Part shown: piece after piece, positions 1 through 64,000 of the stretch
How the letters are laid out: every line of letters begins with the position of its first letter
Numbering within the stretch: the first letter of the stretch is position 1
Source: Roseivirga echinicomitans
GTDB taxonomy: Bacteria > Bacteroidota > Bacteroidia > Cytophagales > Cyclobacteriaceae
Direction of reading: 5' to 3'
NCBI RefSeq assembly: GCF_001592935.1
Contig: NZ_LRDB01000023.1
Location: forward strand, 124,001-188,000
DNA: 64,000 nucleotides
Translations under genes and position numbers: made by a program
The notes under the pieces: model-generated
What the model was told of the DNA's origin: nothing
The model's input: only the letters and a program-made list of their open reading frames with translations
Database searches by the model: none

Positions 1-361
1 CCACAGTTCTATTCTTATCTTCAATGTTGAAAACAGGAGAGGCAGCTACATTTGCTCCATCGAAAATTTTAGCAAACAAATCTACTTGCGATCCTTCTGA
101 AAGTTCTAGGTTTAAAAAGCCCTTCACCACATTATAATCGGCCACTACATTGGAAACATTTTCTTTTAAATATTCACCAATGGCTTGCCCTGTTTGCTCT
201 GGATTTAGCTTAGAAATTCTTCCAAAAGGAAAAGTGACTAGGGTATATGTACCAGCAAAGTCTTTCCGTGTGGGTTGTAGAGCAATCTCTTCGGCAGAAA
301 TTGTATGATTGTACAGTGCTGCAAACGCAGCCGAGATTCCTTCTTTAATTTTTAATTCCAT
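1..361 (-). CDS. argS: Arginyl-tRNA synthetase, N-terminal part (cut by window start)
   Basis: Charges tRNA-Arg with arginine in the cytoplasm. Only the first 120 or so codons lie in the window. The reading frame starts at an ATG at 361-359 (MELKIKEGISAAFAAL) and continues with YTLVTFPFGR, QTGQAIGEYL and VKGFLNLELS, which match the ArgS N-terminal tRNA-binding domain (Arg_tRNA_synt_N) and its FLN-type motif. The catalytic domain would lie beyond position 1. The start codon is 2 nt after the stop of the arginase-type gene on the same strand, so the two are probably co-transcribed, which links arginine use in translation with arginine breakdown. Family call is from N-terminal motifs only. Confidence 0.88.
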   Translation of the reverse strand, partial: MELKIKEGISAAFAALYNHTISAEEIALQPTRKDFAGTYTLVTFPFGRISKLNPEQTGQAIGEYLKENVSNVVADYNVVKGFLNLELSEGSQVDLFAKIFDGANVAASPVFNIEDKNRTV

Positions 362-363
362 TC

Positions 364-1314
364 CTAGAAATTCTGGATCAATGACGCAGTTGTGGCTTCG
401 AGAATTTCGAAAGCGTTGTTGGCCATTCTGTTTTCGGTGTCCAAAGTTGGGTTAACCTCTACGATTTCCCAACAACAAACACGCTTATCTTTGATTAATT
501 CGATGTTTAACTCTAATGCTTGCTCCTTTGTAAGTCCTTCAGGAACGGGTGTGCCAGTTCCTACAGAAATGGAAGTATCTAAACTGTCCACGTCAAAGGA
601 AATATAGATCTGATCACAGTCTTTCAATATTTCCATCGCTTCTTTCGAAACTTGCTGAACTCCTTTTTCGGTAACTTCCGCAGTAGTAAAATTCTTAATG
701 CCGTGCTTTTTAATCAGATAGTCTTCCTCTGGTTCTGTATCACGTACACCAATGAAAACGATGTCTTCAGGTTTCATTTTGGGGCCACGCATACCAATAG
801 ATTTGATGCGCTCCCAAAGGGCTTCTGTTTCTTCTTCAATATCGTTTTGCTCGCACTCAATATTGTCGGTTGCTGTAGCCATGGCCAAAGGCATGCCGTG
901 CATATTGCCAGAAGGTGTGGTATAAGGCGAATGAAAATCGGCATGTGCGTCAATCCAAATGGCGCCCAATCTTTTATCGGGATCAGCCTTTTTTATACCC
1001 GCAATAGTACCCGCAGCGGTAGAATGATCTCCCGCCAGCACAATTGGAAATAAGCCTTCAGCACGAAGATCACTTACCGCATCGCAAACTCTCTTGAGTA
1101 CGGTAAAAACGCCTTCTCCGTATTTGGCGTTTTTAAACTTTGGCTCTTGAAATAAAAGGTCGTTTTCATTTTTCACCCTGATCGGCTGAAAACGTAAAAA
1201 GAAGTCGGAATGCTTACCTAAGCTAGCCACTTTCATGGCATCAATCCCCAAACTAGCGCCACGCGTACCAGCCGCTAACTCTGATCTAACTTCAACTAAG
1301 CGAATCTTTCTCAT
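364..1314 (-). CDS. Arginase-type ureohydrolase
   Basis: A 316-aa cytoplasmic Mn-dependent ureohydrolase, predicted to split arginine into ornithine and urea. All metal motifs are visible: GDHS (His97), DAHAD (Asp122, His124, Asp126), SFDVD (Asp241, Asp243), and the EVNP motif with Glu286. The loop TTPSGNMHG is arginase-like and keeps the Ser (Ser135) that contacts the substrate carboxylate in arginases, but the usual Asn of the DIN segment is His128. Agmatinase activity therefore cannot be excluded, especially as an arginine decarboxylase gene lies close by. It sits between a deoxyhypusine-synthase-like gene (16 nt upstream) and argS on one strand, so the product probably feeds polyamine synthesis. 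Confidence 0.85.
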   Translation of the reverse strand: MRKIRLVEVRSELAAGTRGASLGIDAMKVASLGKHSDFFLRFQPIRVKNENDLLFQEPKFKNAKYGEGVFTVLKRVCDAVSDLRAEGLFPIVLAGDHSTAAGTIAGIKKADPDKRLGAIWIDAHADFHSPYTTPSGNMHGMPLAMATATDNIECEQNDIEEETEALWERIKSIGMRGPKMKPEDIVFIGVRDTEPEEDYLIKKHGIKNFTTAEVTEKGVQQVSKEAMEILKDCDQIYISFDVDSLDTSISVGTGTPVPEGLTKEQALELNIELIKDKRVCCWEIVEVNPTLDTENRMANNAFEILEATTASLIQNF

Positions 1315-1330
1315 GTCTATAATGCTTTAA

Positions 1331-2311
1331 TTACCAACCTAATACGTAAGCAAAAACCAATGGCGCTACAATTGTAGCGTCTGATTCGATGATGTACTTA
1401 GGTGTATCCATGTCTAGTTTACCCCAAGTAATTTTTTCGTTCGGAACTGCCCCAGAATACGAACCGTAGCTCGTGGTAGAGTCAGAAATTTGGCAGAAAT
1501 AACTCCAGAAAGGAATTTTATCCATCTCCATGTCTTGGTAAAGCATTGGTACTACACAAATTGGGAAGTCGCCTGCGATACCTCCACCAATTTGGAAGAA
1601 GCCCACTCCTTTTCCTTCTGAGTTTTTCACGTACCAATCGGCCAAGAATGTCATGTATTCAATACCCGATTTCATGGTTGAAGGCTGCAATTCACCTTTA
1701 ATGCAGTAGGAAGCAAAAATATTTCCCATGGTAGAATCTTCCCAACCTGGAACAATGATTGGAATGTTCTTTTGGGCTGCTGCTAACATCCAACTGTTGG
1801 CTGGATCGATTTCGTAAAATTGCTCTAAGTCGCCAGAAAGCAACATTTTGTACATGTACTCATGTGGTAAAAACCTCTCTCCTGCTTCTTCGGCACCTTT
1901 CCATTGCTTAAAGATTTTAGACTGTAAACGTCTAAATGCTTCTTCTTCTGGAATACAGGTGTCGGTAACACGGTTCAGGCCTTGCTCTAATAAGTCCCAC
2001 TCATCTTGTGGGGTTAAATCTCTGTAATTCGGAACCCTTTTGTAATGCGAGTGCGCTACAAGGTTCATAATGTCTTCTTCCAGATTGGCACCCGTACATG
2101 AAATAATGGCCACCTTATCTTGACGAATCATTTCAGCAAACGATTTACCTAATTCCGCAGTACTCATTGCGCCTGCAAGTGTCACCATCATTTTTCCGCC
2201 TTCGGCCAAGTGTTTATTATAACCTTTGGCGGCATCTACCAAACTGGCAGCGTTAAAATGGAGGTAATGCTTTTCAATAAAATCGGATATCGGTTTCTGA
2301 GACATATTCAT
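1331..2311 (-). CDS. Deoxyhypusine synthase-like aminobutyl/aminopropyl transferase
   Basis: A 326-aa member of the NAD-dependent deoxyhypusine synthase family. In eukaryotes and archaea the enzyme modifies eIF5A using spermidine; bacteria have no eIF5A, and bacterial homologues are thought to transfer the aminobutyl group to a small amine, as in homospermidine synthesis. Seen here: the C-terminal signature SGAVPN followed by TWGK, with Lys298 at the position of the catalytic lysine, the G-rich segment FFQIGGGIAGDFP typical of the NAD site, and near full family length. Two possible ATGs (codons 1 and 3) lie together. It is the first gene of a minus-strand unit with arginase and argS and diverges from arginine decarboxylase, all fitting polyamine metabolism. 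The exact substrate is not readable from sequence. Confidence 0.82.
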   Translation of the reverse strand: MNMSQKPISDFIEKHYLHFNAASLVDAAKGYNKHLAEGGKMMVTLAGAMSTAELGKSFAEMIRQDKVAIISCTGANLEEDIMNLVAHSHYKRVPNYRDLTPQDEWDLLEQGLNRVTDTCIPEEEAFRRLQSKIFKQWKGAEEAGERFLPHEYMYKMLLSGDLEQFYEIDPANSWMLAAAQKNIPIIVPGWEDSTMGNIFASYCIKGELQPSTMKSGIEYMTFLADWYVKNSEGKGVGFFQIGGGIAGDFPICVVPMLYQDMEMDKIPFWSYFCQISDSTTSYGSYSGAVPNEKITWGKLDMDTPKYIIESDATIVAPLVFAYVLGW

Positions 2312-2659
2312 TTAATTTTTTAACGGTTCTAATAAGACTAAAATCGGTCATGGAACGGTCTGCAATTTGCTAAAATTCAATGACTATTTCATATTGAAAG
2401 CCCATTCTCTGCTGGGCCTATAAACTGCTCTTGTATTACAAGCTCTGAAAAAGAAGTATGGAAAGCAAAATAGCCTCACAAGCGATTTATTATCAATAAA
2501 TTAGCGCTGAACACAAAACAGACATTCGAAAGCAAAAGAGCATTATCAAATGTCAGCTCATTTTTTTTGCTTTATGAATTAACATTTGATTGGCAAGCTT
2601 TCTTTTAAAAGTTCAGAAATTTCTAATATTGCAGCTTTCGAATTTTGTAAAAGCGGTAG
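2312..2659. other. Intergenic region between divergent polyamine genes
   Basis: A 348-bp AT-rich gap between the divergently transcribed deoxyhypusine-synthase-like gene and arginine decarboxylase. It must hold at least one promoter in each direction. I see no RNA gene, no clear TAnnTTTG promoter at standard spacing, and no long inverted repeat. The only near match is TAATATTG at 2624-2631, which fits the -7 consensus with one mismatch but lacks a -33 partner. A leader RNA sensing arginine or polyamines is possible but nothing in the sequence demonstrates it. Confidence 0.5.
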
Positions 2660-4045
2660 ATGAAAAGTTATTTCGACCTTATTGACCAGACCTTTGATTT
2701 TCCAACAGAAGAGTTTAAGGTAAATGGTAAGTACTTAGAGTTTCATGATGTTCCATTGAAGGACATTATTAAAGAACACGGAACGCCCCTGAGGCTTACT
2801 TATCTCCCCAAGATTTCGGAAAACATACAGAAAGCCAGAAAATGGTTCGAAAATTCAATTAAGAAGCATAAATACCAAGGGGATTATACTTACTGCTACT
2901 GCACCAAGTCATCTCATTTTAGTTTCGTGTTGGATGAAACGATCAAAAATGGTTGTCAATTAGAAACTTCTTCAGCTTTCGATATTCCAATCGTAAGAAG
3001 TCTTCATGCGAAAGGAAAAATTGACAAAGACATTCTAATTATTTGCAACGGTTTTAAAAGGCCGCTTTACACTCAGTATATTTCGGAGTTGATCAATGAC
3101 GGATTTACCAATTGTATTCCTGTTTTGGACAACATGAATGAACTGGATGTTTATAAGGATTTGATCAAAGATGATTTCCAGGTGGCACTTCGAGTAGCCG
3201 CTGATGAAGAACCTAATTTTGAGTTCTACACCTCTCGCTTAGGTATCCGTTATGGCGATATTACCGATTACTACAAGGAGCACATTGAAGGTAGCCGCGC
3301 TACATTAAAAATGCTTCACTTCTTTATCAATACAGGCATTAAAGACACTGCTTACTACTGGAGTGAGTTGAGCCGCTTTATGTACAAGTATTGCGAGCTT
3401 AAAAAGATTTGTCCATCGTTAGACACGGTTGATATTGGTGGTGGTTTTCCAATTAAAACTTCGCTTACATTCGAGTACGACTACCAATATATGGTAGATC
3501 AAATTATAGAAAACATCAAGTGGATTTGCAACAAAAGCAATGTGCCTGTTCCAAACATTGTTACTGAATTCGGAAGCTTTACGGTAGGCGAAAGTGGTGC
3601 GTTCATCTACTCTATCCTCGATCAGAAATTACAAAACGACAAGGAGCTTTGGTACATGATTGATGGTTCGTTCATTACTCATTTACCTGATGCTTGGGGG
3701 TTAAGCCAAAAGTATATTCTGCTGGCCATCAATAAATGGGATCACCCTTTCCATAAAGTAAATATGGGCGGTCTTACTTGTGACAGTATGGATTACTATA
3801 ACTCCGAAGCGCATACTTCTGAAGTATTTATGCCATTGATTGAAGAAGACGAAAATCTATATGTTGGCTTCTTCCATACTGGCGCTTACCAAGAGTCACT
3901 GGGTGGTTATGGTGGCATTCAGCATTGCTTGATACCTGCGCCTAAACACGTTTTGATTGACCATGATGAAAATGGAAAAATCAGAAGTCGTGTATTTGCT
4001 AAAGAGCAAGTGGAAGAGAGTATGCTGAAGATTCTGGGGTACTAA
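2660..4045 (+). CDS. speA: Arginine decarboxylase, short PLP fold-III type
   Basis: A 461-aa PLP enzyme of the alanine-racemase/ornithine-DAP-arginine decarboxylase fold. It is predicted to make agmatine from arginine as the entry step of polyamine synthesis. Visible motifs are YCTKSSHF with the probable PLP lysine Lys83, VDIGGGFP for phosphate binding, and near the C terminus CDSMD followed by FFHTGAYQESLGGYGG, which builds the second half of the active site. It is much shorter than the roughly 650-aa E. coli SpeA, as is usual in Bacteroidota. It diverges from the arginase/deoxyhypusine-synthase-like unit. Decarboxylation of a related substrate such as carboxyspermidine or diaminopimelate is less likely but cannot be excluded by motif reading alone. 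Confidence 0.8.
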   Translation: MKSYFDLIDQTFDFPTEEFKVNGKYLEFHDVPLKDIIKEHGTPLRLTYLPKISENIQKARKWFENSIKKHKYQGDYTYCYCTKSSHFSFVLDETIKNGCQLETSSAFDIPIVRSLHAKGKIDKDILIICNGFKRPLYTQYISELINDGFTNCIPVLDNMNELDVYKDLIKDDFQVALRVAADEEPNFEFYTSRLGIRYGDITDYYKEHIEGSRATLKMLHFFINTGIKDTAYYWSELSRFMYKYCELKKICPSLDTVDIGGGFPIKTSLTFEYDYQYMVDQIIENIKWICNKSNVPVPNIVTEFGSFTVGESGAFIYSILDQKLQNDKELWYMIDGSFITHLPDAWGLSQKYILLAINKWDHPFHKVNMGGLTCDSMDYYNSEAHTSEVFMPLIEEDENLYVGFFHTGAYQESLGGYGGIQHCLIPAPKHVLIDHDENGKIRSRVFAKEQVEESMLKILGY

Positions 4046-4108
4046 AAAAGTATTGAGGTGTTGAAGTATTAAAGTACGGAAGTACTTCATCTTCTAATTA
4101 AAAAATAG

Positions 4109-4148
4109 AAACGGGAACTAGGGTGTACAAGCAACCTGGTTCCCGTTT
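4109..4148. terminator. Bidirectional hairpin terminator
   Basis: AAACGGGAAC (4109-4118) pairs perfectly with GTTCCCGTTT (4139-4148), and the stem extends four more base pairs inward (TAGG with CCTG, one wobble), leaving a loop of about 12 nt. Runs of A precede it and T follow it. It lies between the convergent speA and ArsC genes, so it can end transcription from both sides. Confidence 0.8.
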
Positions 4149-4165
4149 TACTTTTAGTCTCCTTT

Positions 4166-4507
4166 TCAAAGTAAGGACTTCACATTTTCTGGTGGGCGAC
4201 CTAACACCGCTTTGTCTCCTTTTACCACAATTGGTCTTTCTATAAGCTTAGGATATTCCACCATCGCAGCAATCCATTCCTCTTCGGTGAGGGTTTTGCC
4301 CTTGAACTGCTCTTTATAAATGGCCTCTGATTTACGTACGATCGCTTCAGCCCTCATTCCTAATTTCTTGAGGATATCACGCAATTGATCTTCGGAAGGA
4401 GTTTCTTTCAAATACTCCACTATAGTGAGCATTTCGCCACTTTCTTCAATCATTTGAAGCGTTTGCCGACTTTTTTGGCAGCTGGGGTTATGATATATTT
4501 TCAACAT
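4166..4507 (-). CDS. arsC: ArsC-family arsenate reductase-like protein
   Basis: A 113-aa thioredoxin-fold protein of the ArsC/Spx family. Glutaredoxin-coupled ArsC proteins reduce arsenate to arsenite in the cytoplasm. Cys10 lies in HNPSCQKSR right after the first beta strand, as expected for the catalytic cysteine, and the conserved ERPIV segment with its arginine follows at about residues 90-94. Full family length. There is no arsenite pump, ArsR regulator or other arsenic gene nearby, so this is probably the widespread housekeeping member of the family rather than part of an ars operon; a YffB-like role is possible. The gene is alone on the minus strand between plus-strand genes. Confidence 0.8.
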   Translation of the reverse strand: MLKIYHNPSCQKSRQTLQMIEESGEMLTIVEYLKETPSEDQLRDILKKLGMRAEAIVRKSEAIYKEQFKGKTLTEEEWIAAMVEYPKLIERPIVVKGDKAVLGRPPENVKSLL

Positions 4508-4598
4508 ATTTTAAGGTTTTAAATTTCTAATTGAGCAATTTTAATGTGCGCTGTTTATTTATTGAACCCGCCTGATCTAACACTTCAAAAATAGAAAT

Positions 4599-5132
4599 AT
4601 GACCGCTGACTTACGTTATCCAATTGGAAAATTTGATCCTCCTACCAATATTACATCTTCTGATGTTCACGGATACATTCAAAGAATTAAGGATACTCCT
4701 GAAAAACTCAAAAAAGCAGTTGAAGGTTTAACAGAAGCGCAACTCAATACGCCTTATCGTCCTGCTGGCTGGACGGTAAGACAGGTAATTCACCATGTAG
4801 CAGACAGCCATATGAATGCTTATATCCGTTTCAATTGGGCTTTAACAGAAGATTCTCCCCGAATAAAAGCCTACGATGAAAAGGCTTGGGCCGAATTATC
4901 ATACCAAAACCAAGTACCCTTGGAGGTTTCTTTGAACCTAATAGCAAACCTGCATGAGCGCTGGGTACATTTGCTCAAGAGTATGTCGGAAGAAGACTTC
5001 AATCGAAACTACATTCACCCCGAAGGAGACAAAGTATATGTACTTAGAAAAGTTGCCGCCATGTATGCTTGGCATGGCGATCATCATATTGCACATATTA
5101 CTTCATTGAGAGAAAGAATGGGCTGGAAATAG
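4599..5132 (+). CDS. DinB/YfiT-family metal-dependent (thiol transferase-like) protein
   Basis: A 177-aa DinB-superfamily four-helix-bundle protein closest in motif pattern to YfiT/BstA. BstA of Bacillus is a metal-dependent bacillithiol S-transferase. The histidine triad expected to bind Ni or Zn is visible: HHVADSH near residues 65-71 and HGDHH near residues 158-162, within WTVRQVIHHVADSH and AWHGDHHIAH. Length is normal for YfiT. It is followed 60 nt later by a glyoxalase-fold gene, a plausible pairing for handling reactive small molecules. Whether this organism makes bacillithiol cannot be told from the window, so the substrate is open. Confidence 0.8.
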   Translation: MTADLRYPIGKFDPPTNITSSDVHGYIQRIKDTPEKLKKAVEGLTEAQLNTPYRPAGWTVRQVIHHVADSHMNAYIRFNWALTEDSPRIKAYDEKAWAELSYQNQVPLEVSLNLIANLHERWVHLLKSMSEEDFNRNYIHPEGDKVYVLRKVAAMYAWHGDHHIAHITSLRERMGWK

Positions 5133-5192
5133 ATTTTGGTACTTTAGTGCAACCTTTAAAGTCAAACAAATAGGTAGTTTTAAAAAAAGAAA

Positions 5193-5582
5193 ATGAGTGA
5201 TAGCAAAAAATCAATTTACGGAACCATTGGATGGTTTGATTTAACTGTACCAAATGCCACAACGGTGAAAGACTTTTACGCCAAAGTAACAGGATGGAAA
5301 CCAGAGCCAGTTTCGATGGGAGAATATGATGACTATAACATGACAGTTGATGGTGAACCTAAAGCTGGTATATGTCATAAGCGCGGTGGCAACAGTGATA
5401 TTCCTTCTCAATGGATGATGTACATTAATGTAAGAGATTTAGACCAAAGCCGATCTGAATGCATAGCGAATGGCGGCAAATTGATTACCGAAATTAAGAG
5501 TGCTGGCAGCATGGGGCGTTACTGTTTTATCGAAGACCCTGCTGGTGCAGTCTGTGCACTTTTTGAGCCTAAGGAAACCTAA
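5193..5582 (+). CDS. VOC-family (glyoxalase/bleomycin resistance fold) protein
   Basis: A 129-aa single-domain vicinal-oxygen-chelate protein. The N-terminal IGWFDLTVPNATTVKDFYAKVTGW and the C-terminal GRYCFIEDPAGAVCALFEP are the usual beta-alpha-beta-beta-beta module ends of this superfamily. It probably acts as a dimer. Substrate is unknown; relatives include lactoylglutathione lyase-like proteins, dioxygenases and antibiotic-binding proteins. The candidate metal residues are not unambiguous, so enzymatic activity is not assured. It lies directly downstream of the DinB-like gene on the same strand and is probably co-transcribed with it. Confidence 0.8.
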   Translation: MSDSKKSIYGTIGWFDLTVPNATTVKDFYAKVTGWKPEPVSMGEYDDYNMTVDGEPKAGICHKRGGNSDIPSQWMMYINVRDLDQSRSECIANGGKLITEIKSAGSMGRYCFIEDPAGAVCALFEPKET

Positions 5583-5648
5583 AATTGCCAATTAAATATT
5601 GGTCTGCTAAAATAATTTCTTTGTAAATTTATCTTCTAAAGATATCCT

Positions 5649-6452
5649 ATGAAAGCTCTTTTCCCACTTATATTTCTCTTTTTTGGTTTTAAACCTACCT
5701 CAGAACCCGCCTGCATTACCTGTGATCAAGACCGAGGTTACCTATGTGCTTCTAACACATTGGCCATGAATGCTCGTTTGTGCATGGACATGTCAGAAGT
5801 GTCTGGACAGATGTATAAAGTCTTTTTACTAGATCTGAAGAAGAAGCATGGAGAGAAGTCAGACGAATATACTTCCAACATACCCAACTGGGAAATCTGG
5901 AAAGAACTTTACCCTGTTAAAACAGCACCAGAGATTTCAAAATTATTCTTTGAGACTACCACTTTTGCCTTAGCCCCTATGGTAGGGATTAGCTATGACC
6001 AAGCCGTTATGTTTGCAAAATGGCGTACTGAAGCTTTCAAGAAAGAGCTCGCAGGCATGAAGGAAAAAGAAAGAGAAGCTTTCCCTAAAAAATTTGAATT
6101 CAGATTACCTACGCCTAGTGAATGGTCTAGGATGAGGTTTATGAACCAAGATAAAGGACTTCTCAAACAAGTGAGCAAAATTACTGATGCTTATAAGAAA
6201 GAGTTTAAAATCGATAAAAACGACTTCTTGAATAATAGCACCACGGTTCACGATGTTTTCTCAACCATGGATGAAAAATTGGGTCTATTCGGTTTACATG
6301 ACAATGTAGCTGAGATGACTTCTGAAAGAGGAGTAGCCATGGGCGGAAGTTGGAACAACAAAAGCACTGAAACAGATTTCATGAAAACATCAGAATTCAC
6401 TGCCCCTCAAGCTTGGTTAGGTTTCAGATGTATTTTTGAAATTATTGAATAG
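5649..6452 (+). CDS. Secreted formylglycine-generating-enzyme (SUMF1)-fold protein
   Basis: A 267-aa protein with an N-terminal hydrophobic signal segment (residues 1-14) followed by a formylglycine-generating-enzyme/sulfatase-modifying-factor fold. Domain hallmarks in order are GISYDQAVMFAKW, FRLPTPSEW, LFGLHDNVAEM, MGGSWNN and AWLGFRC. In Bacteroidota this fold is widely reused in GldK/GldJ-type gliding and secretion lipoproteins as well as in true sulfatase-activating enzymes. The protein lacks a clear lipobox, has no sulfatase gene beside it and shows no obvious catalytic Cys pair in the C-terminal part, so a structural or binding role in the periplasm is more likely than sulfatase maturation. 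Converges on the amidohydrolase downstream. Confidence 0.7.
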   Translation: MKALFPLIFLFFGFKPTSEPACITCDQDRGYLCASNTLAMNARLCMDMSEVSGQMYKVFLLDLKKKHGEKSDEYTSNIPNWEIWKELYPVKTAPEISKLFFETTTFALAPMVGISYDQAVMFAKWRTEAFKKELAGMKEKEREAFPKKFEFRLPTPSEWSRMRFMNQDKGLLKQVSKITDAYKKEFKIDKNDFLNNSTTVHDVFSTMDEKLGLFGLHDNVAEMTSERGVAMGGSWNNKSTETDFMKTSEFTAPQAWLGFRCIFEIIE

Positions 6453-6457
6453 GCCAA

Positions 6458-7867
6458 TTACTTCCTCAACTGCTCCAACATTCCCTTTAAATCTTGCTCA
6501 GAGAAAATCTTTGTGCCTAAAACTAGCGTATTGATGGCTCGAGTGTTGGTAATATCTACCAACGGATTGGCATTAAGAATGAGTAAATCAGAAGACTTAC
6601 CAGCCTCCACCGAACCATAGAAGCCCTCCATTTTCATGAATTTTGCACCATTGATAGTCGCGGTACGAAGTGCTTCGGCAGGTGTTAAGCCAGCCGCCAC
6701 CAAAGCCTCTAACTCCTGATGAAGCGAAAGGCCCTGATATACATAAGAGTTAGACGCCCCAGAATCAGAACCCGCCAAAAGTGAAACTCCAGCAGCCTGC
6801 ATTTTAGGGATCAACTTTTCGAAAGTACTGTTCAGCTCATGCCGCTCTGCAATGGCTTTTTCATTCGCCCGCATGGCACTTCTGATTCTCCCTTGATAGG
6901 TTTTGATAATTCCATCGCCTACATAGTTAAGGTACTCGTCATTCTCGTGATTATCCCTGTCTAAATAGGAAAGCGTATTCCCAATATGCTTGGTAGGTAC
7001 CACATAAGTATTGTGCGTTTTCAACATGTCAAAAACAGTTTGTGCTTGAGACTCATCATAAGTAGCAATCAGTTTATCCATAGAACCCCAAAAGCCAGCC
7101 TTGCCATCAATTACATCTTGTGTTATTTCTTTTTCTTGGGTCGAAGCGCCTTTGAGGATATAATAAAGGTGCTCCACAGAGCCCAATCCCGCGTTTACCG
7201 CATCTTCCAACATTACTGTAAAAGGCATATGACCAGAGGTGGTGATTCCTCTTTTTTTGGCCTCTTCAATAATCCAGATGTAAGCCTCTTTAGAAATAGT
7301 GCTGTCATAAATTTTGATGAAGTCCACCCCCATATTTTCGAGGGAATCCACACCTTGAATTACCTCTTCCTTAGTCGTTACAGGAATCGAACCGGCCCAT
7401 GTTCCGCGTGGGCCATCTAACTTTGGTCCAGAAGTAAAAATCACTGGACCTGTAAGTGTACCTGACTTAATTTCATTCCTCCACTTAAAAATTTCAGATG
7501 TCATATCACCACCAGCTTCGCGAACACCAGTAACGCCATTGGCAATAAATAAAGGGAGCAGGTTCTTATTCTCTTCAATCAATTCTTCCCCGCCTCTAAA
7601 GTGTACATGCATGTCCCAAAGCCCAGGAATAACGAATTTACCTGTAGCGTCAATGGTTTTGGCAGCGGTGTAGTCACTATGAGTTCCAGCTTCGCGAACA
7701 AAAATGATGGTGTCATTTCGAATCCCAATCTGCTGATCTGGAATCAATTCCCCCGTTTTCACATCCACCACATTGGCATGATCGATCAGCAAATCAAGCT
7801 TCGTTTTTTCTGAAGTGGCACAAGAAAAGAGAAAGACAGTAAGGAGTAATAGAGAGAGTTTTTTCAT
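6458..7867 (-). CDS. Lipoprotein amidohydrolase (imidazolonepropionase-like)
   Basis: A 469-aa metal-dependent amidohydrolase with a lipoprotein signal (lipobox LFSCA, Cys16), so it is probably anchored on the periplasmic side of a membrane. Metal-site motifs are MHVHF near residue 90, SGHMP and VEHLYY in the middle, and AGSDSG near residue 370. The composite beta domain closes at the C terminus with AGKSSDLLILNANPL. Members cleave cyclic amides or dipeptides (prolidase- or imidazolonepropionase-like); the substrate here is unknown. Its stop is only 5 nt from the convergent SUMF1-fold gene. A second, secreted amidohydrolase of the same broad type lies at 38560-39984. Confidence 0.85.
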   Translation of the reverse strand: MKKLSLLLLTVFLFSCATSEKTKLDLLIDHANVVDVKTGELIPDQQIGIRNDTIIFVREAGTHSDYTAAKTIDATGKFVIPGLWDMHVHFRGGEELIEENKNLLPLFIANGVTGVREAGGDMTSEIFKWRNEIKSGTLTGPVIFTSGPKLDGPRGTWAGSIPVTTKEEVIQGVDSLENMGVDFIKIYDSTISKEAYIWIIEEAKKRGITTSGHMPFTVMLEDAVNAGLGSVEHLYYILKGASTQEKEITQDVIDGKAGFWGSMDKLIATYDESQAQTVFDMLKTHNTYVVPTKHIGNTLSYLDRDNHENDEYLNYVGDGIIKTYQGRIRSAMRANEKAIAERHELNSTFEKLIPKMQAAGVSLLAGSDSGASNSYVYQGLSLHQELEALVAAGLTPAEALRTATINGAKFMKMEGFYGSVEAGKSSDLLILNANPLVDITNTRAINTLVLGTKIFSEQDLKGMLEQLRK

Positions 7868-7951
7868 AGTCAGGCTTCCGATTAATACCCTAACCTATTC
7901 ATTATTAAGAAGCTCTGAAATGTTAATTTTTTGAGTGGTAGCCAGTTGGGG

Positions 7952-8428
7952 CTATTGTAATCTGTCCATCACCAAACTCAACCTATAAAACAACGTATCA
8001 ATTGGGTTGCTCAAAAAGTCAGTCGGGAGCTCTTTTTCATCGATTTTCTGAAATCCGTGTTTTTGGTAGAAGCTTTGCGCGGCTTTAAATTGAGTCATTG
8101 TACCTAAATAGATATATTCAAGCTGACCTTTCTTAGCCTCCACAAGGGCAGTTTGAAGTAGTAGATTTGCAACATTGTGAACCAGACCCCTGAATTCCTT
8201 TTTGAGCATCATTTTCTTTAAAATCCCATACTCATGTTTAATAATCATCAAGCCAGCAGTCCCAACCACTTGACCTTCGAACGTGGCCACCCAATACTTA
8301 TCTGGAAAAGCAACCGAATTGCTTTGTTGTCCACCCATAATAGGCTCGGTAAACTCTTCTGCAATTTCTTGAATCATAAAGTCAATACCAGCCTGATACT
8401 TTGATTCGTATGGAACAATTTCGATCAT
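7952..8428 (-). CDS. GNAT-family N-acetyltransferase
   Basis: A 158-aa acyl-CoA N-acyltransferase fold protein. Characteristic features are the beta-4 strand VVGTAGLMII, the following KKMMLKKEFRGLVHNVANLLLQ that takes the place of the acetyl-CoA pyrophosphate loop, and the C-terminal AQSFYQKHGFQKID common to GNAT enzymes. The canonical Q/R-x-x-G-x-G/A loop is degenerate (FRGLVHN), so CoA binding may be altered. Substrate unknown. It is downstream of the PNPOx-like gene on the same strand with a 26-nt gap, likely one operon. Confidence 0.8.
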   Translation of the reverse strand: MIEIVPYESKYQAGIDFMIQEIAEEFTEPIMGGQQSNSVAFPDKYWVATFEGQVVGTAGLMIIKHEYGILKKMMLKKEFRGLVHNVANLLLQTALVEAKKGQLEYIYLGTMTQFKAAQSFYQKHGFQKIDEKELPTDFLSNPIDTLFYRLSLVMDRLQ

Positions 8429-8454
8429 GTGATTTTCTAATGTGGTGAGGAAAT

Positions 8455-9126
8455 CTAACGCTTCACCCCCTTATTCTGAAACCTAAAATTCAATACAGAA
8501 GCGGGGGTCTCTAAACCTGCTTTGCAATCCTCGTTCTTAACAGCTCTGCCAGGATGGGCTTCAATTTCCAACACTCCTGCCCAAACATCCAAATCATGAT
8601 CAAAGGCTTCGTCAACCGCTCCTTCGTCACGTACTTTGGCAGAAGCTTCTGTGATGTCAATGCCAATGACCAGGGTGCTGTTCAATTCCTTTTCATTGGG
8701 CTCGCGAGCTTCTGCCCAGCGACCAGCGATAATGTTTTCAGTGATGATCTCTAATGCTTCCATTTTCTCGGCAGGATCTTCAATCAATACAGGTGAACCA
8801 AAAACCACCACCGACCTATAATTTACCGAATGATGAAATACCGAACGCGCCAGTACAAGCCCGTCCAAATGAGCGACTGACAAACTCACTTTCTCTTGCT
8901 CCAAAAGCGAAAGCATCATTCTGTTCTTCATGGAACCATGAATCAACAGTCGATCTCCTTTTCGACCATAGGCCGTTGGTATTACAATGGCAGCGTTTTC
9001 ATGCACATAGGGCACATGACAAAGGAAATGTGAATCGAGGATTTCGTAGACCAAAGCCTTATCGTAGAGTGCTCTCTTGCTTCCTCGGATCACCTTATTG
9101 TAAGTGGATTTAGAAAATTCAGTCAT
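8455..9126 (-). CDS. Pyridoxamine-phosphate-oxidase-like flavin-binding protein
   Basis: A 223-aa split-barrel protein of the PNPOx-like/flavin-nucleotide-binding family (NimA-like branch). Seen in sequence: an N-terminal segment VIRGSKRALYDKALVYEIL typical of this branch, the barrel strands with IPTAYGRKGDRLLIHGS and VSLSVAHLDGLVLARS, and GSPVLIEDPAEKMEAL. Such proteins bind FMN or haem; some reduce nitroimidazoles. The gene diverges from a PdxR/MocR-type PLP-dependent regulator 82 nt away, the common arrangement in which that regulator controls its neighbour. True vitamin B6 oxidase activity is unlikely because the pyridoxal-phosphate residues of PdxH are not recognisable. Confidence 0.8.
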   Translation of the reverse strand: MTEFSKSTYNKVIRGSKRALYDKALVYEILDSHFLCHVPYVHENAAIVIPTAYGRKGDRLLIHGSMKNRMMLSLLEQEKVSLSVAHLDGLVLARSVFHHSVNYRSVVVFGSPVLIEDPAEKMEALEIITENIIAGRWAEAREPNEKELNSTLVIGIDITEASAKVRDEGAVDEAFDHDLDVWAGVLEIEAHPGRAVKNEDCKAGLETPASVLNFRFQNKGVKR

Positions 9127-9164
9127 AATATTGTTGTTATATGCTACGAATATCTAAATTGATC

Positions 9165-9212
9165 GGACTATTAATGTAATCCACTTTAGCACTACTCAGT
9201 AGTCCACTATGA
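9165..9212. promoter_or_regulatory. Candidate operators between PNPOx-like gene and MocR regulator
   Basis: The 82-bp divergent gap holds two direct repeats, GTAATCCACTTTAG (9176-9189) and GTAGTCCACTATGA (9199-9212), 23 bp apart, or about two helical turns. In addition GGACTA (9165-9170) is inverted relative to TAGTCC (9200-9205), and ACTACTCAGTAGT (9191-9203) is a palindrome with one central base. MocR/PdxR regulators are known to bind direct and inverted repeats in such gaps. The second repeat covers the regulator's start codon, suggesting autorepression. Motif finding was by eye. Confidence 0.5.
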
Positions 9213-10681
9213 TATCATTTAAGAATTTAATCCACATAGATCGCAGCGCTGAAACGCCCATTTATCTTCAGCTGCACAACGCCATCATTAACATGATCAA
9301 ATCGGGAGTGATTAAAAGTGGCGCCAAACTACCCGGCACAAGGAGTCTTTCCTTGCAAATTGGTTTGCACCGAAAAACAGTGATTGCAGCCTATGACGAA
9401 TTAATGGGACAAGGTTGGATCTCCACCATTCCAGCTAAAGGCACTTTTGTAAGCGACAAACTCCCTGAAGTAAAACCACGGGGGCAAGGTGTTGGAAAAG
9501 GACTAAAAATTGAAGCTGGCTTTTCATTCGAAGAGAGAAAGTACCTCCATCGCCCTTATGCGCAGTTACCTTCAATGCTAACGATCGATGAGGGAATTCC
9601 AGACGTTCGGATTGCGCCCATCGTTGAAATTCTGCGCCATTACCGCAGCATTGTATCACGCAGTTACAATGCTAAGTATTTGAGTTATGGCTCCTTCTTT
9701 GGCGATGACTCCTTACGTGAAGTTTTAGCCAATTACCTTCAGGAAACTAGAGGGATTACTTGCTCAAAGGAAAATATCCTGATCACCCGAGGGAGCCAAA
9801 TGGGAATGTATTTGGCCTCGCAATTGATTCACCAAAAAGGAGGTTTTAGTATTGTAGGGGAAACCAATTACATTGCCGCAAGCCTAACTTTGACCGATGC
9901 TGGCGCTTCGCTACTTCGGGTAAGGGTGGATGAAAACGGTTTGAACACCAATGATATTCAAGCGCTCTGCGAAAAGCATAAAATCAAATCGGTGTATGTT
10001 ACTTCCCACCATCATCACCCCACTACGGTAACGCTTAGCCCCGAAAGAAGGCTGCATTTAATCGAACTGGCACATCAATACGGTTTTGCCATTTTGGAAG
10101 ATGACTATGACTATGACTTCCATTATCAGCGGGCTCCACTTTTGCCCTTGGCCAGTGCCGATGAAGGAAATCATGTGATTTACATTGGTGCGGTATGTAA
10201 AATCATTGCACCCGCCATTCGTGTGGGCTACATGGTAGGACCAACTGATTTTATTGCGGCAGCAGCGCATTTAAGAAGAACCATAGACCGCCAAGGCGAC
10301 ACCATATTAGAAAGGGCTTTGGCACAAATGATTGAGCAAGGCGACCTTCAGCGACACAGTAGAAAAGCACTCAAACTATATCACGAACGGAGAGTTCATT
10401 TCCATCAATTACTCACTGATCACCTTTCAGAATTCATCAGTTTTAGTGTTCCCGAAGGCGGAATGGCTTTTTGGGTGACGCTAAAAAAAGACATGAATTG
10501 GGAGGCCATTGCCAAAACTTGCTTGGAGAATCAAATGGTAATTCCTGATTGGAAAAACTACGATAGCCATAATTCAGGTCATAATGGTATCCGTTTGGGC
10601 TTTGCTTCCTTAAATTTTGAAGAACAAACCAAGGCCATTCTCATTCTGAAATCTGCCATGAAAAAAGAAAGTCAAAATTAA
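9209..10681 (+). CDS. MocR/PdxR-type transcriptional regulator (GntR HTH + aminotransferase domain)
   Basis: A 490-aa regulator with an N-terminal GntR winged helix (residues 14-80: PIYLQLHNAIINMIKSG, PGTRSLSLQIGLHRKTV, GTFVSDKLP) fused to a fold-type I aminotransferase domain (about 120-485). The PLP-binding lysine Lys331 is kept in AVCKIIAPAIRVGYMVGP, and the upstream DDYDYDFHY matches the cofactor aspartate region. Such proteins sense PLP or an amine-PLP adduct and switch neighbouring genes. The ATG at 9209 has no ribosome-binding site and lies within a candidate operator repeat. The divergent PNPOx-like gene is the most likely target. Confidence 0.88.
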   Translation: MISFKNLIHIDRSAETPIYLQLHNAIINMIKSGVIKSGAKLPGTRSLSLQIGLHRKTVIAAYDELMGQGWISTIPAKGTFVSDKLPEVKPRGQGVGKGLKIEAGFSFEERKYLHRPYAQLPSMLTIDEGIPDVRIAPIVEILRHYRSIVSRSYNAKYLSYGSFFGDDSLREVLANYLQETRGITCSKENILITRGSQMGMYLASQLIHQKGGFSIVGETNYIAASLTLTDAGASLLRVRVDENGLNTNDIQALCEKHKIKSVYVTSHHHHPTTVTLSPERRLHLIELAHQYGFAILEDDYDYDFHYQRAPLLPLASADEGNHVIYIGAVCKIIAPAIRVGYMVGPTDFIAAAAHLRRTIDRQGDTILERALAQMIEQGDLQRHSRKALKLYHERRVHFHQLLTDHLSEFISFSVPEGGMAFWVTLKKDMNWEAIAKTCLENQMVIPDWKNYDSHNSGHNGIRLGFASLNFEEQTKAILILKSAMKKESQN

Positions 10682-10775
10682 TTTCGCGAAATTGTCCCCT
10701 ACTTACCATGACTTTCGTCAATAGGGTGAATCTCAAAAAGAGAACTCGATTTTTAAACCATAATTTTTTAACACG

Positions 10776-11120
10776 ATGAAAAAGTTTTTATACCTGTTTA
10801 GAGGTGGCGATGCAAGAATGGCCGAAATGTCTCCAGAAGAAGTGCAAGCTGAAATGGCCAAGTGGGGCGAATGGATGCAAGGTTTGGCCGAAAAAGGTCA
10901 ATTGATTGATGGTTTGCCGTTGAAAGCCGAAGGCATGCAAGTATCAAAAGGTGGACAATTGGTTACCGATGGCCCTTTTGCGGAAGGTGCTGAAATTGTT
11001 GGTGGTTACTTGATGGTAAACGCTACCGATATGAATCAAGCAATTGAATTGTCTAAAGGTTGCCCAATCTTAAATGCTAAAGATGGCAATATCGAAGTAA
11101 GAGAAATTGCTGATATGTAA
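10776..11120 (+). CDS. YCII-related domain protein
   Basis: A 114-aa dimeric alpha-beta barrel (YciI/DGPF family) protein. Evidence is the N-terminal strand MKKFLYLFRGGD, the central VTDGPFAEGAEIVGGYLMVN (the DGPF signature), and the helix ATDMNQAIELSKGCP. Members are often near extracytoplasmic sigma factor genes, but no sigma gene is adjacent here. Function is unknown; the fold is related to chlorinases and dehydrochlorinases with a possible His-Asp pair, which I do not see clearly. Followed directly by a strong hairpin terminator. Confidence 0.85.
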   Translation: MKKFLYLFRGGDARMAEMSPEEVQAEMAKWGEWMQGLAEKGQLIDGLPLKAEGMQVSKGGQLVTDGPFAEGAEIVGGYLMVNATDMNQAIELSKGCPILNAKDGNIEVREIADM

Positions 11121-11128
11121 GATTTTAG

Positions 11129-11166
11129 AGAAGTCGCTTTTGATCAATCATGGCGACTTCTTTTTA
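11129..11166. terminator. Hairpin terminator after YCII gene
   Basis: AGAAGTCGC (11129-11137) pairs perfectly with GCGACTTCT (11153-11161), loop of 15 nt, followed by a T-run (11161-11165) on the plus strand. It lies between the convergent YCII and SDR genes; on the minus strand an A-rich start also gives a usable U-tract, so it may act both ways. Confidence 0.8.
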
Positions 11167-11171
11167 GAAAA

Positions 11172-11960
11172 CTACCTCACTTTGACTTTCTTGATTAATC
11201 TGGCAAATAAGCCTGGAACAAAACGCTTGGCATAAGCTCCGTAAGATTCCTTACCAATATAAACCTCGCGTTTTTCTTTTTGGATCGCCTTAATGATAGC
11301 TTTGGCACAGTCTTCTGCGGAAATTCCATTGGCTTGGGCATCGTCCATAACATTGGCTTTTGAGCCATCGCCCACCAAGGCATTTACTGACACATTGGTT
11401 TTCACGAAACCCGGTGCGGCTATCGTTACTTTGATTCCATCATCTTCAAGTTCGGCACGAAGACTATCATAAAAACCATGAAGCGCATGTTTTGTGGCCG
11501 CATAGCCAGACCGATAAGGTGTTCCGAAAATTCCAGTCAGGCTCGTCACCACTACAAAATGACCGTTTCCCTTTTCGAGCATATGTGGCAGCAGGTTTTT
11601 GGCCAAAGCAATATTTCCAAAGTAGTTGACTTCCATCAAATTTCGATCAACCTCAAGTTTAGTGTCCTTTACCAAAGACCGCTGACTGATACCGCCATTA
11701 TTGATCAAAATATCCACCTGCCCGAAAAGAGCAATGGCTTCGTTGGTCTTTATGGCCAAGCTATCGGCTTCAGCTAAATCGAGGGTGAGAATTTTGATGT
11801 TGTCTTGATTGGAGCAATTAGACTTCACCCTTTCCAATTCGGCTAGTCTGCGGGCAGAGAGAATCAGTTGAGCCCCTTCGGCAGAAAGCTGCATGGCCAA
11901 AGCTTCTCCAATTCCTGAAGAAGCGCCCGTGATCCAAATGGTTTTGTTGGTTAAAGACAT
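11172..11960 (-). CDS. Short-chain dehydrogenase/reductase (SDR)
   Basis: A 262-aa classical SDR. The nucleotide-binding TGASSGIG is at residues 11-18, the structural NNGG at 87-90, the catalytic serine in VVVTS (Ser140) and the catalytic pair in YAATK (Tyr153, Lys157). The C-terminal region VPGLFARLIKKVKVR is basic and resembles the DltE/YqjQ-type SDRs that act on lipid-like or carbonyl substrates. Arg37-Arg38 after the second strand (SARR) suggests NADPH preference. Substrate unknown. It is downstream of folA on the same strand but separated from it by a hairpin element. Confidence 0.85.
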   Translation of the reverse strand: MSLTNKTIWITGASSGIGEALAMQLSAEGAQLILSARRLAELERVKSNCSNQDNIKILTLDLAEADSLAIKTNEAIALFGQVDILINNGGISQRSLVKDTKLEVDRNLMEVNYFGNIALAKNLLPHMLEKGNGHFVVVTSLTGIFGTPYRSGYAATKHALHGFYDSLRAELEDDGIKVTIAAPGFVKTNVSVNALVGDGSKANVMDDAQANGISAEDCAKAIIKAIQKEKREVYIGKESYGAYAKRFVPGLFARLIKKVKVR

Positions 11961-11984
11961 ATTTTAATTCTTCTATCAGCACAC

Positions 11985-12064
11985 AACCCTCCAAGAGTTC
12001 TAATCCGATATTGGCTGTAAATTGTACTTTAACGAAGGAGTTGACTATTAACTCTTGGAGGGTT
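11985..12064. repeat. 80-bp inverted-repeat element with AACCCTCCAA ends
   Basis: AACCCTCCAAGAGTT (11985-11999) is a perfect inverted match to AACTCTTGGAGGGTT (12050-12064), separated by 50 bp. An element of nearly equal size with related ends is found at 33913-33993. It sits between the folA stop and the SDR start, both on the minus strand, so as RNA it would form a long stem that could terminate folA-fmt transcription. It lacks a T-run, and the recurrence of the termini hints at a REP- or MITE-like family. Confidence 0.6.
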
Positions 12065-12080
12065 AGCCAACTAAAACGTA

Positions 12081-12584
12081 TTACTTCCGAACATAAGTTA
12101 CAAAGTCAAAAGCATATTTATGCTTTTCATCGGCTTCATGATGCTCTCTTCCTTCTTCCTTCCATTCACTTTTATCGAATTTTGGAAAGAAAGTATCTGC
12201 TCCTTCGATTACCGCTTCTACTTCCGTAATCAACATTCTATCCACCAAACCTTTTTCAATGGCTTCGGTATAAATTTTCCCTCCACCAATGATCATGCAT
12301 TCGCTCAATCCTTGTTTTTCACAATAGGCCAAAGCCTCTTCTAAGCTATGCGTTACTACATGGCCTTCAGGCATTTCAAAATCTTTATTTCGCGTGATCA
12401 CCACCGAAGTACGGTTGGGCAGGGGCTTGCCAAGCGACTCGTAAGTTTTTCGCCCCATCAGAATATGATTTCCTGAGGTAACGGTCTTGAAGAATTTGAA
12501 ATCATCGGGCAGGCGCCAAAGCAAATCGTTGTCTTTGCCAATGGCATAGTTTTCTGAAATCGCTACTACAATGGTCCTGATCAT
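12081..12584 (-). CDS. folA: Dihydrofolate reductase
   Basis: A 167-aa type I dihydrofolate reductase that regenerates tetrahydrofolate with NADPH. Visible signatures are VAISENYAIGKDNDLLWRLP (residues 7-26) with the substrate-binding acidic residue in LPDDFKFFK, GRKTYESLGKPLPNRTSVVITR for NADPH, and IIGGGKIYTEAIEKGLVDRMLITEV near the C terminus. Its start codon overlaps the fmt stop by 4 nt (ATGA), a translational coupling that links folate reduction with the formyl-folate-consuming fmt enzyme. Full family length. Confidence 0.95.
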   Translation of the reverse strand: MIRTIVVAISENYAIGKDNDLLWRLPDDFKFFKTVTSGNHILMGRKTYESLGKPLPNRTSVVITRNKDFEMPEGHVVTHSLEEALAYCEKQGLSECMIIGGGKIYTEAIEKGLVDRMLITEVEAVIEGADTFFPKFDKSEWKEEGREHHEADEKHKYAFDFVTYVRK

Positions 12585-13498
12585 AATTGTGTTCCTCTTA
12601 AAAACGATTCGATATCCATTCGTTTTTTTCCTTCCATTTGCAATTCGGTAATGGCCAAAGCGCCCGTTCCTGTTTGAATATGAAGGAAAGTTTTATTGTC
12701 GGTTTTGTACTCGCCTGGCTCAGTTCTTTTTGCTGAATCCATTTTTTTAGTAGCGAAAATTTTGAAATTTTTATCGTTAATGCACGTCCATGCCGCAGGG
12801 TAAGGCGATAAACCTCGAATGAAATTATAGACTTCTTCGGTCGGTTTCTTCCAGTCGATCTCGCAGGTCTCTTTAAATATTTTAGGCGCATGCTTAATCT
12901 CCACCGACTCGTCTTGTGGCAGTTGCGGATAATCACCTGCTTCAATGGCTCGAACCGTTTTAAGCACCAATTTGGCACCACGCTGCATTAGTCTTTCATA
13001 TACATCGCCTACATTGTCTTCTTCGCCAATGGGTTCTTTTTCTTGGAAAATAACATTTCCCGTATCAATCTCATGTTTCAGGAAGAAGGTGGTCACCCCC
13101 GTTTCCTTTTCACCATTAATAATCGCCCAGTTAATAGGCGCTGCGCCTCGGTATTGCGGCAACAAAGAACCATGTAGGTTGAAAGTACCAATTTCGGGCA
13201 TGTCCCAAACGGCTACTGGCAGCATCCTAAAAGCCACCACAATTTGCAGGTTGGCATTGTAGCTTTTCAGCTCTTCTAAAAACTCTGGCGACTTTAAATT
13301 GGTAGGTTGTAACACAGGAATCTCCTGCGAAACAGCATAGTCCTTCACAGGCGTAGTGGTTAATTTTTGCCCCCTGCCTTTCGGACGGTCAGGCGCAGTT
13401 ACCACGGCCACCACATTGACGCCATTCTCTACCAAAATTTGTAAGCTAGGCACCGCAAACTCAGGCGTGCCCATATATATAATTCTTAAGTCTTTCAT
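12581..13498 (-). CDS. fmt: Methionyl-tRNA formyltransferase
   Basis: A 305-aa enzyme that formylates Met-tRNA(fMet) using 10-formyl-tetrahydrofolate before translation initiation. N-terminal RIIYMGTPEFAVPSL, the active-site segment NLHGSLLPQYRGAAPINWAI with the His and following residues, and the downstream HEIDTGNVI are all typical; the C-terminal OB-fold tRNA-binding domain begins near residue 205. Length is normal. It precedes folA with a 4-nt overlap and follows a small membrane protein gene by 5 nt, so all are probably one transcript. Confidence 0.95.
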   Translation of the reverse strand: MKDLRIIYMGTPEFAVPSLQILVENGVNVVAVVTAPDRPKGRGQKLTTTPVKDYAVSQEIPVLQPTNLKSPEFLEELKSYNANLQIVVAFRMLPVAVWDMPEIGTFNLHGSLLPQYRGAAPINWAIINGEKETGVTTFFLKHEIDTGNVIFQEKEPIGEEDNVGDVYERLMQRGAKLVLKTVRAIEAGDYPQLPQDESVEIKHAPKIFKETCEIDWKKPTEEVYNFIRGLSPYPAAWTCINDKNFKIFATKKMDSAKRTEPGEYKTDNKTFLHIQTGTGALAITELQMEGKKRMDIESFLRGTQL

Positions 13499-13503
13499 TT
13501 AAA

Positions 13504-14037
13504 TTAATATGTCAACATATTTATTAGGATCACGGTTGGGAAATATATTAAGAAGCAAACCAGATCAAAGCGATTTAATCTTCTCTCGTCCCATAAAGCA
13601 TCTTGTGACCTACTTAGTGCCGCGAATTCAACGTTCATCAGTTTTAAGCTATAATATCTAAATAGTTGATAAAGAAGAAGCAGAACCCAAGTGTATTTTA
13701 GACCACTAATTCCATTCCCGCGAACAAACTGAAACTCAGCGTTTGAACTAAACTCAATGTATATGTACAAATGTATAAAGGAAATGGCAAACCAAATTAG
13801 CCATACATTCATCTTTCGCATTGACTTATAATTGAAAAAGTATAAACAGAGATGAGTCCCTATGGTATACCCTAAACCCCAATCCTTGACATTTGTAAAT
13901 AGGTCTTGTTGCCAAAAGATCAAGCTTGTCAGGGTACTGTAACAAGTAATAGTAATAAAATCCCACCAGTCCAGTTTTTCAAAATAGATAAACCTTAATA
14001 CTGAGCGGTCTTTAGAGAAAGGATTATAGTCATTCAT
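13504..14037 (-). CDS. Predicted multi-pass membrane protein of unknown function
   Basis: A 177-aa protein I do not recognise. Hydrophobicity suggests four to five membrane segments: about residues 27-43, 55-70, 77-95, 115-130 and 158-175. It is rich in aromatic residues (Trp, Tyr, Phe), with charged cytoplasmic-looking loops containing RKMN and RSQDALWDERRLNR. No catalytic motif is visible. It lies between namZ (11 nt upstream) and fmt (5 nt downstream) on one strand, so expression is likely coupled to them, but the context is mixed and gives no clear function. Confidence 0.65.
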   Translation of the reverse strand: MNDYNPFSKDRSVLRFIYFEKLDWWDFITITCYSTLTSLIFWQQDLFTNVKDWGLGYTIGTHLCLYFFNYKSMRKMNVWLIWFAISFIHLYIYIEFSSNAEFQFVRGNGISGLKYTWVLLLLYQLFRYYSLKLMNVEFAALSRSQDALWDERRLNRFDLVCFLIYFPTVILINMLTY

Positions 14038-14048
14038 AATCCATACTT

Positions 14049-15215
14049 TTATTCAAAATCAGTATAGAGCAAATATTGTTTTCGCTTGGCCTTATAAGCG
14101 TTCAAACCCTCTTGCCAAGTCGCTTTAATTTCTTCCTCTGTCATTCCAGCTTCAATCTGCTTTCGCAGTTCGGCAGTTCCAGCCAAAAGGGTAAGGTAAT
14201 CTTTGAAGAACTCGGTTTTGTCTTTTAAGGCTTCGTAATAAGTAATCAAATAGCGCAGGGTTAACTCATGCGGTTGATCTACTCCAGAAAAGCTTTGACC
14301 ATAGCATTCTTCTCCTTCCAGTGGCGGGTATTTAGAGCCTTCATTGGGTTGCGGAGTGAAAGTGTAGGAACCCGAACTAAAATCAGGATGGCCAATCACT
14401 TCGTAAGGAAAATCGGTTCCTCGCCCTACGCTCACTACCGTACCTTCAAAAAAACCGAGGGAAGGATAAAGCGCAATTGCGTTATCGGTCGGTAAATTGG
14501 GCGAAGGTTTTACAGACAATAAATAAGTAGCATTGTGATCCCAGCCTTTCATTTTAATGACGGTCAAATCAGCTTTTACGCTATTTTCTAACCACCCTTC
14601 TCCATTAATCATTTGCGCCAATTCACCCACCGTGAGGCCATGAACAACCGGAATTGGATGCATGGCAATAAAACCATTGACGCTATCCTCTTTTACTGGG
14701 CCGTCAATGTACATGCCGTTCGGATTGGGTCTATCGAACACAATGACCTGTTTGTTATTTTCAGCTGCGGCCTCCATAATATAATGCATGGTACTGATGA
14801 AAGTGTAAAAGCGAATCCCCACATCTTGAATATCAAATATGAGCACGTCCACATCTTCCAGCATTTCTGGGGTTGGTTTTTTATTGCTCCCGTAAATCGA
14901 AACGATTGGAATGCCTGTTTTTTCGTCTTTCGAATCGTTTACTTTTTCACCATCTGGCGCTTCGCCCCTAAAGCCGTGCTCTGGTGCCATTACTTTTTTA
15001 ATGTCAACGCCCAAGCTGTGCAGCGTATCTACCAAATGCGTTTGCCCCACCAGAGAAGTCTGATTGACCACCAGGGCCACCCGTTTTCCTTCGAGCAAGG
15101 GGAGATATTCCTGTATTCTTTCGGCTCCTACTTGAAGGGCTTCCTTTTGCTCGGTTTGCGATTGACAGCCAAAACATGTCATTAAAATAAAAAGGGCGGA
15201 TAGCAGTCTATTCAT
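14049..15215 (-). CDS. namZ: Exo-beta-N-acetylmuramidase NamZ-like lipoprotein (DUF1343)
   Basis: A 388-aa lipoprotein (lipobox CFGC, Cys17) of the DUF1343 family. The characterised members from Bacillus and Tannerella are exo-acting N-acetylmuramidases that remove MurNAc from peptidoglycan fragments. Key segments are VALVVNQTSLVG, APEHGFRGEAPDGE, the YGSNKKPTPEML region, VLIFDIQDVGIRFYTFISTM and VFDRPNPNG; the first DQ/H-rich motifs line the family active site. Full length. It points to periplasmic or outer-membrane cell-wall recycling. No other MurNAc-recycling genes (murQ, nagZ) lie nearby. Divergent from a LolC-like permease with a 51-nt gap. Confidence 0.88.
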   Translation of the reverse strand: MNRLLSALFILMTCFGCQSQTEQKEALQVGAERIQEYLPLLEGKRVALVVNQTSLVGQTHLVDTLHSLGVDIKKVMAPEHGFRGEAPDGEKVNDSKDEKTGIPIVSIYGSNKKPTPEMLEDVDVLIFDIQDVGIRFYTFISTMHYIMEAAAENNKQVIVFDRPNPNGMYIDGPVKEDSVNGFIAMHPIPVVHGLTVGELAQMINGEGWLENSVKADLTVIKMKGWDHNATYLLSVKPSPNLPTDNAIALYPSLGFFEGTVVSVGRGTDFPYEVIGHPDFSSGSYTFTPQPNEGSKYPPLEGEECYGQSFSGVDQPHELTLRYLITYYEALKDKTEFFKDYLTLLAGTAELRKQIEAGMTEEEIKATWQEGLNAYKAKRKQYLLYTDFE

Positions 15216-15224
15216 TCGGTTCGT

Positions 15225-15232
15225 TATCTTTG
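15225..15232 (+). promoter_or_regulatory. Bacteroidota -7 promoter element for the permease
   Basis: TATCTTTG exactly matches the TAnnTTTG -7 consensus of the primary sigma factor of Bacteroidota. It lies 34 nt before the TTG start of the permease gene and would give a short leader. No convincing TTTG -33 box is seen at 19-21 bp. Confidence 0.45.
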
Positions 15233-15266
15233 AAATTTAACGGTAGCATCAAAATTAACCATATTC

Positions 15267-16487
15267 TTGAACCTCCCTTATTTCATAGCAAAAAGAATCA
15301 GCGATCCGGGCGATAACAGCTTCTCGGCCGTTATTCATAAAATTGCCATTGCCAGCGTTTCGCTGGGTTTGGCCATTATGATGATTGCTTTTTTTGTGCT
15401 TGGGGGTTTTCAGGAAAACATCAAAGACAAAATTTTTAGCTTTTCCGGCCACATTCAAATCAAAAAATTCTCCCTAAATAATTCCTATGAGGAAGAACCG
15501 ATTGTGATTGATGCAGAGCGCATGGCGGCATTGATGGAAGATCCTTATGTGGAGCATGTCCAAGAATACGCGCACAAACCGGGTTTAATTTCTAAGGATG
15601 ACGAAGTGTACGAAGTGCTTTTCAAAGGAGTAACGCCTAATTTCAACAAAGCCCTGTTTGATAAATACATGGTGGAAGGCGAATTCATTAGTTTTAATGA
15701 CAGCATTTCTACCGATTCAGATGTGATAATCAGTTCTAAAATGGCCAAAAACATGGGCTTGAAGATTGGTGATAAGGTAATCAACTACTTTATTATGGAC
15801 CCCCCAAAAACCCGCAGGGTAACCGTAAAAGGCATTTACAGCACTGGCCTCGACACTTTTGACGACAGGATAATGATTGGTAACATTAATGTGTTGCGCA
15901 GCCTAAATGGCTGGGAGGACGACCAAGTAGGAGGCTATGAAGTTTACCTCAAAAACATAGATGACATTGCGGCTGCGGATGATTCCATCATTGGCAAATT
16001 AAGCATAGAACATTATACAGAAAGGGTAGACGATAAATTCGTTCAGATTTTTGACTGGCTCAATCTGCTCAGCAAAAACGTGAGCATCTTCATCTGGCTA
16101 ATTCTATTGGTGGCCTCATTTAATATGGTTTCGGTATTGTTTATTCTCATTATGGAGCGTACCCAAATGATTGGCACTTTCAAGGCATTGGGCGCCTCGA
16201 ATAGCCTGATCAGAAGAATATTTTCCTACAATGGTTTTAGGTTAGTACTCAAAGGTTTGTTGGTGGGCAATGCGATAGCCATTGGTTTTGCTTTACTTCA
16301 AGATTTCTTCCACATCATTCCCCTAGATGCTGCCAACTATTATATGGAGTATGTGCCCATTGATTGGGATTGGTCAGTGACCATCGGACTCAATTTACTG
16401 ACCTTGATCTTGGTGTCCTTAGTGCTGATTATTCCTACGGCCATCATCGCCAGAATAAAACCAGTAACGGCCATCAGGTTTAATTGA
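15267..16487 (+). CDS. LolC/FtsX-type ABC transporter permease
   Basis: A 406-aa permease with the topology of LolC/LolE lipoprotein-release proteins: one N-terminal membrane helix (about 26-47), a large periplasmic MacB-like domain (50-265), then three C-terminal helices (about 274-300, 322-345, 373-398). The N terminus NLPYFIAKRIS and the segment MERTQMIGTFKALGASNSLIRRIF are family hallmarks. The likely start is a TTG at 15267; no in-frame ATG precedes it and homologues start at this sequence. Probably moves lipoproteins toward the outer membrane together with an ATPase encoded elsewhere, as none is adjacent. Confidence 0.85.
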   Translation: MNLPYFIAKRISDPGDNSFSAVIHKIAIASVSLGLAIMMIAFFVLGGFQENIKDKIFSFSGHIQIKKFSLNNSYEEEPIVIDAERMAALMEDPYVEHVQEYAHKPGLISKDDEVYEVLFKGVTPNFNKALFDKYMVEGEFISFNDSISTDSDVIISSKMAKNMGLKIGDKVINYFIMDPPKTRRVTVKGIYSTGLDTFDDRIMIGNINVLRSLNGWEDDQVGGYEVYLKNIDDIAAADDSIIGKLSIEHYTERVDDKFVQIFDWLNLLSKNVSIFIWLILLVASFNMVSVLFILIMERTQMIGTFKALGASNSLIRRIFSYNGFRLVLKGLLVGNAIAIGFALLQDFFHIIPLDAANYYMEYVPIDWDWSVTIGLNLLTLILVSLVLIIPTAIIARIKPVTAIRFN

Positions 16488-16506
16488 TTTGAACTCTTAA
16501 GAGTGT

Positions 16507-17289
16507 TTAGGCTTCCTTTTCTGCGTAATTAAACGACTGCTCCAAACCCGTTTCTGTTTCTCTTCTATAAGTTCTGAAAAGACTTCCCACTTTAATTTGC
16601 ATTACGCCTAAAACGGCCTCTTTAATAATGCCACTCGTCATTTTGGACTTGCCTTTGGTGCGGTCGGTGAAAATGATAGGCACTTCTGTAATGTTAAAAC
16701 CGTATTTCCATGCCAAGAATTTCATTTCGATTTGGAAGGCATACCCCATAAAGCGGACTTTGTCCAAATCTATGGTTTCGAGCACCGAACGTCTGTAGCA
16801 TTTAAAACCCGCAGTGGTATCTCTAAAAGGCATTCCTGTTACCATGCGGACATAATAACTGGCGAAAAAAGAAAGCATCACACGGCTCATTGGCCAGTTC
16901 ACCACATTCACTCCAGTTACATAACGTGACCCAATGGCAACATCGTACCCATTAGTTTTACAAGCATGATATAGATTGTTCAAATCTTTTGGAGGGTGTG
17001 AAAAATCGGCATCCATTTCAAAAATGAATTCATATTGGCGGGCCAAAGCCCAACGGAAACCATCAATATATGCGGTACCCAAGCCCAATTTACCTTTTCG
17101 TTCTTCCATATGAAGACGCTCAGGATATTCCAGCATTAAGCTTTTGACGATATCGGCCGTGCCATCTGGCGAATTATCATCCACAATAAGCAACTCAAAT
17201 CCAGAAGGCTGAGAAAGAACAGCGCGGATAATTTCCGAGACATTCTCTTTTTCATTGTAAGTTGGAATAATGACTAGGCTATCTTTCAT
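16507..17289 (-). CDS. Polyprenol-phosphate mannosyltransferase-like GT2 glycosyltransferase
   Basis: A family 2 glycosyltransferase of about 260 aa related to dolichol-phosphate mannose synthase. Evidence: VIIPTYNEKENVSEII at the N terminus, IVDDNSPDGTADIV with the nucleotide-sugar aspartates, FEMDADFSHPP with the metal-binding DAD, IGSRYVTGVNVVNWP, and TAGFKCYRR. No C-terminal membrane helices are present, so it is the single-domain soluble or peripheral form. It should load a sugar onto a lipid carrier on the inner face of the membrane. I chose the ATG at 17289; a TTG four codons upstream (17301) is the alternative. Convergent with the permease. Confidence 0.88.
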   Translation of the reverse strand: MKDSLVIIPTYNEKENVSEIIRAVLSQPSGFELLIVDDNSPDGTADIVKSLMLEYPERLHMEERKGKLGLGTAYIDGFRWALARQYEFIFEMDADFSHPPKDLNNLYHACKTNGYDVAIGSRYVTGVNVVNWPMSRVMLSFFASYYVRMVTGMPFRDTTAGFKCYRRSVLETIDLDKVRFMGYAFQIEMKFLAWKYGFNITEVPIIFTDRTKGKSKMTSGIIKEAVLGVMQIKVGSLFRTYRRETETGLEQSFNYAEKEA

Positions 17290-17438
17290 TTCATGGTTCA
17301 AAAAACCTACTCTGAAAGAATAATTCCTCCATAGCAGTTAAATTCATTAGTTTTATCCGTCTGGGAGTTGAGGCCCGTGAACTTAAGAACGGGGAAGTTA
17401 ATTAAATGTTAATCACAAAAGAAAAGCAAGTGAATAAA

Positions 17439-17954
17439 ATGAGTAAATGTATTTTCATGGATAGGGATGGTGTGTTAAATAAAGAGTTAGGTCGACACAT
17501 ACTAAAGATTGAAGAATTTATAATTCCAGAAGATGTTCCGAATGGCTTAAAACGACTGAAAGATGCTGGCTATAAACTAGTTGTGGTCACCAACCAAAGT
17601 GGAATTGCCAGAGAATACTACGATGATAAATTGGTGGACGACTGCCATGATTTACTTCAAGAAGCTTGTGGGAATTTAATTGATCAATTTTATTATGCGC
17701 CTCTCGTGGATAGCGTGAGTAAATCTTTAATGCGCAAACCAGATTCTCTTATGCTGGAAAAAGGAATGGCTAAGTTCAATGTGGATCCTGCTCAATCATG
17801 GATGGTGGGCGACAAAGAGCGTGATTTGATTCCGGCAAAGAAATTGGGCATCAGAAGAATTCAGTTGATGGCCATGGTAGAAAAAAGTGAGTTGGCCGAA
17901 GTGGTGGCCCATACTTTTACCGAAGTAGTGGACGCTATTTTGGCAGAAGCCTGA
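17439..17954 (+). CDS. HAD-IIIA phosphatase (GmhB/histidinol-phosphatase-like)
   Basis: A roughly 170-aa HAD-IIIA phosphatase. Motif I FMDRDGVLN gives the nucleophile and acid Asp pair, motif II is VVVTNQSG, and the later GDKERDLIPAKKLG supplies motifs III/IV. The closest named relatives are D,D-heptose 1,7-bisphosphate phosphatase (GmhB), but the zinc-binding Cys/His cluster normally found between motifs II and III is missing: the segment reads YYAPLVDSVSKSLMRKPDS. So heptose phosphatase activity should not be assumed. I prefer the ATG at 17439 because the core begins at once; an in-frame ATG at 17406 would add 11 residues. Confidence 0.78.
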   Translation: MSKCIFMDRDGVLNKELGRHILKIEEFIIPEDVPNGLKRLKDAGYKLVVVTNQSGIAREYYDDKLVDDCHDLLQEACGNLIDQFYYAPLVDSVSKSLMRKPDSLMLEKGMAKFNVDPAQSWMVGDKERDLIPAKKLGIRRIQLMAMVEKSELAEVVAHTFTEVVDAILAEA

Positions 17955-18061
17955 GTTTTATCGGGTTCATCCTGAGAAATAAGGCGTTCACCGATATTTT
18001 TTGGCCGGGTTAGGTTCAAATACCACTTTTGAATCAATCAAAAACTCAAAATATCTAACAC

Positions 18062-18994
18062 ATGAAAAAGAAAACTAAAGTATTCGCCACACTCTTACTG
18101 CTGTGCTTCTTTTTAAGCTCTTGCGTTTATTCATTGTTCCCTATTTATACAGAGGAGTCATTGGTTTACTTACCTGAGCTAATAGGAAAATGGAAAACAG
18201 GAGAAGATCCAGATGATTATATTCTCTTCGAGCGAATTCAACAAAATGAAGAAGAGGATACCGAAGTCAATGATGAATACGAAGAAGCTTCTGTCTACAC
18301 CGATTCAATTTTTGGAGATGGGTGGAAGATAAAGGTAAACGGGCCAATCGAGATGAGAGTCAATGGTGAACTTGTAACGGACCGTGATTCTATTCAGCGC
18401 CATTATGATGCGATAATGCAAGGGATCATGAGCCCTAAAATAAAGCAGGAAACAGAATTAATGTTTGGACGAGGTGATTCGACTGGAAGAGAGACCAAGG
18501 TTCAAACTTTTGGGAAAGCAAAACTAGGCGGCTTGGATAAGCTTCTGGAAGGTTCTCAGAAGCTAGCGAAAAATACAGCTTCATATGATGGGAGCTACCA
18601 AATTGTACGTGATGAAAGCTATAAAATGGTAGTAGTCGATGATGATGAACGACTAGTATATCAAGCTCACTTAGTCCAAATAGGGAATAATATGTTTTTG
18701 GATTTATACCCTCTGCCTGAGTATTCTGATGCTGCCTTTGGAGAAAATATGTTCCCAGTTCACACCTTTATGAAATTGAAGCTGAACGGCAACAAACTCG
18801 ACCTTACTCAATTTGATTTAAACAAGCTCAATAAATTATTCAAAAGCAACCTGATTCGTTTACGACATGAAAATGTAGATGGCACTATTTTGATAACGGC
18901 CCAGCCCAAAGAACTTCAGAAATTTCTAGCCAAATATTCGGAAGATGAAAGTGTATTTGACGATTCTGAAAGCTATACTCGTATAATACAATGA
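18062..18994 (+). CDS. Lipoprotein of unknown function, coupled to LytS-type kinase
   Basis: A 310-aa protein with a lipoprotein signal (residues 1-21, lipobox LSSCV). I do not recognise the mature part. It begins with a compact segment around LPELIGKWKTGEDP, has a long acidic region, and a repeated theme of short strands that suggests a beta-rich lipocalin-like or calycin-like fold, which is only an impression. Its stop overlaps the start of a LytS-type sensor kinase by 4 nt (ATGA), and that gene in turn overlaps its response regulator, so the three are translationally coupled. The lipoprotein may supply or modulate the signal, or simply be a passenger. Confidence 0.7.
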   Translation: MKKKTKVFATLLLLCFFLSSCVYSLFPIYTEESLVYLPELIGKWKTGEDPDDYILFERIQQNEEEDTEVNDEYEEASVYTDSIFGDGWKIKVNGPIEMRVNGELVTDRDSIQRHYDAIMQGIMSPKIKQETELMFGRGDSTGRETKVQTFGKAKLGGLDKLLEGSQKLAKNTASYDGSYQIVRDESYKMVVVDDDERLVYQAHLVQIGNNMFLDLYPLPEYSDAAFGENMFPVHTFMKLKLNGNKLDLTQFDLNKLNKLFKSNLIRLRHENVDGTILITAQPKELQKFLAKYSEDESVFDDSESYTRIIQ

Positions 18995-20007
18995 AGGCGC
19001 TAAACAAACTTATACGCTTAAAATGGTTACAGCACTCTGTATTTTGGGTGCTGTCCATTTACGCGATTGGTTCTTACTTTTCCATTGCTAGCATCTTCAC
19101 CTTTATCGATTATTTCTATGCGCTTCTCTTTCATATCCCGCTTTTCTTCTTGGTCTATGTAAACCTGAGGTTCTTAGTGCCGAAGTTCTTGCAGAAGGGG
19201 AAATACATTCCATACACGCTCTTAGTCCTTGGGAATATTTTTACTGCTTATCTACTACACGAACTCACCTTTGAGTTTCTATTACCCCTTCTGCCCACCG
19301 AGTATTACATGGTTTCCTTTACCGAATGGCAGGTTTTGGTCAATATTTTCATCATTTACCTAGTACTCACCACTTTACTCAAACTGTCCAAATCCTGGTA
19401 TACTTTGCAGCAGGTAGAAAAGGAAAAGGTAGAACTGGAGTTGAAATCATTGAAAATGCAGATCAATCCACATTTTCTCTTCAATAGTTTGAATAGCATT
19501 TACGCCATGGCTTTGTTGAAAAGTGATAAAACTGCGGCTTCGGTTTTGGAACTCTCTAACCTTTTGCGCTACATGATTTACGAAGTGGGCGACAAACGCG
19601 TAAGCCTAGAAAAAGAAGTAGAAATTATTCAGGGCTACCTTGGCTTACAGCGCCTACGTTCCGATGCCAGCACCGAAGTCAATTTCCAAATAGAAGGTGA
19701 CCTTTCAGGGATCATGATTGCTCCACTTTTGTTCTTCCCCCTCATTGAAAACAGTTTTAAACATGGCGTTAAAGGCGTTTCAGATTCGGCTTTTGTGCAC
19801 ATGCATTTAAAGTGCAGCAATGATCAAATCGATTTTAGCATTGTCAACAACAAAGGAGAAATTGATGACATGGAAGCGGGGCAATATGGCGGAATTGGTT
19901 TACAAAATGTATCTTCTCGCTTGGCCTTGATTTACCCGAAAAAGCACGAATTTAAAGTAGAAGATGAGCAAGATAAATTCTCTGTCCATTTAACAATTAA
20001 GCTATGA
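18991..20007 (+). CDS. LytS/YehU-type sensor histidine kinase
   Basis: A 338-aa membrane sensor kinase. Four predicted membrane helices lie in residues 10-125, followed by a short coiled segment and the His_kinase domain with INPHFLFNSLNSIYAM, where His161 is the phospho-acceptor. The ATPase part includes PLIENSFKHGVKG (N box) and GGIGLQNVSSRL (G box). No separate extracellular sensor domain is present, so the signal probably comes from the membrane or a partner. Overlaps the lipoprotein gene before it and the LytTR regulator after it by 4 nt each. Confidence 0.92.
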   Translation: MKALNKLIRLKWLQHSVFWVLSIYAIGSYFSIASIFTFIDYFYALLFHIPLFFLVYVNLRFLVPKFLQKGKYIPYTLLVLGNIFTAYLLHELTFEFLLPLLPTEYYMVSFTEWQVLVNIFIIYLVLTTLLKLSKSWYTLQQVEKEKVELELKSLKMQINPHFLFNSLNSIYAMALLKSDKTAASVLELSNLLRYMIYEVGDKRVSLEKEVEIIQGYLGLQRLRSDASTEVNFQIEGDLSGIMIAPLLFFPLIENSFKHGVKGVSDSAFVHMHLKCSNDQIDFSIVNNKGEIDDMEAGQYGGIGLQNVSSRLALIYPKKHEFKVEDEQDKFSVHLTIKL

Positions 20008-20684
20008 TTAAATGCCTGATAGTAGACGATGAGCCGCTTTCACGTGATGTGCTGAAAACCTATTGCACCGATCATCCTGATTTGGAAATTGCTGCCCTCT
20101 GCAAAGATGCTTTTGAGGCCATGAATGCGCTTGGCAAAGCAAGTGTTGATTTGATTTTTTTGGATGTCAACATGCCTAAATTATCAGGCATCAACTTTTA
20201 CAAGTCGCTGAACCAAAAACCGATGGTGGTATTTACCACGGCTTATCCTGAGTTTGCGGTAGAAGGTTTTGAACTAGATGCTATCGATTATTTACTAAAA
20301 CCCTTCTCTTTCGAGCGCTTTGTAAAAGCGGTGAATAAGGTAAAAGAGAAAAGCATCAACCAAGCTGACACGGACGAGAAATACATTCTACTCAAAGCCG
20401 ACAGGAAAGTATACAAGGTTGATTTCTCTGAAATTCTCTTTTTCGAAGCCCTTGGCGATTATGTAAAAGCGCATTTACAAGACAAAGTGCTCATTGTCAC
20501 TACTACCTTAAAAAAGCTCATGGAAGAATTACCTTCTTCCGCATTTATACGCACACACAAGTCCTATATCATTGCCAAAAGTAAAATTGAATACTTAGAA
20601 GGAAATCAAATTCAACTCCCGCACCACAAAATTCCCATTGGCCAAGCCTACCGCGAAGAAGTATTGAAGAAGCTGGAGGGTTAA
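20004..20684 (+). CDS. LytTR-family response regulator
   Basis: A 226-aa response regulator. The receiver domain (1-115) carries the acidic VDDE cluster and the phospho-acceptor Asp54 in LIFLDVNMPK, with the conserved Lys in DYLLKPFSF. The C-terminal LytTR DNA-binding domain (about 130-226) has ILFFEALGDYVKAHL and FIRTHKSYIIAKSKIEYLEG. It is the cognate partner of the overlapping LytS-type kinase. Targets are not visible in the window; LytTR sites are imperfect direct repeats, and none was identified upstream of the lipoprotein gene. Confidence 0.93.
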   Translation: MIKCLIVDDEPLSRDVLKTYCTDHPDLEIAALCKDAFEAMNALGKASVDLIFLDVNMPKLSGINFYKSLNQKPMVVFTTAYPEFAVEGFELDAIDYLLKPFSFERFVKAVNKVKEKSINQADTDEKYILLKADRKVYKVDFSEILFFEALGDYVKAHLQDKVLIVTTTLKKLMEELPSSAFIRTHKSYIIAKSKIEYLEGNQIQLPHHKIPIGQAYREEVLKKLEG

Positions 20685-20692
20685 TAACGAAT

Positions 20693-20771
20693 CTGAGCAA
20701 ATGTTTACTGTGTTATACGGACAGAGTCCTAAAGCCCATAGTAAGTCACAGGTTCGGAGAACCTGCGACAG
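20693..20771. repeat. Direct repeat copy 1 (left of the Fic cassette)
   Basis: A 79-bp sequence starting CTGAGCAAATGTTTACTG and containing two hairpins: GGACAGAGTCC and the tight CAGGTTC-GGA-GAACCTG. A second copy in the same orientation lies at 22121-22218, after the Fic gene. The copies share long identical stretches (for example TTATACGGACAGAGTCCTA) with scattered differences. It begins 9 nt after the LytTR stop and may act as that gene's terminator. Confidence 0.75.
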
Positions 20772-20799
20772 TTGAGTTGAGGTTCAAGACAGCAGCAAA

Positions 20800-20894
20800 T
20801 CGTATCATAATCGTTTATTTTCGTATCAAACCGTATCACACTCTTGAAGGTTAGATCGTATCATCATCGTATCAAATCGTATCAAATCGTATCA
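20800..20894. promoter_or_regulatory. Array of seven phased CGTATCA boxes upstream of fic
   Basis: Seven copies of TCGTATCA (one is CCGTATCA) start at 20800, 20821, 20831, 20856, 20867, 20877 and 20887. The spacings are 21, 10, 25, 11, 10 and 10 bp, so most boxes lie on the same face of the helix. The last box ends about 18 bp before a consensus TACCTTTG promoter element. This looks like a multi-site operator, with the HTH domain of the adjacent Fic protein the obvious candidate binder. It is too short-unit to be a CRISPR. Confidence 0.75.
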
Positions 20895-20912
20895 TTTTTA
20901 AAATAAATCGCT

Positions 20913-20920
20913 TACCTTTG
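20913..20920 (+). promoter_or_regulatory. Bacteroidota -7 promoter element for fic
   Basis: TACCTTTG matches TAnnTTTG exactly. Only four bases (AAAG) separate it from the GTG start codon, so the expected transcription start falls at or next to the start codon and the mRNA may be leaderless. The last CGTATCA box lies just upstream, at the expected -33 area. Confidence 0.55.
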
Positions 20921-20924
20921 AAAG

Positions 20925-21965
20925 GTGAAAACTCAAGTATATACCTTTCAAATCAGTCTAGATTGGCAGTTAATGGCATTAGTTAGTCAGATAGACCGAT
21001 TTGATGCTTCTTGGTCTTCAATTGAAAAGAAGGAAGGCCAAAGCCTAAAAGAACTAAAGTCCATTGCCACTATTCGTAGCGTTGGCGCATCTACAAGGAT
21101 TGAAGGATCTAAAATGACAGATGAAGAAGTAGATGTACTCTTGAAAAACATCGACATCTCTAAACTTTCAGATCGAGACTCACAAGAAGTAGCTGGCTAT
21201 TTTGAAGTATTAGACCTCATTAGCGAAGCTTATAGTGATATACCCATTACTGAAAATAGCATCAAAAACCTCCACAAGACCCTTCTGAAGTACAGTAAAA
21301 AAGATGTTTGGCACCGAGGTGATTACAAACAACTCAGCAATGCGGTAGAAGCCAATTTACCTGATGGCACCAAGCAAATTATTTTCAGAACAACGGAGCC
21401 TGGCATCCCAACCGAGGAGGCTATGACCGAGCTAATCACATGGTTCAAAAAGGATAAAGAAACTCATCCACTGGTAAAGTGTGCTTTGCTGGCTTATGAT
21501 TTTGTCAGTATCCACCCCTTTCAGGATGGCAATGGCCGTTTGAGCAGATTACTTTCCACATTGGCCTTAATGAAAAGTGGCTACCAATGGGTACAGTATA
21601 TAAGTCTAGAGCATGAAATTGAACACCAAAAAAACAAGTACTATCAAACGCTACGCTCTTGTCAGGCACAAAGGCCAGGAGAAGACGCAACGGCTTGGCT
21701 GCATTTCTTCTTTCAAGCTTTAATCAAAATACAAACTCAGTTGCTCAATAAACTGGAAAGGCAAGGGGTAATGGCGGAGCTTGCTCCAAAAGAAAAGGCC
21801 ATACTTACCTTTATTGGGGAGCATCCCGGCTGTAAATCAGGCGAAATTGCCGAAAAACTGGATATCCCTAACCCAACAGTTAAAAGACTCTTAGCCCAAA
21901 TGGTAAAAGCCAATTTGGTAGAGAAGCATGGCGCTGGGGCTGGGACTAATTACTCTATTCTATAA
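20925..21965 (+). CDS. Fic-domain protein with C-terminal winged helix (class II AMPylator-like)
   Basis: A 346-aa Fic protein. Fic enzymes usually transfer AMP from ATP onto Ser, Thr or Tyr of a target protein. The complete catalytic motif HPFQDGNGRLSR is at residues 197-208 (His197). An inhibitory helix with the S-x-x-x-E-G motif (Ser56, Glu60, Gly61) precedes the Fic core, which marks the autoinhibited class II type. Residues about 275-346 form a winged helix (KEKAILTFIGEHPGCKSGEI, NPTVKRLLAQMVKANLVEK), so the protein can probably bind DNA. Start is a GTG at 20925. The upstream phased boxes suggest autoregulation. No antitoxin gene is adjacent. Flanking direct repeats suggest the unit moved or was duplicated around. 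Confidence 0.9.
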   Translation: MKTQVYTFQISLDWQLMALVSQIDRFDASWSSIEKKEGQSLKELKSIATIRSVGASTRIEGSKMTDEEVDVLLKNIDISKLSDRDSQEVAGYFEVLDLISEAYSDIPITENSIKNLHKTLLKYSKKDVWHRGDYKQLSNAVEANLPDGTKQIIFRTTEPGIPTEEAMTELITWFKKDKETHPLVKCALLAYDFVSIHPFQDGNGRLSRLLSTLALMKSGYQWVQYISLEHEIEHQKNKYYQTLRSCQAQRPGEDATAWLHFFFQALIKIQTQLLNKLERQGVMAELAPKEKAILTFIGEHPGCKSGEIAEKLDIPNPTVKRLLAQMVKANLVEKHGAGAGTNYSIL

Positions 21966-22006
21966 ACACCTGTCAGGTCTAGCTTAAAAGCACACAGTCC
22001 CTCAAA

Positions 22007-22093
22007 CGTCATTACGAACGCTTACGCCCTAGCTTCAGCGTTGGCGCAGAAATAAACCTTGCGACAGCAAAGGTTTATGACGTGGCAATCCAT
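22007..22093. repeat. Palindromic dispersed-repeat-like segment
   Basis: Starts CGTCATTACGAACG and ends CGTGGCAATCCAT, an arrangement resembling the dispersed CGTCATTGCGA...GCAATC type of extragenic repeats in bacteria. It contains a hairpin, ATAAACCTTGC with GCAAAGGTTTAT (22052-22078, one bulged base). No coding potential is evident. Only one copy is seen in this window, so the family status is an inference. Confidence 0.45.
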
Positions 22094-22120
22094 CTGTTCT
22101 GTACGGCAGACTAACGGTTT

Positions 22121-22218
22121 CTGAGCAAAGGGTTACGGTATTATACGGACAGAGTCCTAGAAATCATAGTGAGTCACAGGTTCTGCCAAAGGCAGATAAA
22201 TCGGAGAACCTGCGAGAG
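22121..22218. repeat. Direct repeat copy 2 (right of the Fic cassette)
   Basis: A 98-bp copy of the element at 20693-20771. It differs mainly by a 19-nt insertion (22184-22202) exactly in the loop of the GGTTC/GAACC hairpin; the insertion itself contains a TGCC-AAA-GGCA hairpin. A partial echo, GACAGATAAATCAGAGAG, follows at 22226-22243. It lies between the Fic gene and the convergent membrane protein gene and may act as a terminator. Confidence 0.7.
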
Positions 22219-22251
22219 TAGCAAAGACAGATAAATCAGAGAGCCCTTTTT

Positions 22252-22767
22252 CTATTCAAGAGTTACCCTATGCTTTATGACTTGTTCATAAAAATGATGA
22301 ATCCTGAACATCTGCTCGGCACCCACTTTTTGGCCAGCTTGAGCCACTAAATATAAGCCTATTGCAATGGCGGCCAATATTGGGATGACCCATAAAATAG
22401 GGGCTTCCTTTTCAAGCATTATCTGAGAAAGCCCGTATACCCCAGCAAACAAAGAAAGCACCCCAAGCGCAGCATAGGACATAAAGAAAACCGCCCAAAC
22501 ACTTGGCTTTGGTCCGTACAAACCTCTTACCTCTAGACTTCCCTCAGATGTTTCCTCCATAGTGAGCGTAAGCTGTGGCGACCAATAATGCCTTTCTTTA
22601 AGACAAATTTTAATCACACAATATTGTTCGGAAACAAGCCCTATGAATTCTTGATTATGATCCATGGCTTCTTTGATACCGTTAATATAGTCCTTAGCGG
22701 TTCCTGTTACTGTTTCTTTAAAGCGTGGTCTGATATGAAGGCTTGACATGGCTAGAAAAATAAACAT
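22252..22767 (-). CDS. Predicted membrane protein of unknown function
   Basis: A 171-aa protein with a soluble N-terminal half (SRPBCC-like or polyketide-cyclase-like impression only) and two adjacent membrane helices at about residues 91-112 and 122-140, followed by a short tail ending HHFYEQVIKHRVTLE. I do not recognise the family. A second start is possible at codon 7 (position 22749, MSSLHIRPRFKE), which removes the odd hydrophobic leader MFIFLA and looks more natural. It is the last gene after the large macroglobulin-like protein on the minus strand (40-nt gap), and ends beside the Fic-flanking repeat. Confidence 0.6.
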   Translation of the reverse strand: MFIFLAMSSLHIRPRFKETVTGTAKDYINGIKEAMDHNQEFIGLVSEQYCVIKICLKERHYWSPQLTLTMEETSEGSLEVRGLYGPKPSVWAVFFMSYAALGVLSLFAGVYGLSQIMLEKEAPILWVIPILAAIAIGLYLVAQAGQKVGAEQMFRIHHFYEQVIKHRVTLE

Positions 22768-22807
22768 TCACCTGTCAAATACATAACCGCAAACATAAAT
22801 GTATTTC

Positions 22808-25216
22808 TTACTTCAACACTTTAATATCGAACTTGAGCGCTCCCATTTGACCATTATCGCCATAAGCGTCTATATGAACATTAAAAATAGATCGGATATC
22901 TGAAGTGAAAAATGAGATCTCAGCCTCGCCATTTTCATTGGTGAGGATACTAGGCCTCCAAATCAACGAATTTCGGAAATCGGTAAAAACTCTGTCTTCA
23001 GGCACTTTATCATAGTCGGGTTCATAGACTTCTGGCACCTCATAATATCCATTAAAGTAACGGGTAGAGTTTGCTTCTTTAGGGGCTCTATAGGTTTTGA
23101 AGACTCCGTTTATAAAGAGTTTTTCACCATCGCGAGGTTCCCTCCCACTTAAATGATTCGTACAGTTGAGGATATTGTACATACAGACATAATCGGTGTT
23201 CCTGCCTTCAATTATATTCCGAGCATTACCATGGGCAACACCATATTGATCTTGATGTGATTCGACTACAAAGTCATCTAACCTTCTTACATCATTCTCT
23301 ACTTGAGGGAGAATATTCCAGTTTTTAGTTGAGGCAAAGATCCTCTTCTGTTGGTCAAGCTTGTCCCAACTCCATTTAACGGTGGCGTCAAATGGTGTAT
23401 GAAAATTTAAAAGCGCACCTTCAACCTCGTCCACTTTAAAAAATAGCTTCCCTCCTTTTGACCAGTACAACATGCTGTCCGTTAACAACAACTCTCCATT
23501 TTTATCCGTGTTTAAAATTGAGGCACCAAACATAGACACCACTTGTATCTTTTGTTGATCGAGTGCTCTAAGTACTTTATTAGTAACCGAATTAGGATTA
23601 ATTTTTACCGACACCTTTAAGTCCGAATCTGTTAAATTCTCTGATTGAACTCTTGGCCAACGATAAGATCGCCAGCCTTGGGTGAGCATAAGCAAATCCA
23701 AATGATCTCTATCGGTTTTTACTTCACCAGAAAAATAGCTTTTAGGGTTATGGATCTGTCCTCTAATTTCATTCGACAAGAAGAAATAAGAAACAATATT
23801 ATCTTCATCAAAAACGGATTTAAAAACCTCGTCTACCACCGACATTCCAATTACCGTTTGAACAGGTTGGCCCTGATCATTGGTTACTTTTAATTTAAGG
23901 TCAATCCTTTCTTTAGTGGTATAATTGGCCTTGTTCAGTTCGTAGGTAATATTCAGCTTTTTTTGATTGTTCACGAAAACCAAACGCTCCGCCAATTTTT
24001 GCCCCTCGCTATTCGATAAGCTGACTTTGATAATACCTTTGGGTAGCGACACTGTTGGCACCTTCAAAGGTACTCCGTCACCAGACATAATGATCATTGA
24101 TTCATAAAACAACTGTCCTCGCTGCTCTATGGAGAATGTCAGAGAATCTCCTTCAAACCCTTCACTTTTCTTAACTGCAATAAGAAGATCATCTTCTGTT
24201 TGTTTAGACACATTCAATACAAATCCAGCATCATATACTTTAGGGAAGCTAAAAACTGAGTCGATTTTAGGAGAGATGATGGAGACTGAGTATTGCTTAG
24301 AAGGGAGTGGTAAAATGTAAAAGCTGCCCATTCCATTATGGCGTGACTTAAAGGAAGTAACCACACTACCCTTCTCATCTAGAACTATGGCCGAATCAAT
24401 TTCTACAGGTGCTCCGTTTTTATGAACCGCCTTAAAGGCAATTTGCGTAGAAATTCCTTGAACAAGACTCCCTCCTTCTGGCATTAGATTGAATTGGATC
24501 CGCTGTGTATTTGAAGGCAGTGCAACAGGAAGTTCAAATTGCTCCTCGCCCAAATTGGAATCCACATCAATCTTCAATATTAGGTTTTCGAAGGCTTTTA
24601 ATTTGTTGAAACTGGGCAGAGCAATCCCCAAACTATCGGTAGTGGTTTTAACCCGAGCTAAGCGTTTGTTTTCACTCCATATTTCAGCATTAATTTTGGC
24701 TTCCGTTACTAACTCTCCAGATCTTCTTACCACTTTAATTTTTGGTGATAATGCATTTAGCTCGGCCGTTAATACATTATCGAAATTGACATCCACCAAT
24801 ATTGTGGGCGTTATCCTTGATTTAAGGAGGATACTTTTGGTCTTTTTCACCTCATCGGAAAAAGAGTTTCGAGTAAAGGCAAAAAGGCTATACTCTCCTT
24901 GCTTCAATGTGTCGGCAAGGAAAAGATGACCTTCTGAAAAACCATTACTGATTTCGAAAATCTCTTTAAAAACAACTTGATTTTCGGCCTTACTCCTTAG
25001 CTCTACAAATAAGGAGGAATCAAGACTAGAAGGAAGTAGGCTTTGAGCGTTTAAAACGGTAGCGCTAAACCACAAATCTTCGCCCAATTCGAAAACGGAT
25101 TTATTGAGTTGAAGATAAATGGACTGTTCATTCGAAGGGGTTTGTGCAGCCAAATCACCCTTGAGGGATACTTGAAGCCCAACAATAAAAAATAAGAGAC
25201 CGATGAGCTTTTTCAA
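22808..25216 (-). CDS. Large secreted macroglobulin-like (MG2-type) protein
   Basis: An 802-aa secreted protein with a signal peptide (residues 1-24, cleavage near LAAQ). The first mature segment SIYLQLNKSVFELGEDLWFSA is the typical MG2 macroglobulin entry motif found in many Bacteroidota cell-surface proteins, followed by repeated beta-sandwich modules (about 30-450). The last part includes RPSILTNENGEAEISFFTSD, characteristic of the C-terminal domain of these proteins. No thioester motif or TonB plug is visible. It may serve in cell-envelope assembly or in a T9SS/TonB-related surface complex. The start is a TTG at 25216, because a stop codon lies two codons upstream and no ATG fits. Confidence 0.7.
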   Translation of the reverse strand: MKKLIGLLFFIVGLQVSLKGDLAAQTPSNEQSIYLQLNKSVFELGEDLWFSATVLNAQSLLPSSLDSSLFVELRSKAENQVVFKEIFEISNGFSEGHLFLADTLKQGEYSLFAFTRNSFSDEVKKTKSILLKSRITPTILVDVNFDNVLTAELNALSPKIKVVRRSGELVTEAKINAEIWSENKRLARVKTTTDSLGIALPSFNKLKAFENLILKIDVDSNLGEEQFELPVALPSNTQRIQFNLMPEGGSLVQGISTQIAFKAVHKNGAPVEIDSAIVLDEKGSVVTSFKSRHNGMGSFYILPLPSKQYSVSIISPKIDSVFSFPKVYDAGFVLNVSKQTEDDLLIAVKKSEGFEGDSLTFSIEQRGQLFYESMIIMSGDGVPLKVPTVSLPKGIIKVSLSNSEGQKLAERLVFVNNQKKLNITYELNKANYTTKERIDLKLKVTNDQGQPVQTVIGMSVVDEVFKSVFDEDNIVSYFFLSNEIRGQIHNPKSYFSGEVKTDRDHLDLLMLTQGWRSYRWPRVQSENLTDSDLKVSVKINPNSVTNKVLRALDQQKIQVVSMFGASILNTDKNGELLLTDSMLYWSKGGKLFFKVDEVEGALLNFHTPFDATVKWSWDKLDQQKRIFASTKNWNILPQVENDVRRLDDFVVESHQDQYGVAHGNARNIIEGRNTDYVCMYNILNCTNHLSGREPRDGEKLFINGVFKTYRAPKEANSTRYFNGYYEVPEVYEPDYDKVPEDRVFTDFRNSLIWRPSILTNENGEAEISFFTSDIRSIFNVHIDAYGDNGQMGALKFDIKVLK

Positions 25217-25236
25217 TATTCACATATTAAATAAAT

Positions 25237-25273
25237 AGACACCTTTCAAGTTCTGAAAACCTGAAAAGTGTCT
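25237..25273 (-). terminator. Hairpin terminator after icmF
   Basis: AGACACCTTTCAAGTT (25237-25252) and AACCTGAAAAGTGTCT (25258-25273) form a 16-bp stem with a 5-nt loop. As minus-strand RNA all pairs hold with two G-U wobbles, whereas plus-strand RNA would have two A-C mismatches. So the structure serves minus-strand transcripts and ends the icmF message before the macroglobulin-like gene. Confidence 0.7.
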
Positions 25274-25290
25274 AAAAATACGACCAAAAA

Positions 25291-28200
25291 TTACATATTC
25301 CTTCTGTACTGCCCGCCCACTTCGAACAAAGCAGAAGTGATTTGACCGAGTGAACAATACTTACTCGCTTCCATCAATTCTTCAAAGATGTTCTCATTCT
25401 GAACCGCTGCTGCCTGAATTTTATTAATTAAATCCTCGGCCTTATTCGCGTTTCCTTTTTGAAGTTCTTCCAACATCTTGATTTGGTATTCCTTTTCTTC
25501 AGGCGTTGCACGAATTACTTCCTTCGGTAAAACGGTTGGTGAGCCTTTAGAACTTAAGAAGGTGTTCACCCCAATAATCGGGAATTCACCTGTATGCTTA
25601 AGCGTCTCGTAGTAAAGTGATTCTTCTTGAATTTTGCTTCGCTGATACATGGTTTCCATAGCACCCAAAACGCCTCCACGTTCTGTAATTCTATCGAACT
25701 CTAAAAGAACAGCTTCCTCAACCAACTCGGTCAGTTCTTCAATAATGAAAGAACCTTGCAGCGGATTTTCATTAGTCGCTAAACCTAATTCTTTATTGAT
25801 GATCAACTGAATAGCCATTGCCCTACGCACCGACTCTTCGGTTGGGGTCGTAATGGCCTCATCATAAGCATTTGTATGTAAAGAGTTACAGTTATCGTAA
25901 ATCGCATACAAAGCCTGTAACGTAGTTCTGATATCATTGAAATCGATCTCTTGCGCATGCAACGAACGACCCGAAGTTTGAATATGGTATTTCAGCATTT
26001 GCGCTCTGGCATTTGCACCATACTTCTGCTTCATGGCTTTCGCCCAAATTCTTCTGGCTACACGGCCAATCACTGCATATTCAGGATCAATTCCGTTGGA
26101 GAAGAAGAAAGAAAGGTTCGGCCCGAACTTATCAATGTCCATTCCACGGCTCAAGTAGTATTCAACGTAAGTGAAGCCATTCGCCAAAGTAAAGGCCAAT
26201 TGTGAAATCGGATTCGCACCCGCCTCAGCAATATGATACCCCGAAATCGATACAGAATAGAAATTTCTTACATTCTTATCGATGAAATATTGCTGAACAT
26301 CACCCATCAATCGTAGGGCAAATTCGGTAGAGAAAATACAAGTATTTTGTGCTTGGTCTTCTTTTAGGATATCGGCCTGCACCGTACCGCGCACTACGGA
26401 AAGTGTTCTGGTTTTAATCTCTTGGTAAACATCAGCTGGTAAAACCTGATCGCCCGTAACGCCCAAAAGCATCAGTCCTAAACCGTCATTTCCTTCTGGA
26501 AGTTCGCCTTGGTATAGCGGACGTACTACGCCTTTCTTCTTATAAATGGCTTTGATTTTTTCTTCAATATCAGCCTCTAAGTCATTCTCTTTAATGTACA
26601 CTTCACATTGCTGATCAATGGCGGCATTCATAAAGAAACCAAGCAACATTGGCGCAGGACCGTTGATGGTCATTGAAACCGAAGTCGTTGGTGATGATAA
26701 ATTAAAACCTGAATAGAGTTTCTTGGCATCGTCAAGACAGCAAATACTTACTCCTGAGTTACCAATTTTACCGTGAATATCTGGTCGGTAACCTGGGTCG
26801 TTTCCGTAAAGTGTTACTGAATCGAAAGCCGTAGACAGACGAGCTGCTGGCATTCCTAAACTCACATAATGGAAACGTCTGTTGGTTCTTTCTGGCCCGC
26901 CTTCACCCGCAAACATACGGGTTGGGTCCTCGCCCTCTCTTTTGAAAGGGTAAATACCAGCAGTATAAGGAAATTCACCCGGTACATTCTCTTGCAGTGA
27001 CCATCTTAAAATATCTCCCCAACTTCTGAATTTTGGTAAAGATACTTTCGGCACTTGCGTGTGAGAAAGTGACTCGGTATGCGTCTTGATTTTAATTTCT
27101 TTGTCACGAACCTTGAAAGAGTAAACCGGATCAGTATAGGTTTTCTTCTTGGCTTCCCACTCTTCAATTAAGATCCAGTTTCTTGGATCTAAATCAAGCT
27201 TCACTTGCTCGTAAGTTTCTTGTAACCCTTTGATCAATCGGTCGCGATCGGCAATGGTTGAGTTCTTGAGCGTGGCCATTGAGGTGTGCAAACCGTAAAG
27301 TTTATCAGCCACATCGGCTTGATTTAAAGCCCACTCATCATATGAACGATTTGATTCAGAGATCTCAGAAAGGTAACGCGTTCTGCTTGGAGGAATCACG
27401 AAGACCTTCTCGGACATCTCATTGGTAATCTCAAAAACAGACTCCAATTTGGCACCCGTTTTCTCCACCACTTTATCCATGATTACTCGGTAAAGCGAGT
27501 TCATTCCAGGATCGTTGAACTGCGAAGCGATAGTGCCATGAACAGGCATATCATCTACCTTAGCGGACCATAGTCCGTGGTTACGTTGGAATTGCTTTTT
27601 AACATCACGCAGGGCATCTAAAGCTCCGCGCTTATCGAATTTATTGAGGGCAATTACATCGGCAAAATCGAGCATGTCGATTTTTTCCAACTGTGTTGCC
27701 GCACCGTACTCTGGCGTCATCACATAAAGAGATACATCAGAGTGGTCTAATATTTCAGTATCGGATTGCCCAATACCAGAAGTTTCTAAAATAATCAGGT
27801 CGTATTGAGCGGCTTTCAAAATTTGAACCGCTTCTCTCACGTGTTTCGAAAGTGCCAAATTGGATTGACGGGTAGCCAATGAACGCATGTAAACGCGTGA
27901 ATTATTAATGGAATTCATTCGAATTCTATCTCCCAAAAGTGCTCCACCCGTTTTTCTTTTCGAAGGGTCAACCGACACAATGGCGATAGTTTTATCTTCA
28001 AAGTCCATCAAGAACCTGCGCACCAGTTCATCTACCAAAGATGATTTTCCAGAACCCCCAGTTCCTGTAATCCCAAGAATAGGAGTTTCTACCTTGTCGG
28101 CCATGGCATGCACCTTGTCCATTTCGCCTTTTGATTCTTCAGGGAAGTTTTCCGCAGCAGAAATCAATCGAGCAATCGCCTTTGTGTTTTTCTCAACAAT

Positions 28201-28671
28201 GTGATCTACTTCATCAGTCAAGTTTTCTCCCGTTGGAAAATCGCATTGCTGCACCATATCGTTGATCATGCCTTGCAAGCCCATTTTACGACCATCATCT
28301 GGTGCATAAATTCGGGTAATGCCATAGTCCATTAGTTCTTTAATTTCTTCAGGCAGAATTACACCACCTCCACCACCAAAAATCTTGATGTGACCAGCGC
28401 CTTTTTCCATCAGCAAATCACGCATGTATTTGAAATACTCTACGTGCCCACCTTGATAAGAAGTCATTGCAATGGCTTGCGCATCTTCTTGAATGGCAGT
28501 ATTCACTACCTCATCTACACTTCTATCATGCCCCAAATGGATCACTTCGCAGCCAGTAGCCTGGATGATTCTCCGCATAATGTTAATCGCGGCATCGTGG
28601 CCATCAAAAAGGGAGGCGGCTGTGACTAATCTTACTTTATTTTTGGGTTTGTATGGTACTACTTCTTGCAT
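25291..28671 (-). CDS. icmF: Fused acyl-CoA mutase with G-protein chaperone (IcmF-type)
   Basis: A 1126-aa adenosylcobalamin enzyme with all modules in one chain. Residues 12-135 are the B12-binding domain (DGHDAA, with His25 as the likely lower cobalt ligand), 195-410 a MeaB-like GTPase (P-loop [11 protein letters not shown] at 200-210, NKFD), and about 540-1126 the mutase TIM barrel ([38 protein letters not shown]). This order defines IcmF, the fused isobutyryl-CoA/n-butyryl-CoA mutase, which also interconverts isovaleryl- and pivalyl-CoA. The residue equal to the methylmalonyl-CoA mutase carboxylate-binding Arg is Gln775, so methylmalonyl-CoA is an unlikely substrate. The other substrate-pocket residue is Tyr574. 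Role: branched or short-chain acyl-CoA metabolism. Confidence 0.9.
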
Positions 28672-28724
28672 AAAATGGTGTTCTAAGCTATTGGATTGCG
28701 AATTTAAGCAAAAGCAGTGAGTTT

Positions 28725-28740
28725 CCTAACAGTTGTTAGG
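28725..28740. promoter_or_regulatory. Palindromic candidate operator upstream of icmF
   Basis: CCTAACAGTTGTTAGG is an inverted repeat of 7-nt arms (CCTAACA/TGTTAGG) around two bases, located 54-69 nt upstream of the icmF start in an otherwise featureless 138-bp gap. Its size and symmetry fit a TetR- or GntR-type operator, as acyl-CoA genes often have. No regulator gene is adjacent. Confidence 0.35.
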
Positions 28741-28809
28741 AGGAATGGAGAGTTGTGTCTTTGCAAATGAAATGATAGAGTAAAATATCTATCAGAGGCT
28801 AAAATGGAG

Positions 28810-30996
28810 TTACTTCTCCAGTTCTCTCAATGCCTTTTGGTTGATGTCATCCTTAATGCCATCCAGAATATTAAGAATTTCACGGTCTGTTAATCGCCAA
28901 CTCAAAGAAGCACGGTTCGACTTCTGATTTTGATATTCAAATTCGACACGTCTTAAATGGCTTCCATAATCGGCAGAAATCATATCGAAGCGCTGCTCAT
29001 TTTTTATCGTCTGAATTTGATCCCAGCTTCTCACGGCACCTTGAATAGGCGAAATAAACTTCTGAATTAAGTTCTTCGAATGATCTTCCTCCACTGGCGG
29101 CTCTTTACTCGAATCTCGTATCGTAATGATCACAACTTCCGAAGTATTCTCTTTGATCCAGTCCTTAAACACATGTAAAAAAGTGGTGGCATCTGAAATG
29201 CCGTAATTGTCTGAAATTCCAGCATCAGCAATACTCATTTTAGGAGTAGTCGGCAGCGAAATAGAAGGGGAAAAATACGGAAATGTAGCACTCATTCTCA
29301 GAGCTGTTAAAAATCTTAGGCTATCAGGTTGATGTTGGGCCAAAAGCAAATTAAAATCTACTCCTTGAATTTTTGAATGATCCTTGTTAGCGCCAGTGTT
29401 AAAAAAGGCAGTTGGGTGAGGAGAAATATATAGTTTTCGTCCATCGTTGGTAATGGTAGAGCCTACAATCAGCAAAGGAATTTCAGCATTGAACTCGGGT
29501 GCCCTATAGGTTGAAATTGGGTTATCCAATAAGCCATGAAGGTTAGACTTTAGACGTTGTTCAAACTCATAGCCTCTTTCTTTTTTATACTTGAAGCCAC
29601 CATATTCAAAGCTCCTAAATTTCACAAACAGATCGTTGACCAGCAGGGTGAAAATTACAGGATTGAGCACATCCTTACTAATATCACCCAAATGCTCATG
29701 TGCTTGCGGGTCTAATTTTTTCCATGCCAGTTCTCGGTAAAAAGCTGCTCCAAATAAGCCTCCTGATGCGCCAGTAATCATAAAGGTGCTGTTCATTAAG
29801 TCCCCTTTAAAAACCGAATCTGCATGTTGTAAAACATTTGTAGTCCATAAAGCAGAACGTTGACCTCCCCCACTTACAGCAACTAAAACCATTCTAGGTT
29901 TATCTTCCTTGAACTTCACCTTCCAGTTTTCAAGCATCTCTAACATGTATGCTTTAGAGGCTTCTACATTTTCTTCTGAAGTATATTCTTGAAGGTTTTC
30001 TAACTTATATTCTGCCGGAGTGCTTTCGTAATTCAGGCCATAAGCCGGATACTGATAAGTAAGAAAATCCGTAGCAAAAACCATATTCAGTAGAATGAAT
30101 ACGCCCACTATTCCACTGATAATCCATGACCTAAACCAGAAGCTTAAAGCACCTGTCAGCATTACAATCATGGTGAGTAATAAAGTACCAGAGGCAGCCG
30201 CAGGGATTTGAAAGATAGCTACGTCCTGAAAAAGCCCCAAGCTAAAAATAATCACGAGTACCAATGACTCTATAATAATCGCATTTCGCTGATTCTGAAG
30301 AAAGACCCTCAAAATTGCCATCCTATCATAATACTCCTCGAAACGTCTGGTAGAGTAAACTTTGAAATTGAGACTCAAATAATAATCCACCTTCACTCTG
30401 CTTCTTTTCAGAGATTGTAATTTTCTAAAAGCCTTTAGCTTTTGGCTGTTCGTTCTTTTTAATTTCAGCTGTTGATTAATGCCCAATACCTTAAAAATAT
30501 CCCGATTGGTTTTAAAGAAATAGGCAAACAGGAAGACCAAAAAGGCGATACAACCAATCAACACACCAGCTACTTTAATGGCAGTTTCTTGGCTAGCTCC
30601 TTCTCCTGCATCCTGTTGAAACTGGATGATTTTGAGCACATAAAACACCAAAAAGCTAAAAGGAATTATCGAGTTATTGATGCAAAAATGAGCCAATGGC
30701 TTGGGTAAAGTACCCAAAAAAGGAAACCTAAAACCATCAAGAATGTAGCTGGTAATATTAAAGGCCATGCCAAAACCTGCCACGGCAATCCCCATTATAA
30801 AGAAGCCCCAAATAGAAACTTCATCTAAATAAACAGGATCTAAAAACAGATAAGGTATCCCTAAATTCTCACCAAAACTGCCTCCTACAACCGAAAACAA
30901 AATGAACCAGTACACCAATAAAAATTGGTTGTATTTAATATGTACAACGATCAGTTGCACAGGAAAACTGGACCATATTTTCTTTAATAACTTCAA
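28810..30996 (-). CDS. Membrane-anchored patatin-like phospholipase
   Basis: A 728-aa protein. The N-terminal half has about six membrane segments (near 25-45, 63-85, 105-122, 143-163, 235-255 and 265-310). The C-terminal half is a patatin-like lipase: oxyanion-hole glycines in VAVSGGGQRSALW (about 372-385), nucleophile serine in ITGASGGLFGA, and the catalytic Asp in SIADAGISDNYG. Expected activity is lipid acyl hydrolysis at the inner membrane. The start is a TTG touching the stop codon of the methyltransferase gene (TAATTG), so translation is coupled. Architecture of integral membrane helices plus patatin is uncommon compared with soluble or outer-membrane PlpD forms. Confidence 0.82.
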   Translation of the reverse strand: MKLLKKIWSSFPVQLIVVHIKYNQFLLVYWFILFSVVGGSFGENLGIPYLFLDPVYLDEVSIWGFFIMGIAVAGFGMAFNITSYILDGFRFPFLGTLPKPLAHFCINNSIIPFSFLVFYVLKIIQFQQDAGEGASQETAIKVAGVLIGCIAFLVFLFAYFFKTNRDIFKVLGINQQLKLKRTNSQKLKAFRKLQSLKRSRVKVDYYLSLNFKVYSTRRFEEYYDRMAILRVFLQNQRNAIIIESLVLVIIFSLGLFQDVAIFQIPAAASGTLLLTMIVMLTGALSFWFRSWIISGIVGVFILLNMVFATDFLTYQYPAYGLNYESTPAEYKLENLQEYTSEENVEASKAYMLEMLENWKVKFKEDKPRMVLVAVSGGGQRSALWTTNVLQHADSVFKGDLMNSTFMITGASGGLFGAAFYRELAWKKLDPQAHEHLGDISKDVLNPVIFTLLVNDLFVKFRSFEYGGFKYKKERGYEFEQRLKSNLHGLLDNPISTYRAPEFNAEIPLLIVGSTITNDGRKLYISPHPTAFFNTGANKDHSKIQGVDFNLLLAQHQPDSLRFLTALRMSATFPYFSPSISLPTTPKMSIADAGISDNYGISDATTFLHVFKDWIKENTSEVVIITIRDSSKEPPVEEDHSKNLIQKFISPIQGAVRSWDQIQTIKNEQRFDMISADYGSHLRRVEFEYQNQKSNRASLSWRLTDREILNILDGIKDDINQKALRELEK

Positions 30997-32163
30997 TTAG
31001 CTTTCTCTACGGGTTCCAGCATATAACTCATATTCCAACAAACGAGAGTCAATTTTCGCATTATAAAATTCAACCCTTCTTTTGGCACGTAAACCAATTG
31101 TTTTGGCCAAGTCCAAATTCCCTGTAAACACATACCCCATGTATCCTTTACACTGCTGCTTGAAAAAATCACCAATGGCAGAATAGATTTCTTCCAAATC
31201 CTTATCGGCTCCAAGTCGCTCACCGTATTCTGGATTGAACATGACCACACCGGTTTCCTCAGGAATTTCTGTTTCTCTAAAATCACAAACCTGAAAATCG
31301 ATCAAGTGATAAACACCTGCGGTTCTAGCATTCATTTTCGCAGAAGTAATCGCGCCACCGTTGATGTCTGATGCGATAATTCTAAAGTCGAGTTGTTTTT
31401 TTTGTTGCAGCTGTGCTAGCCGTATATAGCCTTGCCATGATTCTTCACTGTATCCATTAATGTGCATAAAACCGAAGTTTTCACGAAACAAGCCTGGAGC
31501 AGTGTTGGTCGCGATCAAGGCTGCTTCAATGGCCAAAGTACCACTTCCGCACATTGGATTTACAAATGTGCTTTTTTTGTCCCAATTACTGGCAATGATG
31601 GCTGAGGCCGCCAAAGACTCAATCATTGGTGCTTTGCCTGGTATTTTTCTGTAACCATGCTTAGCAATGGTTTCCCCAGAAGTATCGAAATAAACACGTA
31701 CTTTTTCGTCCCTCCAGTACAAATGAATGACAGTGCCATCTCTATCGGAACCTGAATCGGGGCGTTTGCCTGTTTTTTTCACAAATCGATCAGCAATTGC
31801 GTCTTTAGCTCTGAGGTTGGCGAAACGGTCATCGGTAATGGTGTCGTTACGCACGTAAGAGGTGATCGAGAAATAATCATCTATATCGAAATAATCTTCC
31901 CACGGAATCTTGGATAACTCTTTATACAATTCATCCGCATTAACGGCCCTGAATCTTTTGATTTGAAAAAGCACACGTCCCGCTGTTCGCAAAAACATAT
32001 TCAGCTTTAAGCAATCATCCATAAAACCGTTTACTTCAACTTCGGTGATGCCCTGACTTTCCACCTTAAAACCCAAAGCCTCAATCTCTTGAGCAAGCCA
32101 AGGGCTTTGTTTTGGAAAACAAGTAACAACAATCTGACTGGGGTAAGGGAATACTTGGCTCAT
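30997..32163 (-). CDS. THUMP-domain class I rRNA/tRNA guanine methyltransferase (RlmL/TrmN-like)
   Basis: A SAM-dependent RNA methyltransferase of about 388 aa. The N-terminal part (about 45-155) is the ferredoxin-like and THUMP RNA-binding unit. The Rossmann domain includes NPMCGSGTLAIEAALIA (SAM site), IASDINGGAITSAKMNARTAG, and the catalytic MFNPEYGERLG, a variant of the N-P-P-Y motif. The best-known relatives methylate N2 of guanine in 23S rRNA (RlmL N-terminal half) or tRNA. Asn-Pro-Glu-Tyr instead of Asn-Pro-Pro-Tyr is seen here and appears in Bacteroidota relatives as far as I recall. I chose the ATG at 32163; a TTG at 32193 would add 10 residues. Confidence 0.85.
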   Translation of the reverse strand: MSQVFPYPSQIVVTCFPKQSPWLAQEIEALGFKVESQGITEVEVNGFMDDCLKLNMFLRTAGRVLFQIKRFRAVNADELYKELSKIPWEDYFDIDDYFSITSYVRNDTITDDRFANLRAKDAIADRFVKKTGKRPDSGSDRDGTVIHLYWRDEKVRVYFDTSGETIAKHGYRKIPGKAPMIESLAASAIIASNWDKKSTFVNPMCGSGTLAIEAALIATNTAPGLFRENFGFMHINGYSEESWQGYIRLAQLQQKKQLDFRIIASDINGGAITSAKMNARTAGVYHLIDFQVCDFRETEIPEETGVVMFNPEYGERLGADKDLEEIYSAIGDFFKQQCKGYMGYVFTGNLDLAKTIGLRAKRRVEFYNAKIDSRLLEYELYAGTRRES

Positions 32164-32349
32164 ATTGGCGTGAAGTACCGAAATTTTTAACAAATTATTC
32201 GACTTCGAGAAGATAGCTGATATAAAACTTATAAACCAGTAATAATTCTGGAGGAATGTCAGGTAAGTTTCTTCGATAGAAATTTCAAATCTCTACTGTT
32301 TTCATCAATATCAATTGTATTTTTGACCCCTCATTTAAAGAATGGAACT

Positions 32350-32868
32350 ATGAAAACTTGGTTTACCTGTAAGGTGAAATATATGAAGGAAGACGAACAA
32401 GGTCGCACTAAAAGTGTGAGCGAAACGTATTTGGCCGATGCCCTTTCTTTTACCGAAGCTGAAGCTAAAATCTACGAAGAGATTGGCCAACGTGTAATGG
32501 GTGAATTTCAGGTTACTGGTATTGCAAAAAGCAGAGTTACCGATGTTTTTGAATACCCAGATGCCGACACTTTCTTCAATTGTAAAGTAGTATACATGGC
32601 AGCTGATGCAGATTCTGGCAAGGAAAAGAAGATTGCCAACTTAATGATGGTGACCGCCAGCGATGTAAAGCAGGCTTACGAACGTATTCGTGAAAGCTTG
32701 AATAATATGTTGGTTACTTTCACAATACCTGAAGTGAAGGAATCTCCAGTTTTGGAAATTTTCCATCATTCGGCTGAGCAAAAAGTGCCAGAAGGCTTTA
32801 AGCCTATTGCTGAAGTTCAGGGTTCACCAGAAGATGAAGACGAAGAAGATGAAGATGAAGAAATTTGA
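32350..32868 (+). CDS. DUF4494 family protein
   Basis: A 172-aa cytoplasmic protein of DUF4494, a family restricted to Bacteroidota. It has two related halves: MKTWFTCKVKYMKEDEQG with LADALSFTEAEAKIYEEI, then FFNCKVVYMAADADSG with VTASDVKQAYERIRESL. This duplicated pattern suggests two similar alpha-beta modules, residues 1-75 and 80-150. The C terminus is a run of Asp and Glu. Function is unknown. The start was set at the ATG at 32350, which gives the usual family N terminus. The last 14 nt overlap the next small gene. Confidence 0.82.
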   Translation: MKTWFTCKVKYMKEDEQGRTKSVSETYLADALSFTEAEAKIYEEIGQRVMGEFQVTGIAKSRVTDVFEYPDADTFFNCKVVYMAADADSGKEKKIANLMMVTASDVKQAYERIRESLNNMLVTFTIPEVKESPVLEIFHHSAEQKVPEGFKPIAEVQGSPEDEDEEDEDEEI

Positions 32869-33112
32869 TCAAGTAAATCCAGCTGCATTCGAATGCCTGA
32901 GAGCTAAGTTGAAAAGTCAGGGCATTGAGCTTCAAGGCATCAGTGGTTACCTGTCTAAAAATGGTATTTCGCTCGATTTCGATTATTCAGAAGCGGAAGA
33001 AAGTCTTTCTATCTCAAACTTAGAAGTGGGTTTTCCTGCCTCTATGATTGGAATGAACAAAGACAAAATTCTGGACATTTTGGATAAAGCGATTTCTGAA
33101 TGTAGAGGATAA
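32855..33112 (+). CDS. Small conserved-looking protein of unknown function
   Basis: An 85-aa protein starting MKKFDQVNPAAFECLRAKL. I do not recognise it. The pattern of a helix, then GISGYLSKNGISLDFDYSEA, then a second helix (MNKDKILDILDKAISE) suggests a small alpha-beta fold. Its start codon lies inside the acidic-repeat coding end of the DUF4494 gene (14-nt overlap, different frame) and its stop is 3 nt before the SGNH gene start, so the three are one operon. The overlap and spacing support a real gene. Confidence 0.7.
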   Translation: MKKFDQVNPAAFECLRAKLKSQGIELQGISGYLSKNGISLDFDYSEAEESLSISNLEVGFPASMIGMNKDKILDILDKAISECRG

Positions 33113-33115
33113 AGC

Positions 33116-33892
33116 ATGAACGTTAAGTACATTTTTGGCGCACTGATTACCATTCCCCTGTTGCCAATAATGTACTTTCAAGGCAAAAGAATTCGCTCCA
33201 GCGTGCCTTCTTTACCCGAAGCAAAAGGTACTGAAGGAACTATATCATCATTCCCTTCTTCCAAAGCACTTGAGATTATCACACTAGGCGAAAGCACCAT
33301 TGCTGGTGTGGGTGTGGCTACGCACGAAGAAGGCTTTACAGGAACTTTTGCTAATCACTTGGCCAACAAACTCAGCACAAATATCAGCTGGAAGGTTTAT
33401 GCAAAAAGTGGTTATACCGCGAAACAGGTCACCGAAAAGTTGATTCCTGGCATCAAAGAAACTGAAGCCGACCTTTTTGTGATAGGGCTTGGCGCAAACG
33501 ACTCATTCACTTTCAATAGCCCCAAACAATGGGGGAAAGATGTTGACGCTTTGATTATCGCTTTGAGGGGAAAGTTTGGAAACACTCCGATTCTTTTCAC
33601 AAGCATGCCCCCGATTAAGCTCTTCCCTGCTTTTACCAGCCTAATTAAGTTTTCAATGGGGAACTTGGTTGAAATGCTGGGGGAAACACTTGAGCAGACG
33701 ATTACCAAACATGACAATGTTTTTTACGATGCTCAGAAAATCAGTTTTGAAAATTGGATCGATAAAATAGATCCTTCCACCAATAGCTCAGACTTCTTTA
33801 GCGATGGTGTTCATCCTTCCAAACTTACCTATCAAGTTTGGGCAAAGGAAACTGCTAATTATGTAGTTCAGAATTCGCTGATCAAGGCTTAG
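33116..33892 (+). CDS. SGNH/GDSL-type esterase
   Basis: A 258-aa SGNH hydrolase with an N-terminal hydrophobic anchor or signal (residues 1-23). Block I is LGESTIAGVG with the catalytic serine, block III is IGLGANDSF with the oxyanion Asn, and block V is SDGVHPSKLTY with the catalytic Asp-x-x-His. Members deacylate lipids, sugars or peptidoglycan. Block I reads GES instead of GDS, as in several bacterial members. Substrate unknown; location is likely periplasmic. It is the last gene of the DUF4494 operon. Confidence 0.85.
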   Translation: MNVKYIFGALITIPLLPIMYFQGKRIRSSVPSLPEAKGTEGTISSFPSSKALEIITLGESTIAGVGVATHEEGFTGTFANHLANKLSTNISWKVYAKSGYTAKQVTEKLIPGIKETEADLFVIGLGANDSFTFNSPKQWGKDVDALIIALRGKFGNTPILFTSMPPIKLFPAFTSLIKFSMGNLVEMLGETLEQTITKHDNVFYDAQKISFENWIDKIDPSTNSSDFFSDGVHPSKLTYQVWAKETANYVVQNSLIKA

Positions 33893-33912
33893 TTTCTACT
33901 ATATTCTGAGAA

Positions 33913-33993
33913 AACCCTCCAAAAGTTGATGTTCCTAGATCAACAGGAGTTAACCGCTCCTTTCAATGAATAAAAGAGAATTTTAGGAGGGTT
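33913..33993. repeat. 81-bp inverted-repeat element with AACCCTCC ends
   Basis: AACCCTCCAAAA (33913-33924) pairs with TTTTAGGAGGGTT (33981-33993, one bulged A). Inside is GTTGAT/ATCAAC (33925-33944), a second hairpin, and a GGAG/CTCC pair. Size and terminal sequence match the element at 11985-12064. It lies between the convergent SGNH and rarA genes and could serve as a terminator for both, or be a member of a small mobile repeat family. Confidence 0.55.
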
Positions 33994-34045
33994 CCGACCA
34001 TTACTGGAGGATGCTAAAGTCTAATATCTAGGTACTCAATACTAT

Positions 34046-35314
34046 TTAATACCCATACTTTTCTTTCCACATGGCTTGCAGACGTTTGCGCATTTCTTCT
34101 TCGCGTGGGTTTTTACCCGGATCGTAGAGTTTGGTTCCTTTGATTTCCGCAGGCAAAAATTCTTGATTTACAAAGTTACCGGAGAAGTCATGCGAGTATT
34201 TGTAGCCTTTGCCATAACCCTCTTCCTTCATCAATTTAGTTGGCGCATTACGAATGGGCAATGGCACTTGTAAATCGCCAGTTTGACGCACCAAAGCTTG
34301 GGCTTGGTTGATGGCCATGTAGGCCGCATTACTTTTAGCGGAAGCCGCCAAATAAGTAACGCATTGTGACAAAACAATTCTACCTTCAGGATAACCGATC
34401 ATACTCACGGCCTGAAATGCTGTGGTGGCAATGACCAAAGCAGTAGGGTTTGCGTTCCCAATATCTTCGGAAGCCAATATGACCAACCTGCGAGCAATAA
34501 ACTTGATGTCTTCACCGCCTTCGATCATTCTTGCTAAATAATACACCGCAGCGTTGGGGTCGCTACCGCGAATGGATTTGATAAAAGCCGAAATGATATC
34601 GTAATGCTGTTCGCCTGATTTATCGTAAATGGCCACCCGCTGTTGCGCAATGTCAATCACTTTATCGTCTGTGATTTCTACTTCTTGGTCGCCAAGGTTT
34701 TCCACCACCAAATCGAGTAAATTGAGCAGTTTTCTGGCATCTCCCCCCGAAATACTAAATAGCGCTTGGGTTTCCTTTAAATGAATCGTTTTCTGACTTA
34801 ATATCTTATCCTTCTGAATGGCGCTTTCTACCAACCGAAGTAAGTCTTCTGTAGAAAGCCCTTTGAGCGTGTACACTTGCGATCGCGACAAAAGTGCTGA
34901 ATTGACTTCGAAAGAAGGGTTTTCTGTGGTGGCACCGATCAAAGTAACATCTCCTTTTTCCACCGCACCCAAAAGGGCATCTTGCTGCGACTTATTAAAG
35001 CGATGAATTTCGTCAATAAAAAGAATGGTGTTCGATTGAAATTTAGCCCTTTGAATTACCTCTCTGATTTCTTTTACCCCTGCGCTTATTGCACTCAGGG
35101 ATATAAAAGGGGCTTTTACGGTATTGGCTATAATATTGGCAATGGTGGTTTTACCCACGCCCGGAGGTCCCCAAAGAATCATGGATGGAATTCCGCCCGA
35201 CTCAATAGCCCTGCGCAAAACTCCGTTTTTTCCAACCAAATGCTCTTGACCAATCAGGTCGTCTAAGGTTTGGGGACGGATGCGTTCGGCAAGGGGTTTT
35301 TGAGACATTTCCAT
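34046..35314 (-). CDS. rarA: Replication-associated recombination protein A (AAA+ ATPase)
   Basis: A 422-aa AAA+ ATPase of the RarA/MgsA/WRNIP1 family that acts at stalled replication forks and interacts with SSB and the replisome. Features: RPQTLDDLIGQEHLVG at the N terminus, Walker A GPPGVGKTT (49-57), Walker B with sensor region LFIDEIHRFNKSQQDALLG, GATTENPSFEVN, and the C-terminal clamp-loader-like oligomerisation domain with SAFIKSIRGSDPNAAVYYLA and RNAPTKLMKEEGYGKGYKY. Full family length. A TAATTTCG element four bases before the ATG (35319-35326) may be its promoter. Confidence 0.95.
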   Translation of the reverse strand: MEMSQKPLAERIRPQTLDDLIGQEHLVGKNGVLRRAIESGGIPSMILWGPPGVGKTTIANIIANTVKAPFISLSAISAGVKEIREVIQRAKFQSNTILFIDEIHRFNKSQQDALLGAVEKGDVTLIGATTENPSFEVNSALLSRSQVYTLKGLSTEDLLRLVESAIQKDKILSQKTIHLKETQALFSISGGDARKLLNLLDLVVENLGDQEVEITDDKVIDIAQQRVAIYDKSGEQHYDIISAFIKSIRGSDPNAAVYYLARMIEGGEDIKFIARRLVILASEDIGNANPTALVIATTAFQAVSMIGYPEGRIVLSQCVTYLAASAKSNAAYMAINQAQALVRQTGDLQVPLPIRNAPTKLMKEEGYGKGYKYSHDFSGNFVNQEFLPAEIKGTKLYDPGKNPREEEMRKRLQAMWKEKYGY

Positions 35315-35413
35315 GCAACGAAATTAGGAAGGTTAAGTGAGAAGAACAGAGATAACTCTCCAAATTTGTACAACAATTTTCAGCCTTGTAAAATGTCAAA
35401 TTGAAGAAAGGAA

Positions 35414-35662
35414 TTAGAACCTCCGCTCCCACTGGCTGGCGTTCTGTTTTCTTTTGAGTTCGCCCGAGTCAATCATTTCTTGAAGGCGAGGCAAACGTTC
35501 GGCATTTCTAGAAGTCATATGCCAGTAACCGCAGTCACGACATTCATACACATTCTGCGGCCCTTGGTGTTCTGCAAAGCCTTTGTAAATATGCTGATCG
35601 ATCAGGGCATCTTCGGCCAAGTGCTGAGAATCGTATTGAATTTTACCTGAGGAGCAACGCAT
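35414..35662 (-). CDS. Small zinc-ribbon-like protein
   Basis: An 82-aa protein with a putative metal-binding motif CRDCGYWHMT (two Cys, one His) near residues 41-50 and a basic C-terminal half. The N-terminal Cys3 might be a further ligand. I do not recognise the family but the compact Cys-x-x-Cys-x-x-x-His unit plus basic residues suggests nucleic-acid or ribosome association. A perfect TATCTTTG element ends four bases before its ATG, which supports both the gene and the start. Confidence 0.65.
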   Translation of the reverse strand: MRCSSGKIQYDSQHLAEDALIDQHIYKGFAEHQGPQNVYECRDCGYWHMTSRNAERLPRLQEMIDSGELKRKQNASQWERRF

Positions 35663-35666
35663 AGGA

Positions 35667-35674
35667 CAAAGATA
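35667..35674 (-). promoter_or_regulatory. Bacteroidota -7 promoter element, four bases from start codon
   Basis: On the minus strand TATCTTTG is followed by TCCT and then the ATG of the zinc-ribbon-like gene. The distance is identical to that seen at the fic gene, so the predicted mRNA 5' end falls on or next to the ATG. Confidence 0.45.
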
Positions 35675-35810
35675 CTGAAGAGGAGTTAATCAAGACATTA
35701 ATATAAAGTAGTTTTCTTTCCGACAAGAATGAAAGTCGCTACTACACTTTTTATCAAAACAGGTTGAAGGCAATTAATTATTCGTTTGGGGAGACGCCTT
35801 GAAAGCCACT

Positions 35811-36047
35811 TCAAATAAACCTTTTATACATAAAGGCTCTTCCGCTTCCCGATTTCAAGTACTTCTCGAAAGCAAAGGCCTTATATTTGTCCGGAAAATT
35901 AATGCTGAGTACTACCTCAAAAGGCAATCTTGATTTCGTGTAGCTCACTTCTCCTTTATTGTGCCTTTTTAATCGTTCTTCAAGACTACCAGTACAGCCC
36001 ACATAATGAGAACCATCAGAACATTTAAGGATGTAAACGGTGTGCAT
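35811..36047 (-). CDS. GIY-YIG domain small nuclease-like protein
   Basis: A 78-aa single GIY-YIG domain of the UPF0213/YhbQ type. The N terminus has the paired strands YILKCSDGSHYVGCTG, where the usual YIG triplet is YVG; next comes LEERLKRHNKG with the catalytic arginine, and AFAFEKYLKSGSGRAF with the glutamate. Proteins of this kind are common, often in multiple copies, and some act in DNA repair; the role of this one is unknown. It is complete in length. Downstream toward tmRNA lie inverted repeats. Confidence 0.85.
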   Translation of the reverse strand: MHTVYILKCSDGSHYVGCTGSLEERLKRHNKGEVSYTKSRLPFEVVLSINFPDKYKAFAFEKYLKSGSGRAFMYKRFI

Positions 36048-36145
36048 GAATGAAATTTCTTACCATTCAAGATAAATAGATTAGAGAGTATTTACAATCA
36101 AGAAAAGTGAATTTAAATACCGTAAGGAGCCCGCCTACGCTAGAG

Positions 36146-36182
36146 CTTCGGTGGATAAAACCGTGGAGTGTCTCCACCGAAG
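36146..36182. repeat. Inverted repeat CTTCGGTGGA
   Basis: CTTCGGTGGA (36146-36155) is inverted at TCCACCGAAG (36173-36182) with a 17-nt loop. Together with a nearby GCCCGCC motif at 36129-36135 it resembles the compound hairpin that ends tmRNA transcription at 36222-36264, suggesting related extragenic palindromes. The remaining sequence between the GIY-YIG gene and tmRNA shows nothing else. Confidence 0.5.
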
Positions 36183-36221
36183 CCCGCAAGTACTGAGGCC
36201 TCGAAACAACAGGTGTTGGTT

Positions 36222-36264
36222 AAAAAAATAAAGCCCGCCTTCGCTCTAAAGAGCTATGGCGGGC
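36222..36264 (-). terminator. Rho-independent terminator of tmRNA
   Basis: On the minus strand, six nt after the mature tmRNA end, GCCCGCC (36264-36258) pairs with GGCGGGC (36239-36233), with an inner GCTCT/AGAGC stem, followed by TTTATTTTTTT. A strong GC-rich stem with a U-tract is a textbook intrinsic terminator. Confidence 0.85.
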
Positions 36265-36269
36265 GAAGG

Positions 36270-36636
36270 TGGAGCCGGAGGGGTTCGAACCCTCGTCCAG
36301 ATAAGGAACACGAAGCGCCTTCTACATGCTTATTCGCTGATTATTTTTCGAGTCTAGCAAGGTCAGCAACCAACCTAATCTACACCTTATCCGCAATTGG
36401 TCTTACCGCTTCTATCACGACACCTAGAAACGGCCAGTTCTGCGTGTGATGCCTCGATTTCCCACCCGGCAGAACAGAGGGTGAGAGAGACACATTGCTA
36501 CTAATTCTTAATTAGGCAGCAAGGGCAAATTGTCTTTCGCCAATTATAAATGTGAAAGTTTTATTTAAGGGAAATACTCACAACTCCCTGCATGCTTACA
36601 CTTGAATTACACCTACTGTCAATTCCAGTCGGCCCC
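36270..36636 (-). ncRNA. ssrA: tmRNA (SsrA)
   Basis: A 367-nt transfer-messenger RNA that rescues stalled ribosomes. The 5' end GGGGCCG (36636-36630) pairs with CGGCTCC (36279-36273) to form the acceptor stem, with one G-U wobble. The T arm with GGTTCGAACC lies next to the 3' end, and CCA at 36272-36270 is encoded. The tag frame, from 36541 down to the TAA at 36514-36512, reads GERQFALAA, close to the GENNYALAA type of tags in Bacteroidota. The ALAA end is a protease signal for ClpXP. The structure is one piece, not permuted. Terminated by the hairpin just downstream. Confidence 0.95.
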
Positions 36637-36676
36637 ATGTAATAAGAAAAGGCCGTTTGCCTTCCTGTTTAGTCTG

Positions 36677-36684
36677 CGAAAGTA
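36677..36684 (-). promoter_or_regulatory. Candidate tmRNA promoter -7 element
   Basis: TACTTTCG on the minus strand matches TAnnTTTG with one mismatch. It lies 41 nt upstream of the mature 5' end, which leaves a leader removable by RNase P. A weak TTTAG sits about 18 nt further upstream. Confidence 0.3.
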
Positions 36685-36819
36685 CGGTCTTTTCTACAGC
36701 TTCTAAACATCTTCAACAAAAGAATGTTGCTAGAAAGTTTCAAAACCACACTTATATCTATTCTTTAAAACCCTATGCCGTCCAAAAGGTTATGTAAGAA
36801 CAAATTTAAAAAATGAATT

Positions 36820-37131
36820 ATGAAAACTAACGATAGAACACTTTCGCAGGTATTGGCAGAATTGAACGAAAAAGGCTTTAAGGAGCAATTTACAGCCAAA
36901 GAAAAGAGTATTGTGGCGACAGCCAGCAAGAAAGAATACACCCCTTACCAGCTAAAAATTGTAGATACTTTCCGTTTTGATGGCATGACCAACCCTGGTG
37001 ATGAGGAAGAGATTTTTGTGATCGAAGCCAATGATGGCACCAGAGGCACCTTAATTATGGCAGGAGGCCCTGATCAGTCGCAGAATGTGGATTTGGTGAA
37101 GGAGATTCCTGAGGCTGCTCCATTGGACTAA
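36820..37131 (+). CDS. Conserved small protein of unknown function
   Basis: A 103-aa soluble protein beginning MKTNDRTLSQVLAELNEKGF. Proteins of this look in Bacteroidota are sometimes labelled phosphoribosylpyrophosphate synthetase, but nothing of that enzyme (no PRPP-binding loop, far too short) is visible. The sequence suggests an N-terminal helix, then several strands (YQLKIVDTFRFDG, EEIFVIEANDGTRGTLI). Function unknown. Its last 77 nt overlap, in antisense, the end of the convergent MOSC gene. A roughly 180-bp non-coding stretch separates it from tmRNA. Confidence 0.7.
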   Translation: MKTNDRTLSQVLAELNEKGFKEQFTAKEKSIVATASKKEYTPYQLKIVDTFRFDGMTNPGDEEEIFVIEANDGTRGTLIMAGGPDQSQNVDLVKEIPEAAPLD

Positions 37132-37612
37132 GCTTGTCATCAAGAGAAATGAGACCAGAGGTTAAGATTCTGGCGGTTATTCCTCCATGCCCACGCATGG
37201 CGTTATAGCCGCCATTACCCAAATTTTCTTCCATTCTGGAACAAGGGTGACAATCGCCAGTATGTTCTAACACCGCATTCCCGATTCGGAACTTCTTCCC
37301 TTTTAAGGATTGAAGATTAATGCCCTCCACTACAATATTCCTTCTCAATAATAAAGGATCAATTTCAGCTTGCCCAACCATAGAAGCTACAGCCTTTATA
37401 TGCTCAGCTTGAATCAGGGTCACTTGCCGCTTCCCTCCTTTCGATGCATAATGATCTCCTTCTAAACCGATTCCTTCAATGGCATTAACTTCCTGCACAG
37501 CCTGAGGTAGTTCTCCTCTTTCGGGACGGATGGAAATAAAAACCACCTTGCCAGCCTGTGAAAACTGAGTGGTTAAATAAGGAATGGTTTTTTGTTCTAG
37601 TGAAAGCCTCAT
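37055..37612 (-). CDS. MOSC-domain protein
   Basis: A 185-aa protein with one MOSC domain, the molybdenum-cofactor sulfurase C-terminal fold. Seen: EGIGLEGDHYASKGGKRQVTLIQAEH, LRRNIVVEGINL, and TGDCHPCSRME with the conserved cysteine that binds a persulfide or the molybdenum ligand. Such stand-alone proteins are thought to deliver sulfur to or use the molybdenum cofactor (YiiM-like). The C-terminal 22 residues (MEQPQESPSPNPHSATDQGL region) look disordered and are encoded antisense to the neighbouring gene, so they may be a lineage-specific extension. Start is directly after the stop of the sterol-desaturase-like gene (0 nt gap). Confidence 0.85.
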   Translation of the reverse strand: MRLSLEQKTIPYLTTQFSQAGKVVFISIRPERGELPQAVQEVNAIEGIGLEGDHYASKGGKRQVTLIQAEHIKAVASMVGQAEIDPLLLRRNIVVEGINLQSLKGKKFRIGNAVLEHTGDCHPCSRMEENLGNGGYNAMRGHGGITARILTSGLISLDDKLSPMEQPQESPSPNPHSATDQGLLP

Positions 37613-38467
37613 CTATTTCTTCGGAACAAGGTTTTGAACTTGTGCTTCTTCTGGAACCCTATAAGGTTGAAATGGAATTTTGAGCAAGTTGGCCATATCG
37701 TTATTTTCTTTGGGGTCCATGTGAGTATCAATGCCATAAATCAACTCTTTTGTATCTTCCACTTGAGCGAAAGTACCAAAAATACGATCCCAAATGGAAA
37801 AGATATTTCCATAATTGGTATCAGTTAAGGGTTGCGTATAATGATGATGTACTTTATGCATTAATGGCGTAACAAATAACCAAGAAAGGGCTCTATCTAC
37901 TGATTTCGGCATACGGATGTTTGCATGAGTGATATGTGCAAAAAGCACAGAAAGACTTTGATACACCATAATGAGCCACATGGGTGCACCCACAATAATT
38001 ACCGCCAAGATGGTAAATGCAATTCTAAAAATGGTTTCTCCCGGGTGATGCCGCAAACCCGTAGTAACGTCCACCGTGGTATCGCTATGGTGTACTAAAT
38101 GAAATTTCCACATCCATTTCACCTTGTGCTCGGTAAAATGCACCAGATAAGCGCCAATGAAATCAAGCAATAAGACACCAACAATCAATTGCCCCCAAAG
38201 TGGTAAATCAACGACATACAACAGTCCAAACTGATTATTGGCCACCAGATCTGAGGCAGTCAAAAGCACCCCAGCCAAACCAAAGCCAATAACGGCAGTA
38301 GTTAAGGTGAAAAAAAGGTTAAGCCCTGCATGTCTCACTTTTTTATACTGGAAAGTAAAGAGCGGAAGTGTGCCTTCGACAATCCAAAAAACCACCACTC
38401 CGCCAATTAAAATCCCCGCCCGAAACTCTGTGGGGATATTATCAAAGAAATTTACCAAACTTTCCAT
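37613..38467 (-). CDS. Sterol desaturase / fatty acid hydroxylase family membrane enzyme
   Basis: A 284-aa integral membrane di-iron hydroxylase. Histidine clusters expected for the two irons are present: HFTEH, WKFHLVHHSD, TTGLRHHPGE and HKVHHHYTQP. Membrane helices lie near residues 13-35, 48-70, 85-105 and 145-170. The family includes sterol desaturases, carotenoid hydroxylases and fatty acid hydroxylases; the bacterial substrate is uncertain. No lipid-biosynthesis gene is adjacent. It precedes the MOSC gene with no gap, so both are likely one transcript. Confidence 0.88.
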   Translation of the reverse strand: MESLVNFFDNIPTEFRAGILIGGVVVFWIVEGTLPLFTFQYKKVRHAGLNLFFTLTTAVIGFGLAGVLLTASDLVANNQFGLLYVVDLPLWGQLIVGVLLLDFIGAYLVHFTEHKVKWMWKFHLVHHSDTTVDVTTGLRHHPGETIFRIAFTILAVIIVGAPMWLIMVYQSLSVLFAHITHANIRMPKSVDRALSWLFVTPLMHKVHHHYTQPLTDTNYGNIFSIWDRIFGTFAQVEDTKELIYGIDTHMDPKENNDMANLLKIPFQPYRVPEEAQVQNLVPKK

Positions 38468-38559
38468 CTTACAATTTATTCTGCTTGCCTAACATATGCA
38501 ACGTTCGAGCTTAATTTAGAAAGCATAATTCTTTAACTTTCAATACTCAAATCAATACT

Positions 38560-39984
38560 ATGTCTTTTAAAACCTCAGTCCTCGTTCTGCTCCTTTTCCT
38601 TTCTACTCAAATTCTAAATGCCCAAGAATTCTCAAGGGCAGTTCGCCCTTATCTGGCTGTGCAGGAAGATATTGTTGCCCTTACGCATGCTAAAACCATT
38701 GACGGCACTGGCGCAGACATCAAAACGAATCAAACATTGATTTTCCAAAATGGAATTATCACCGCCATGGGAAATACTGGTGATGTGACCATCCCTGCTA
38801 GCGCGAAGGTGATTGACTGCACAGGCAAAACGATAATGCCTGGGATGGTGATGCTCCACGAACATATTTTCTACCCAAAACCTTTCGATGGTATTTTTAG
38901 CGTTTCGCAAATGACATTTACTTTTCCGCGCCTATATTTGGCCGGAGGTGTAACCACCATCCGTACTGCGGGAAGCATTGAACCGCAGACTGATTTGAAC
39001 ATTAGAAAATGGATTGAACAGGGAAGAATGTTAGGACCAAAAATGGACTTAACAAGTCCTTTTATTGAAAGAGAAGGCACATCAGTACCTGAGGTAGGTG
39101 TTATTAAAAGTTCAGATGAAGCAGCTGAAATGGTAAATTTTTGGGCAGACCGAGGCATCAATTCCTTTAAGGTGTATCAGAACATTACAAAAGAAGACCT
39201 CAAAAGCGTAGTAAACGCTGCACATGCCAAAGGCAAAAAAGTAACTGGCCATATCTGTTCTGTCACTTATCGCGAAGCAGCCGAAATCGGCATTGACAAC
39301 CTTGAACATGGGTTCTTCCAAAGCTCCGACTTTGTAGGCGACAAGGTGGATGACTTCTGCCCTGCTTTTAAACGCGGACAAGCATTGCGCGCCTTGCCAG
39401 TAGACGCTCCCGAAATGAAAGAGCTAATGGAGTTTCTGATCGAAAAAGACGTTGCGGTAACTTCAACACTTACCGTTTTTGAGCCTTATACCGATAGAGA
39501 AGTAGTTTTGGGTGGTGGTTTAGAAGCCATGAGTCCAGAAATTCGCGAAAGCCTTGTAACCAGCCATAAGCGTCAGCAAGGAAGAGATTCAACTTCAATT
39601 GTTGACTTTAAAAAGCAAATGGCTTGGGAAAGAATGTTTTACGAAATGGGCGGAAAGCTATTGGCAGGAACAGATCCTACTGGAGCAGGCAGAACCATTG
39701 CAGGTTACGCCAATCAGCGCATGATCGAGCTTTTTATTGAAGCGGGCTTTTCGTTGACTGAAGCAATAAAAATATCCACTTTGGATGGTGCTAAATTTTT
39801 AGAACGTTCTGATAAAGTGGGTTCACTAGAAGTAGGAAAACAAGCAGATATCCTTATCATCAATGGTGACTTAGAGGCAGACGTAAGTAATATCCGAAAA
39901 ATGGAAATTGTTTTTAAAGATGGTGTCGGCTTTAACTCCCCTGCCATTTTCAAATCAATGAACGGCAAAGTAGGTATGTATTAG
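38560..39984 (+). CDS. Secreted amidohydrolase
   Basis: A 474-aa amidohydrolase with an N-terminal signal peptide (cleavage near LNAQ, residue 22). The metal motif normally H-x-H appears as MLHEHIFYPK, then a Lys in INSFKVYQN, GHICS and LEHGFFQ for later metal ligands, and AGTDPTGAG near residue 375 with the catalytic Asp. The composite domain closes with VGSLEVGKQADILIING. It is of the same broad type as the lipoprotein at 6458-7867 but not a close copy. The substrate may be a cyclic imide or dipeptide; unknown. Confidence 0.85.
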   Translation: MSFKTSVLVLLLFLSTQILNAQEFSRAVRPYLAVQEDIVALTHAKTIDGTGADIKTNQTLIFQNGIITAMGNTGDVTIPASAKVIDCTGKTIMPGMVMLHEHIFYPKPFDGIFSVSQMTFTFPRLYLAGGVTTIRTAGSIEPQTDLNIRKWIEQGRMLGPKMDLTSPFIEREGTSVPEVGVIKSSDEAAEMVNFWADRGINSFKVYQNITKEDLKSVVNAAHAKGKKVTGHICSVTYREAAEIGIDNLEHGFFQSSDFVGDKVDDFCPAFKRGQALRALPVDAPEMKELMEFLIEKDVAVTSTLTVFEPYTDREVVLGGGLEAMSPEIRESLVTSHKRQQGRDSTSIVDFKKQMAWERMFYEMGGKLLAGTDPTGAGRTIAGYANQRMIELFIEAGFSLTEAIKISTLDGAKFLERSDKVGSLEVGKQADILIINGDLEADVSNIRKMEIVFKDGVGFNSPAIFKSMNGKVGMY

Positions 39985-40008
39985 ATTTCAATTTTTATAG
40001 ACACAACC

Positions 40009-40461
40009 ATGAAGAACATTTTTAAGTCAGAAGTAACTCAAGAGGTCATTGACAGAATCAACAAACTCACACCAGAAAACCAACCAGTTTGGGGCAAAAT
40101 GAATGTGGGTCAAATGTTGGCACATTGCAGTGTTACTTACGAAATGATTTATGACGGCACACATCAACCACCAAAAGGCATGATGAAATTGATGTTAAAG
40201 TTTTTTGTGAAGGGAATGGTAACTGGCGAAAAACCTTACAAGAAAAATTTAAGAACAGCACCTCAATTCTTAATGACCACCGAAAAAGACTTTGAAACAG
40301 AGAAAAAAAGGCTGATTGACTACCTCACAAAAACGCAAGAACTTGGAGAAGCTCATTTCGACAATAAAGAATCGCTTTCCTTTGGGCGCTTAAATATCAG
40401 GGAATGGAACAATATGTTTTATAAACATTTAGATCATCATTTAAACCAATTTGGCGTCTGA
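40009..40461 (+). CDS. DUF1569 (DinB-like) protein
   Basis: A 150-aa helix-bundle protein of DUF1569, related to the DinB superfamily. Visible features are PVWGKMNVGQMLAHCSVTYEMI, with the histidine that in DinB proteins binds metal, and NMFYKHLDHHLNQF near the C terminus carrying the further histidines. Function unknown; metal-dependent thiol transfer is only a superfamily-level possibility. It is 24 nt after the amidohydrolase gene on the same strand. It is distinct from the BstA-like DinB gene at 4599-5132. Confidence 0.8.
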   Translation: MKNIFKSEVTQEVIDRINKLTPENQPVWGKMNVGQMLAHCSVTYEMIYDGTHQPPKGMMKLMLKFFVKGMVTGEKPYKKNLRTAPQFLMTTEKDFETEKKRLIDYLTKTQELGEAHFDNKESLSFGRLNIREWNNMFYKHLDHHLNQFGV

Positions 40462-40524
40462 CCTCTCGCCAAACATTGTCTTTCACATAACCTGTCTGCA
40501 AATTCGGGTTAATCATAAATTTTA

Positions 40525-41742
40525 ATGCAAAGGAAAAGGTACATTTTCGGAATTCTGTTGGCCATCGCTGTTATTGCCGTAAACCAAAGTTTCATTCAAT
40601 ACTGGTTACATAAAAAGAATCAAGACGCTCGAGTCCTCAACCTTTCCGGTCGCCAAAGGATGTTGAGTCAAAAGATCAATATAGAGTTTCATCAATTTGA
40701 AGAGGGACAAAGCACTCTTGATCAAGTAAAAAAACACAATGACGAGTGGCGACAAATTCATTATGCATTGTTAAATGGTGACGATGCGATCGAAATTGAT
40801 GCAGTAGATGATGAGATGGCCAGAAACCTTTTAGCGCAGCTCAATGAGAATGTAGAATACATATCAAACCTGCTTGAACAAGTTTCTTACACCAGCGATA
40901 TAGACGTTAATACCATTGATAAAAACCAAGAGGCATTTCTCGAAAAAATGGATTTGGTAGTAAAGAACCTAGAGCTTTCCTCTGACAGAAAACTTAGGTT
41001 TATTGTACTTGTAGAAATCATTCTGGCTGTTTTGTCTATCATCATCATTTCCCTCGAAGTCATCTACATTTATCTCCCTATTGAAAAACGCTTGTCCAAA
41101 ACAGTTGAGCGCCTTTCTTCATCAGAGAATAAATTGGGGGCGATTATGAACAGTACAAATGACAGCCACATACTTATCGGCACTGACTTCCAGATTCTCT
41201 CCTTTAACAAAAAGGCTCAAGAGAACAGCCAATTACTTCTCCATAAAGATTTAAAAGAAGGCAATAAAATTTGGGAATACCTTATTGATATAGAAAAGGA
41301 GGTGTTTAAAAAAAATGCGGATATAGCGCTTTCAGGTCAAAGCGCATTTCATCAAATAGAAACCAATTTTAATAAAACCACTCAGTGGTTTGAAATCAGT
41401 TATTTACCTGCCTATGGAAAAGGAAATGAGCTTATTGGGGTTACATTTAGTTCTACCAATATAGATATACGCAAAGAAGCAGAACAGGAAATCAAAACAC
41501 AAAATGAACGTTTAGCCGAACAGAACAGAAAACTAAAACAGATTGCATGGGAGCAGTCGCATGAAACAAGACGGCCATTGGCCAATATTCTGATCTTTCT
41601 CGATCTATTAAAGTCAGACAAAGAGGCTGATCAAGAAAGAAAGGATGAGTACTTGGAATATCTATCACAATCGGCACACCAATTAGATGAAATTGTAGAA
41701 AGAATCACCATTAGCGCATTAGACACCAAGAAGGAAAATTAG
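40525..41742 (+). CDS. PilJ-type sensor / PAS / phospho-acceptor protein lacking an ATPase domain
   Basis: A 405-aa membrane sensor. Two membrane helices (about 8-27 and 161-186) flank a PilJ-type helical sensor with LNLSGRQRMLSQKIN. A PAS domain follows (about 205-315), then a coiled segment and a HisKA-like dimerisation helix with EQSHETRRPLANI, where His346 is the potential phospho-acceptor. The protein stops about 60 residues later without N, G1 or G2 boxes, so it has no kinase ATPase domain. Either phosphate is supplied by another kinase, or it works as a dimer partner. No frameshift is visible: the frame ends cleanly and non-coding sequence follows. Confidence 0.75.
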   Translation: MQRKRYIFGILLAIAVIAVNQSFIQYWLHKKNQDARVLNLSGRQRMLSQKINIEFHQFEEGQSTLDQVKKHNDEWRQIHYALLNGDDAIEIDAVDDEMARNLLAQLNENVEYISNLLEQVSYTSDIDVNTIDKNQEAFLEKMDLVVKNLELSSDRKLRFIVLVEIILAVLSIIIISLEVIYIYLPIEKRLSKTVERLSSSENKLGAIMNSTNDSHILIGTDFQILSFNKKAQENSQLLLHKDLKEGNKIWEYLIDIEKEVFKKNADIALSGQSAFHQIETNFNKTTQWFEISYLPAYGKGNELIGVTFSSTNIDIRKEAEQEIKTQNERLAEQNRKLKQIAWEQSHETRRPLANILIFLDLLKSDKEADQERKDEYLEYLSQSAHQLDEIVERITISALDTKKEN

Positions 41743-41859
41743 CTAATCTCTGTTTTAGAGGTAATCATATAATAAATATCTAATTAGCATATGGAATAAG
41801 TATTTTCGTCTAGGTTTTACTGCAATATTCTTTTACTAGATTCAACCAAATTTGACACT

Positions 41860-43455
41860 ATGAAAAAGCACTTTTTTTTATTCGTCTTTGTACTTTCCAC
41901 CAACCTTCTTATTGCCCAAAAACACCAAGAAAGGCTCAATGCAATTGATGTTCAGCACTACAGGTTTGAAATTCAATTGACGGATGAATCAGACAAGATC
42001 AACGGAATTGCTTTGGTGACTGTGAAATTCAAAAAAGATCTTCAGCAGTTCAGTTTAGACCTTGTTAAAACAAAGCCAAGCGGCAAAGGCATGAAAGTAA
42101 TCGCTTTAATGGCCAACGATAAAAAAGCAACTTTTGAGCACTTAAAAAATAAATTAACTATCAATTATGAAGGTAAGGCGGGCCAAAGTCAAACTTTCAC
42201 AATTGCTTATGAAGGAATCCCAGAAACTGGTCTTATCATTTCCAAAAACAAATATGGCGACCGCACTTTCTTCGGAGACAATTACCCCGACCGTGGTCAA
42301 CATTGGTTACCAATTGTAGATCATCCTTCGGACAAGGCCACCGTGGAATGGGTTGTTACTGCACCGAGCCATTATCAGGTGGTGGGCAATGGACTTTTGG
42401 TAGAACGTACCAACATTAATGATAAAACCATGCTCACGCACTGGAAAACAGAAGTTGAGCTTCCGACCAAAGTAATGGTGATTGGTGTGGCGCGTTTTGC
42501 GATTCAGAACGTAGCGAACATTTATGGTGCTACAGTTTCTAGTTGGATTTACCCTCAAGACAGAGAAAAAGGCTTTTACGATTACGCTCCTGCAGCCCCA
42601 ATTTTGGATTGGTTTATTAATCATGTGGGTGATTACCCTTTTTCGAAATTGGCCAATGTTCAATCTAAAACTCAGTTTGGAGGCATGGAGAATGCAGGCA
42701 ATATCTTCTATTCTGAAAACTCCGTTACGGGTACTCGCAATGTAGAAGGTTTACTCGCACATGAAATTGCACACCAATGGTTTGGCAATTCGGCATCAGA
42801 AGGCAACTGGCACCACGCTTGGCTAAGCGAAGGCTTTGCCACCTATTTCACCATTCTTTATATGGAACAAAAGTACGGTAGAGCCAAAGCTTGGGAAACC
42901 GTTTTAGGAAACAGAAAACAGGTAATTGCTTTTAGCAAAAAGAACCGTGTGCCTATTGTAGATACTTCTGTAGAAAACTACATGGAGATTCTTAATGCCA
43001 ATACTTACCAAAAAGGTGGTTGGGTGCTACATATGCTTAGAAAAGAAGTGGGTGATGAAATGTTTTGGGAAGCAATTCGCAAATACTATAACCAATACAA
43101 ACTCTCGAATGCGCTCTCTGACGATTTGAAAGATGTATTTGAGTCTGTTTCTGGGAAAGATCTTGATGCTTTCTTCAACCAATGGGTGTACCAGGCGGGT
43201 CAACCAGAAATAGAAGCCACATGGAGTTATTCAAAAGGCCAATTGAATATGGGGCTGAACCAAACACAGAAAGAGAACTTCACTTTCGATTTAGAAATTG
43301 AATTAGTGTATGAAGACGGCAAAACAGAACGAAAGACTATCCTTGTCAATTCAAAAAATCAAAAATGGACACCGAAGCTAGAGAACAAACCTGTCAAGAT
43401 AATTCTGGACCCAGATGCATGGTTACTGTTTGAAGCTACACTCATAGAAAAATAG
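41860..43455 (+). CDS. M1-family metallo-aminopeptidase
   Basis: A 531-aa secreted or periplasmic aminopeptidase with signal peptide (residues 1-19, cleavage near LIAQ). The zinc site is HEIAH (His301, Glu302, His305) and Glu324 in WLSEGFATYF; the exopeptidase motif is GGMENAGN. The N-terminal saddle-like beta domain (about 25-200) and catalytic domain are complete. It is shorter than classical 850-aa M1 enzymes because the long C-terminal helical domain is absent; the last region is a beta sandwich (about 450-531). It probably trims N-terminal residues from peptides in the periplasm. Confidence 0.9.
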   Translation: MKKHFFLFVFVLSTNLLIAQKHQERLNAIDVQHYRFEIQLTDESDKINGIALVTVKFKKDLQQFSLDLVKTKPSGKGMKVIALMANDKKATFEHLKNKLTINYEGKAGQSQTFTIAYEGIPETGLIISKNKYGDRTFFGDNYPDRGQHWLPIVDHPSDKATVEWVVTAPSHYQVVGNGLLVERTNINDKTMLTHWKTEVELPTKVMVIGVARFAIQNVANIYGATVSSWIYPQDREKGFYDYAPAAPILDWFINHVGDYPFSKLANVQSKTQFGGMENAGNIFYSENSVTGTRNVEGLLAHEIAHQWFGNSASEGNWHHAWLSEGFATYFTILYMEQKYGRAKAWETVLGNRKQVIAFSKKNRVPIVDTSVENYMEILNANTYQKGGWVLHMLRKEVGDEMFWEAIRKYYNQYKLSNALSDDLKDVFESVSGKDLDAFFNQWVYQAGQPEIEATWSYSKGQLNMGLNQTQKENFTFDLEIELVYEDGKTERKTILVNSKNQKWTPKLENKPVKIILDPDAWLLFEATLIEK

Positions 43456-43494
43456 AGTTTCATGAGCCCAAAAAGCGCATTTCAGTAAAACCCT

Positions 43495-43502
43495 TATCTT
43501 TG
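43495..43502 (+). promoter_or_regulatory. Bacteroidota -7 promoter element for the PhnA-like gene
   Basis: TATCTTTG, a perfect TAnnTTTG match, is followed by GC and lies 19 nt before the ATG at 43522. The region 20 bp upstream is AT-rich but lacks a clean TTTG. Confidence 0.5.
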
Positions 43503-43521
43503 CGCCTTATTCAATAAAAAA

Positions 43522-43731
43522 ATGGAAACGAAAGACAGCAACGGCAACATTCTTGAAGACGGTGATTCAGTTCACGTAACCAAAGATTTAAAAGTAAAGG
43601 GAATGAACACTACCTTGAAAAGAGGTAACTTAATTAAGAGCATTCGACTAACAGGCAGCCCTGATGAAGTGGAATGCCGAGTAGGTAAAAGCCAAATTGT
43701 TTTAAAAACAATGTTTTTGAAGAAGGCTTAA
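43522..43731 (+). CDS. PhnA/YjdM C-terminal domain protein
   Basis: A 69-aa protein equal to the C-terminal SH3-like domain of YjdM (PhnA). Matches include DSNGNILEDGDSVHVTKDLKVKG and SIRLTGSPDEVECRVGKSQIVLKT. The N-terminal zinc-ribbon domain of E. coli YjdM is absent, which is the usual Bacteroidota form. The historic link to phosphonate use is weak; the function is unknown. It is preceded by a perfect promoter element and lies 9 nt from the convergent GreA-like gene, without room for a separate terminator. Confidence 0.85.
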   Translation: METKDSNGNILEDGDSVHVTKDLKVKGMNTTLKRGNLIKSIRLTGSPDEVECRVGKSQIVLKTMFLKKA

Positions 43732-43740
43732 TCCTAATTT

Positions 43741-44193
43741 TTAGAATACATCAAGGAGATTGATTTGCTTTCCACCGAACTCAAATGAATCTCCTTTCTT
43801 TTTGCCCAATATGGCCCTACCTATTGGTGAAGCTGGAGAAATAGCGAAATAGGCTTCCCCTTCCTCCATAATTTGCCCTAAAGAAACGGAAATAAAATAT
43901 TTAGCGCTTGCGGTAATGGCCAAAGCGCCAAGCGCAACTTGCGCATTTTTCTTTTCAATATTGATTTGAGCCAACCCCATTTTCATTTTAGAAACTTCAG
44001 AAAGCTGGGTAGCTAGTTTTTCTTTTTCCAAGTGCATCATTGCACGACCTGTCTCATACTTATCGCCAGCACTGCTCTTGGTTTCTTCATTGGCCGAAGC
44101 CTGTGTATTGCGCATGGCATCTTCTATGTGAGCTACTCGCTCGTCAACGAGTTTCAAACAAGAAGCATAAAGTTTGACTTTGGTTTCCAACAT
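43741..44193 (-). CDS. GreA/GreB-like elongation factor homologue
   Basis: A 150-aa protein with the two-part architecture of Gre factors: an N-terminal helical coiled-coil (about 1-80) and a C-terminal FKBP-like domain ending ISPASPIGRAILGKKKGDSFEF. In true Gre factors the coiled-coil tip inserts in the RNA polymerase channel with two acidic residues and stimulates transcript cleavage; the tip here is not the standard acidic pair, so anti-cleavage or another polymerase-binding role is possible. It may be labelled 3-oxoacyl-ACP synthase in some annotations, which the sequence does not support. Alone on the minus strand. Confidence 0.72.
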   Translation of the reverse strand: MLETKVKLYASCLKLVDERVAHIEDAMRNTQASANEETKSSAGDKYETGRAMMHLEKEKLATQLSEVSKMKMGLAQINIEKKNAQVALGALAITASAKYFISVSLGQIMEEGEAYFAISPASPIGRAILGKKKGDSFEFGGKQINLLDVF

Positions 44194-44318
44194 TCATGCA
44201 AGGTGGTTCAAGAAAATCTTGGTTACAAATCGGAAACGTTAAATTCTCTATCAAAGGGCCTATTCCGAATATTATTATGAAACTATAAAAGATACGAGTA
44301 TGGCAATTCTAAATCCGA

Positions 44319-45545
44319 TTAAAACCGTGCTGCCAGCAAAAGACTTAAGTCCTTGAAAGGAAGATTAAACCTTCTGGCAATTCCTAAATTAGTTGTGCTG
44401 CCTTTATAAGCATAAACACCTTTGTTGAACCATCCATATTGATACATCATATCATCTATCCCACCTACTTCAGCAATTTTCAATAATACGGGGGTCAAAA
44501 TATTACTCAAAGCAGTGGTAGCTGAACGCGCTGCTCGTGAAGCGATATTTGGAACACAATAATGAATCACATCATATTTCGTGAAGGTAGGTTTATCATG
44601 GCTTGTGCACTCAGAGGTTTCAATGCAGCCTCCTTGGTCAATAGATACATCGATGATTATTGCTCCAGATTTCATTTGAGCTACCATTTCTTCTGTCACC
44701 ACACAACGGGCTCTGCCTTTTTCTGCACGCAGGGCTCCGATTACTACATCTGCCGATTTTAGAGATTGCGCCAATGTTGCCGAATCGATCGTAGAGGTAA
44801 ATACTTGACTTCCGAGTTTATGCTTGATTCTTCGGAGCTTATAGAGTTCATTGTCAAAAATTCGGACTTCAGCACCTAAACCCAAGGCCGCTCTGGCCGA
44901 ATATTCGCCCACGGTGCCCGCACCTAGAATAATAACCCTACTGGGCGGAACGCCCGTTATTCCTCCCAAAACAACTCCTTTGCCTCCGCTTACAGTGCTC
45001 ATTAATTCAGAGGCGATGGGAATGGCCATGCTACCCGCCAGTTCGCTCATGGCATTCACAATTGGAAGTCCGCCTACTTTGTCCTCTAGCATTTCATAGC
45101 CAATTGCAGTGATTTTCTTTCTATTCAACGCTTCAAAATATTCAGCAGAAGAGCTCCCCAATTGCAAGGCAGAAAAAATGGTTGAACCAGGCTTCATCAA
45201 AGCAATTTCCTCTAAAGTAGGAGGCTCAACTTTTACAATAATATTAGCTTCAAAGGCTTCTTTGTTGGAGTATATGATTTTTGCGCCTTGTTCGCTGAAT
45301 TCGTTATCTAGAAAAAATGTCTTTTTTCCAGCCCCTTGTTCCACTAAAATCTCTTGACCATTGTTCACTAAGATACCAGTGGCCGCTGGTGTAAGTCCAA
45401 TTCGACTTTCTTGATAAGAAACTTCGTTCGGAATAGAAATATTAAGTGACTTACTCCCAGACTTCACTTTCATCAACTTTTCTTGGGGGTAAAGGCTACT
45501 CTCCTTGGCCAATTCAGCAAACCCCGATTTCTTACCCTCAGTCAT
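44319..45545 (-). CDS. ald: Alanine dehydrogenase
   Basis: A 408-aa NAD-dependent alanine dehydrogenase that interconverts alanine and pyruvate plus ammonia. The segment IPNEVSYQESRIGLTP gives the substrate-binding Arg and nearby residues; VIILGAGTVGEYSARAALGLGAEV is the Rossmann nucleotide loop; DVSIDQGGCIET and HYCVPNIASRAARSAT are the closing active-site motifs. It is somewhat longer than the typical 370 aa because of an extra N-terminal segment of about 30 residues (KSGFAELAKESSLYPQ), as in many Bacteroidota homologues. Its start overlaps the tsaE stop by 8 nt, showing co-translation with tsaE and porX. Confidence 0.9.
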   Translation of the reverse strand: MTEGKKSGFAELAKESSLYPQEKLMKVKSGSKSLNISIPNEVSYQESRIGLTPAATGILVNNGQEILVEQGAGKKTFFLDNEFSEQGAKIIYSNKEAFEANIIVKVEPPTLEEIALMKPGSTIFSALQLGSSSAEYFEALNRKKITAIGYEMLEDKVGGLPIVNAMSELAGSMAIPIASELMSTVSGGKGVVLGGITGVPPSRVIILGAGTVGEYSARAALGLGAEVRIFDNELYKLRRIKHKLGSQVFTSTIDSATLAQSLKSADVVIGALRAEKGRARCVVTEEMVAQMKSGAIIIDVSIDQGGCIETSECTSHDKPTFTKYDVIHYCVPNIASRAARSATTALSNILTPVLLKIAEVGGIDDMMYQYGWFNKGVYAYKGSTTNLGIARRFNLPFKDLSLLLAARF

Positions 45546-45972
45546 GTTTAGTCAGTTTAATTACTCTCGAATCATCTTCCAATGCCTCAATAAATATCTT
45601 CATATATTCATCAGGAATCAATTCACTAATTTTTTCAGGCCATTCAATCAAACACAAATTACCGGAATCGAAGTATTCTTCAATACCAATATTGACCAGT
45701 TCCACAATGTCTTCAATTCTATAAAAATCAAAATGATAAATAGTTCTTCCCTCATCCGTCAGATACTCATTTACCAATGAGAAAGTTGGGCTCTGAACCA
45801 AATCCACCACACCCAATTCGCTACAAATTGCTTTTGAAAGTGTAGTTTTACCTGCCCCCATTTGGCCCATAAGCAGCCAAATATTGTACTCCTTACCAAA
45901 GGCCGTTATTTGTTGGGCAACTATCCTCAAGTCGTTTAGCCCTTTTGATTCCAAGTGCAACTCAGTATTCAT
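45538..45972 (-). CDS. tsaE: tRNA threonylcarbamoyladenosine biosynthesis ATPase TsaE
   Basis: A 144-aa ATPase that works with TsaB and TsaD to form the t6A37 modification in tRNAs reading ANN codons. The P-loop GQMGAGKTT is at residues 36-44, followed by VQSPTFSLVNEY and YHFDFYRIED, both family hallmarks, and a C-terminal EYFDSGNLCLIEWPEKI. It is between porX (1-nt overlap, TAATG) and ald (8-nt overlap). The window also carries the Sua5-type enzyme for the earlier t6A step at 54498-55454. Confidence 0.94.
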   Translation of the reverse strand: MNTELHLESKGLNDLRIVAQQITAFGKEYNIWLLMGQMGAGKTTLSKAICSELGVVDLVQSPTFSLVNEYLTDEGRTIYHFDFYRIEDIVELVNIGIEEYFDSGNLCLIEWPEKISELIPDEYMKIFIEALEDDSRVIKLTKHD

Positions 45973-47537
45973 TATGCCCTTTTCGAATTTAGCGAAATAA
46001 AAGGAATTATCATTTCGTCCATGGAAATGCCACCATGCTGAAACGTATCCTTATAGTACTTCACATAGTGATTATAATTGTTTGGATACGCGAAAAACAG
46101 ATCTTCAGTAGCAAAAGCATAAGAAGTAGAAACATTCGGACGTGGTAAGTGAATTTTCTCTGGATCACGTACCGTATAAATAGCCTGGTGGTCTTTATAG
46201 CCCAAATTCTTCCCATGCTTATACCTTAAGTTGGTGTTCACTGTTTTATCGCCAGCAATTTTAAATGCCTTTTTCACACGATATGTACCATGATCTGTGG
46301 TAATCATAACCCGCAAACCTTTGTCGCTGATCATTTTTAGTAGATCGAACAAAGGCGAATGAAGAAACCATGATTTAGTTAATGAACGATAGGCCGATTC
46401 GTCTGCCGCCAATTCGCGAATCATTCGCATATCAGTTCGGGCATGAGATAGCATGTCTACAAAATTGTAAACCACCACATTCAAATCATTCTGAAGCAGA
46501 TTATTGAATTGGTCGTTCAATTGTTTCCCCTGAGAAGAATGAATAATTTTATTATAACTCGTTTTAATATTGAGTCTTAATCTTTGAATCTGTCGCTTTA
46601 AGAACTCCTCTTCATTGTTGTTCTTTCCTTCGTCATCTTCATCGTTATCACTCACCCATAAGTCGCTCTCCTTTTTCGACATTTCCAAAGGCATTTGCCC
46701 AGAAAAAATAGAATTTCTGGCGTAAGCGGTAGTTGTTGGCAAAATTGAATAGTAAGCCGACTCTTCTAGTATATTAAAGTAGTCTGTCAGCTCACCTTCA
46801 ATGGTTTTCCATTGGTCGTAACGCAGGTTATCGATTACAATCAGAAACAGAGGCTTATCCTTGACTTCAGGAAATACCTTCGTTTTAAGTAAATTATTAG
46901 AAAGCAACGGACGATCAATATTGGGATCGTTCAACCAGTCTTCATAATTATCAATTACGAACTGAGCAAAGTTACTATTGGCCTCAATCTTCTGCATATC
47001 CAGAATTTCGGCCATGCTTTTGTTTTCAGTTTTATCAATCTCTAGTTCCCAATACACCAGTTTCTTATGGATTTCCACCCACTCCTTATGATCCATATAC
47101 TCATTATAGGCCATACTGATGTTTCGAAACTCTTGCTGATATTCAATATTGGTGCGCTCCGTCACCAACCTTTTATTATCAAGAATCTTCTTTACAGAAA
47201 GTAAAATCTGACTTGGATTCAATGGCTTGATCAAGTAATCAGCAATATGAGAACCAATGGCTTCTTCCATAATGCTCTCTTCTTCACTTTTAGTAATCAT
47301 TACCACAGGTAAAGAAGGCCGCTTACTTTTGATGTATTTCAAGGTTTCAAGGCCCGTCATACCTGGCATATTTTCATCTAAGAAAACCACGTCAAACTGC
47401 TGATTTTCAACCGCATCAATAGCATCGGCACCACTCGCTACCGGAGTGATATCGTAACCTCTATCTGTAAGGAACAAGATATGAGGTTTAAGCAGGTCTA
47501 TCTCATCGTCTGCCCATAAAATATTATATCTTTGCAT
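45972..47537 (-). CDS. porX: PorX, T9SS response regulator with PglZ-type phosphatase domain
   Basis: A 521-aa regulator of the type IX secretion system. Residues 1-125 are a receiver domain with the phospho-acceptor Asp54 in DVVFLDENMPG and the conserved Lys in DYLIKPLNP; 130-200 is a helical bundle; about 210-515 is an alkaline-phosphatase/PglZ domain with VIDNLRYDQW, TTTAYARNSIFSG and TTDHGTYR that bind zinc. In Porphyromonas and Flavobacterium the protein controls T9SS genes with PorY and SigP and hydrolyses cyclic oligonucleotide or linear nucleotide substrates. A T9SS sorting domain protein lies in the same window at 56222-59062. Co-transcribed with tsaE and ald. Divergent from the HD gene and lipid A operon. 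Confidence 0.93.
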   Translation of the reverse strand: MQRYNILWADDEIDLLKPHILFLTDRGYDITPVASGADAIDAVENQQFDVVFLDENMPGMTGLETLKYIKSKRPSLPVVMITKSEEESIMEEAIGSHIADYLIKPLNPSQILLSVKKILDNKRLVTERTNIEYQQEFRNISMAYNEYMDHKEWVEIHKKLVYWELEIDKTENKSMAEILDMQKIEANSNFAQFVIDNYEDWLNDPNIDRPLLSNNLLKTKVFPEVKDKPLFLIVIDNLRYDQWKTIEGELTDYFNILEESAYYSILPTTTAYARNSIFSGQMPLEMSKKESDLWVSDNDEDDEGKNNNEEEFLKRQIQRLRLNIKTSYNKIIHSSQGKQLNDQFNNLLQNDLNVVVYNFVDMLSHARTDMRMIRELAADESAYRSLTKSWFLHSPLFDLLKMISDKGLRVMITTDHGTYRVKKAFKIAGDKTVNTNLRYKHGKNLGYKDHQAIYTVRDPEKIHLPRPNVSTSYAFATEDLFFAYPNNYNHYVKYYKDTFQHGGISMDEMIIPFISLNSKRA

Positions 47538-47587
47538 AGCTTCGCTTTAGCAACAAGCCCGAATTTAAAGGAATTAACGCACAAACA

Positions 47588-48817
47588 TTGAACAAAAAAA
47601 AGATAATCAATGATCCGGTTTACGGATTTATCACAATCAGAAGCGAACTGATTTTCGACATCATCGATCACCCCTATTTTCAGCGGCTTAGACGAATCAA
47701 ACAACTGGGCCTAACAGACCTGATTTACCCAGGTGCCCACCATACCCGATTTCATCATGCTTTAGGTGCTAAACACCTGATGGGTGCTACTTTAGAAAAC
47801 CTTAGAAATAAAGGAGTCGAAATTTCTGATGAAGAATTTGAAGGCGCACTAATTGCCATCCTCTTGCACGACATTGGTCATGGCCCTTTTTCTCATGCAC
47901 TAGAATTTAGTTTATTAGAAGGCGTGCCGCATGAGCAAATTTCTAGGATGATCATTTCTAAACTGAATAAAGAATTCAATGGTCAATTAGATCTTGCGTT
48001 TGAAATCTTCAATGGTACCTACTCCAAGAAATTTCTTTCAGAACTCGTTTCTAGTCAGCTCGACATTGATAGACTGGATTACCTCAAAAGAGACAGCTTC
48101 TTCACTGGTGTTTCAGAAGGAACCATTGGCGCTGACAGAATTATCAAGATGCTTGATGTACATGAAGGCAGGTTGGTGGTTGAAGAAAAAGGAATTTATA
48201 GCATAGAGAATTTCTTGAGTGCCAGAAGATTAATGTACTGGCAAGTGTATTTGCACAAGACGAGCGTGAGTGCAGAAAAAATGCTCATTGCTATCATTAA
48301 GCGAGCAAGAAAGCTTGCTAAAAAGGAGAAGCAACCCTTTTACACGCCAGCCTTAGGTGTTTTCCTGAAAGAACAAGTTGGAATTGAACGCTTCGCCACC
48401 GAACCTGCCATTTTAGAAGCCTTTCTACATCTGGATGATTATGATGTTTGGGGAGCAATTAAAGTTTGGGTAAATCATGAAGACCCCATTCTATCAAGAT
48501 TATGTAGGATGTTGCTCGATAGAAACCTCTTCCGGATTGTCATTTCAAATGAACCACCTTCTAAAGAAGAAATTAAGGCTGACGAATCCAAAATTGCTAA
48601 AGCTTATCAGCTTGATGCCAAAGATGTCAAGTATTACTTTTCTCATGGTCAATTGTCGAATAGCGCCTATATGGCCTCCGACAAAGAAATCCTGATTCTT
48701 TCCAAGTCAGGTCAAGTACGAGGAGTAACTGAAGCCGCTGATTTACCAAACATCAAAGCCATGAGTAAAATCGTACGTAAATATTATCGATGCTGGCCAA
48801 AAGACATATCTTTGTGA
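47588..48817 (+). CDS. HD-domain phosphohydrolase (dGTPase-like)
   Basis: A 409-aa HD-superfamily metal-dependent phosphohydrolase, similar in layout to deoxyguanosinetriphosphatase-like and SAMHD1-like proteins. The metal-binding residues are in HHTRFHHALGAKHLMG and LLHDIGHGPFSHALE, followed by SQLDIDRLDYLKRDS with the final Asp. Probable substrates are dNTPs or other nucleotides. The start is a TTG at 47588. Downstream comes lpxD, 17 nt away, and a promoter element at its 3' end. The gene precedes the lipid A genes in many Bacteroidota, as far as I recall. Confidence 0.82.
   Translation: MNKKKIINDPVYGFITIRSELIFDIIDHPYFQRLRRIKQLGLTDLIYPGAHHTRFHHALGAKHLMGATLENLRNKGVEISDEEFEGALIAILLHDIGHGPFSHALEFSLLEGVPHEQISRMIISKLNKEFNGQLDLAFEIFNGTYSKKFLSELVSSQLDIDRLDYLKRDSFFTGVSEGTIGADRIIKMLDVHEGRLVVEEKGIYSIENFLSARRLMYWQVYLHKTSVSAEKMLIAIIKRARKLAKKEKQPFYTPALGVFLKEQVGIERFATEPAILEAFLHLDDYDVWGAIKVWVNHEDPILSRLCRMLLDRNLFRIVISNEPPSKEEIKADESKIAKAYQLDAKDVKYYFSHGQLSNSAYMASDKEILILSKSGQVRGVTEAADLPNIKAMSKIVRKYYRCWPKDISL
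48807..48814 (+). promoter_or_regulatory. Bacteroidota -7 promoter element for lpxD
   Basis: TATCTTTG, a perfect TAnnTTTG match, spans the last codons of the HD gene and ends 20 nt before the lpxD ATG at 48835, suggesting an internal promoter for the lipid A genes. A clear -33 TTTG is not seen. Confidence 0.45.
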
Positions 48818-48834
48818 CACTCAAAATTTTATGA

Positions 48835-49854
48835 ATGGAAATATCAGTACAGCAAGTTGCGCAACTTCTTGAAGGAAAGGTAGATGGAGACGGAAGTCTC
48901 ATGGTCAGTCGACTAGAGAAAATTGAAGAAGCTACCGCTGGAAGTATTGCCTTTCTGGCCAACCCAAAGTATACAGAATACATCTATACGACCAATGCCA
49001 GTGCAATAATCGTAAAGGAAGATTTAGAGTTAAAGCAAGAAATTAGTGCCGCTCTGATACGCGTTGCTGATCCCTATTCAAGTTTTTCTAAGCTTTTGGA
49101 AGAATACCAAAAACTAACCCAAATACAGAAGTCGGGAATCGAACAACCTTCTTTTCAAAGTATCACAAGCCAAATTGAAGACAATGTATACCTTGGCGCT
49201 TTCTCTTATTTGGGTGAAAATGTTAAAATTGGTAAGGGCTCAAAAATATATCCCAATTGCGTAATTGGTGACAATGTAACCATTGGCGAAAACACTATTT
49301 TACATGCTGGAGTGAAGGTATATGCCGATTGTAAAATTGGTGATCACTGCAAAATTCATTCTGGCGTAGTGATTGGCAGCGAAGGTTTTGGTTACGCACC
49401 TCAACCCGATGGCACATTTAAAGCCATCCCTCAAACCGGCAATGTGGTCATCCAAAACAACGTAGATATTGGTGCAAATACGGTTGTGGACTGTGCTACT
49501 ATGGGGTCTACTATCATTAGAGATGGGGCCAAAATAGACAACTTGGTTCAAATTGCCCATAACGTAGAAATAGGAAAGAATACCGCCATAGCATCGCAAG
49601 CAGGAATTTCAGGTAGTGCTAAAATTGGAGAAAATGTAATGATTGGAGGTCAAGCTGGCATTACTGGTCATTTAACAATTGCGGATAAAGTAATTATTGG
49701 GCCGCAATCTGGTGTACCAAAAACCATTGAAAATCAAGGAATTTACACTGGAACTCCAATTATGGACCATAGAGAGTTCCTTAAGGCCAGCATCGCCCTA
49801 AGAAAACTTCCAGAGTTATTAAGAAGAGTCAGCCAACTCGAAAAAAAGGGTTAA
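48835..49854 (+). CDS. lpxD: UDP-3-O-acylglucosamine N-acyltransferase
   Basis: A 339-aa enzyme that adds the second hydroxy-acyl chain to UDP-3-O-acylglucosamine in lipid A synthesis. The N-terminal UDP-binding domain (1-100) carries IAFLANPKYTEYIYTTNASA; the left-handed beta helix follows with many hexapeptide repeats (NVKIGKGSKIYPNCVIGDNV and onward). The catalytic His is in DHCKIHSGVVIG. Full length. First gene of a lipid A cluster with lpxC-fabZ and lpxA, on the plus strand. Confidence 0.95.
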   Translation: MEISVQQVAQLLEGKVDGDGSLMVSRLEKIEEATAGSIAFLANPKYTEYIYTTNASAIIVKEDLELKQEISAALIRVADPYSSFSKLLEEYQKLTQIQKSGIEQPSFQSITSQIEDNVYLGAFSYLGENVKIGKGSKIYPNCVIGDNVTIGENTILHAGVKVYADCKIGDHCKIHSGVVIGSEGFGYAPQPDGTFKAIPQTGNVVIQNNVDIGANTVVDCATMGSTIIRDGAKIDNLVQIAHNVEIGKNTAIASQAGISGSAKIGENVMIGGQAGITGHLTIADKVIIGPQSGVPKTIENQGIYTGTPIMDHREFLKASIALRKLPELLRRVSQLEKKG

Positions 49855-49878
49855 ATTTGTCGAATTTTTGAGGAGAAA

Positions 49879-51267
49879 ATGAAGAACAAACAACATACGA
49901 TCAAAAGACCGGTAACGGTATCAGGCGTAGGTTTACATACTGGGGTGATTTCAAATATGACCTTTAACCCCGCCCCTGCTAATCACGGAATTAAGTTTCA
50001 GAGGATAGACCTAGAAACCCGTCCAATTGTTGATGCAGATGTAGATTACGTGGTGGATCTTTCAAGAGGAACTACCATTGAGCATAATGGTGCTAGAATA
50101 AATACGGTTGAACACACACTGGCTGCCCTAGTCGGTTTAGAAATAGACAACGTGCTTATTCAGTTGGATGGCCCTGAACCTCCTATCATGGATGGTAGCT
50201 CTAGAATGTTTATTGATGCCCTTGAAACTGTAGGCTTCGAAGAGCAAAACGCACTTCGAAACTTCTATGAAGTGACAGAAAGCATTCGTTATAAAGACCC
50301 AGAAAGAGATGTAGAAATTGCAGCCTTACCGCTAGATGATTTTCGTGTAACGGTAATGGTGGACTATAATTCACCTGTATTGGGTAGTCAACATGCATCA
50401 CTGAACCATATCAGTGATTTCAAAAAAGAAATCTCTTCGAGTAGAACATTCTGCTTCCTACATGAGTTAGAAATGCTACACAAAAACAACCTAATTAAAG
50501 GAGGCGATTTGAACAACGCCATTGTGGTGGTAGATCGTGTGGTTAAAGAAGATGAACTGGATTATTTAGCTGCCCTTTTTAACAAGCCAAAAGTTGAAGT
50601 TAGACAAGAAGGTATTCTGAACAACGTTGAGCTTAGACATAAGAACGAACCTGCCAGACATAAACTATTAGATGTTGTGGGTGATTTAGCACTAATAGGA
50701 AGGCCCTTAAAAGCTCAAATTTTAGCAGCAAGACCAGGCCACGCAGCCAATGTAGCTTTTGCTAAAAAAGTTAAAAAAGAAATGCAACTGGCGAAAAATT
50801 CGGCTCCTCAATACGACCCAAAAATAGATCCGGTAATGGACATTAACCAGATCATGCAGATTCTACCTCACCGTTACCCATTCCTTTTGATTGACAAAAT
50901 CATTCATTTGGATGATACGATGGTGGCAGGAATTAAAAACGTAACCATGAATGAACATTTCTTCTTAGGGCATTTCCCTGGCAACCCTGTAATGCCTGGA
51001 GTATTGCAAATTGAAGCTATGGCGCAAATCGGTGGGATTTTGGTACTCAACACTGTACCCGATCCAGAAAACTACACTCCTTACTTCCTTGGAATCGACA
51101 AATGTAAATTCAGAAAGATGGTAGTTCCAGGAGATACGCTTAAATTTAAATGTGAGCTAACGGCCCCTATCAAAAGAGGGATTGCTCAAATGAACGGTAC
51201 AGCTTACGTAGGTAACACCTTGGTTTGCGAAGCCGCTATGACCGCTAGAATTGTTAAGAATCAATGA
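49879..51267 (+). CDS. lpxC-fabZ: Bifunctional LpxC deacetylase / FabZ dehydratase
   Basis: A 462-aa fusion. Residues 1-300 are LpxC, the zinc deacetylase that commits UDP-acyl-GlcNAc to lipid A: VEHTLAAL with His79, and HKLLDVVGDLALIG with the later zinc ligands. Residues about 325-462 are FabZ, the 3-hydroxyacyl-ACP dehydratase: LPHRYPFLLID, GHFPGNPVMPG with His365, and Glu379 in VLQIEAMAQ. The fusion is characteristic of Bacteroidota and balances fatty acid elongation with lipid A synthesis in one polypeptide. The stop overlaps the lpxA start by 4 nt. Confidence 0.96.
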   Translation: MKNKQHTIKRPVTVSGVGLHTGVISNMTFNPAPANHGIKFQRIDLETRPIVDADVDYVVDLSRGTTIEHNGARINTVEHTLAALVGLEIDNVLIQLDGPEPPIMDGSSRMFIDALETVGFEEQNALRNFYEVTESIRYKDPERDVEIAALPLDDFRVTVMVDYNSPVLGSQHASLNHISDFKKEISSSRTFCFLHELEMLHKNNLIKGGDLNNAIVVVDRVVKEDELDYLAALFNKPKVEVRQEGILNNVELRHKNEPARHKLLDVVGDLALIGRPLKAQILAARPGHAANVAFAKKVKKEMQLAKNSAPQYDPKIDPVMDINQIMQILPHRYPFLLIDKIIHLDDTMVAGIKNVTMNEHFFLGHFPGNPVMPGVLQIEAMAQIGGILVLNTVPDPENYTPYFLGIDKCKFRKMVVPGDTLKFKCELTAPIKRGIAQMNGTAYVGNTLVCEAAMTARIVKNQ

Positions 51268-52046
51268 ACCAGCCTTTAGCATATATTCACCCAGAAGCCA
51301 AAATTGCCTCAAATGTGGTGATCGAGCCTTTTGTTACGATAAGTAAAAATGTCACCATTGATGAAGGCAGTTGGATAGGCCCCAATGTCACCATTATGGA
51401 AGGGGCAAGAATTGGCAAGAATGTCAAAATCTTCCCTGGAGCGGTTATTTCAGCAGTTCCTCAAGACTTAAAGTTTGGCGGAGAAGAAACTACCCTTGAA
51501 ATAGGTGACAACACTGTCATTCGAGAGTGTGTCACACTGAACAGGGGCACGCACGCCACCAACAAAACATCGATTGGTAAAGATTGCTTAGTGATGGCTT
51601 ACACCCATGTAGCCCACGATTGCCATATTGGCGACAATTGTATTCTTGTTAATGCCGTTCAACTCGCTGGCCATGTGACTATTGAAGATTGGGCTATCAT
51701 TGGAGGTGCCGCTGCAGTTCATCAGTTTGTAAAAATTGGAGCACACACTATGGTTTCTGGTGGCTCTTTGGTCAGAAAAGATGTACCTCCTTATACAAAA
51801 GCAGGACGTGAACCCCTTAGTTATGCGGGCATCAATTCTGTTGGTCTGAGACGAAGAGGCTTTGCAAACGAAAAAATAGCCGAAATTCAAGAATTGTATC
51901 GTTACATATTCCTAAAAGGACTAAACAACTCTAAAGCATTAGACCTTCTGGAGCTTGAAATGCCGCCTTCAAGAGAAAGGGATGAGATCATCAATTTCTT
52001 TAGAAATTCAGATAGAGGAGTTATGAAAGGCTATACGGCCAGATAA
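51264..52046 (+). CDS. lpxA: UDP-N-acetylglucosamine acyltransferase
   Basis: A 260-aa left-handed beta-helix acyltransferase that starts lipid A synthesis by adding a hydroxy-acyl chain to UDP-GlcNAc. Repeats run from AKIASNVVIEPFVTISKN to about residue 185; the catalytic His is in MAYTHVAHDCHIGDNC; KAGREPLSYAGINSVGLRRRGF and the C-terminal helices are typical of LpxA. Overlaps lpxC-fabZ by 4 nt, so the three enzymes of the first steps are made together. Confidence 0.96.
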   Translation: MNQPLAYIHPEAKIASNVVIEPFVTISKNVTIDEGSWIGPNVTIMEGARIGKNVKIFPGAVISAVPQDLKFGGEETTLEIGDNTVIRECVTLNRGTHATNKTSIGKDCLVMAYTHVAHDCHIGDNCILVNAVQLAGHVTIEDWAIIGGAAAVHQFVKIGAHTMVSGGSLVRKDVPPYTKAGREPLSYAGINSVGLRRRGFANEKIAEIQELYRYIFLKGLNNSKALDLLELEMPPSRERDEIINFFRNSDRGVMKGYTAR

Positions 52047-52047
52047 A

Positions 52048-52665
52048 ATGAGGGTTGAGGTTGAAAACCTAGGGAAAAAATACGCGAAGGAATGGGTATT
52101 CAGGGAGCTGAATATGGAATTCAATTCTCAATTTTCCTATGCTATTACTGGCCCAAATGGTAGCGGTAAGTCGACCTTACTTCAAATGCTTACAGGCGTA
52201 TTCTTACCAACAGAGGGGACAGTATCCTATTTCCAAGGAGATAAAACCATTCTAGAGGAAAATTTCTATAAACATTTAGATATTGTCACTCCGTATTTAG
52301 AGTTGATCGAAGAGTTTACTTTGGATGAATTTTTAAAGTTTCACTTCAAATTCAAACAATTATCAGAGGGCGTTTCAATAGATGACTTCATTCAACATGT
52401 CTATTTAGAAAAAGACAGAGACAAGCAGCTTCAGAACTTTTCATCGGGTATGAAGCAAAGACTAAAGCTTGGACTGTCATTTTATTCGCAAAGCCCCATC
52501 TGTTTTTTAGATGAGCCTACTTCGAATTTAGATGAGCAAGGCACTGCTTGGTATCTAACCCATGTAAAAAAAGCGCTAGATAAAAAACTGGTCATTATCA
52601 GTTCAAACCAAAAACACGAATATGATTTCTGTGACAAGATCGTTAGCATTCCCGATTTTAAATAA
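52048..52665 (+). CDS. ABC transporter ATP-binding protein
   Basis: A 205-aa ATP-binding cassette. Walker A is GPNGSGKST (35-43), the signature motif is a variant NFSSGMKQRLKLGL, and Walker B is ICFLDEPTSNLD. The C-loop reads SSGMKQ rather than LSGGQ. Only the ATPase is encoded; no permease gene is adjacent, so the partner is elsewhere. It begins 1 nt after the lpxA stop. A role in moving lipid A precursors or another envelope component is suggested by the context but not shown. Confidence 0.85.
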   Translation: MRVEVENLGKKYAKEWVFRELNMEFNSQFSYAITGPNGSGKSTLLQMLTGVFLPTEGTVSYFQGDKTILEENFYKHLDIVTPYLELIEEFTLDEFLKFHFKFKQLSEGVSIDDFIQHVYLEKDRDKQLQNFSSGMKQRLKLGLSFYSQSPICFLDEPTSNLDEQGTAWYLTHVKKALDKKLVIISSNQKHEYDFCDKIVSIPDFK

Positions 52666-52727
52666 ACTTGAGAAAGGATTGAATTCCCCCATTTTATAAT
52701 TATTATTGGTTTTACAATTAAAGAATT

Positions 52728-53213
52728 ATGATTAGAATCAAACATTTCTCATTCCTGTTGATCGCAATCTTTACTCTTACCCTATCTTCATGCGGTGGTG
52801 GTGGTGGTGGCGGTGACGATACTCCAGTACTTACTGCTGAGGAACAAAGGCTTTTAGATTTAGTAGGAACCACTGGTGTTACTTATGCGGCCAGTTCCAT
52901 CACATTTAATGGAGCAGCGGCCACTGGATTTGATAATTATACCCTAACCTTAAGAGGAACTGCCTCCAGTAAAACTTATTCTACAACCGATGGAGACCCT
53001 GTTTTTAAGGCTACAGGGTCATGGGCATTCAATGGCACTAACATCAATCAAATTTTAATTGATGGAAACTCAAGTAACACATTTGCTATATCTGCATTTA
53101 ATGCAAGTGCTGGTACATTTACTTTAACTGTCAATTTTGTAGCCAGTGGAGGAGTAGCCGCAGGGACAGCCAGCACCAATGGCACTTACGTTTTCAACTT
53201 GGTAAAACAATAA
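52728..53213 (+). CDS. Lipoprotein with poly-glycine linker
   Basis: A 161-aa lipoprotein with signal residues 1-21 and lipobox LSSCG. The mature protein begins with seven glycines, then DD, a helix (LTAEEQRLLDLVG) and a beta-rich Ser/Thr/Gly domain (about 50-161) ending VFNLVKQ. Family not recognised. The glycine stretch comes from a GGT repeat and may act as a flexible tether or vary in length. Expected location is the outer membrane, perhaps surface-exposed. The gene stands alone and is followed by a strong terminator. Confidence 0.7.
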   Translation: MIRIKHFSFLLIAIFTLTLSSCGGGGGGGDDTPVLTAEEQRLLDLVGTTGVTYAASSITFNGAAATGFDNYTLTLRGTASSKTYSTTDGDPVFKATGSWAFNGTNINQILIDGNSSNTFAISAFNASAGTFTLTVNFVASGGVAAGTASTNGTYVFNLVKQ

Positions 53214-53237
53214 GAAACATATTTCAACAATGGCAAT

Positions 53238-53278
53238 AAAAAAGCGCCATTTTAGAAATTCTAAAATGACGCTTTTTT
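53238..53278. terminator. Bidirectional hairpin terminator
   Basis: AAAAAAGCG (53238-53246) pairs with CGCTTTTTT (53270-53278) and, inside, CATTTTAGAA (53248-53257) with TTCTAAAATG (53259-53268); one C-A mismatch lies between the two stems. It separates the convergent lipoprotein gene and pgk and has poly-A/T flanks on both sides, so it can terminate both. Confidence 0.85.
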
Positions 53279-53297
53279 ATATTCAACTCATCAGACA

Positions 53298-54482
53298 CTA
53301 TCCTAATGCCACAACCCCAGGAAGCTCTTTGCCTTCCATATATTCAAGCAAAGCTCCACCACCAGTAGAAACATAAGAGACATCACTTCCGTAGCCTAGC
53401 TGGTTCACCGCAGCCGCAGAATCACCTCCACCAATCAATGAGAAAGCCCCATTCTTTGTGGCTTCAACAATGGCTTCGGCTACAGCTTTGGTACCGTTAG
53501 CAAAGTTCTCCATTTCAAAAACGCCCATTGGTCCATTCCAAAGTATAGTTTTGGAGTCTCTTACCGTACGAGAAAACACCTCCGCTGCTTGAGGTCCAAT
53601 ATCCAATCCCATCCAGCCAGAAGGAATCGCATTGTTCATGCAGATGTCAGTATTGGCATCATTGCTAAATGCATCTGCAATTACAGAATCAATAGGAAGC
53701 ATAAGATCAACTCCCAGTGATTTAGCTTTTTTAATCAGCTCTAAAGCCAGAGGTAATTTATCCTCTTCTACCAAAGAGTTACCAATATCCCCACCCATTG
53801 CTTTAAAAAAGGTATAAGACATTCCACCACCAATAATAAGGTGATCTACCTTTTCCAGCAACTTTTCAATGATCATGATTTTATCAGAAATTTTAGCCCC
53901 TCCCATAATGGCAGTGTATGGTTTTTCTGATTTGTCTAATACTTTTTGTGCATTCTCAAGCTCTGCTTGCATCACATAGCCACAACCTTTTTCATTAAAA
54001 AATTGAGCAATAATAGAAGTAGATGCATGCGCCCTATGGGCTGTTCCGAACGCATCATTGATATACACATCGCCATGTCCAGCCAATGACTTCGCGAAGT
54101 CTACATCCCCTTTAGTTTCATCTGCGTAGAACCTTAAGTTCTCGAGTAAAAGAATCTCACCACTTTTTAAATTGGCTGATAGAGATTTGGCTTGTTCTCC
54201 AACACAATCATCTCCAAACAACACTTTTCTATCAAATACTTGGCTCAAGTGAGGCACCAAGTGCTGTAAAGAAAATCTATCTTCTGGTCCAGTTTTCGGT
54301 CTACCCAAATGCGACATTAATACTACCGCTCCTCCATTGTCCAATACATATTGAATGGTTGGAATGGCAGCCCTGATTCGGGTATCGTCAGTAATTTCGA
54401 ATTTATCGTTTAGCGGAACGTTGAAATCCACTCTGATTAATGCTCGCTTTCCTTTAAAGTCAAAGTCGGTAATGTTCTTCAT
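53298..54482 (-). CDS. pgk: Phosphoglycerate kinase
   Basis: A 394-aa glycolytic kinase that makes ATP from 1,3-bisphosphoglycerate. N-terminal [13 protein letters not shown], the SHLGRP site, the central [12 protein letters not shown], and the ATP-site [13 protein letters not shown] plus [18 protein letters not shown] close to the end all match. Full length. Located 15 nt after the Sua5-type gene on the minus strand; the downstream terminator ends the unit. Confidence 0.96.
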
Positions 54483-54497
54483 ATTTTTTGTTCTTTT

Positions 54498-55454
54498 CTA
54501 TTTTGCTGTTGCCCTTCTTAATCTATCATTAATGGCTCTTCCTAACCCCATTTCTGGCACAAAACTAATTACAATCGTATGGATATTTGGGTTCTGATCT
54601 AACGCCCGTAAGCTTCCAAATAAGTTTTTAGCCGCGTCACTCAAATTTTCACTTTCAGATAATATCATCTGATTTTCAAGCTTAAAACGAAGATCTGGTT
54701 TATTGAAACCTAAAAATCCAAAAGCCGATAAATCGTTAACCTCTGAATCAAGGTCATCTATTGCTAGTATTTTCTTTTTTGGAGCATAATGGCTTTTCAG
54801 CATCCCAGGAGCTTGAGGTTGAGAAGAAGAATGTGAATTGACTTCAACTTTACCAATCACCTCTTCAATTTCTTCAATTGAGATTCCGCCCAAACGGAGA
54901 ACTTTCGGCAGCTTATTTTCAAAGCTCACAATGGTAGATTCCACTCCAACGCCACACTCTCCACCGTCTAATATATACTCAATTTTATCTCCCAGTTGCT
55001 GGTGTACATGCTGTGCAGAAGTTGGGCTGATGTAGCCAAAAGGATTGGCACTAGGAGCTGCCAAAGGGAAATCTAGTCTTTTCAATAATTCTCTAGTGAG
55101 TTCGTGGCGCGGCATTCGAACCGCAACTGTTTCAAGCCCAGCGGTTACTAAATCAGAAATTAAAGCTTTCTTTTTCAACAGAATTGTCAATGGCCCAGGC
55201 CAAAACATCTTCGTAAGCTGAATCGCCTTTTCAGGCAATTCTTCGGTGAACTCACTCAGTCTGTCAAAACTATCCACATGAACAATCAGAGGATCGAAAG
55301 TCGGTCTGTTCTTGGTCTTAAAAATCTTTGCAACGGCATCAACATTAAAGGCATTCCCCGCCAAACCATAAACGGTTTCGGTAGGAATAGCCACTAGATT
55401 TCCTTGTTCTAGAATGGCTTTTGCAAGCTCAATATCGACACCAATATTAGCCAC
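54498..55454 (-). CDS. tsaC: Threonylcarbamoyl-AMP synthase, Sua5-type
   Basis: A 318-aa enzyme that makes threonylcarbamoyl-AMP from threonine, bicarbonate and ATP for the tRNA t6A modification. The YrdC-fold domain (1-200) has VAIPTETVYGLAGNAF, KNRPTFDPLIVHV, VAVRMPRH and APSANPFG. The extra C-terminal Sua5 domain (about 215-318), with a PQAPGMLKSHYAPKK linker, makes it the long form as in yeast and archaea rather than E. coli TsaC. The start is a GTG overlapping the TPR gene stop by 1 nt (TAGTG). The partner ATPase tsaE is at 45538-45972. Confidence 0.93.
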   Translation of the reverse strand: MANIGVDIELAKAILEQGNLVAIPTETVYGLAGNAFNVDAVAKIFKTKNRPTFDPLIVHVDSFDRLSEFTEELPEKAIQLTKMFWPGPLTILLKKKALISDLVTAGLETVAVRMPRHELTRELLKRLDFPLAAPSANPFGYISPTSAQHVHQQLGDKIEYILDGGECGVGVESTIVSFENKLPKVLRLGGISIEEIEEVIGKVEVNSHSSSQPQAPGMLKSHYAPKKKILAIDDLDSEVNDLSAFGFLGFNKPDLRFKLENQMILSESENLSDAAKNLFGSLRALDQNPNIHTIVISFVPEMGLGRAINDRLRRATAK

Positions 55455-56170
55455 TATTGCATGCAGTTTTGGCTAATCGCTTCTGTCGCTCCATCAAAGT
55501 TTAATGATTGAGCAGATTTTAAATAGCTACAACCGTCTGTTCTATTTTCAAGCGCCAACTCGGCAAGGCCTAACCAATAATAAGCTTCGCCATATTCTGG
55601 ATTTAAATCGATTGCTTTCTTAAAATCAAAAATGGCATCATCGGAATTATTAATCCTAAGTTCAGCTTTCCCTTTATTCAGATAAACTAGTGGATTATTT
55701 GCCTCAAACCTTAATGCAAATTCAAAATCAAAAAGGGCACGATCAAACTCTCCGTATTTGAAAAGAATAGCACCGCGGTTTATATACAAGTCAGCAACAT
55801 TTGGCTGAAGTAAAATTGCTCTGTCTAAATCGAGCATTGCACCTTGGTCGTCAGAAAGCAAACGCCTTGTATTCGATCTGTTATAGTAAGCTCTATAATC
55901 CGTGCTATCAATTCTAATGGCCTGAGTAAAAGAGGTGACCGACTCGTCCAATTGACCAATTCGCAGTAGGGCTACTCCTTTGGCATTTAAAGCAACATAA
56001 TTATTACTGTTCTTTTCAAGCGCTTTATTAAACGACTTGATGGCTTCGGCATAAGATTCTTGCCCCATTAGATTCCTTCCTTCTTCCACCAGCTGCTCTT
56101 CGCTTTTACCGCAAGAAGACAATATCAGTAAAAAAGACAAACAAAAAGTTCCCTTAAGTATAGATTTCAT
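55454..56170 (-). CDS. TPR-repeat lipoprotein
   Basis: A 238-aa lipoprotein (lipobox LSSCG, Cys20) with about six tetratricopeptide repeats from residue 32 on, for example YAEAIKSFNKALEKNSNNYV, FDRALFDFEFALRFEANNP and SDDAIFDFKKAIDLNPEYG. TPR units are scaffolds for protein-protein contacts; here likely in the periplasm on a membrane. A C-terminal Cys pair (GCSYLKSAQSL and QNCMQ) may form a disulfide. Specific partners unknown. A perfect TATCTTTG promoter element lies 17 nt upstream. Confidence 0.88.
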   Translation of the reverse strand: MKSILKGTFCLSFLLILSSCGKSEEQLVEEGRNLMGQESYAEAIKSFNKALEKNSNNYVALNAKGVALLRIGQLDESVTSFTQAIRIDSTDYRAYYNRSNTRRLLSDDQGAMLDLDRAILLQPNVADLYINRGAILFKYGEFDRALFDFEFALRFEANNPLVYLNKGKAELRINNSDDAIFDFKKAIDLNPEYGEAYYWLGLAELALENRTDGCSYLKSAQSLNFDGATEAISQNCMQ

Positions 56171-56187
56171 ATCTGTGATTTAGGTGG

Positions 56188-56195
56188 CAAAGATA
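56188..56195 (-). promoter_or_regulatory. Bacteroidota -7 promoter element for the TPR-tsaC-pgk unit
   Basis: TATCTTTG on the minus strand, a perfect TAnnTTTG match, lies 17 nt before the ATG of the TPR lipoprotein. A T-rich TTTT lies about 18 bp upstream as a plausible -33 partner. It would drive the overlapping TPR-tsaC-pgk genes. Confidence 0.5.
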
Positions 56196-56221
56196 CAAAC
56201 CACAATTGTTTCTAAAAGGAA

Positions 56222-59062
56222 TTACTCTCTAGTATAAATTACCTTTTGAACTTTAATTTCGCCTCGGTACTCAACGCGAATAATATAGACCCCAGGTGGA
56301 ACTGGGCTATTTTTAACATCCGTTCCATTCCAAAAAATTTCATTTTCACCCTGAAAACCAAGCCCCAAGGCAATTGTCTTAACTAATTTTCCATCAGAGT
56401 TATAAACTCTCGCTCTTACCACATCAGTTTCAGGCAATGTGTAGTTAATGGCTATATTGTTTGTAAATGGATTAGGGAAGGCATTCTCCACCACTAAACC
56501 ACTACCACTTTGTATCACAGGCTCTGGTACTACGCCTGAAATTTGACTTTGATACAACCCATTTCCGTGAGTTGCCACTACTATCTTTCCATCCGACCTG
56601 CGATAATCAAGCATGTTCACTGGTACACTTCCAATGGATTGAGCTCCCTCTTGAATCCAAATTGTGTTCTCCTCATTAATCACTGTACTACGAAAAAGAC
56701 CAACACTAGTGGCTAAATAGTACTCTGTAAACCCATCTGCTTTAGGCACAATCTCTGCCCAACGTACAGATGGACCTCCTCCCATTGCGCCAGGACTTTC
56801 TTCTAAATTTCCAGAAATACCTTCAAAGGTTGTTCCGCCATCTGTTGATCTGAAAACACTTTTTATCTGGTAATTAGAGAATACGACCATGATTTCATTT
56901 GCATTGGTTGGATTTACAGCAATGGAATTCACATAGCCACCAGGAGTGAAAATATCTGAGGTGATCTCAGTTACTGTGTATCCATCGGAATGCGCAAAAT
57001 CCATTCTGAATACCTGACCTTCAGAGGTTCCATAATAAAGGATGTTCTCTTGGTCAGAGGACGTTTCGAGTGCCGAAATGGACCCAGAGGTAATTTCCGT
57101 TTTCTCTAGCTTTTCCCAGTTCACATCGGTCTTTGTCTGTAAGCCCGAAGGTATTTGGCTTAAGTTCCTATTTCTCCATAGGAAATCACCTCCAGCGTAA
57201 AACATCCTATTTCCATTATTATGGTCTAGTACATATGGATTAATGAAAAGAATGGGTTGTGAAGGATCCGCTCCGGCTCCTGATGGATCAACTCGAGCAA
57301 AGGAAGAAAGTGTGAAATTACGATTCAGTGTAAGGCGGTAAACCTGCCCATTTTGAAATGAGGTATAATAGTTAATTCCAAATCTTGTAGAAGCGGTAAA
57401 GCCACCGTCTCCTCCAATTAAACTCACACCATTATTGCCAGTACCAATCGTAGAAAGAATACTACCGTTGTCTTGTAGACCACCAAAAGCAAAGTTATCA
57501 GCCGGAGATTGACTCATATTTATAGTATAATATTGAGTGGTGATGTAGCCGTTATTCAGCGATTCATAGACCACGGGACTGGCCAAATTATTAGAGGTCC
57601 TAAAAATCCCCCCATCGTTTACTGAAATCATCACATTTGGATTTGAAGGCAAAAAAACCAAATCATGCTGATCAGGATGATGATTAGGATAGCTACTATT
57701 CCCCTCCACATCTGGGTTATACCCTCCTATCCATTTTACATTTCCCTTAGTAGCAAAGCCATCTGTCGATCTGTATATATTCGTTCCTCCAACAAATACT
57801 GTGTTTTCATCAGCAGGATGAACTCTTACAAATAAATCGTAGGAACTTTGGGAATCAAATGATTCAATTTCTTCATCCGTTCCATCGGGTAAATTACCCG
57901 ACCTATCCTCTTTGGCACCAGTGACATTATTATACTTGATTAACTTGTGTCCTTGACCTGTATCAGAAAGGAAGTAAACGATATTTGGGTTGCTCAAAGA
58001 AGCTCCTATTTCGGTTCGTCTATACGGCAGTCCAGTGTGAGCAATAAATCTTGTCCAATTCACACCGTCATCCGATTTATAGATTCCTGCAAGTTGAGAA
58101 AAAGCATTAGCCGTGTTGGTAGAACGGCTCAGTGTGGCATAAAAAACACCATTGTTAGCTCTATATACTTCAGTATAAAAAATAGCCGGTACATTATTAA
58201 GGTCAACATTATTCCCCACTTCGTATAGGGAGTTCCCTAGAACAGTCCCCCATGTTTGACCACCATCGGCCGAACGAACTACTCCACCGTAAATGGCCGC
58301 TATAATTTCGTCATTAGCACTATTAGGGTTCAGAGTGATGTCCCAAACGTACATAAAGGGAGAGTTAAATTTTTCTGGATTATTTACTTGGGTTGAAGCC
58401 AATGGTTCCCAAGTGAGTCCCCCATCGGTAGATTTATAGATCCCATCTCCCCGAAACGGAGCACCAGGGGAGCGTGTTGAATTTCCAACCAATTCGCCAG
58501 TGCCATAATACCAAACATTCTCCTTCCCTGGTCGAGTATCTTGAACGATACAAGTCACACTATGAAGTTCTTCGGGGTCAGTCGTTTTTGTCCAGCTCTG
58601 CCCCCCGTTGGTAGAGCGCCATACACCACCAGACACGCCAGCAGCTAGAATTATATTCTCATTGGTAACGTCTATGGCTACCGCCCTTGTTCTTCCTCCC
58701 ACATTGTTTGGCCCTAAGGAATTCCAAGTCAGTAAACTGGGGTTATTTTGCGCATTTACCCCTGCGGCACTCATTTTCAATCGGTTCAGATTGGCATTAA
58801 GTTTCAATTCTTGAATGAACTCACTCTCCATTTCGCGAATGTTAACCGGAATTTCATCCGTTGACGGGTTGGCCAACATTTGATGAATATATTCACTTCT
58901 CTGCTGTACATTTTCTCTTGAAAAGAATTCAGCTCTAGCCGTAGGAGCCTCAACAACTGTCTCTTTATCCTTTGACTTAGGATTAAACACAAACACCAAG
59001 GCCACAAAGGACCAGAGCATAAAAAGACTCAGAAATAAAGTGGATTTTTGGTTAAACTTCAT
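56222..59062 (-). CDS. T9SS cargo protein with BNR/sortilin-like repeats
   Basis: A roughly 946-aa secreted protein. After an N-terminal signal helix (residues 12-28) comes a long beta-propeller-like region rich in BNR/Asp-box repeats (GVWRSTNGGQSWTKT, GIYKSTDGGLTWEPL, VVRSADGGQTW and others), as in VPS10/sortilin and sialidase-like families. The last about 85 residues form the T9SS C-terminal sorting domain (NAFPNPFTNNIAINYTLPE; GVYIIRVEYRGEIKVQKVIY), which is cleaved during export to the cell surface. I placed the start at the ATG at 59062; a TTG at 59086 is less likely. Works with the T9SS regulated by PorX. Function of the propeller part is unknown. Confidence 0.9.
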   Translation of the reverse strand: MKFNQKSTLFLSLFMLWSFVALVFVFNPKSKDKETVVEAPTARAEFFSRENVQQRSEYIHQMLANPSTDEIPVNIREMESEFIQELKLNANLNRLKMSAAGVNAQNNPSLLTWNSLGPNNVGGRTRAVAIDVTNENIILAAGVSGGVWRSTNGGQSWTKTTDPEELHSVTCIVQDTRPGKENVWYYGTGELVGNSTRSPGAPFRGDGIYKSTDGGLTWEPLASTQVNNPEKFNSPFMYVWDITLNPNSANDEIIAAIYGGVVRSADGGQTWGTVLGNSLYEVGNNVDLNNVPAIFYTEVYRANNGVFYATLSRSTNTANAFSQLAGIYKSDDGVNWTRFIAHTGLPYRRTEIGASLSNPNIVYFLSDTGQGHKLIKYNNVTGAKEDRSGNLPDGTDEEIESFDSQSSYDLFVRVHPADENTVFVGGTNIYRSTDGFATKGNVKWIGGYNPDVEGNSSYPNHHPDQHDLVFLPSNPNVMISVNDGGIFRTSNNLASPVVYESLNNGYITTQYYTINMSQSPADNFAFGGLQDNGSILSTIGTGNNGVSLIGGDGGFTASTRFGINYYTSFQNGQVYRLTLNRNFTLSSFARVDPSGAGADPSQPILFINPYVLDHNNGNRMFYAGGDFLWRNRNLSQIPSGLQTKTDVNWEKLEKTEITSGSISALETSSDQENILYYGTSEGQVFRMDFAHSDGYTVTEITSDIFTPGGYVNSIAVNPTNANEIMVVFSNYQIKSVFRSTDGGTTFEGISGNLEESPGAMGGGPSVRWAEIVPKADGFTEYYLATSVGLFRSTVINEENTIWIQEGAQSIGSVPVNMLDYRRSDGKIVVATHGNGLYQSQISGVVPEPVIQSGSGLVVENAFPNPFTNNIAINYTLPETDVVRARVYNSDGKLVKTIALGLGFQGENEIFWNGTDVKNSPVPPGVYIIRVEYRGEIKVQKVIYTRE

Positions 59063-59118
59063 CAAAGATAAATATAGGGTACTCAAGCAATTTTATTGCA
59101 CCCGAGCAATACTTTCAG

Positions 59119-59673
59119 CTAAATAAGTTGCTTTGTTTTTACATACATTCGGAGTAACGATGGCTCATGACTTATCTTTTCTTTCAGGTTACTGAAATGA
59201 ATCCACTTGAGGTCATTTGATTCGTGATTCAATTGTGGAACTGCTCGTTCGGGTGCCACGAGTAAAAATCGAACATCATAATGTTCATGTTTAGGCACTT
59301 CTTTTCTTTCGGGAATGGTGTGAATATCCAAGTCGAAAATTTTTGTTGAAGCAAAGACGAAACCCGAAATCCCAGTCTCTTCTTCCGCTTCCTTTACAGC
59401 AACAGCCCTTACGTCTTCATCCCCATCGGCATGTCCTCCTGGCTGAAGCCACATGTCTAGTTTGGCATGATGGAGTAATAACACAGCATCTCTTTTGTAA
59501 TTCAAAATCCAAGCAGAAGCCGTTATATGCCCCATCAATAGAGACCTTTCAAAGCAGTTATCATAATTACTAAGCAGGCTTTCAAACCTAGGTTTGAAAG
59601 CCTGCTCTTCTTTATACTCCGATTGGTACGTTTTAATTTCTGTAAGAAGCACTTCTCTCAAATTACACCCCAT
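59119..59673 (-). CDS. Nudix hydrolase
   Basis: A 184-aa Nudix phosphohydrolase. The Nudix box GGHADGDEDVRAVAVKEAEE is present at about residues 79-98 with the catalytic Glu residues, although the usual Arg before the first Glu is Lys. The N-terminal region is longer than in minimal Nudix enzymes and holds no known second domain. Possible substrates are nucleoside diphosphate derivatives or oxidised nucleotides; the QPGGHADG form is seen in several ADP-ribose/NADH-type pyrophosphatases. The start overlaps the preceding small gene by 11 nt. Upstream on the same strand are two small genes and recQ. Confidence 0.85.
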   Translation of the reverse strand: MGCNLREVLLTEIKTYQSEYKEEQAFKPRFESLLSNYDNCFERSLLMGHITASAWILNYKRDAVLLLHHAKLDMWLQPGGHADGDEDVRAVAVKEAEEETGISGFVFASTKIFDLDIHTIPERKEVPKHEHYDVRFLLVAPERAVPQLNHESNDLKWIHFSNLKEKISHEPSLLRMYVKTKQLI

Positions 59674-60031
59674 CTGATATTACAATATTGACTTTGTTCA
59701 ACTTCTTTTTTTCAAGCTTACTTACAATTTCTCCTCCACCAGCATTATCCATATCTCCCTTTCTCACAATCACATAGTATGGAATGGCATCCAGTTTCTT
59801 GAAGGTCACTTGTCCCTTATTATTACTTAGTTGAGCTTCCTGAACTGCATTTCTTTCAGCATTATAATCTGCCTTAGCCCTATAGATTGTGACTTCAGCG
59901 CCTTCCACTACGTTGCCAAGTTCATTTAAGACTGTAATTTTTAATTTAGTGTTGAAAATTTGATCTGGTTGTTCTAAAGTGGTAAAGAAGCTTCCAAAAA
60001 TCAATGTTAGGGTAATCAGTACAGATTTCAT
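59663..60031 (-). CDS. Small secreted beta-sandwich (carboxypeptidase-regulatory-like) protein
   Basis: A 122-aa protein with an N-terminal signal segment (residues 1-17). The mature part LKITVLNELGNVVEGAEVTIYRAKAD followed by NKGQVTFKKL and PYYVIVRKGDM is typical of the small transthyretin-like or carboxypeptidase-regulatory domain used in cell-surface proteins. Function unknown; not a complete receptor. It overlaps the Nudix gene by 11 nt and follows the 198-aa hypothetical gene by 10 nt, so it belongs to the recQ operon. Confidence 0.72.
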   Translation of the reverse strand: MKSVLITLTLIFGSFFTTLEQPDQIFNTKLKITVLNELGNVVEGAEVTIYRAKADYNAERNAVQEAQLSNNKGQVTFKKLDAIPYYVIVRKGDMDNAGGGEIVSKLEKKKLNKVNIVISDGV

Positions 60032-60041
60032 ACTCTCTTAA

Positions 60042-60635
60042 TTATAGGTTTCGGTCAAACAATTTTTCAATAAATACCTCAAAAGGTAAGGCTTCGGAAT
60101 ATAAACGATCTTGATAGATATTGGCCATCAATTTTATATAACTGGGCTTTCGATCGATCATAACGTATTCGATCAGAATATTGCCGTAAAGTTGATTGGT
60201 TTTATTTTCTTCCAATTCCAATCCCCGCGGTTTCAAGTACCATTTCTCAATCACCTCCTCAAAAGACTCTCGATCAATGATTCTGCGGTCGTTTTGCGCC
60301 AACCTATATTCGAACTCAAGTGTTTTCTCTTTCAAATAATCGAACAAATTTCTAAACTCATCACACGATATTTCATTGCCATAAGTAACCGCAAAACCAT
60401 TAGAATACTTGGTTTCCAGCAAGTGGACATTGAGTTTGGTTACGATACCTTTCTTTTTCAGATGGTAGGCATTATAGATTTCCGTCAGTAATTCAGTCTG
60501 TTTATTGCTCCCCAGCCATAATTGAAAGCTCTCTGACTCTCTATTGGTTCTTTCCAATGTTTCATGGATTAACTCTGCTGGGCCTTCGTCCTTTCCTTTA
60601 AATATTTTGTTATATATGTCGTCAAAAAAACTCAT
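60042..60635 (-). CDS. Hypothetical soluble protein
   Basis: A 197-aa soluble protein beginning MSFFDDIYNKIFKG, with helix-rich sequence and conserved-looking hydrophobic blocks such as GNILIEYVMIDRKPSYIKLMA. I do not recognise it. I placed the start at the ATG at 60635, as the two-codon extension begins with a TTG. It lies 17 nt after recQ on the same strand, so a genome-maintenance role is possible but only by position. Confidence 0.6.
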   Translation of the reverse strand: MSFFDDIYNKIFKGKDEGPAELIHETLERTNRESESFQLWLGSNKQTELLTEIYNAYHLKKKGIVTKLNVHLLETKYSNGFAVTYGNEISCDEFRNLFDYLKEKTLEFEYRLAQNDRRIIDRESFEEVIEKWYLKPRGLELEENKTNQLYGNILIEYVMIDRKPSYIKLMANIYQDRLYSEALPFEVFIEKLFDRNL

Positions 60636-60652
60636 AATCAACTTTAATGCAT

Positions 60653-62590
60653 TTACGGATTATCCTTCTTTCCCTTTTCCAGCTTACCAAACTCATCAAA
60701 TTTCAACACACCATGATCGACCAGTTCAGCCACAAGCATAGTCAAAACATTCTTGTTTTCTGGTGCTATTGCATTCACCAAATCATTAACATCAAAATCA
60801 GTAGACTGGCCCAATAAGGAGAATATTTGTACCTCATATTTAGCTCTCAACTTTAGTTCTTCAGCCTTTCTCTTATTCTGAACACAATTGTCGCAGACCA
60901 AACAAGGATCATAATTTACCTCACCAAAATACTCAAGCAACTGTTGCGTTCGGCAGCGTTCTTCATTGTGTAAATAAGCAATGACCGATTCCATTTTAGC
61001 CGTGATCAACTTGCGCCTGCTTTCAATTTGGTGGTTATCAATCGGCAATTTGTCGGCTGGGTATTTCGGCATCATAAACGATAACTGAGGCTGATCCTTT
61101 TGAGGAATATATTCCAACACTTCTCGCTCATGCAGATGCTTCAGCATTTTTCGGCAGGCATCCACGGTAAGCCCTAAATTGGCTGCTAGGTTATTTTCTT
61201 GAATGATAATCAAATTATTGTAAGCCTCCCCTCCATAGAGCCTAAGAATTGCCTTGATCAATGGATCAAATTGAGCATTAGCAATCTGAAATTCATACAT
61301 CTGCTTTTGGTTCAACCCAAACATCAATCGCGAGGGCTGATAGAACGATTCACTCAATAAGATTGCTCCTTGAGACTCCAATACTTTAATGCCGTTGAAA
61401 ATCTCCATTGGGTGTCGATCGAAGTTTTTTGAGAAGGTTTGAAAATCGAAATCGAAGCTATCTTGCGGGTGGCTGCCATTGGCCAACTGATAATAGTTAC
61501 CCAACATTTGATATACCTCCCTTATCAATTTCACTTCTGGCAATGAATTCTTCGTCTTCTTTCGTAGTTCTTCGATGTCCTTCTGGTGGCAAATCATTAC
61601 CGCAAAGGCCTTTTTCTCGTCACGCCCTGCCCTACCCGCTTCTTGATAATATCCTTCTAGATTCCCTGGCAAATCCATATGAATCACCACCCGAACATCC
61701 GGTTTGTCAATACCCATTCCAAAAGCGTTGGTAGAAACAATCACTTGCGTGCGGTTGTGGATCCAGTTTTCCTGCTTTAGGCTTCGTTCTTCGTGGGTTA
61801 GACCAGCATGATAAAAATCAGCACTGATGTGGCTTCTTTGAAGCATTAAAGCCAATTCTTTGGCGTGTCTTCGGGTGCTTACATACACCACCGCAGATCC
61901 TCGAACTCGATTTAGTACTTCTAAAAGCTTTCTTTCCTTATGCTCTTCGAAACGAACTGAATAAGAAAGGTTTGCCCTGGCAAAACTCTTGGTGAATACC
62001 TTCTTATTTCGGAACTCAAGCCTTTCTTGAATATCCACTTTCACCTTTTCAGTTGCGGTTGCAGTCAATGCCATAATTGGCGTTTCAGGCAACAGCTCTC
62101 TTATGGTAGCAATTTCTAAGTAAGCAGGGCGGAAATCATAGCCCCATTGCGAAATACAATGCGCTTCATCTACGGCAATTAAGTTAACCCCTCGTGTGTC
62201 GCGAACAATCTTAATTCGTTCTTGAAAAAGCTCTGTTTTTAACCTTTCAGGCGAAACATAGAGGAACTTGATGTCGGCATTGACGCAGTTGTCTAGTGCG
62301 AAATCGATCTCGCGTTTGGACATTCCTGCATGAAGGGATTCAGCAGAAATACCACGCTTTTTCAACTGATAGACCTGATCCTTCATCAGAGCGATCAAGG
62401 GCGAAACAACCACGCAAAGCCCTTCATTTACCAATGCGGGAATCTGAAAGCAGATTGATTTTCCTCCACCCGTAGGTAACAAAGCAAGCACATCATTACC
62501 TTCCAGCGAAGCATTGATAATATCTTCCTGCAAAGGCCTAAAGGCATTATAGCCCCAGTATTTTTTTAGAATGTTTAGCCCTTGGTTCAT
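60653..62590 (-). CDS. recQ: ATP-dependent DNA helicase RecQ
   Basis: A 645-aa 3'-5' DNA helicase that acts in recombination and repair of stalled forks. Motif 0 FRPLQEDII, Walker A LLPTGGGKS (38-45), DEAH box VDEAHCISQWGYDFRP, motif III TATATEKV, motif V VIVSTNAFGMGIDKPDVR, and motif VI QEAGRAGRDEKKA are all present. The zinc-binding part CRTQQLLEYFGE..CLVCDNC follows at about 560-590. The C-terminal HRDC domain is absent, so this is the shorter form. Precedes two small genes and Nudix on the same strand. Confidence 0.94.
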   Translation of the reverse strand: MNQGLNILKKYWGYNAFRPLQEDIINASLEGNDVLALLPTGGGKSICFQIPALVNEGLCVVVSPLIALMKDQVYQLKKRGISAESLHAGMSKREIDFALDNCVNADIKFLYVSPERLKTELFQERIKIVRDTRGVNLIAVDEAHCISQWGYDFRPAYLEIATIRELLPETPIMALTATATEKVKVDIQERLEFRNKKVFTKSFARANLSYSVRFEEHKERKLLEVLNRVRGSAVVYVSTRRHAKELALMLQRSHISADFYHAGLTHEERSLKQENWIHNRTQVIVSTNAFGMGIDKPDVRVVIHMDLPGNLEGYYQEAGRAGRDEKKAFAVMICHQKDIEELRKKTKNSLPEVKLIREVYQMLGNYYQLANGSHPQDSFDFDFQTFSKNFDRHPMEIFNGIKVLESQGAILLSESFYQPSRLMFGLNQKQMYEFQIANAQFDPLIKAILRLYGGEAYNNLIIIQENNLAANLGLTVDACRKMLKHLHEREVLEYIPQKDQPQLSFMMPKYPADKLPIDNHQIESRRKLITAKMESVIAYLHNEERCRTQQLLEYFGEVNYDPCLVCDNCVQNKRKAEELKLRAKYEVQIFSLLGQSTDFDVNDLVNAIAPENKNVLTMLVAELVDHGVLKFDEFGKLEKGKKDNP

Positions 62591-62710
62591 TAAGAGTGAA
62601 GGTAAAGATTAATTCAAACTGTCAACTGCAAAGAACAGCAGTTTTGCGTTGGAGTTCATCAAAACTTCAAAAAAAGCATTTTAAGGGCTAAACATTAAGC
62701 TTACGGCTCC

Positions 62711-64000
62711 TTATTCGGAGCGTAAGGCGGTAACAGGGTTTTTGGTAGCCGCATTGATGGTTTGAATACCAATGGTTAGTATGGCAACCAAAAATGTACA
62801 TAAAAGGGCTAGCGCGAAAACCACAACCCCAATATCAGTTTTATAGGCAAAGTCATTTAACCAGCCTTCCAACACCCAAAAAGCCAAAGGAACAGAAACC
62901 ACAAAAGCGATAAGCACCAACAGGGCAAAACTTTTTGTGAGTTCTTTTACAATGCTCGAAACGGAAGCGCCCAATACCTTTCGAATTCCAATTTCTTTGG
63001 TGCGTTGTGTGGTGATAAGCGAAGAAAGCCCCAATAAGCCTAACGATGCAATGATTATGGCCACGATAGAAAAGGCGCCAATTGCATCAGTTAATCGATC
63101 TTCATTTTCATAAAGTTGCGCAAATTGATCATCGAGAAAATAGTAATCAAAAGGCACGGAAGGAAGTACCCTTGCCCATTCCATTTCGGCCAATTTCAGA
63201 GCATCTTGTGCCCTGCCCGACTGAATTCTGGCCACCGTAAAACCGTGAATTGCATTTTCTGGTTGGCGATAAAAATGAATAATGGGCGCCACTTCATTGG
63301 CCAATGATTCGAAATTATAATCCTTAACCACCCCAATTACCTTCATTTTCCTACTTCCGAAGTTCAAGTATTTTCCATCAATTCCTTCCCAACCGAAAGC
63401 ATCAAAAGCAGACTGGTTTACAATGGCAGCATTCGATTGATCGTCTTCACTATTGGTTAAGAAATTTCGCCCCTGCGTAAACTCCATCTTCAAATTCGGG
63501 AAGAAATCATGATCTACATAAGTATAACGCATGCGTAAACGCTGTTCAGGCGTAAAACCATCGGGCACCACAAAAGTAAAACGGCCAGGGAAATTTCCAG
63601 GAACAGAAGCGGAAGCACTTAACGAGACAATGGCTGAATTCTGACTTAGGTTATTCCGCATGGAAGCTAATCCGTTTTGGCCTTCTTCCTCCCCAGGGAA
63701 ATCCCTTTGATTGATAGGCAACACCAGCAAGTCAGCTTTATCAAAAGCCATATCTTGGTTTTTCATGAACTTAACCTGCTTGTTCAGTACCAAAGTGCCT
63801 ACGATTAATAAAATCGAAAACATGAATTGCACCACTACCAAAGTGTTCCGAACAGCTTGGCTCATTTTACTCGATTTGAGCACTTTACCTTTTAAAGAAT
63901 CTACACTTTTGAGGGAAGAAATATACAAAGCAGGGTAGAGTCCAGCACCAATTCCAATCAACAAACCCAAGCCCACTAGCCCCAAAAGAAGCTCTATGTT
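62711..64000 (-). CDS. FtsX-type ABC permease, C-terminal part (cut by window end)
   Basis: The visible 429 residues of a larger MacB/FtsX-family permease. In-window segments: a membrane region with GLGLLIGIGAGLYPALYISS, then SSKMSQAVRNTLVVVQFMFSILLIVGTLVLN, the periplasmic MacB-PCD domain (about 80-280) with VVKDYNFESLANEVAP, and the closing membrane region TQRTKEIGIRKVLGASVSSIVKEL, ending NPVTALRSE. The frame is open to the window end with no start codon there, so the protein continues upstream; Bacteroidota members of this kind are about 800 aa with two FtsX units. It exports small molecules, peptides or lipids with an ATPase encoded elsewhere. Confidence 0.88.
   Translation of the reverse strand, partial: NIELLLGLVGLGLLIGIGAGLYPALYISSLKSVDSLKGKVLKSSKMSQAVRNTLVVVQFMFSILLIVGTLVLNKQVKFMKNQDMAFDKADLLVLPINQRDFPGEEEGQNGLASMRNNLSQNSAIVSLSASASVPGNFPGRFTFVVPDGFTPEQRLRMRYTYVDHDFFPNLKMEFTQGRNFLTNSEDDQSNAAIVNQSAFDAFGWEGIDGKYLNFGSRKMKVIGVVKDYNFESLANEVAPIIHFYRQPENAIHGFTVARIQSGRAQDALKLAEMEWARVLPSVPFDYYFLDDQFAQLYENEDRLTDAIGAFSIVAIIIASLGLLGLSSLITTQRTKEIGIRKVLGASVSSIVKELTKSFALLVLIAFVVSVPLAFWVLEGWLNDFAYKTDIGVVVFALALLCTFLVAILTIGIQTINAATKNPVTALRSE

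What the first reader, a model, noticed from the sequence alone, without database searches (positions are those of the whole stretch)
20800..20894. Seven helically phased CGTATCA boxes upstream of a Fic-HTH gene
The boxes are spaced 10 or 11 bp and near-multiples of it, so proteins bound to them would sit on the same face of DNA and could form a cooperative filament. The boxes abut a consensus TACCTTTG promoter element. The encoded protein has a C-terminal winged helix, which gives an obvious candidate binder. I know of no described operator of this sequence for Fic proteins, so this may be a new autoregulated AMPylation switch. Sequence and spacing are seen; binding and function are inferred.
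Basis: partly seen in the sequence, partly recalled or inferred. Interest (0 to 1): 0.72.

Follow-up and report, generated by a model that had tools for sequence, protein, structure and literature searches.

The report
Paired four-box operators controlling Fic genes
In front of a gene for a predicted protein-tagging enzyme with a built-in DNA-reading domain lie two sets of four evenly spaced short DNA boxes; the same layout, with box letters that change along with the enzyme's DNA-reading helix, stands in front of most of the relatives compared here, which suggests that the enzyme switches its own gene in a way not described before.

Summary
The seven CGTATCA boxes are real. With one degenerate box they form two quartets (20801-20838, 20857-20894), each spaced 11-10-10 bp, just upstream of the promoter of a class II Fic-wHTH gene (20925-21965). 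In 47 dereplicated upstream regions of relatives at >=50% identity (window included), 11-10-10 ranks first of 343 spacings; a quartet model hits 46 of 47, 26 of 27 in a second set, and 3 of 138 flank controls. More distant relatives have other box sequences, also 10-11 bp apart. Box sequence follows the recognition helix: Arg321 goes with C at box position 6 in 39 of 39 proteins, Lys321 with A in 21 of 30. In the own genome the quartet pattern (<=3 mismatches) hits only these two places. Best reading: an autorepressor operator read head to tail by the Fic protein's own winged helix. Against strict pairing: in 390 genomes, 14 of 31 pattern matches are not directly upstream of such a fic gene; a few are visible relics. 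Autorepression by a Fic-wHTH protein is known (CccR, inverted repeats); direct-repeat quartets appear to be a new variant. Binding, repression and AMPylation are untested.

The parts
20801..20838 (+). Upstream quartet: boxes at 20801-20807, 20812-20818 (degenerate CGTTTAT), 20822-20828, 20832-20838; spacing 11-10-10
   Evidence: Sequence; one of two genome-wide pattern matches; 44.8 bits to the quartet model (the window was in the training set)
20857..20894 (+). Downstream quartet: boxes at 20857-20863, 20868-20874, 20878-20884, 20888-20894; spacing 11-10-10
   Evidence: Sequence; genome-wide match with 0 mismatches; 47.1 bits; also found by Tandem Repeats Finder as a 10-bp, 3.9-copy array
20913..20920 (+). 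Putative -7 promoter element TACCTTTG (consensus TAnnTTTG)
   Evidence: Sequence; consensus from PMC7366714 (passage); in 8 of 47 regions the element lies exactly 56 bp after the start of the last quartet, as here
20925..21965 (+). fic gene (GTG start), 346 aa: N-terminal inhibitory motif STRIEG (56-61), Fic motif HPFQDGNGRLSR (197-208), C-terminal winged helix with recognition helix 316-328
   Evidence: Pfam Fic 59.1 bits and MarR_2 34.5 bits, both above cut-off; AlphaFold2 model pLDDT 87.7

Best explanation
The two quartets are the operator of the fic gene itself. The C-terminal winged helix of the Fic protein reads one 7-bp box in one major groove; because boxes recur every helical turn in the same orientation, up to four protomers would line up head to tail on one face of each quartet. 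One quartet lies upstream and one beside or over the promoter, so enough Fic protein shuts its own promoter off, keeping a potentially toxic AMP-transferase scarce until it is titrated, destroyed or released. Shown here: the quartets, their conservation and spacing, their fixed place relative to start and -7 element, their uniqueness in the genome, and the coupling of box letters to recognition-helix residues. Inferred: binding, repression rather than activation, cooperativity, AMPylation, and the biological trigger.
For: Spacing 11-10-10 ranks 1st of 343 in 47 regions, mean 32.3 against 27.4 for the next and a median of 20.7. Shuffle test (at most 5 of 100 shuffles reach the observed value): quartet 40 of 47, against 10 of 177 flank segments; 10/11-bp triplet in the <50% group 40 of 46, against 5 of 177. 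Second set of named genomes: quartet 23 of 27, triplet in distant members 28 of 49, controls 1 of 64 and 2 of 64. Quartet model: 46 of 47 training, 26 of 27 second set, 3 of 138 flank controls. Distant Fic genes with other C-termini: triplet 0 of 23, quartet 1 of 23. Coupling: partial correlation of box distance with recognition-helix distance, Fic-domain distance removed, 0.63, 0 of 2000 permutations; best 12-residue windows start at 310-315 (0.67), best within residues 1-280 is 0.19. R321 with box C6 39 of 39; K321 with A6 21 of 30; the R321 rule held 14 of 14 in the second set. Only two genome matches, both here. No neighbour gene family shared by more than 4 of 21 loci, overlapping frames of fic aside. 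-7 element inside the last quartet in 18 of 47 regions and 38-70 bp after its start in 14.
Against: No binding or expression data. 14 of 31 pattern matches in 390 genomes of the order are not directly upstream of a fic gene of this clade. 7 of 47 group-A and 4 of 27 second-set regions miss the 5-of-100 quartet criterion, 21 of 49 distant named members miss the triplet criterion. Lys321 also goes with C6 in 9 of 30. On the tree, R321 and box-6 changes coincide on 3 branches (P 0.0016) but E285 ranks above R321; P317 and box 4-5 coincide on 3 (P 0.0005) but S344 ranks above P317. Two quartets 54-56 bp apart are not on exactly the same face.
Confidence: 0.8

Rival explanations
1. The quartets are bound by another protein (a host regulator or a neighbour's product) that controls fic from outside.
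For: Binding by the Fic protein is not shown. Quartets exist in some genomes without a fic gene of this clade.
Against: Box letters follow the fic recognition helix beyond Fic-domain relatedness; no neighbour is shared by more than 4 of 21 loci; only two sites in the own genome, so no wider regulon at <=3 mismatches.
Confidence: 0.1
2. The array is a slippage-made tandem repeat without function.
For: Near-perfect 10-bp units in the second quartet; L098 and L231 show long simple arrays.
Against: The irregular 11-10-10 pattern, present twice about 54-56 bp apart in 24 of the 30 two-quartet regions, recurs across divergent flanks, with fixed offsets to the -7 element; flank controls lack it.
Confidence: 0.03
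3. The protein binds the quartets but activates, or does both depending on its state.
For: The upstream quartet lies where activators can sit; the sign of regulation was not measured.
Against: In 18 of 47 regions the -7 element lies inside the last quartet, a place that suits repression; the one studied Fic-wHTH autoregulator known to me, CccR, represses (PMC9755527, passages).
Confidence: 0.12
4. The quartets serve mainly as a docking site that sets the enzyme's activity (DNA-gated AMPylation), with transcription control secondary.
For: CbFic2 of Coxiella burnetii is reported to change between AMPylation and deAMPylation on DNA binding (PMC10628234, passages); a single-gene locus without a shared antitoxin-like neighbour.
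Against: No activity data; CbFic2 was studied with random DNA; the quartets keep close to the promoter in this clade.
Confidence: 0.15

Closest known systems
CccR, class II Fic-wHTH autorepressor (PMC9755527; passages read)
   Same: Fic domain with N-terminal inhibitory motif plus C-terminal HTH; the protein represses its own promoter by binding a footprinted operator near the promoter
   Different: Operator there is two inverted 10-bp AGATAATCAT copies 26 bp apart, bound by a dimer; here four direct 7-bp boxes at 11-10-10 bp, usually twice; no sign of secretion looked for or seen
CbFic2 (PMC10628234; passages; PDB 8cil)
   Same: Same domain order; second-ranked fold match; DNA binding shown through the HTH domain
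   Different: Assayed with random DNA; no operator described in the passages seen; about 19% identity over the fold match
SoFic anti-phage Fic proteins (PADLOC SoFic; PMC12249575, abstract and passages; PDB 3eqx)
   Same: PADLOC SoFic model matches residues 15-337, E 1.7e-49; similar fold
   Different: NCBIfam SoFic equivalog 60.9 bits against a cut-off of 550; Sofic has a small downstream antitoxin gene AS1, whereas one search lists no + strand ORF of 60 aa or more between fic and 23645 (shorter ones not searched)
PhoB/OmpR-type tandem direct-repeat operators (recalled, no call)
   Same: 7-bp direct repeats one helical turn apart read head to tail by winged helices
   Different: Response regulators activated by phosphorylation; other protein family

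Membership tests
Class II Fic AMP-transferase | Active-site motif HPFx[D/E]GN[G/K]RxxR | tested here: met
   HPFQDGNGRLSR, residues 197-208; motif core as in the abstract of PMC2686095, the longer form recalled
Class II Fic AMP-transferase | N-terminal inhibitory motif [S/T]xxxE[G/N] | tested here: met
   S56-T-R-I-E60-G61, invariant S56, E60, G61 in a 35-sequence alignment; motif form recalled, compare SARIEG of CccR
Class II Fic AMP-transferase | AMPylation activity | not testable with these tools
   Needs an enzyme assay
CccR-type Fic-wHTH autorepressor | C-terminal winged helix | tested here: met
   MarR_2 34.5 bits, cut-off 27; helices 288-299, 305-312, 316-328 and wing strands
CccR-type Fic-wHTH autorepressor | Inverted-repeat operator | tested here: not met
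   No CGTATCA on the minus strand in the region. In 47 regions 4885 direct against 1545 inverted 7-mer pairs; flanks 2539 and 1905 in 88 segments
CccR-type Fic-wHTH autorepressor | Protein binds and represses its own promoter | not testable with these tools
   Coupling of boxes and recognition helix is indirect support
SoFic anti-phage defence | SoFic equivalog model above cut-off | tested here: not met
   60.9 bits against 550; the PADLOC model does match, E 1.7e-49
SoFic anti-phage defence | Protection against phage | not testable with these tools
   Needs plaque assays

The most novel reading that the evidence does not exclude
Each quartet is an assembly platform: four Fic-wHTH protomers stack head to tail on one face of the DNA and are held in an inactive or reverse-acting state, so that the operator DNA itself plays the antitoxin for a one-gene toxin. 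Loss of the assembly (for instance when a phage disturbs the chromosome) would free active enzyme and its promoter at once. The family would be a natural library of co-varying helix and box pairs across several phyla.
Probability: 0.15. Interest if true: 0.85.

Novelty: new variant of a known kind. Interest (0 to 1): 0.66.

Why it matters
Fic-HTH fusions have been known since at least 2009, with the suggestion that the HTH may regulate fic (PMC2686095, passages), but in the ten paper searches made here (open-licence PMC only) I saw a defined operator only for CccR. If right, this gives a concrete operator for a whole branch of these proteins, names residues (321, 317) that set box letters, and makes two open questions testable: what keeps antitoxin-less Fic enzymes in check, and whether DNA binding sets their activity.

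Tried and rejected
One continuous helically phased filament: rejected, because the 25-bp step breaks the phase and relatives show discrete quartets. A wider regulon: no other quartet in the own genome at <=3 mismatches. Inverted-repeat operator: not met. Neighbour-encoded regulator: no broadly shared neighbour. Phage or plasmid origin: phage records match at 33% identity or less, plasmid records at 42% or less; their upstream regions were not examined. A single self-similarity score for all members: quartets are confined to the >=50% group (only 7 of 46 distant regions pass the quartet test), so a triplet test was added for the others after seeing the data. RNA-level reading: not pursued, since in the window the boxes lie upstream of the likely transcript.

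Rows dropped before counts: of 109 homologous loci 101 had at least 120 bases upstream and were not identical, 93 were kept after removing regions over 80% alike. Of 80 named loci, 1 too short and 3 duplicates were dropped. For the coupling test L013 (no wHTH) was left out; for the tree L175, L180, L189 (cut genes) and L188 (no quartet) as well. The quartet model was trained on the 47 regions it scores. The box of L050 was set by hand in register; without L050 and L048 the best-window value falls from 0.67 to 0.57 and the best within 1-280 rises from 0.19 to 0.24. Three of 138 flank controls hit the quartet model; I did not trace them. The printout was cut in the middle.

Full report
Observation. 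Seven exact CGTATCA boxes lie on the + strand between 20801 and 20894. Adding a degenerate box at 20812, they form two quartets of identical layout: box, 4 bp, box, 3 bp, box, 3 bp, box (start-to-start 11-10-10), 56 bp apart. TACCTTTG follows at 20913-20920, 18 bp after the last box and 4 bp before the GTG start of the gene. With up to 3 mismatches a degenerate quartet pattern hits the 4.18-Mb genome only at these two places.

The gene. The 346-aa product has a Fic domain (Pfam 59.1 bits) and a C-terminal MarR-like winged helix (34.5 bits), the full active-site motif HPFQDGNGRLSR and the inhibitory motif STRIEG. The AlphaFold2 model (35 sequences, pLDDT 87.7, pTM 0.77) puts the recognition helix at 316-328; nearest solved folds are other Fic proteins, among them 4rgl, CbFic2 (8cil) and SoFic (3eqx). 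PADLOC's SoFic model matches at E 1.7e-49, NCBI's SoFic equivalog stays far below cut-off (60.9 against 550 bits). The gene is accessory: of 18 other genomes of the genus searched, one has a close homologue (G007, 83%).

Conservation. Searches of 59, 390, 395 and 395 genomes (overlapping draws) and loci taken gave 109 homologous loci, 93 upstream regions after dereplication: 47 from proteins at 50% identity or more (group A, window included) and 46 below (group B). Scoring self-similarity for all 343 spacing triples of 8-14 bp, 11-10-10 comes first in group A (32.3; next 27.4; median 20.7). A position model finds 76 quartets in 46 of the 47; 30 regions have two, of which 24 are 52-56 bp apart. 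The model was trained on these regions; on a second set of named genomes it hits 26 of 27, on flank segments 3 of 138. Against dinucleotide shuffles (at most 5 of 100 reaching the observed value) the quartet passes in 40 of 47 group A regions, 7 of 46 group B regions and 10 of 177 flanks; a 10/11-bp triplet passes in 36 of 47, 40 of 46 and 5 of 177. In the second set: quartet 23 of 27, triplet 18 of 27 and, for distant members including Proteobacteria and a cyanobacterium, 28 of 49; controls 1 of 64 and 2 of 64. Lag counts peak at 10-11, 20-21, 31 and 54-55 bp in group A, at 10-11, 22 and 54 bp in group B; the controls are flat. Distant Fic genes (about 24-36% identity) with other C-termini do not show it: triplet 0 of 23, quartet 1 of 23.

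Box sequences differ by clade: CGTATCA, CGGATAT, CGTATAT, CGAACCA in group A, GGATAA- or AGATAA-type, AATGGGTGTA and TTGGCTACAA types in group B. L050 (63% identical) is a natural experiment: its helix reads ISRPIVIREL where the window has IPNPTVKRLL, and its repeat is TTGTAACATC.

Coupling of boxes and helix. In 46 group A proteins box distance correlates with recognition-helix distance after Fic-domain distance is removed (0.63; whole wHTH 0.50; 0 of 2000 permutations each). Of all 12-residue windows the best start at 310-315 (0.67); the best within 1-280 reaches 0.19; without L050 and L048, 0.57 and 0.24. R321 goes with CA at box positions 6-7 in 25 of 25 and 14 of 14 in the second set; over both sets R321 with C6 is 39 of 39, K321 with A6 21 of 30 and with C6 9 of 30. 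On a Fic-domain tree of 69 proteins, 3 of 6 box-6 changes fall on branches where residue 321 changes (P 0.0016), 3 of 6 box-4/5 changes where residue 317 changes (P 0.0005); in L176 both revert together. These columns rank second, after E285 and S344 respectively, so the tree test alone is suggestive, not decisive. Permutations that ignore the tree are too lenient.

Place. TAnnTTTG (consensus as in PMC7366714, passage) lies within 80 bp of the start in 33 of 47 regions against 1 of 230 flank segments; a promoter is expected there in any case, so the telling part is the offset from the last quartet: +13 in 14, +23 in 4 and +56 in 8 regions, the last group containing close relatives. So the quartet covers the -7 element or ends near where the -33 region should be. 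This fits repression. In 21 loci no neighbouring gene family is shared by more than 4, overlapping frames of fic aside.

Evidence against a strict pair. The CGTATCA-type quartet pattern was sought in 390 genomes of the order: 31 matches in 23 genomes, reversed control 1 match. 17 matches (11 genomes) lie directly upstream of a fic of this clade, two of those genes being cut by contig ends. 14 do not. Of these, L248 keeps the last codons of fic and L251 its first codons; L254 is the window's own chromosomal site in a sister species, array 87% identical, with another gene in place of fic; L245 and L249 are followed, and L261 is preceded, by a different, shorter Fic gene; L258 lies about 1 kb upstream of an intact fic; the other seven (L246, L247, L256, L259, L262, L266, L273) have no fic trace that tblastn at 0.01 finds. 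Relics of lost genes are the simplest account, shown for two or three and guessed for the rest. Conversely, 10 of the 21 group A genomes of that draw have no pattern match beside fic, as expected where boxes differ.

Mechanism. Shown: layout, conservation, place, helix-box coupling. Inferred: one winged helix per box, four protomers in line, repression of the own promoter. The 54-56 bp between quartets is about 5.2 turns, so a continuous filament over both is unlikely. What relieves repression, and whether DNA binding alters AMPylation, is open; CbFic2 is a precedent for the latter (passages).

Novelty. CccR shows that a Fic-wHTH protein can repress its own gene, through inverted 10-bp repeats 26 bp apart (passages). 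Head-to-tail quartets, usually paired, with co-varying specificity, I found in no paper listed by the ten searches made (named under Why it matters), which cover open-licence PMC only. I therefore file it as a new variant of a known kind.

Noticed in passing
L020-L029, L033, L034 (upstream of distant Fic genes): About 370-aa Fic-wHTH genes in related genomes often carry GCGGAGAAT-like and TTCACCGCA-like repeats upstream, a mixed direct and inverted layout; seen by eye in the printout, not counted.
   Followed up: no
L030, L031, L036: Upstream of about 320-aa Fic-HTH genes a palindrome (GATAGTATCATATGATACTATC in L030, near-identical in the others) runs into the start codon: a third operator type.
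   Followed up: no
window 20692-20755 and 22120-22183: Two copies (86% identical) of a dispersed repeat bracket the fic module; the genome search reports 14 matches to this element, some short.
   Followed up: partly
L254 (1501-1594): Sister species at the same site (response regulator gene 91% identical upstream) has the array, with one box fewer in the second quartet, followed by a putative lipoprotein gene instead of fic.
   Followed up: partly
L245, L249, L261; L142: A shorter Fic gene (about 270 aa) without recognised wHTH lies beside quartets; in G019 (L142) one search also lists such a Fic match just upstream of the array. Whether it is controlled by the quartets is unknown.
   Followed up: partly
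L248: Behind a quartet and a 3' scrap of fic lie ORFs that look like a nucleotidyltransferase and HepT-like pair (a toxin-antitoxin type; named by eye, no family search).
   Followed up: no
L271 (2048-2158): Another species of the genus (G013) keeps only a 37-residue 3' piece of fic, 78% identical.
   Followed up: partly
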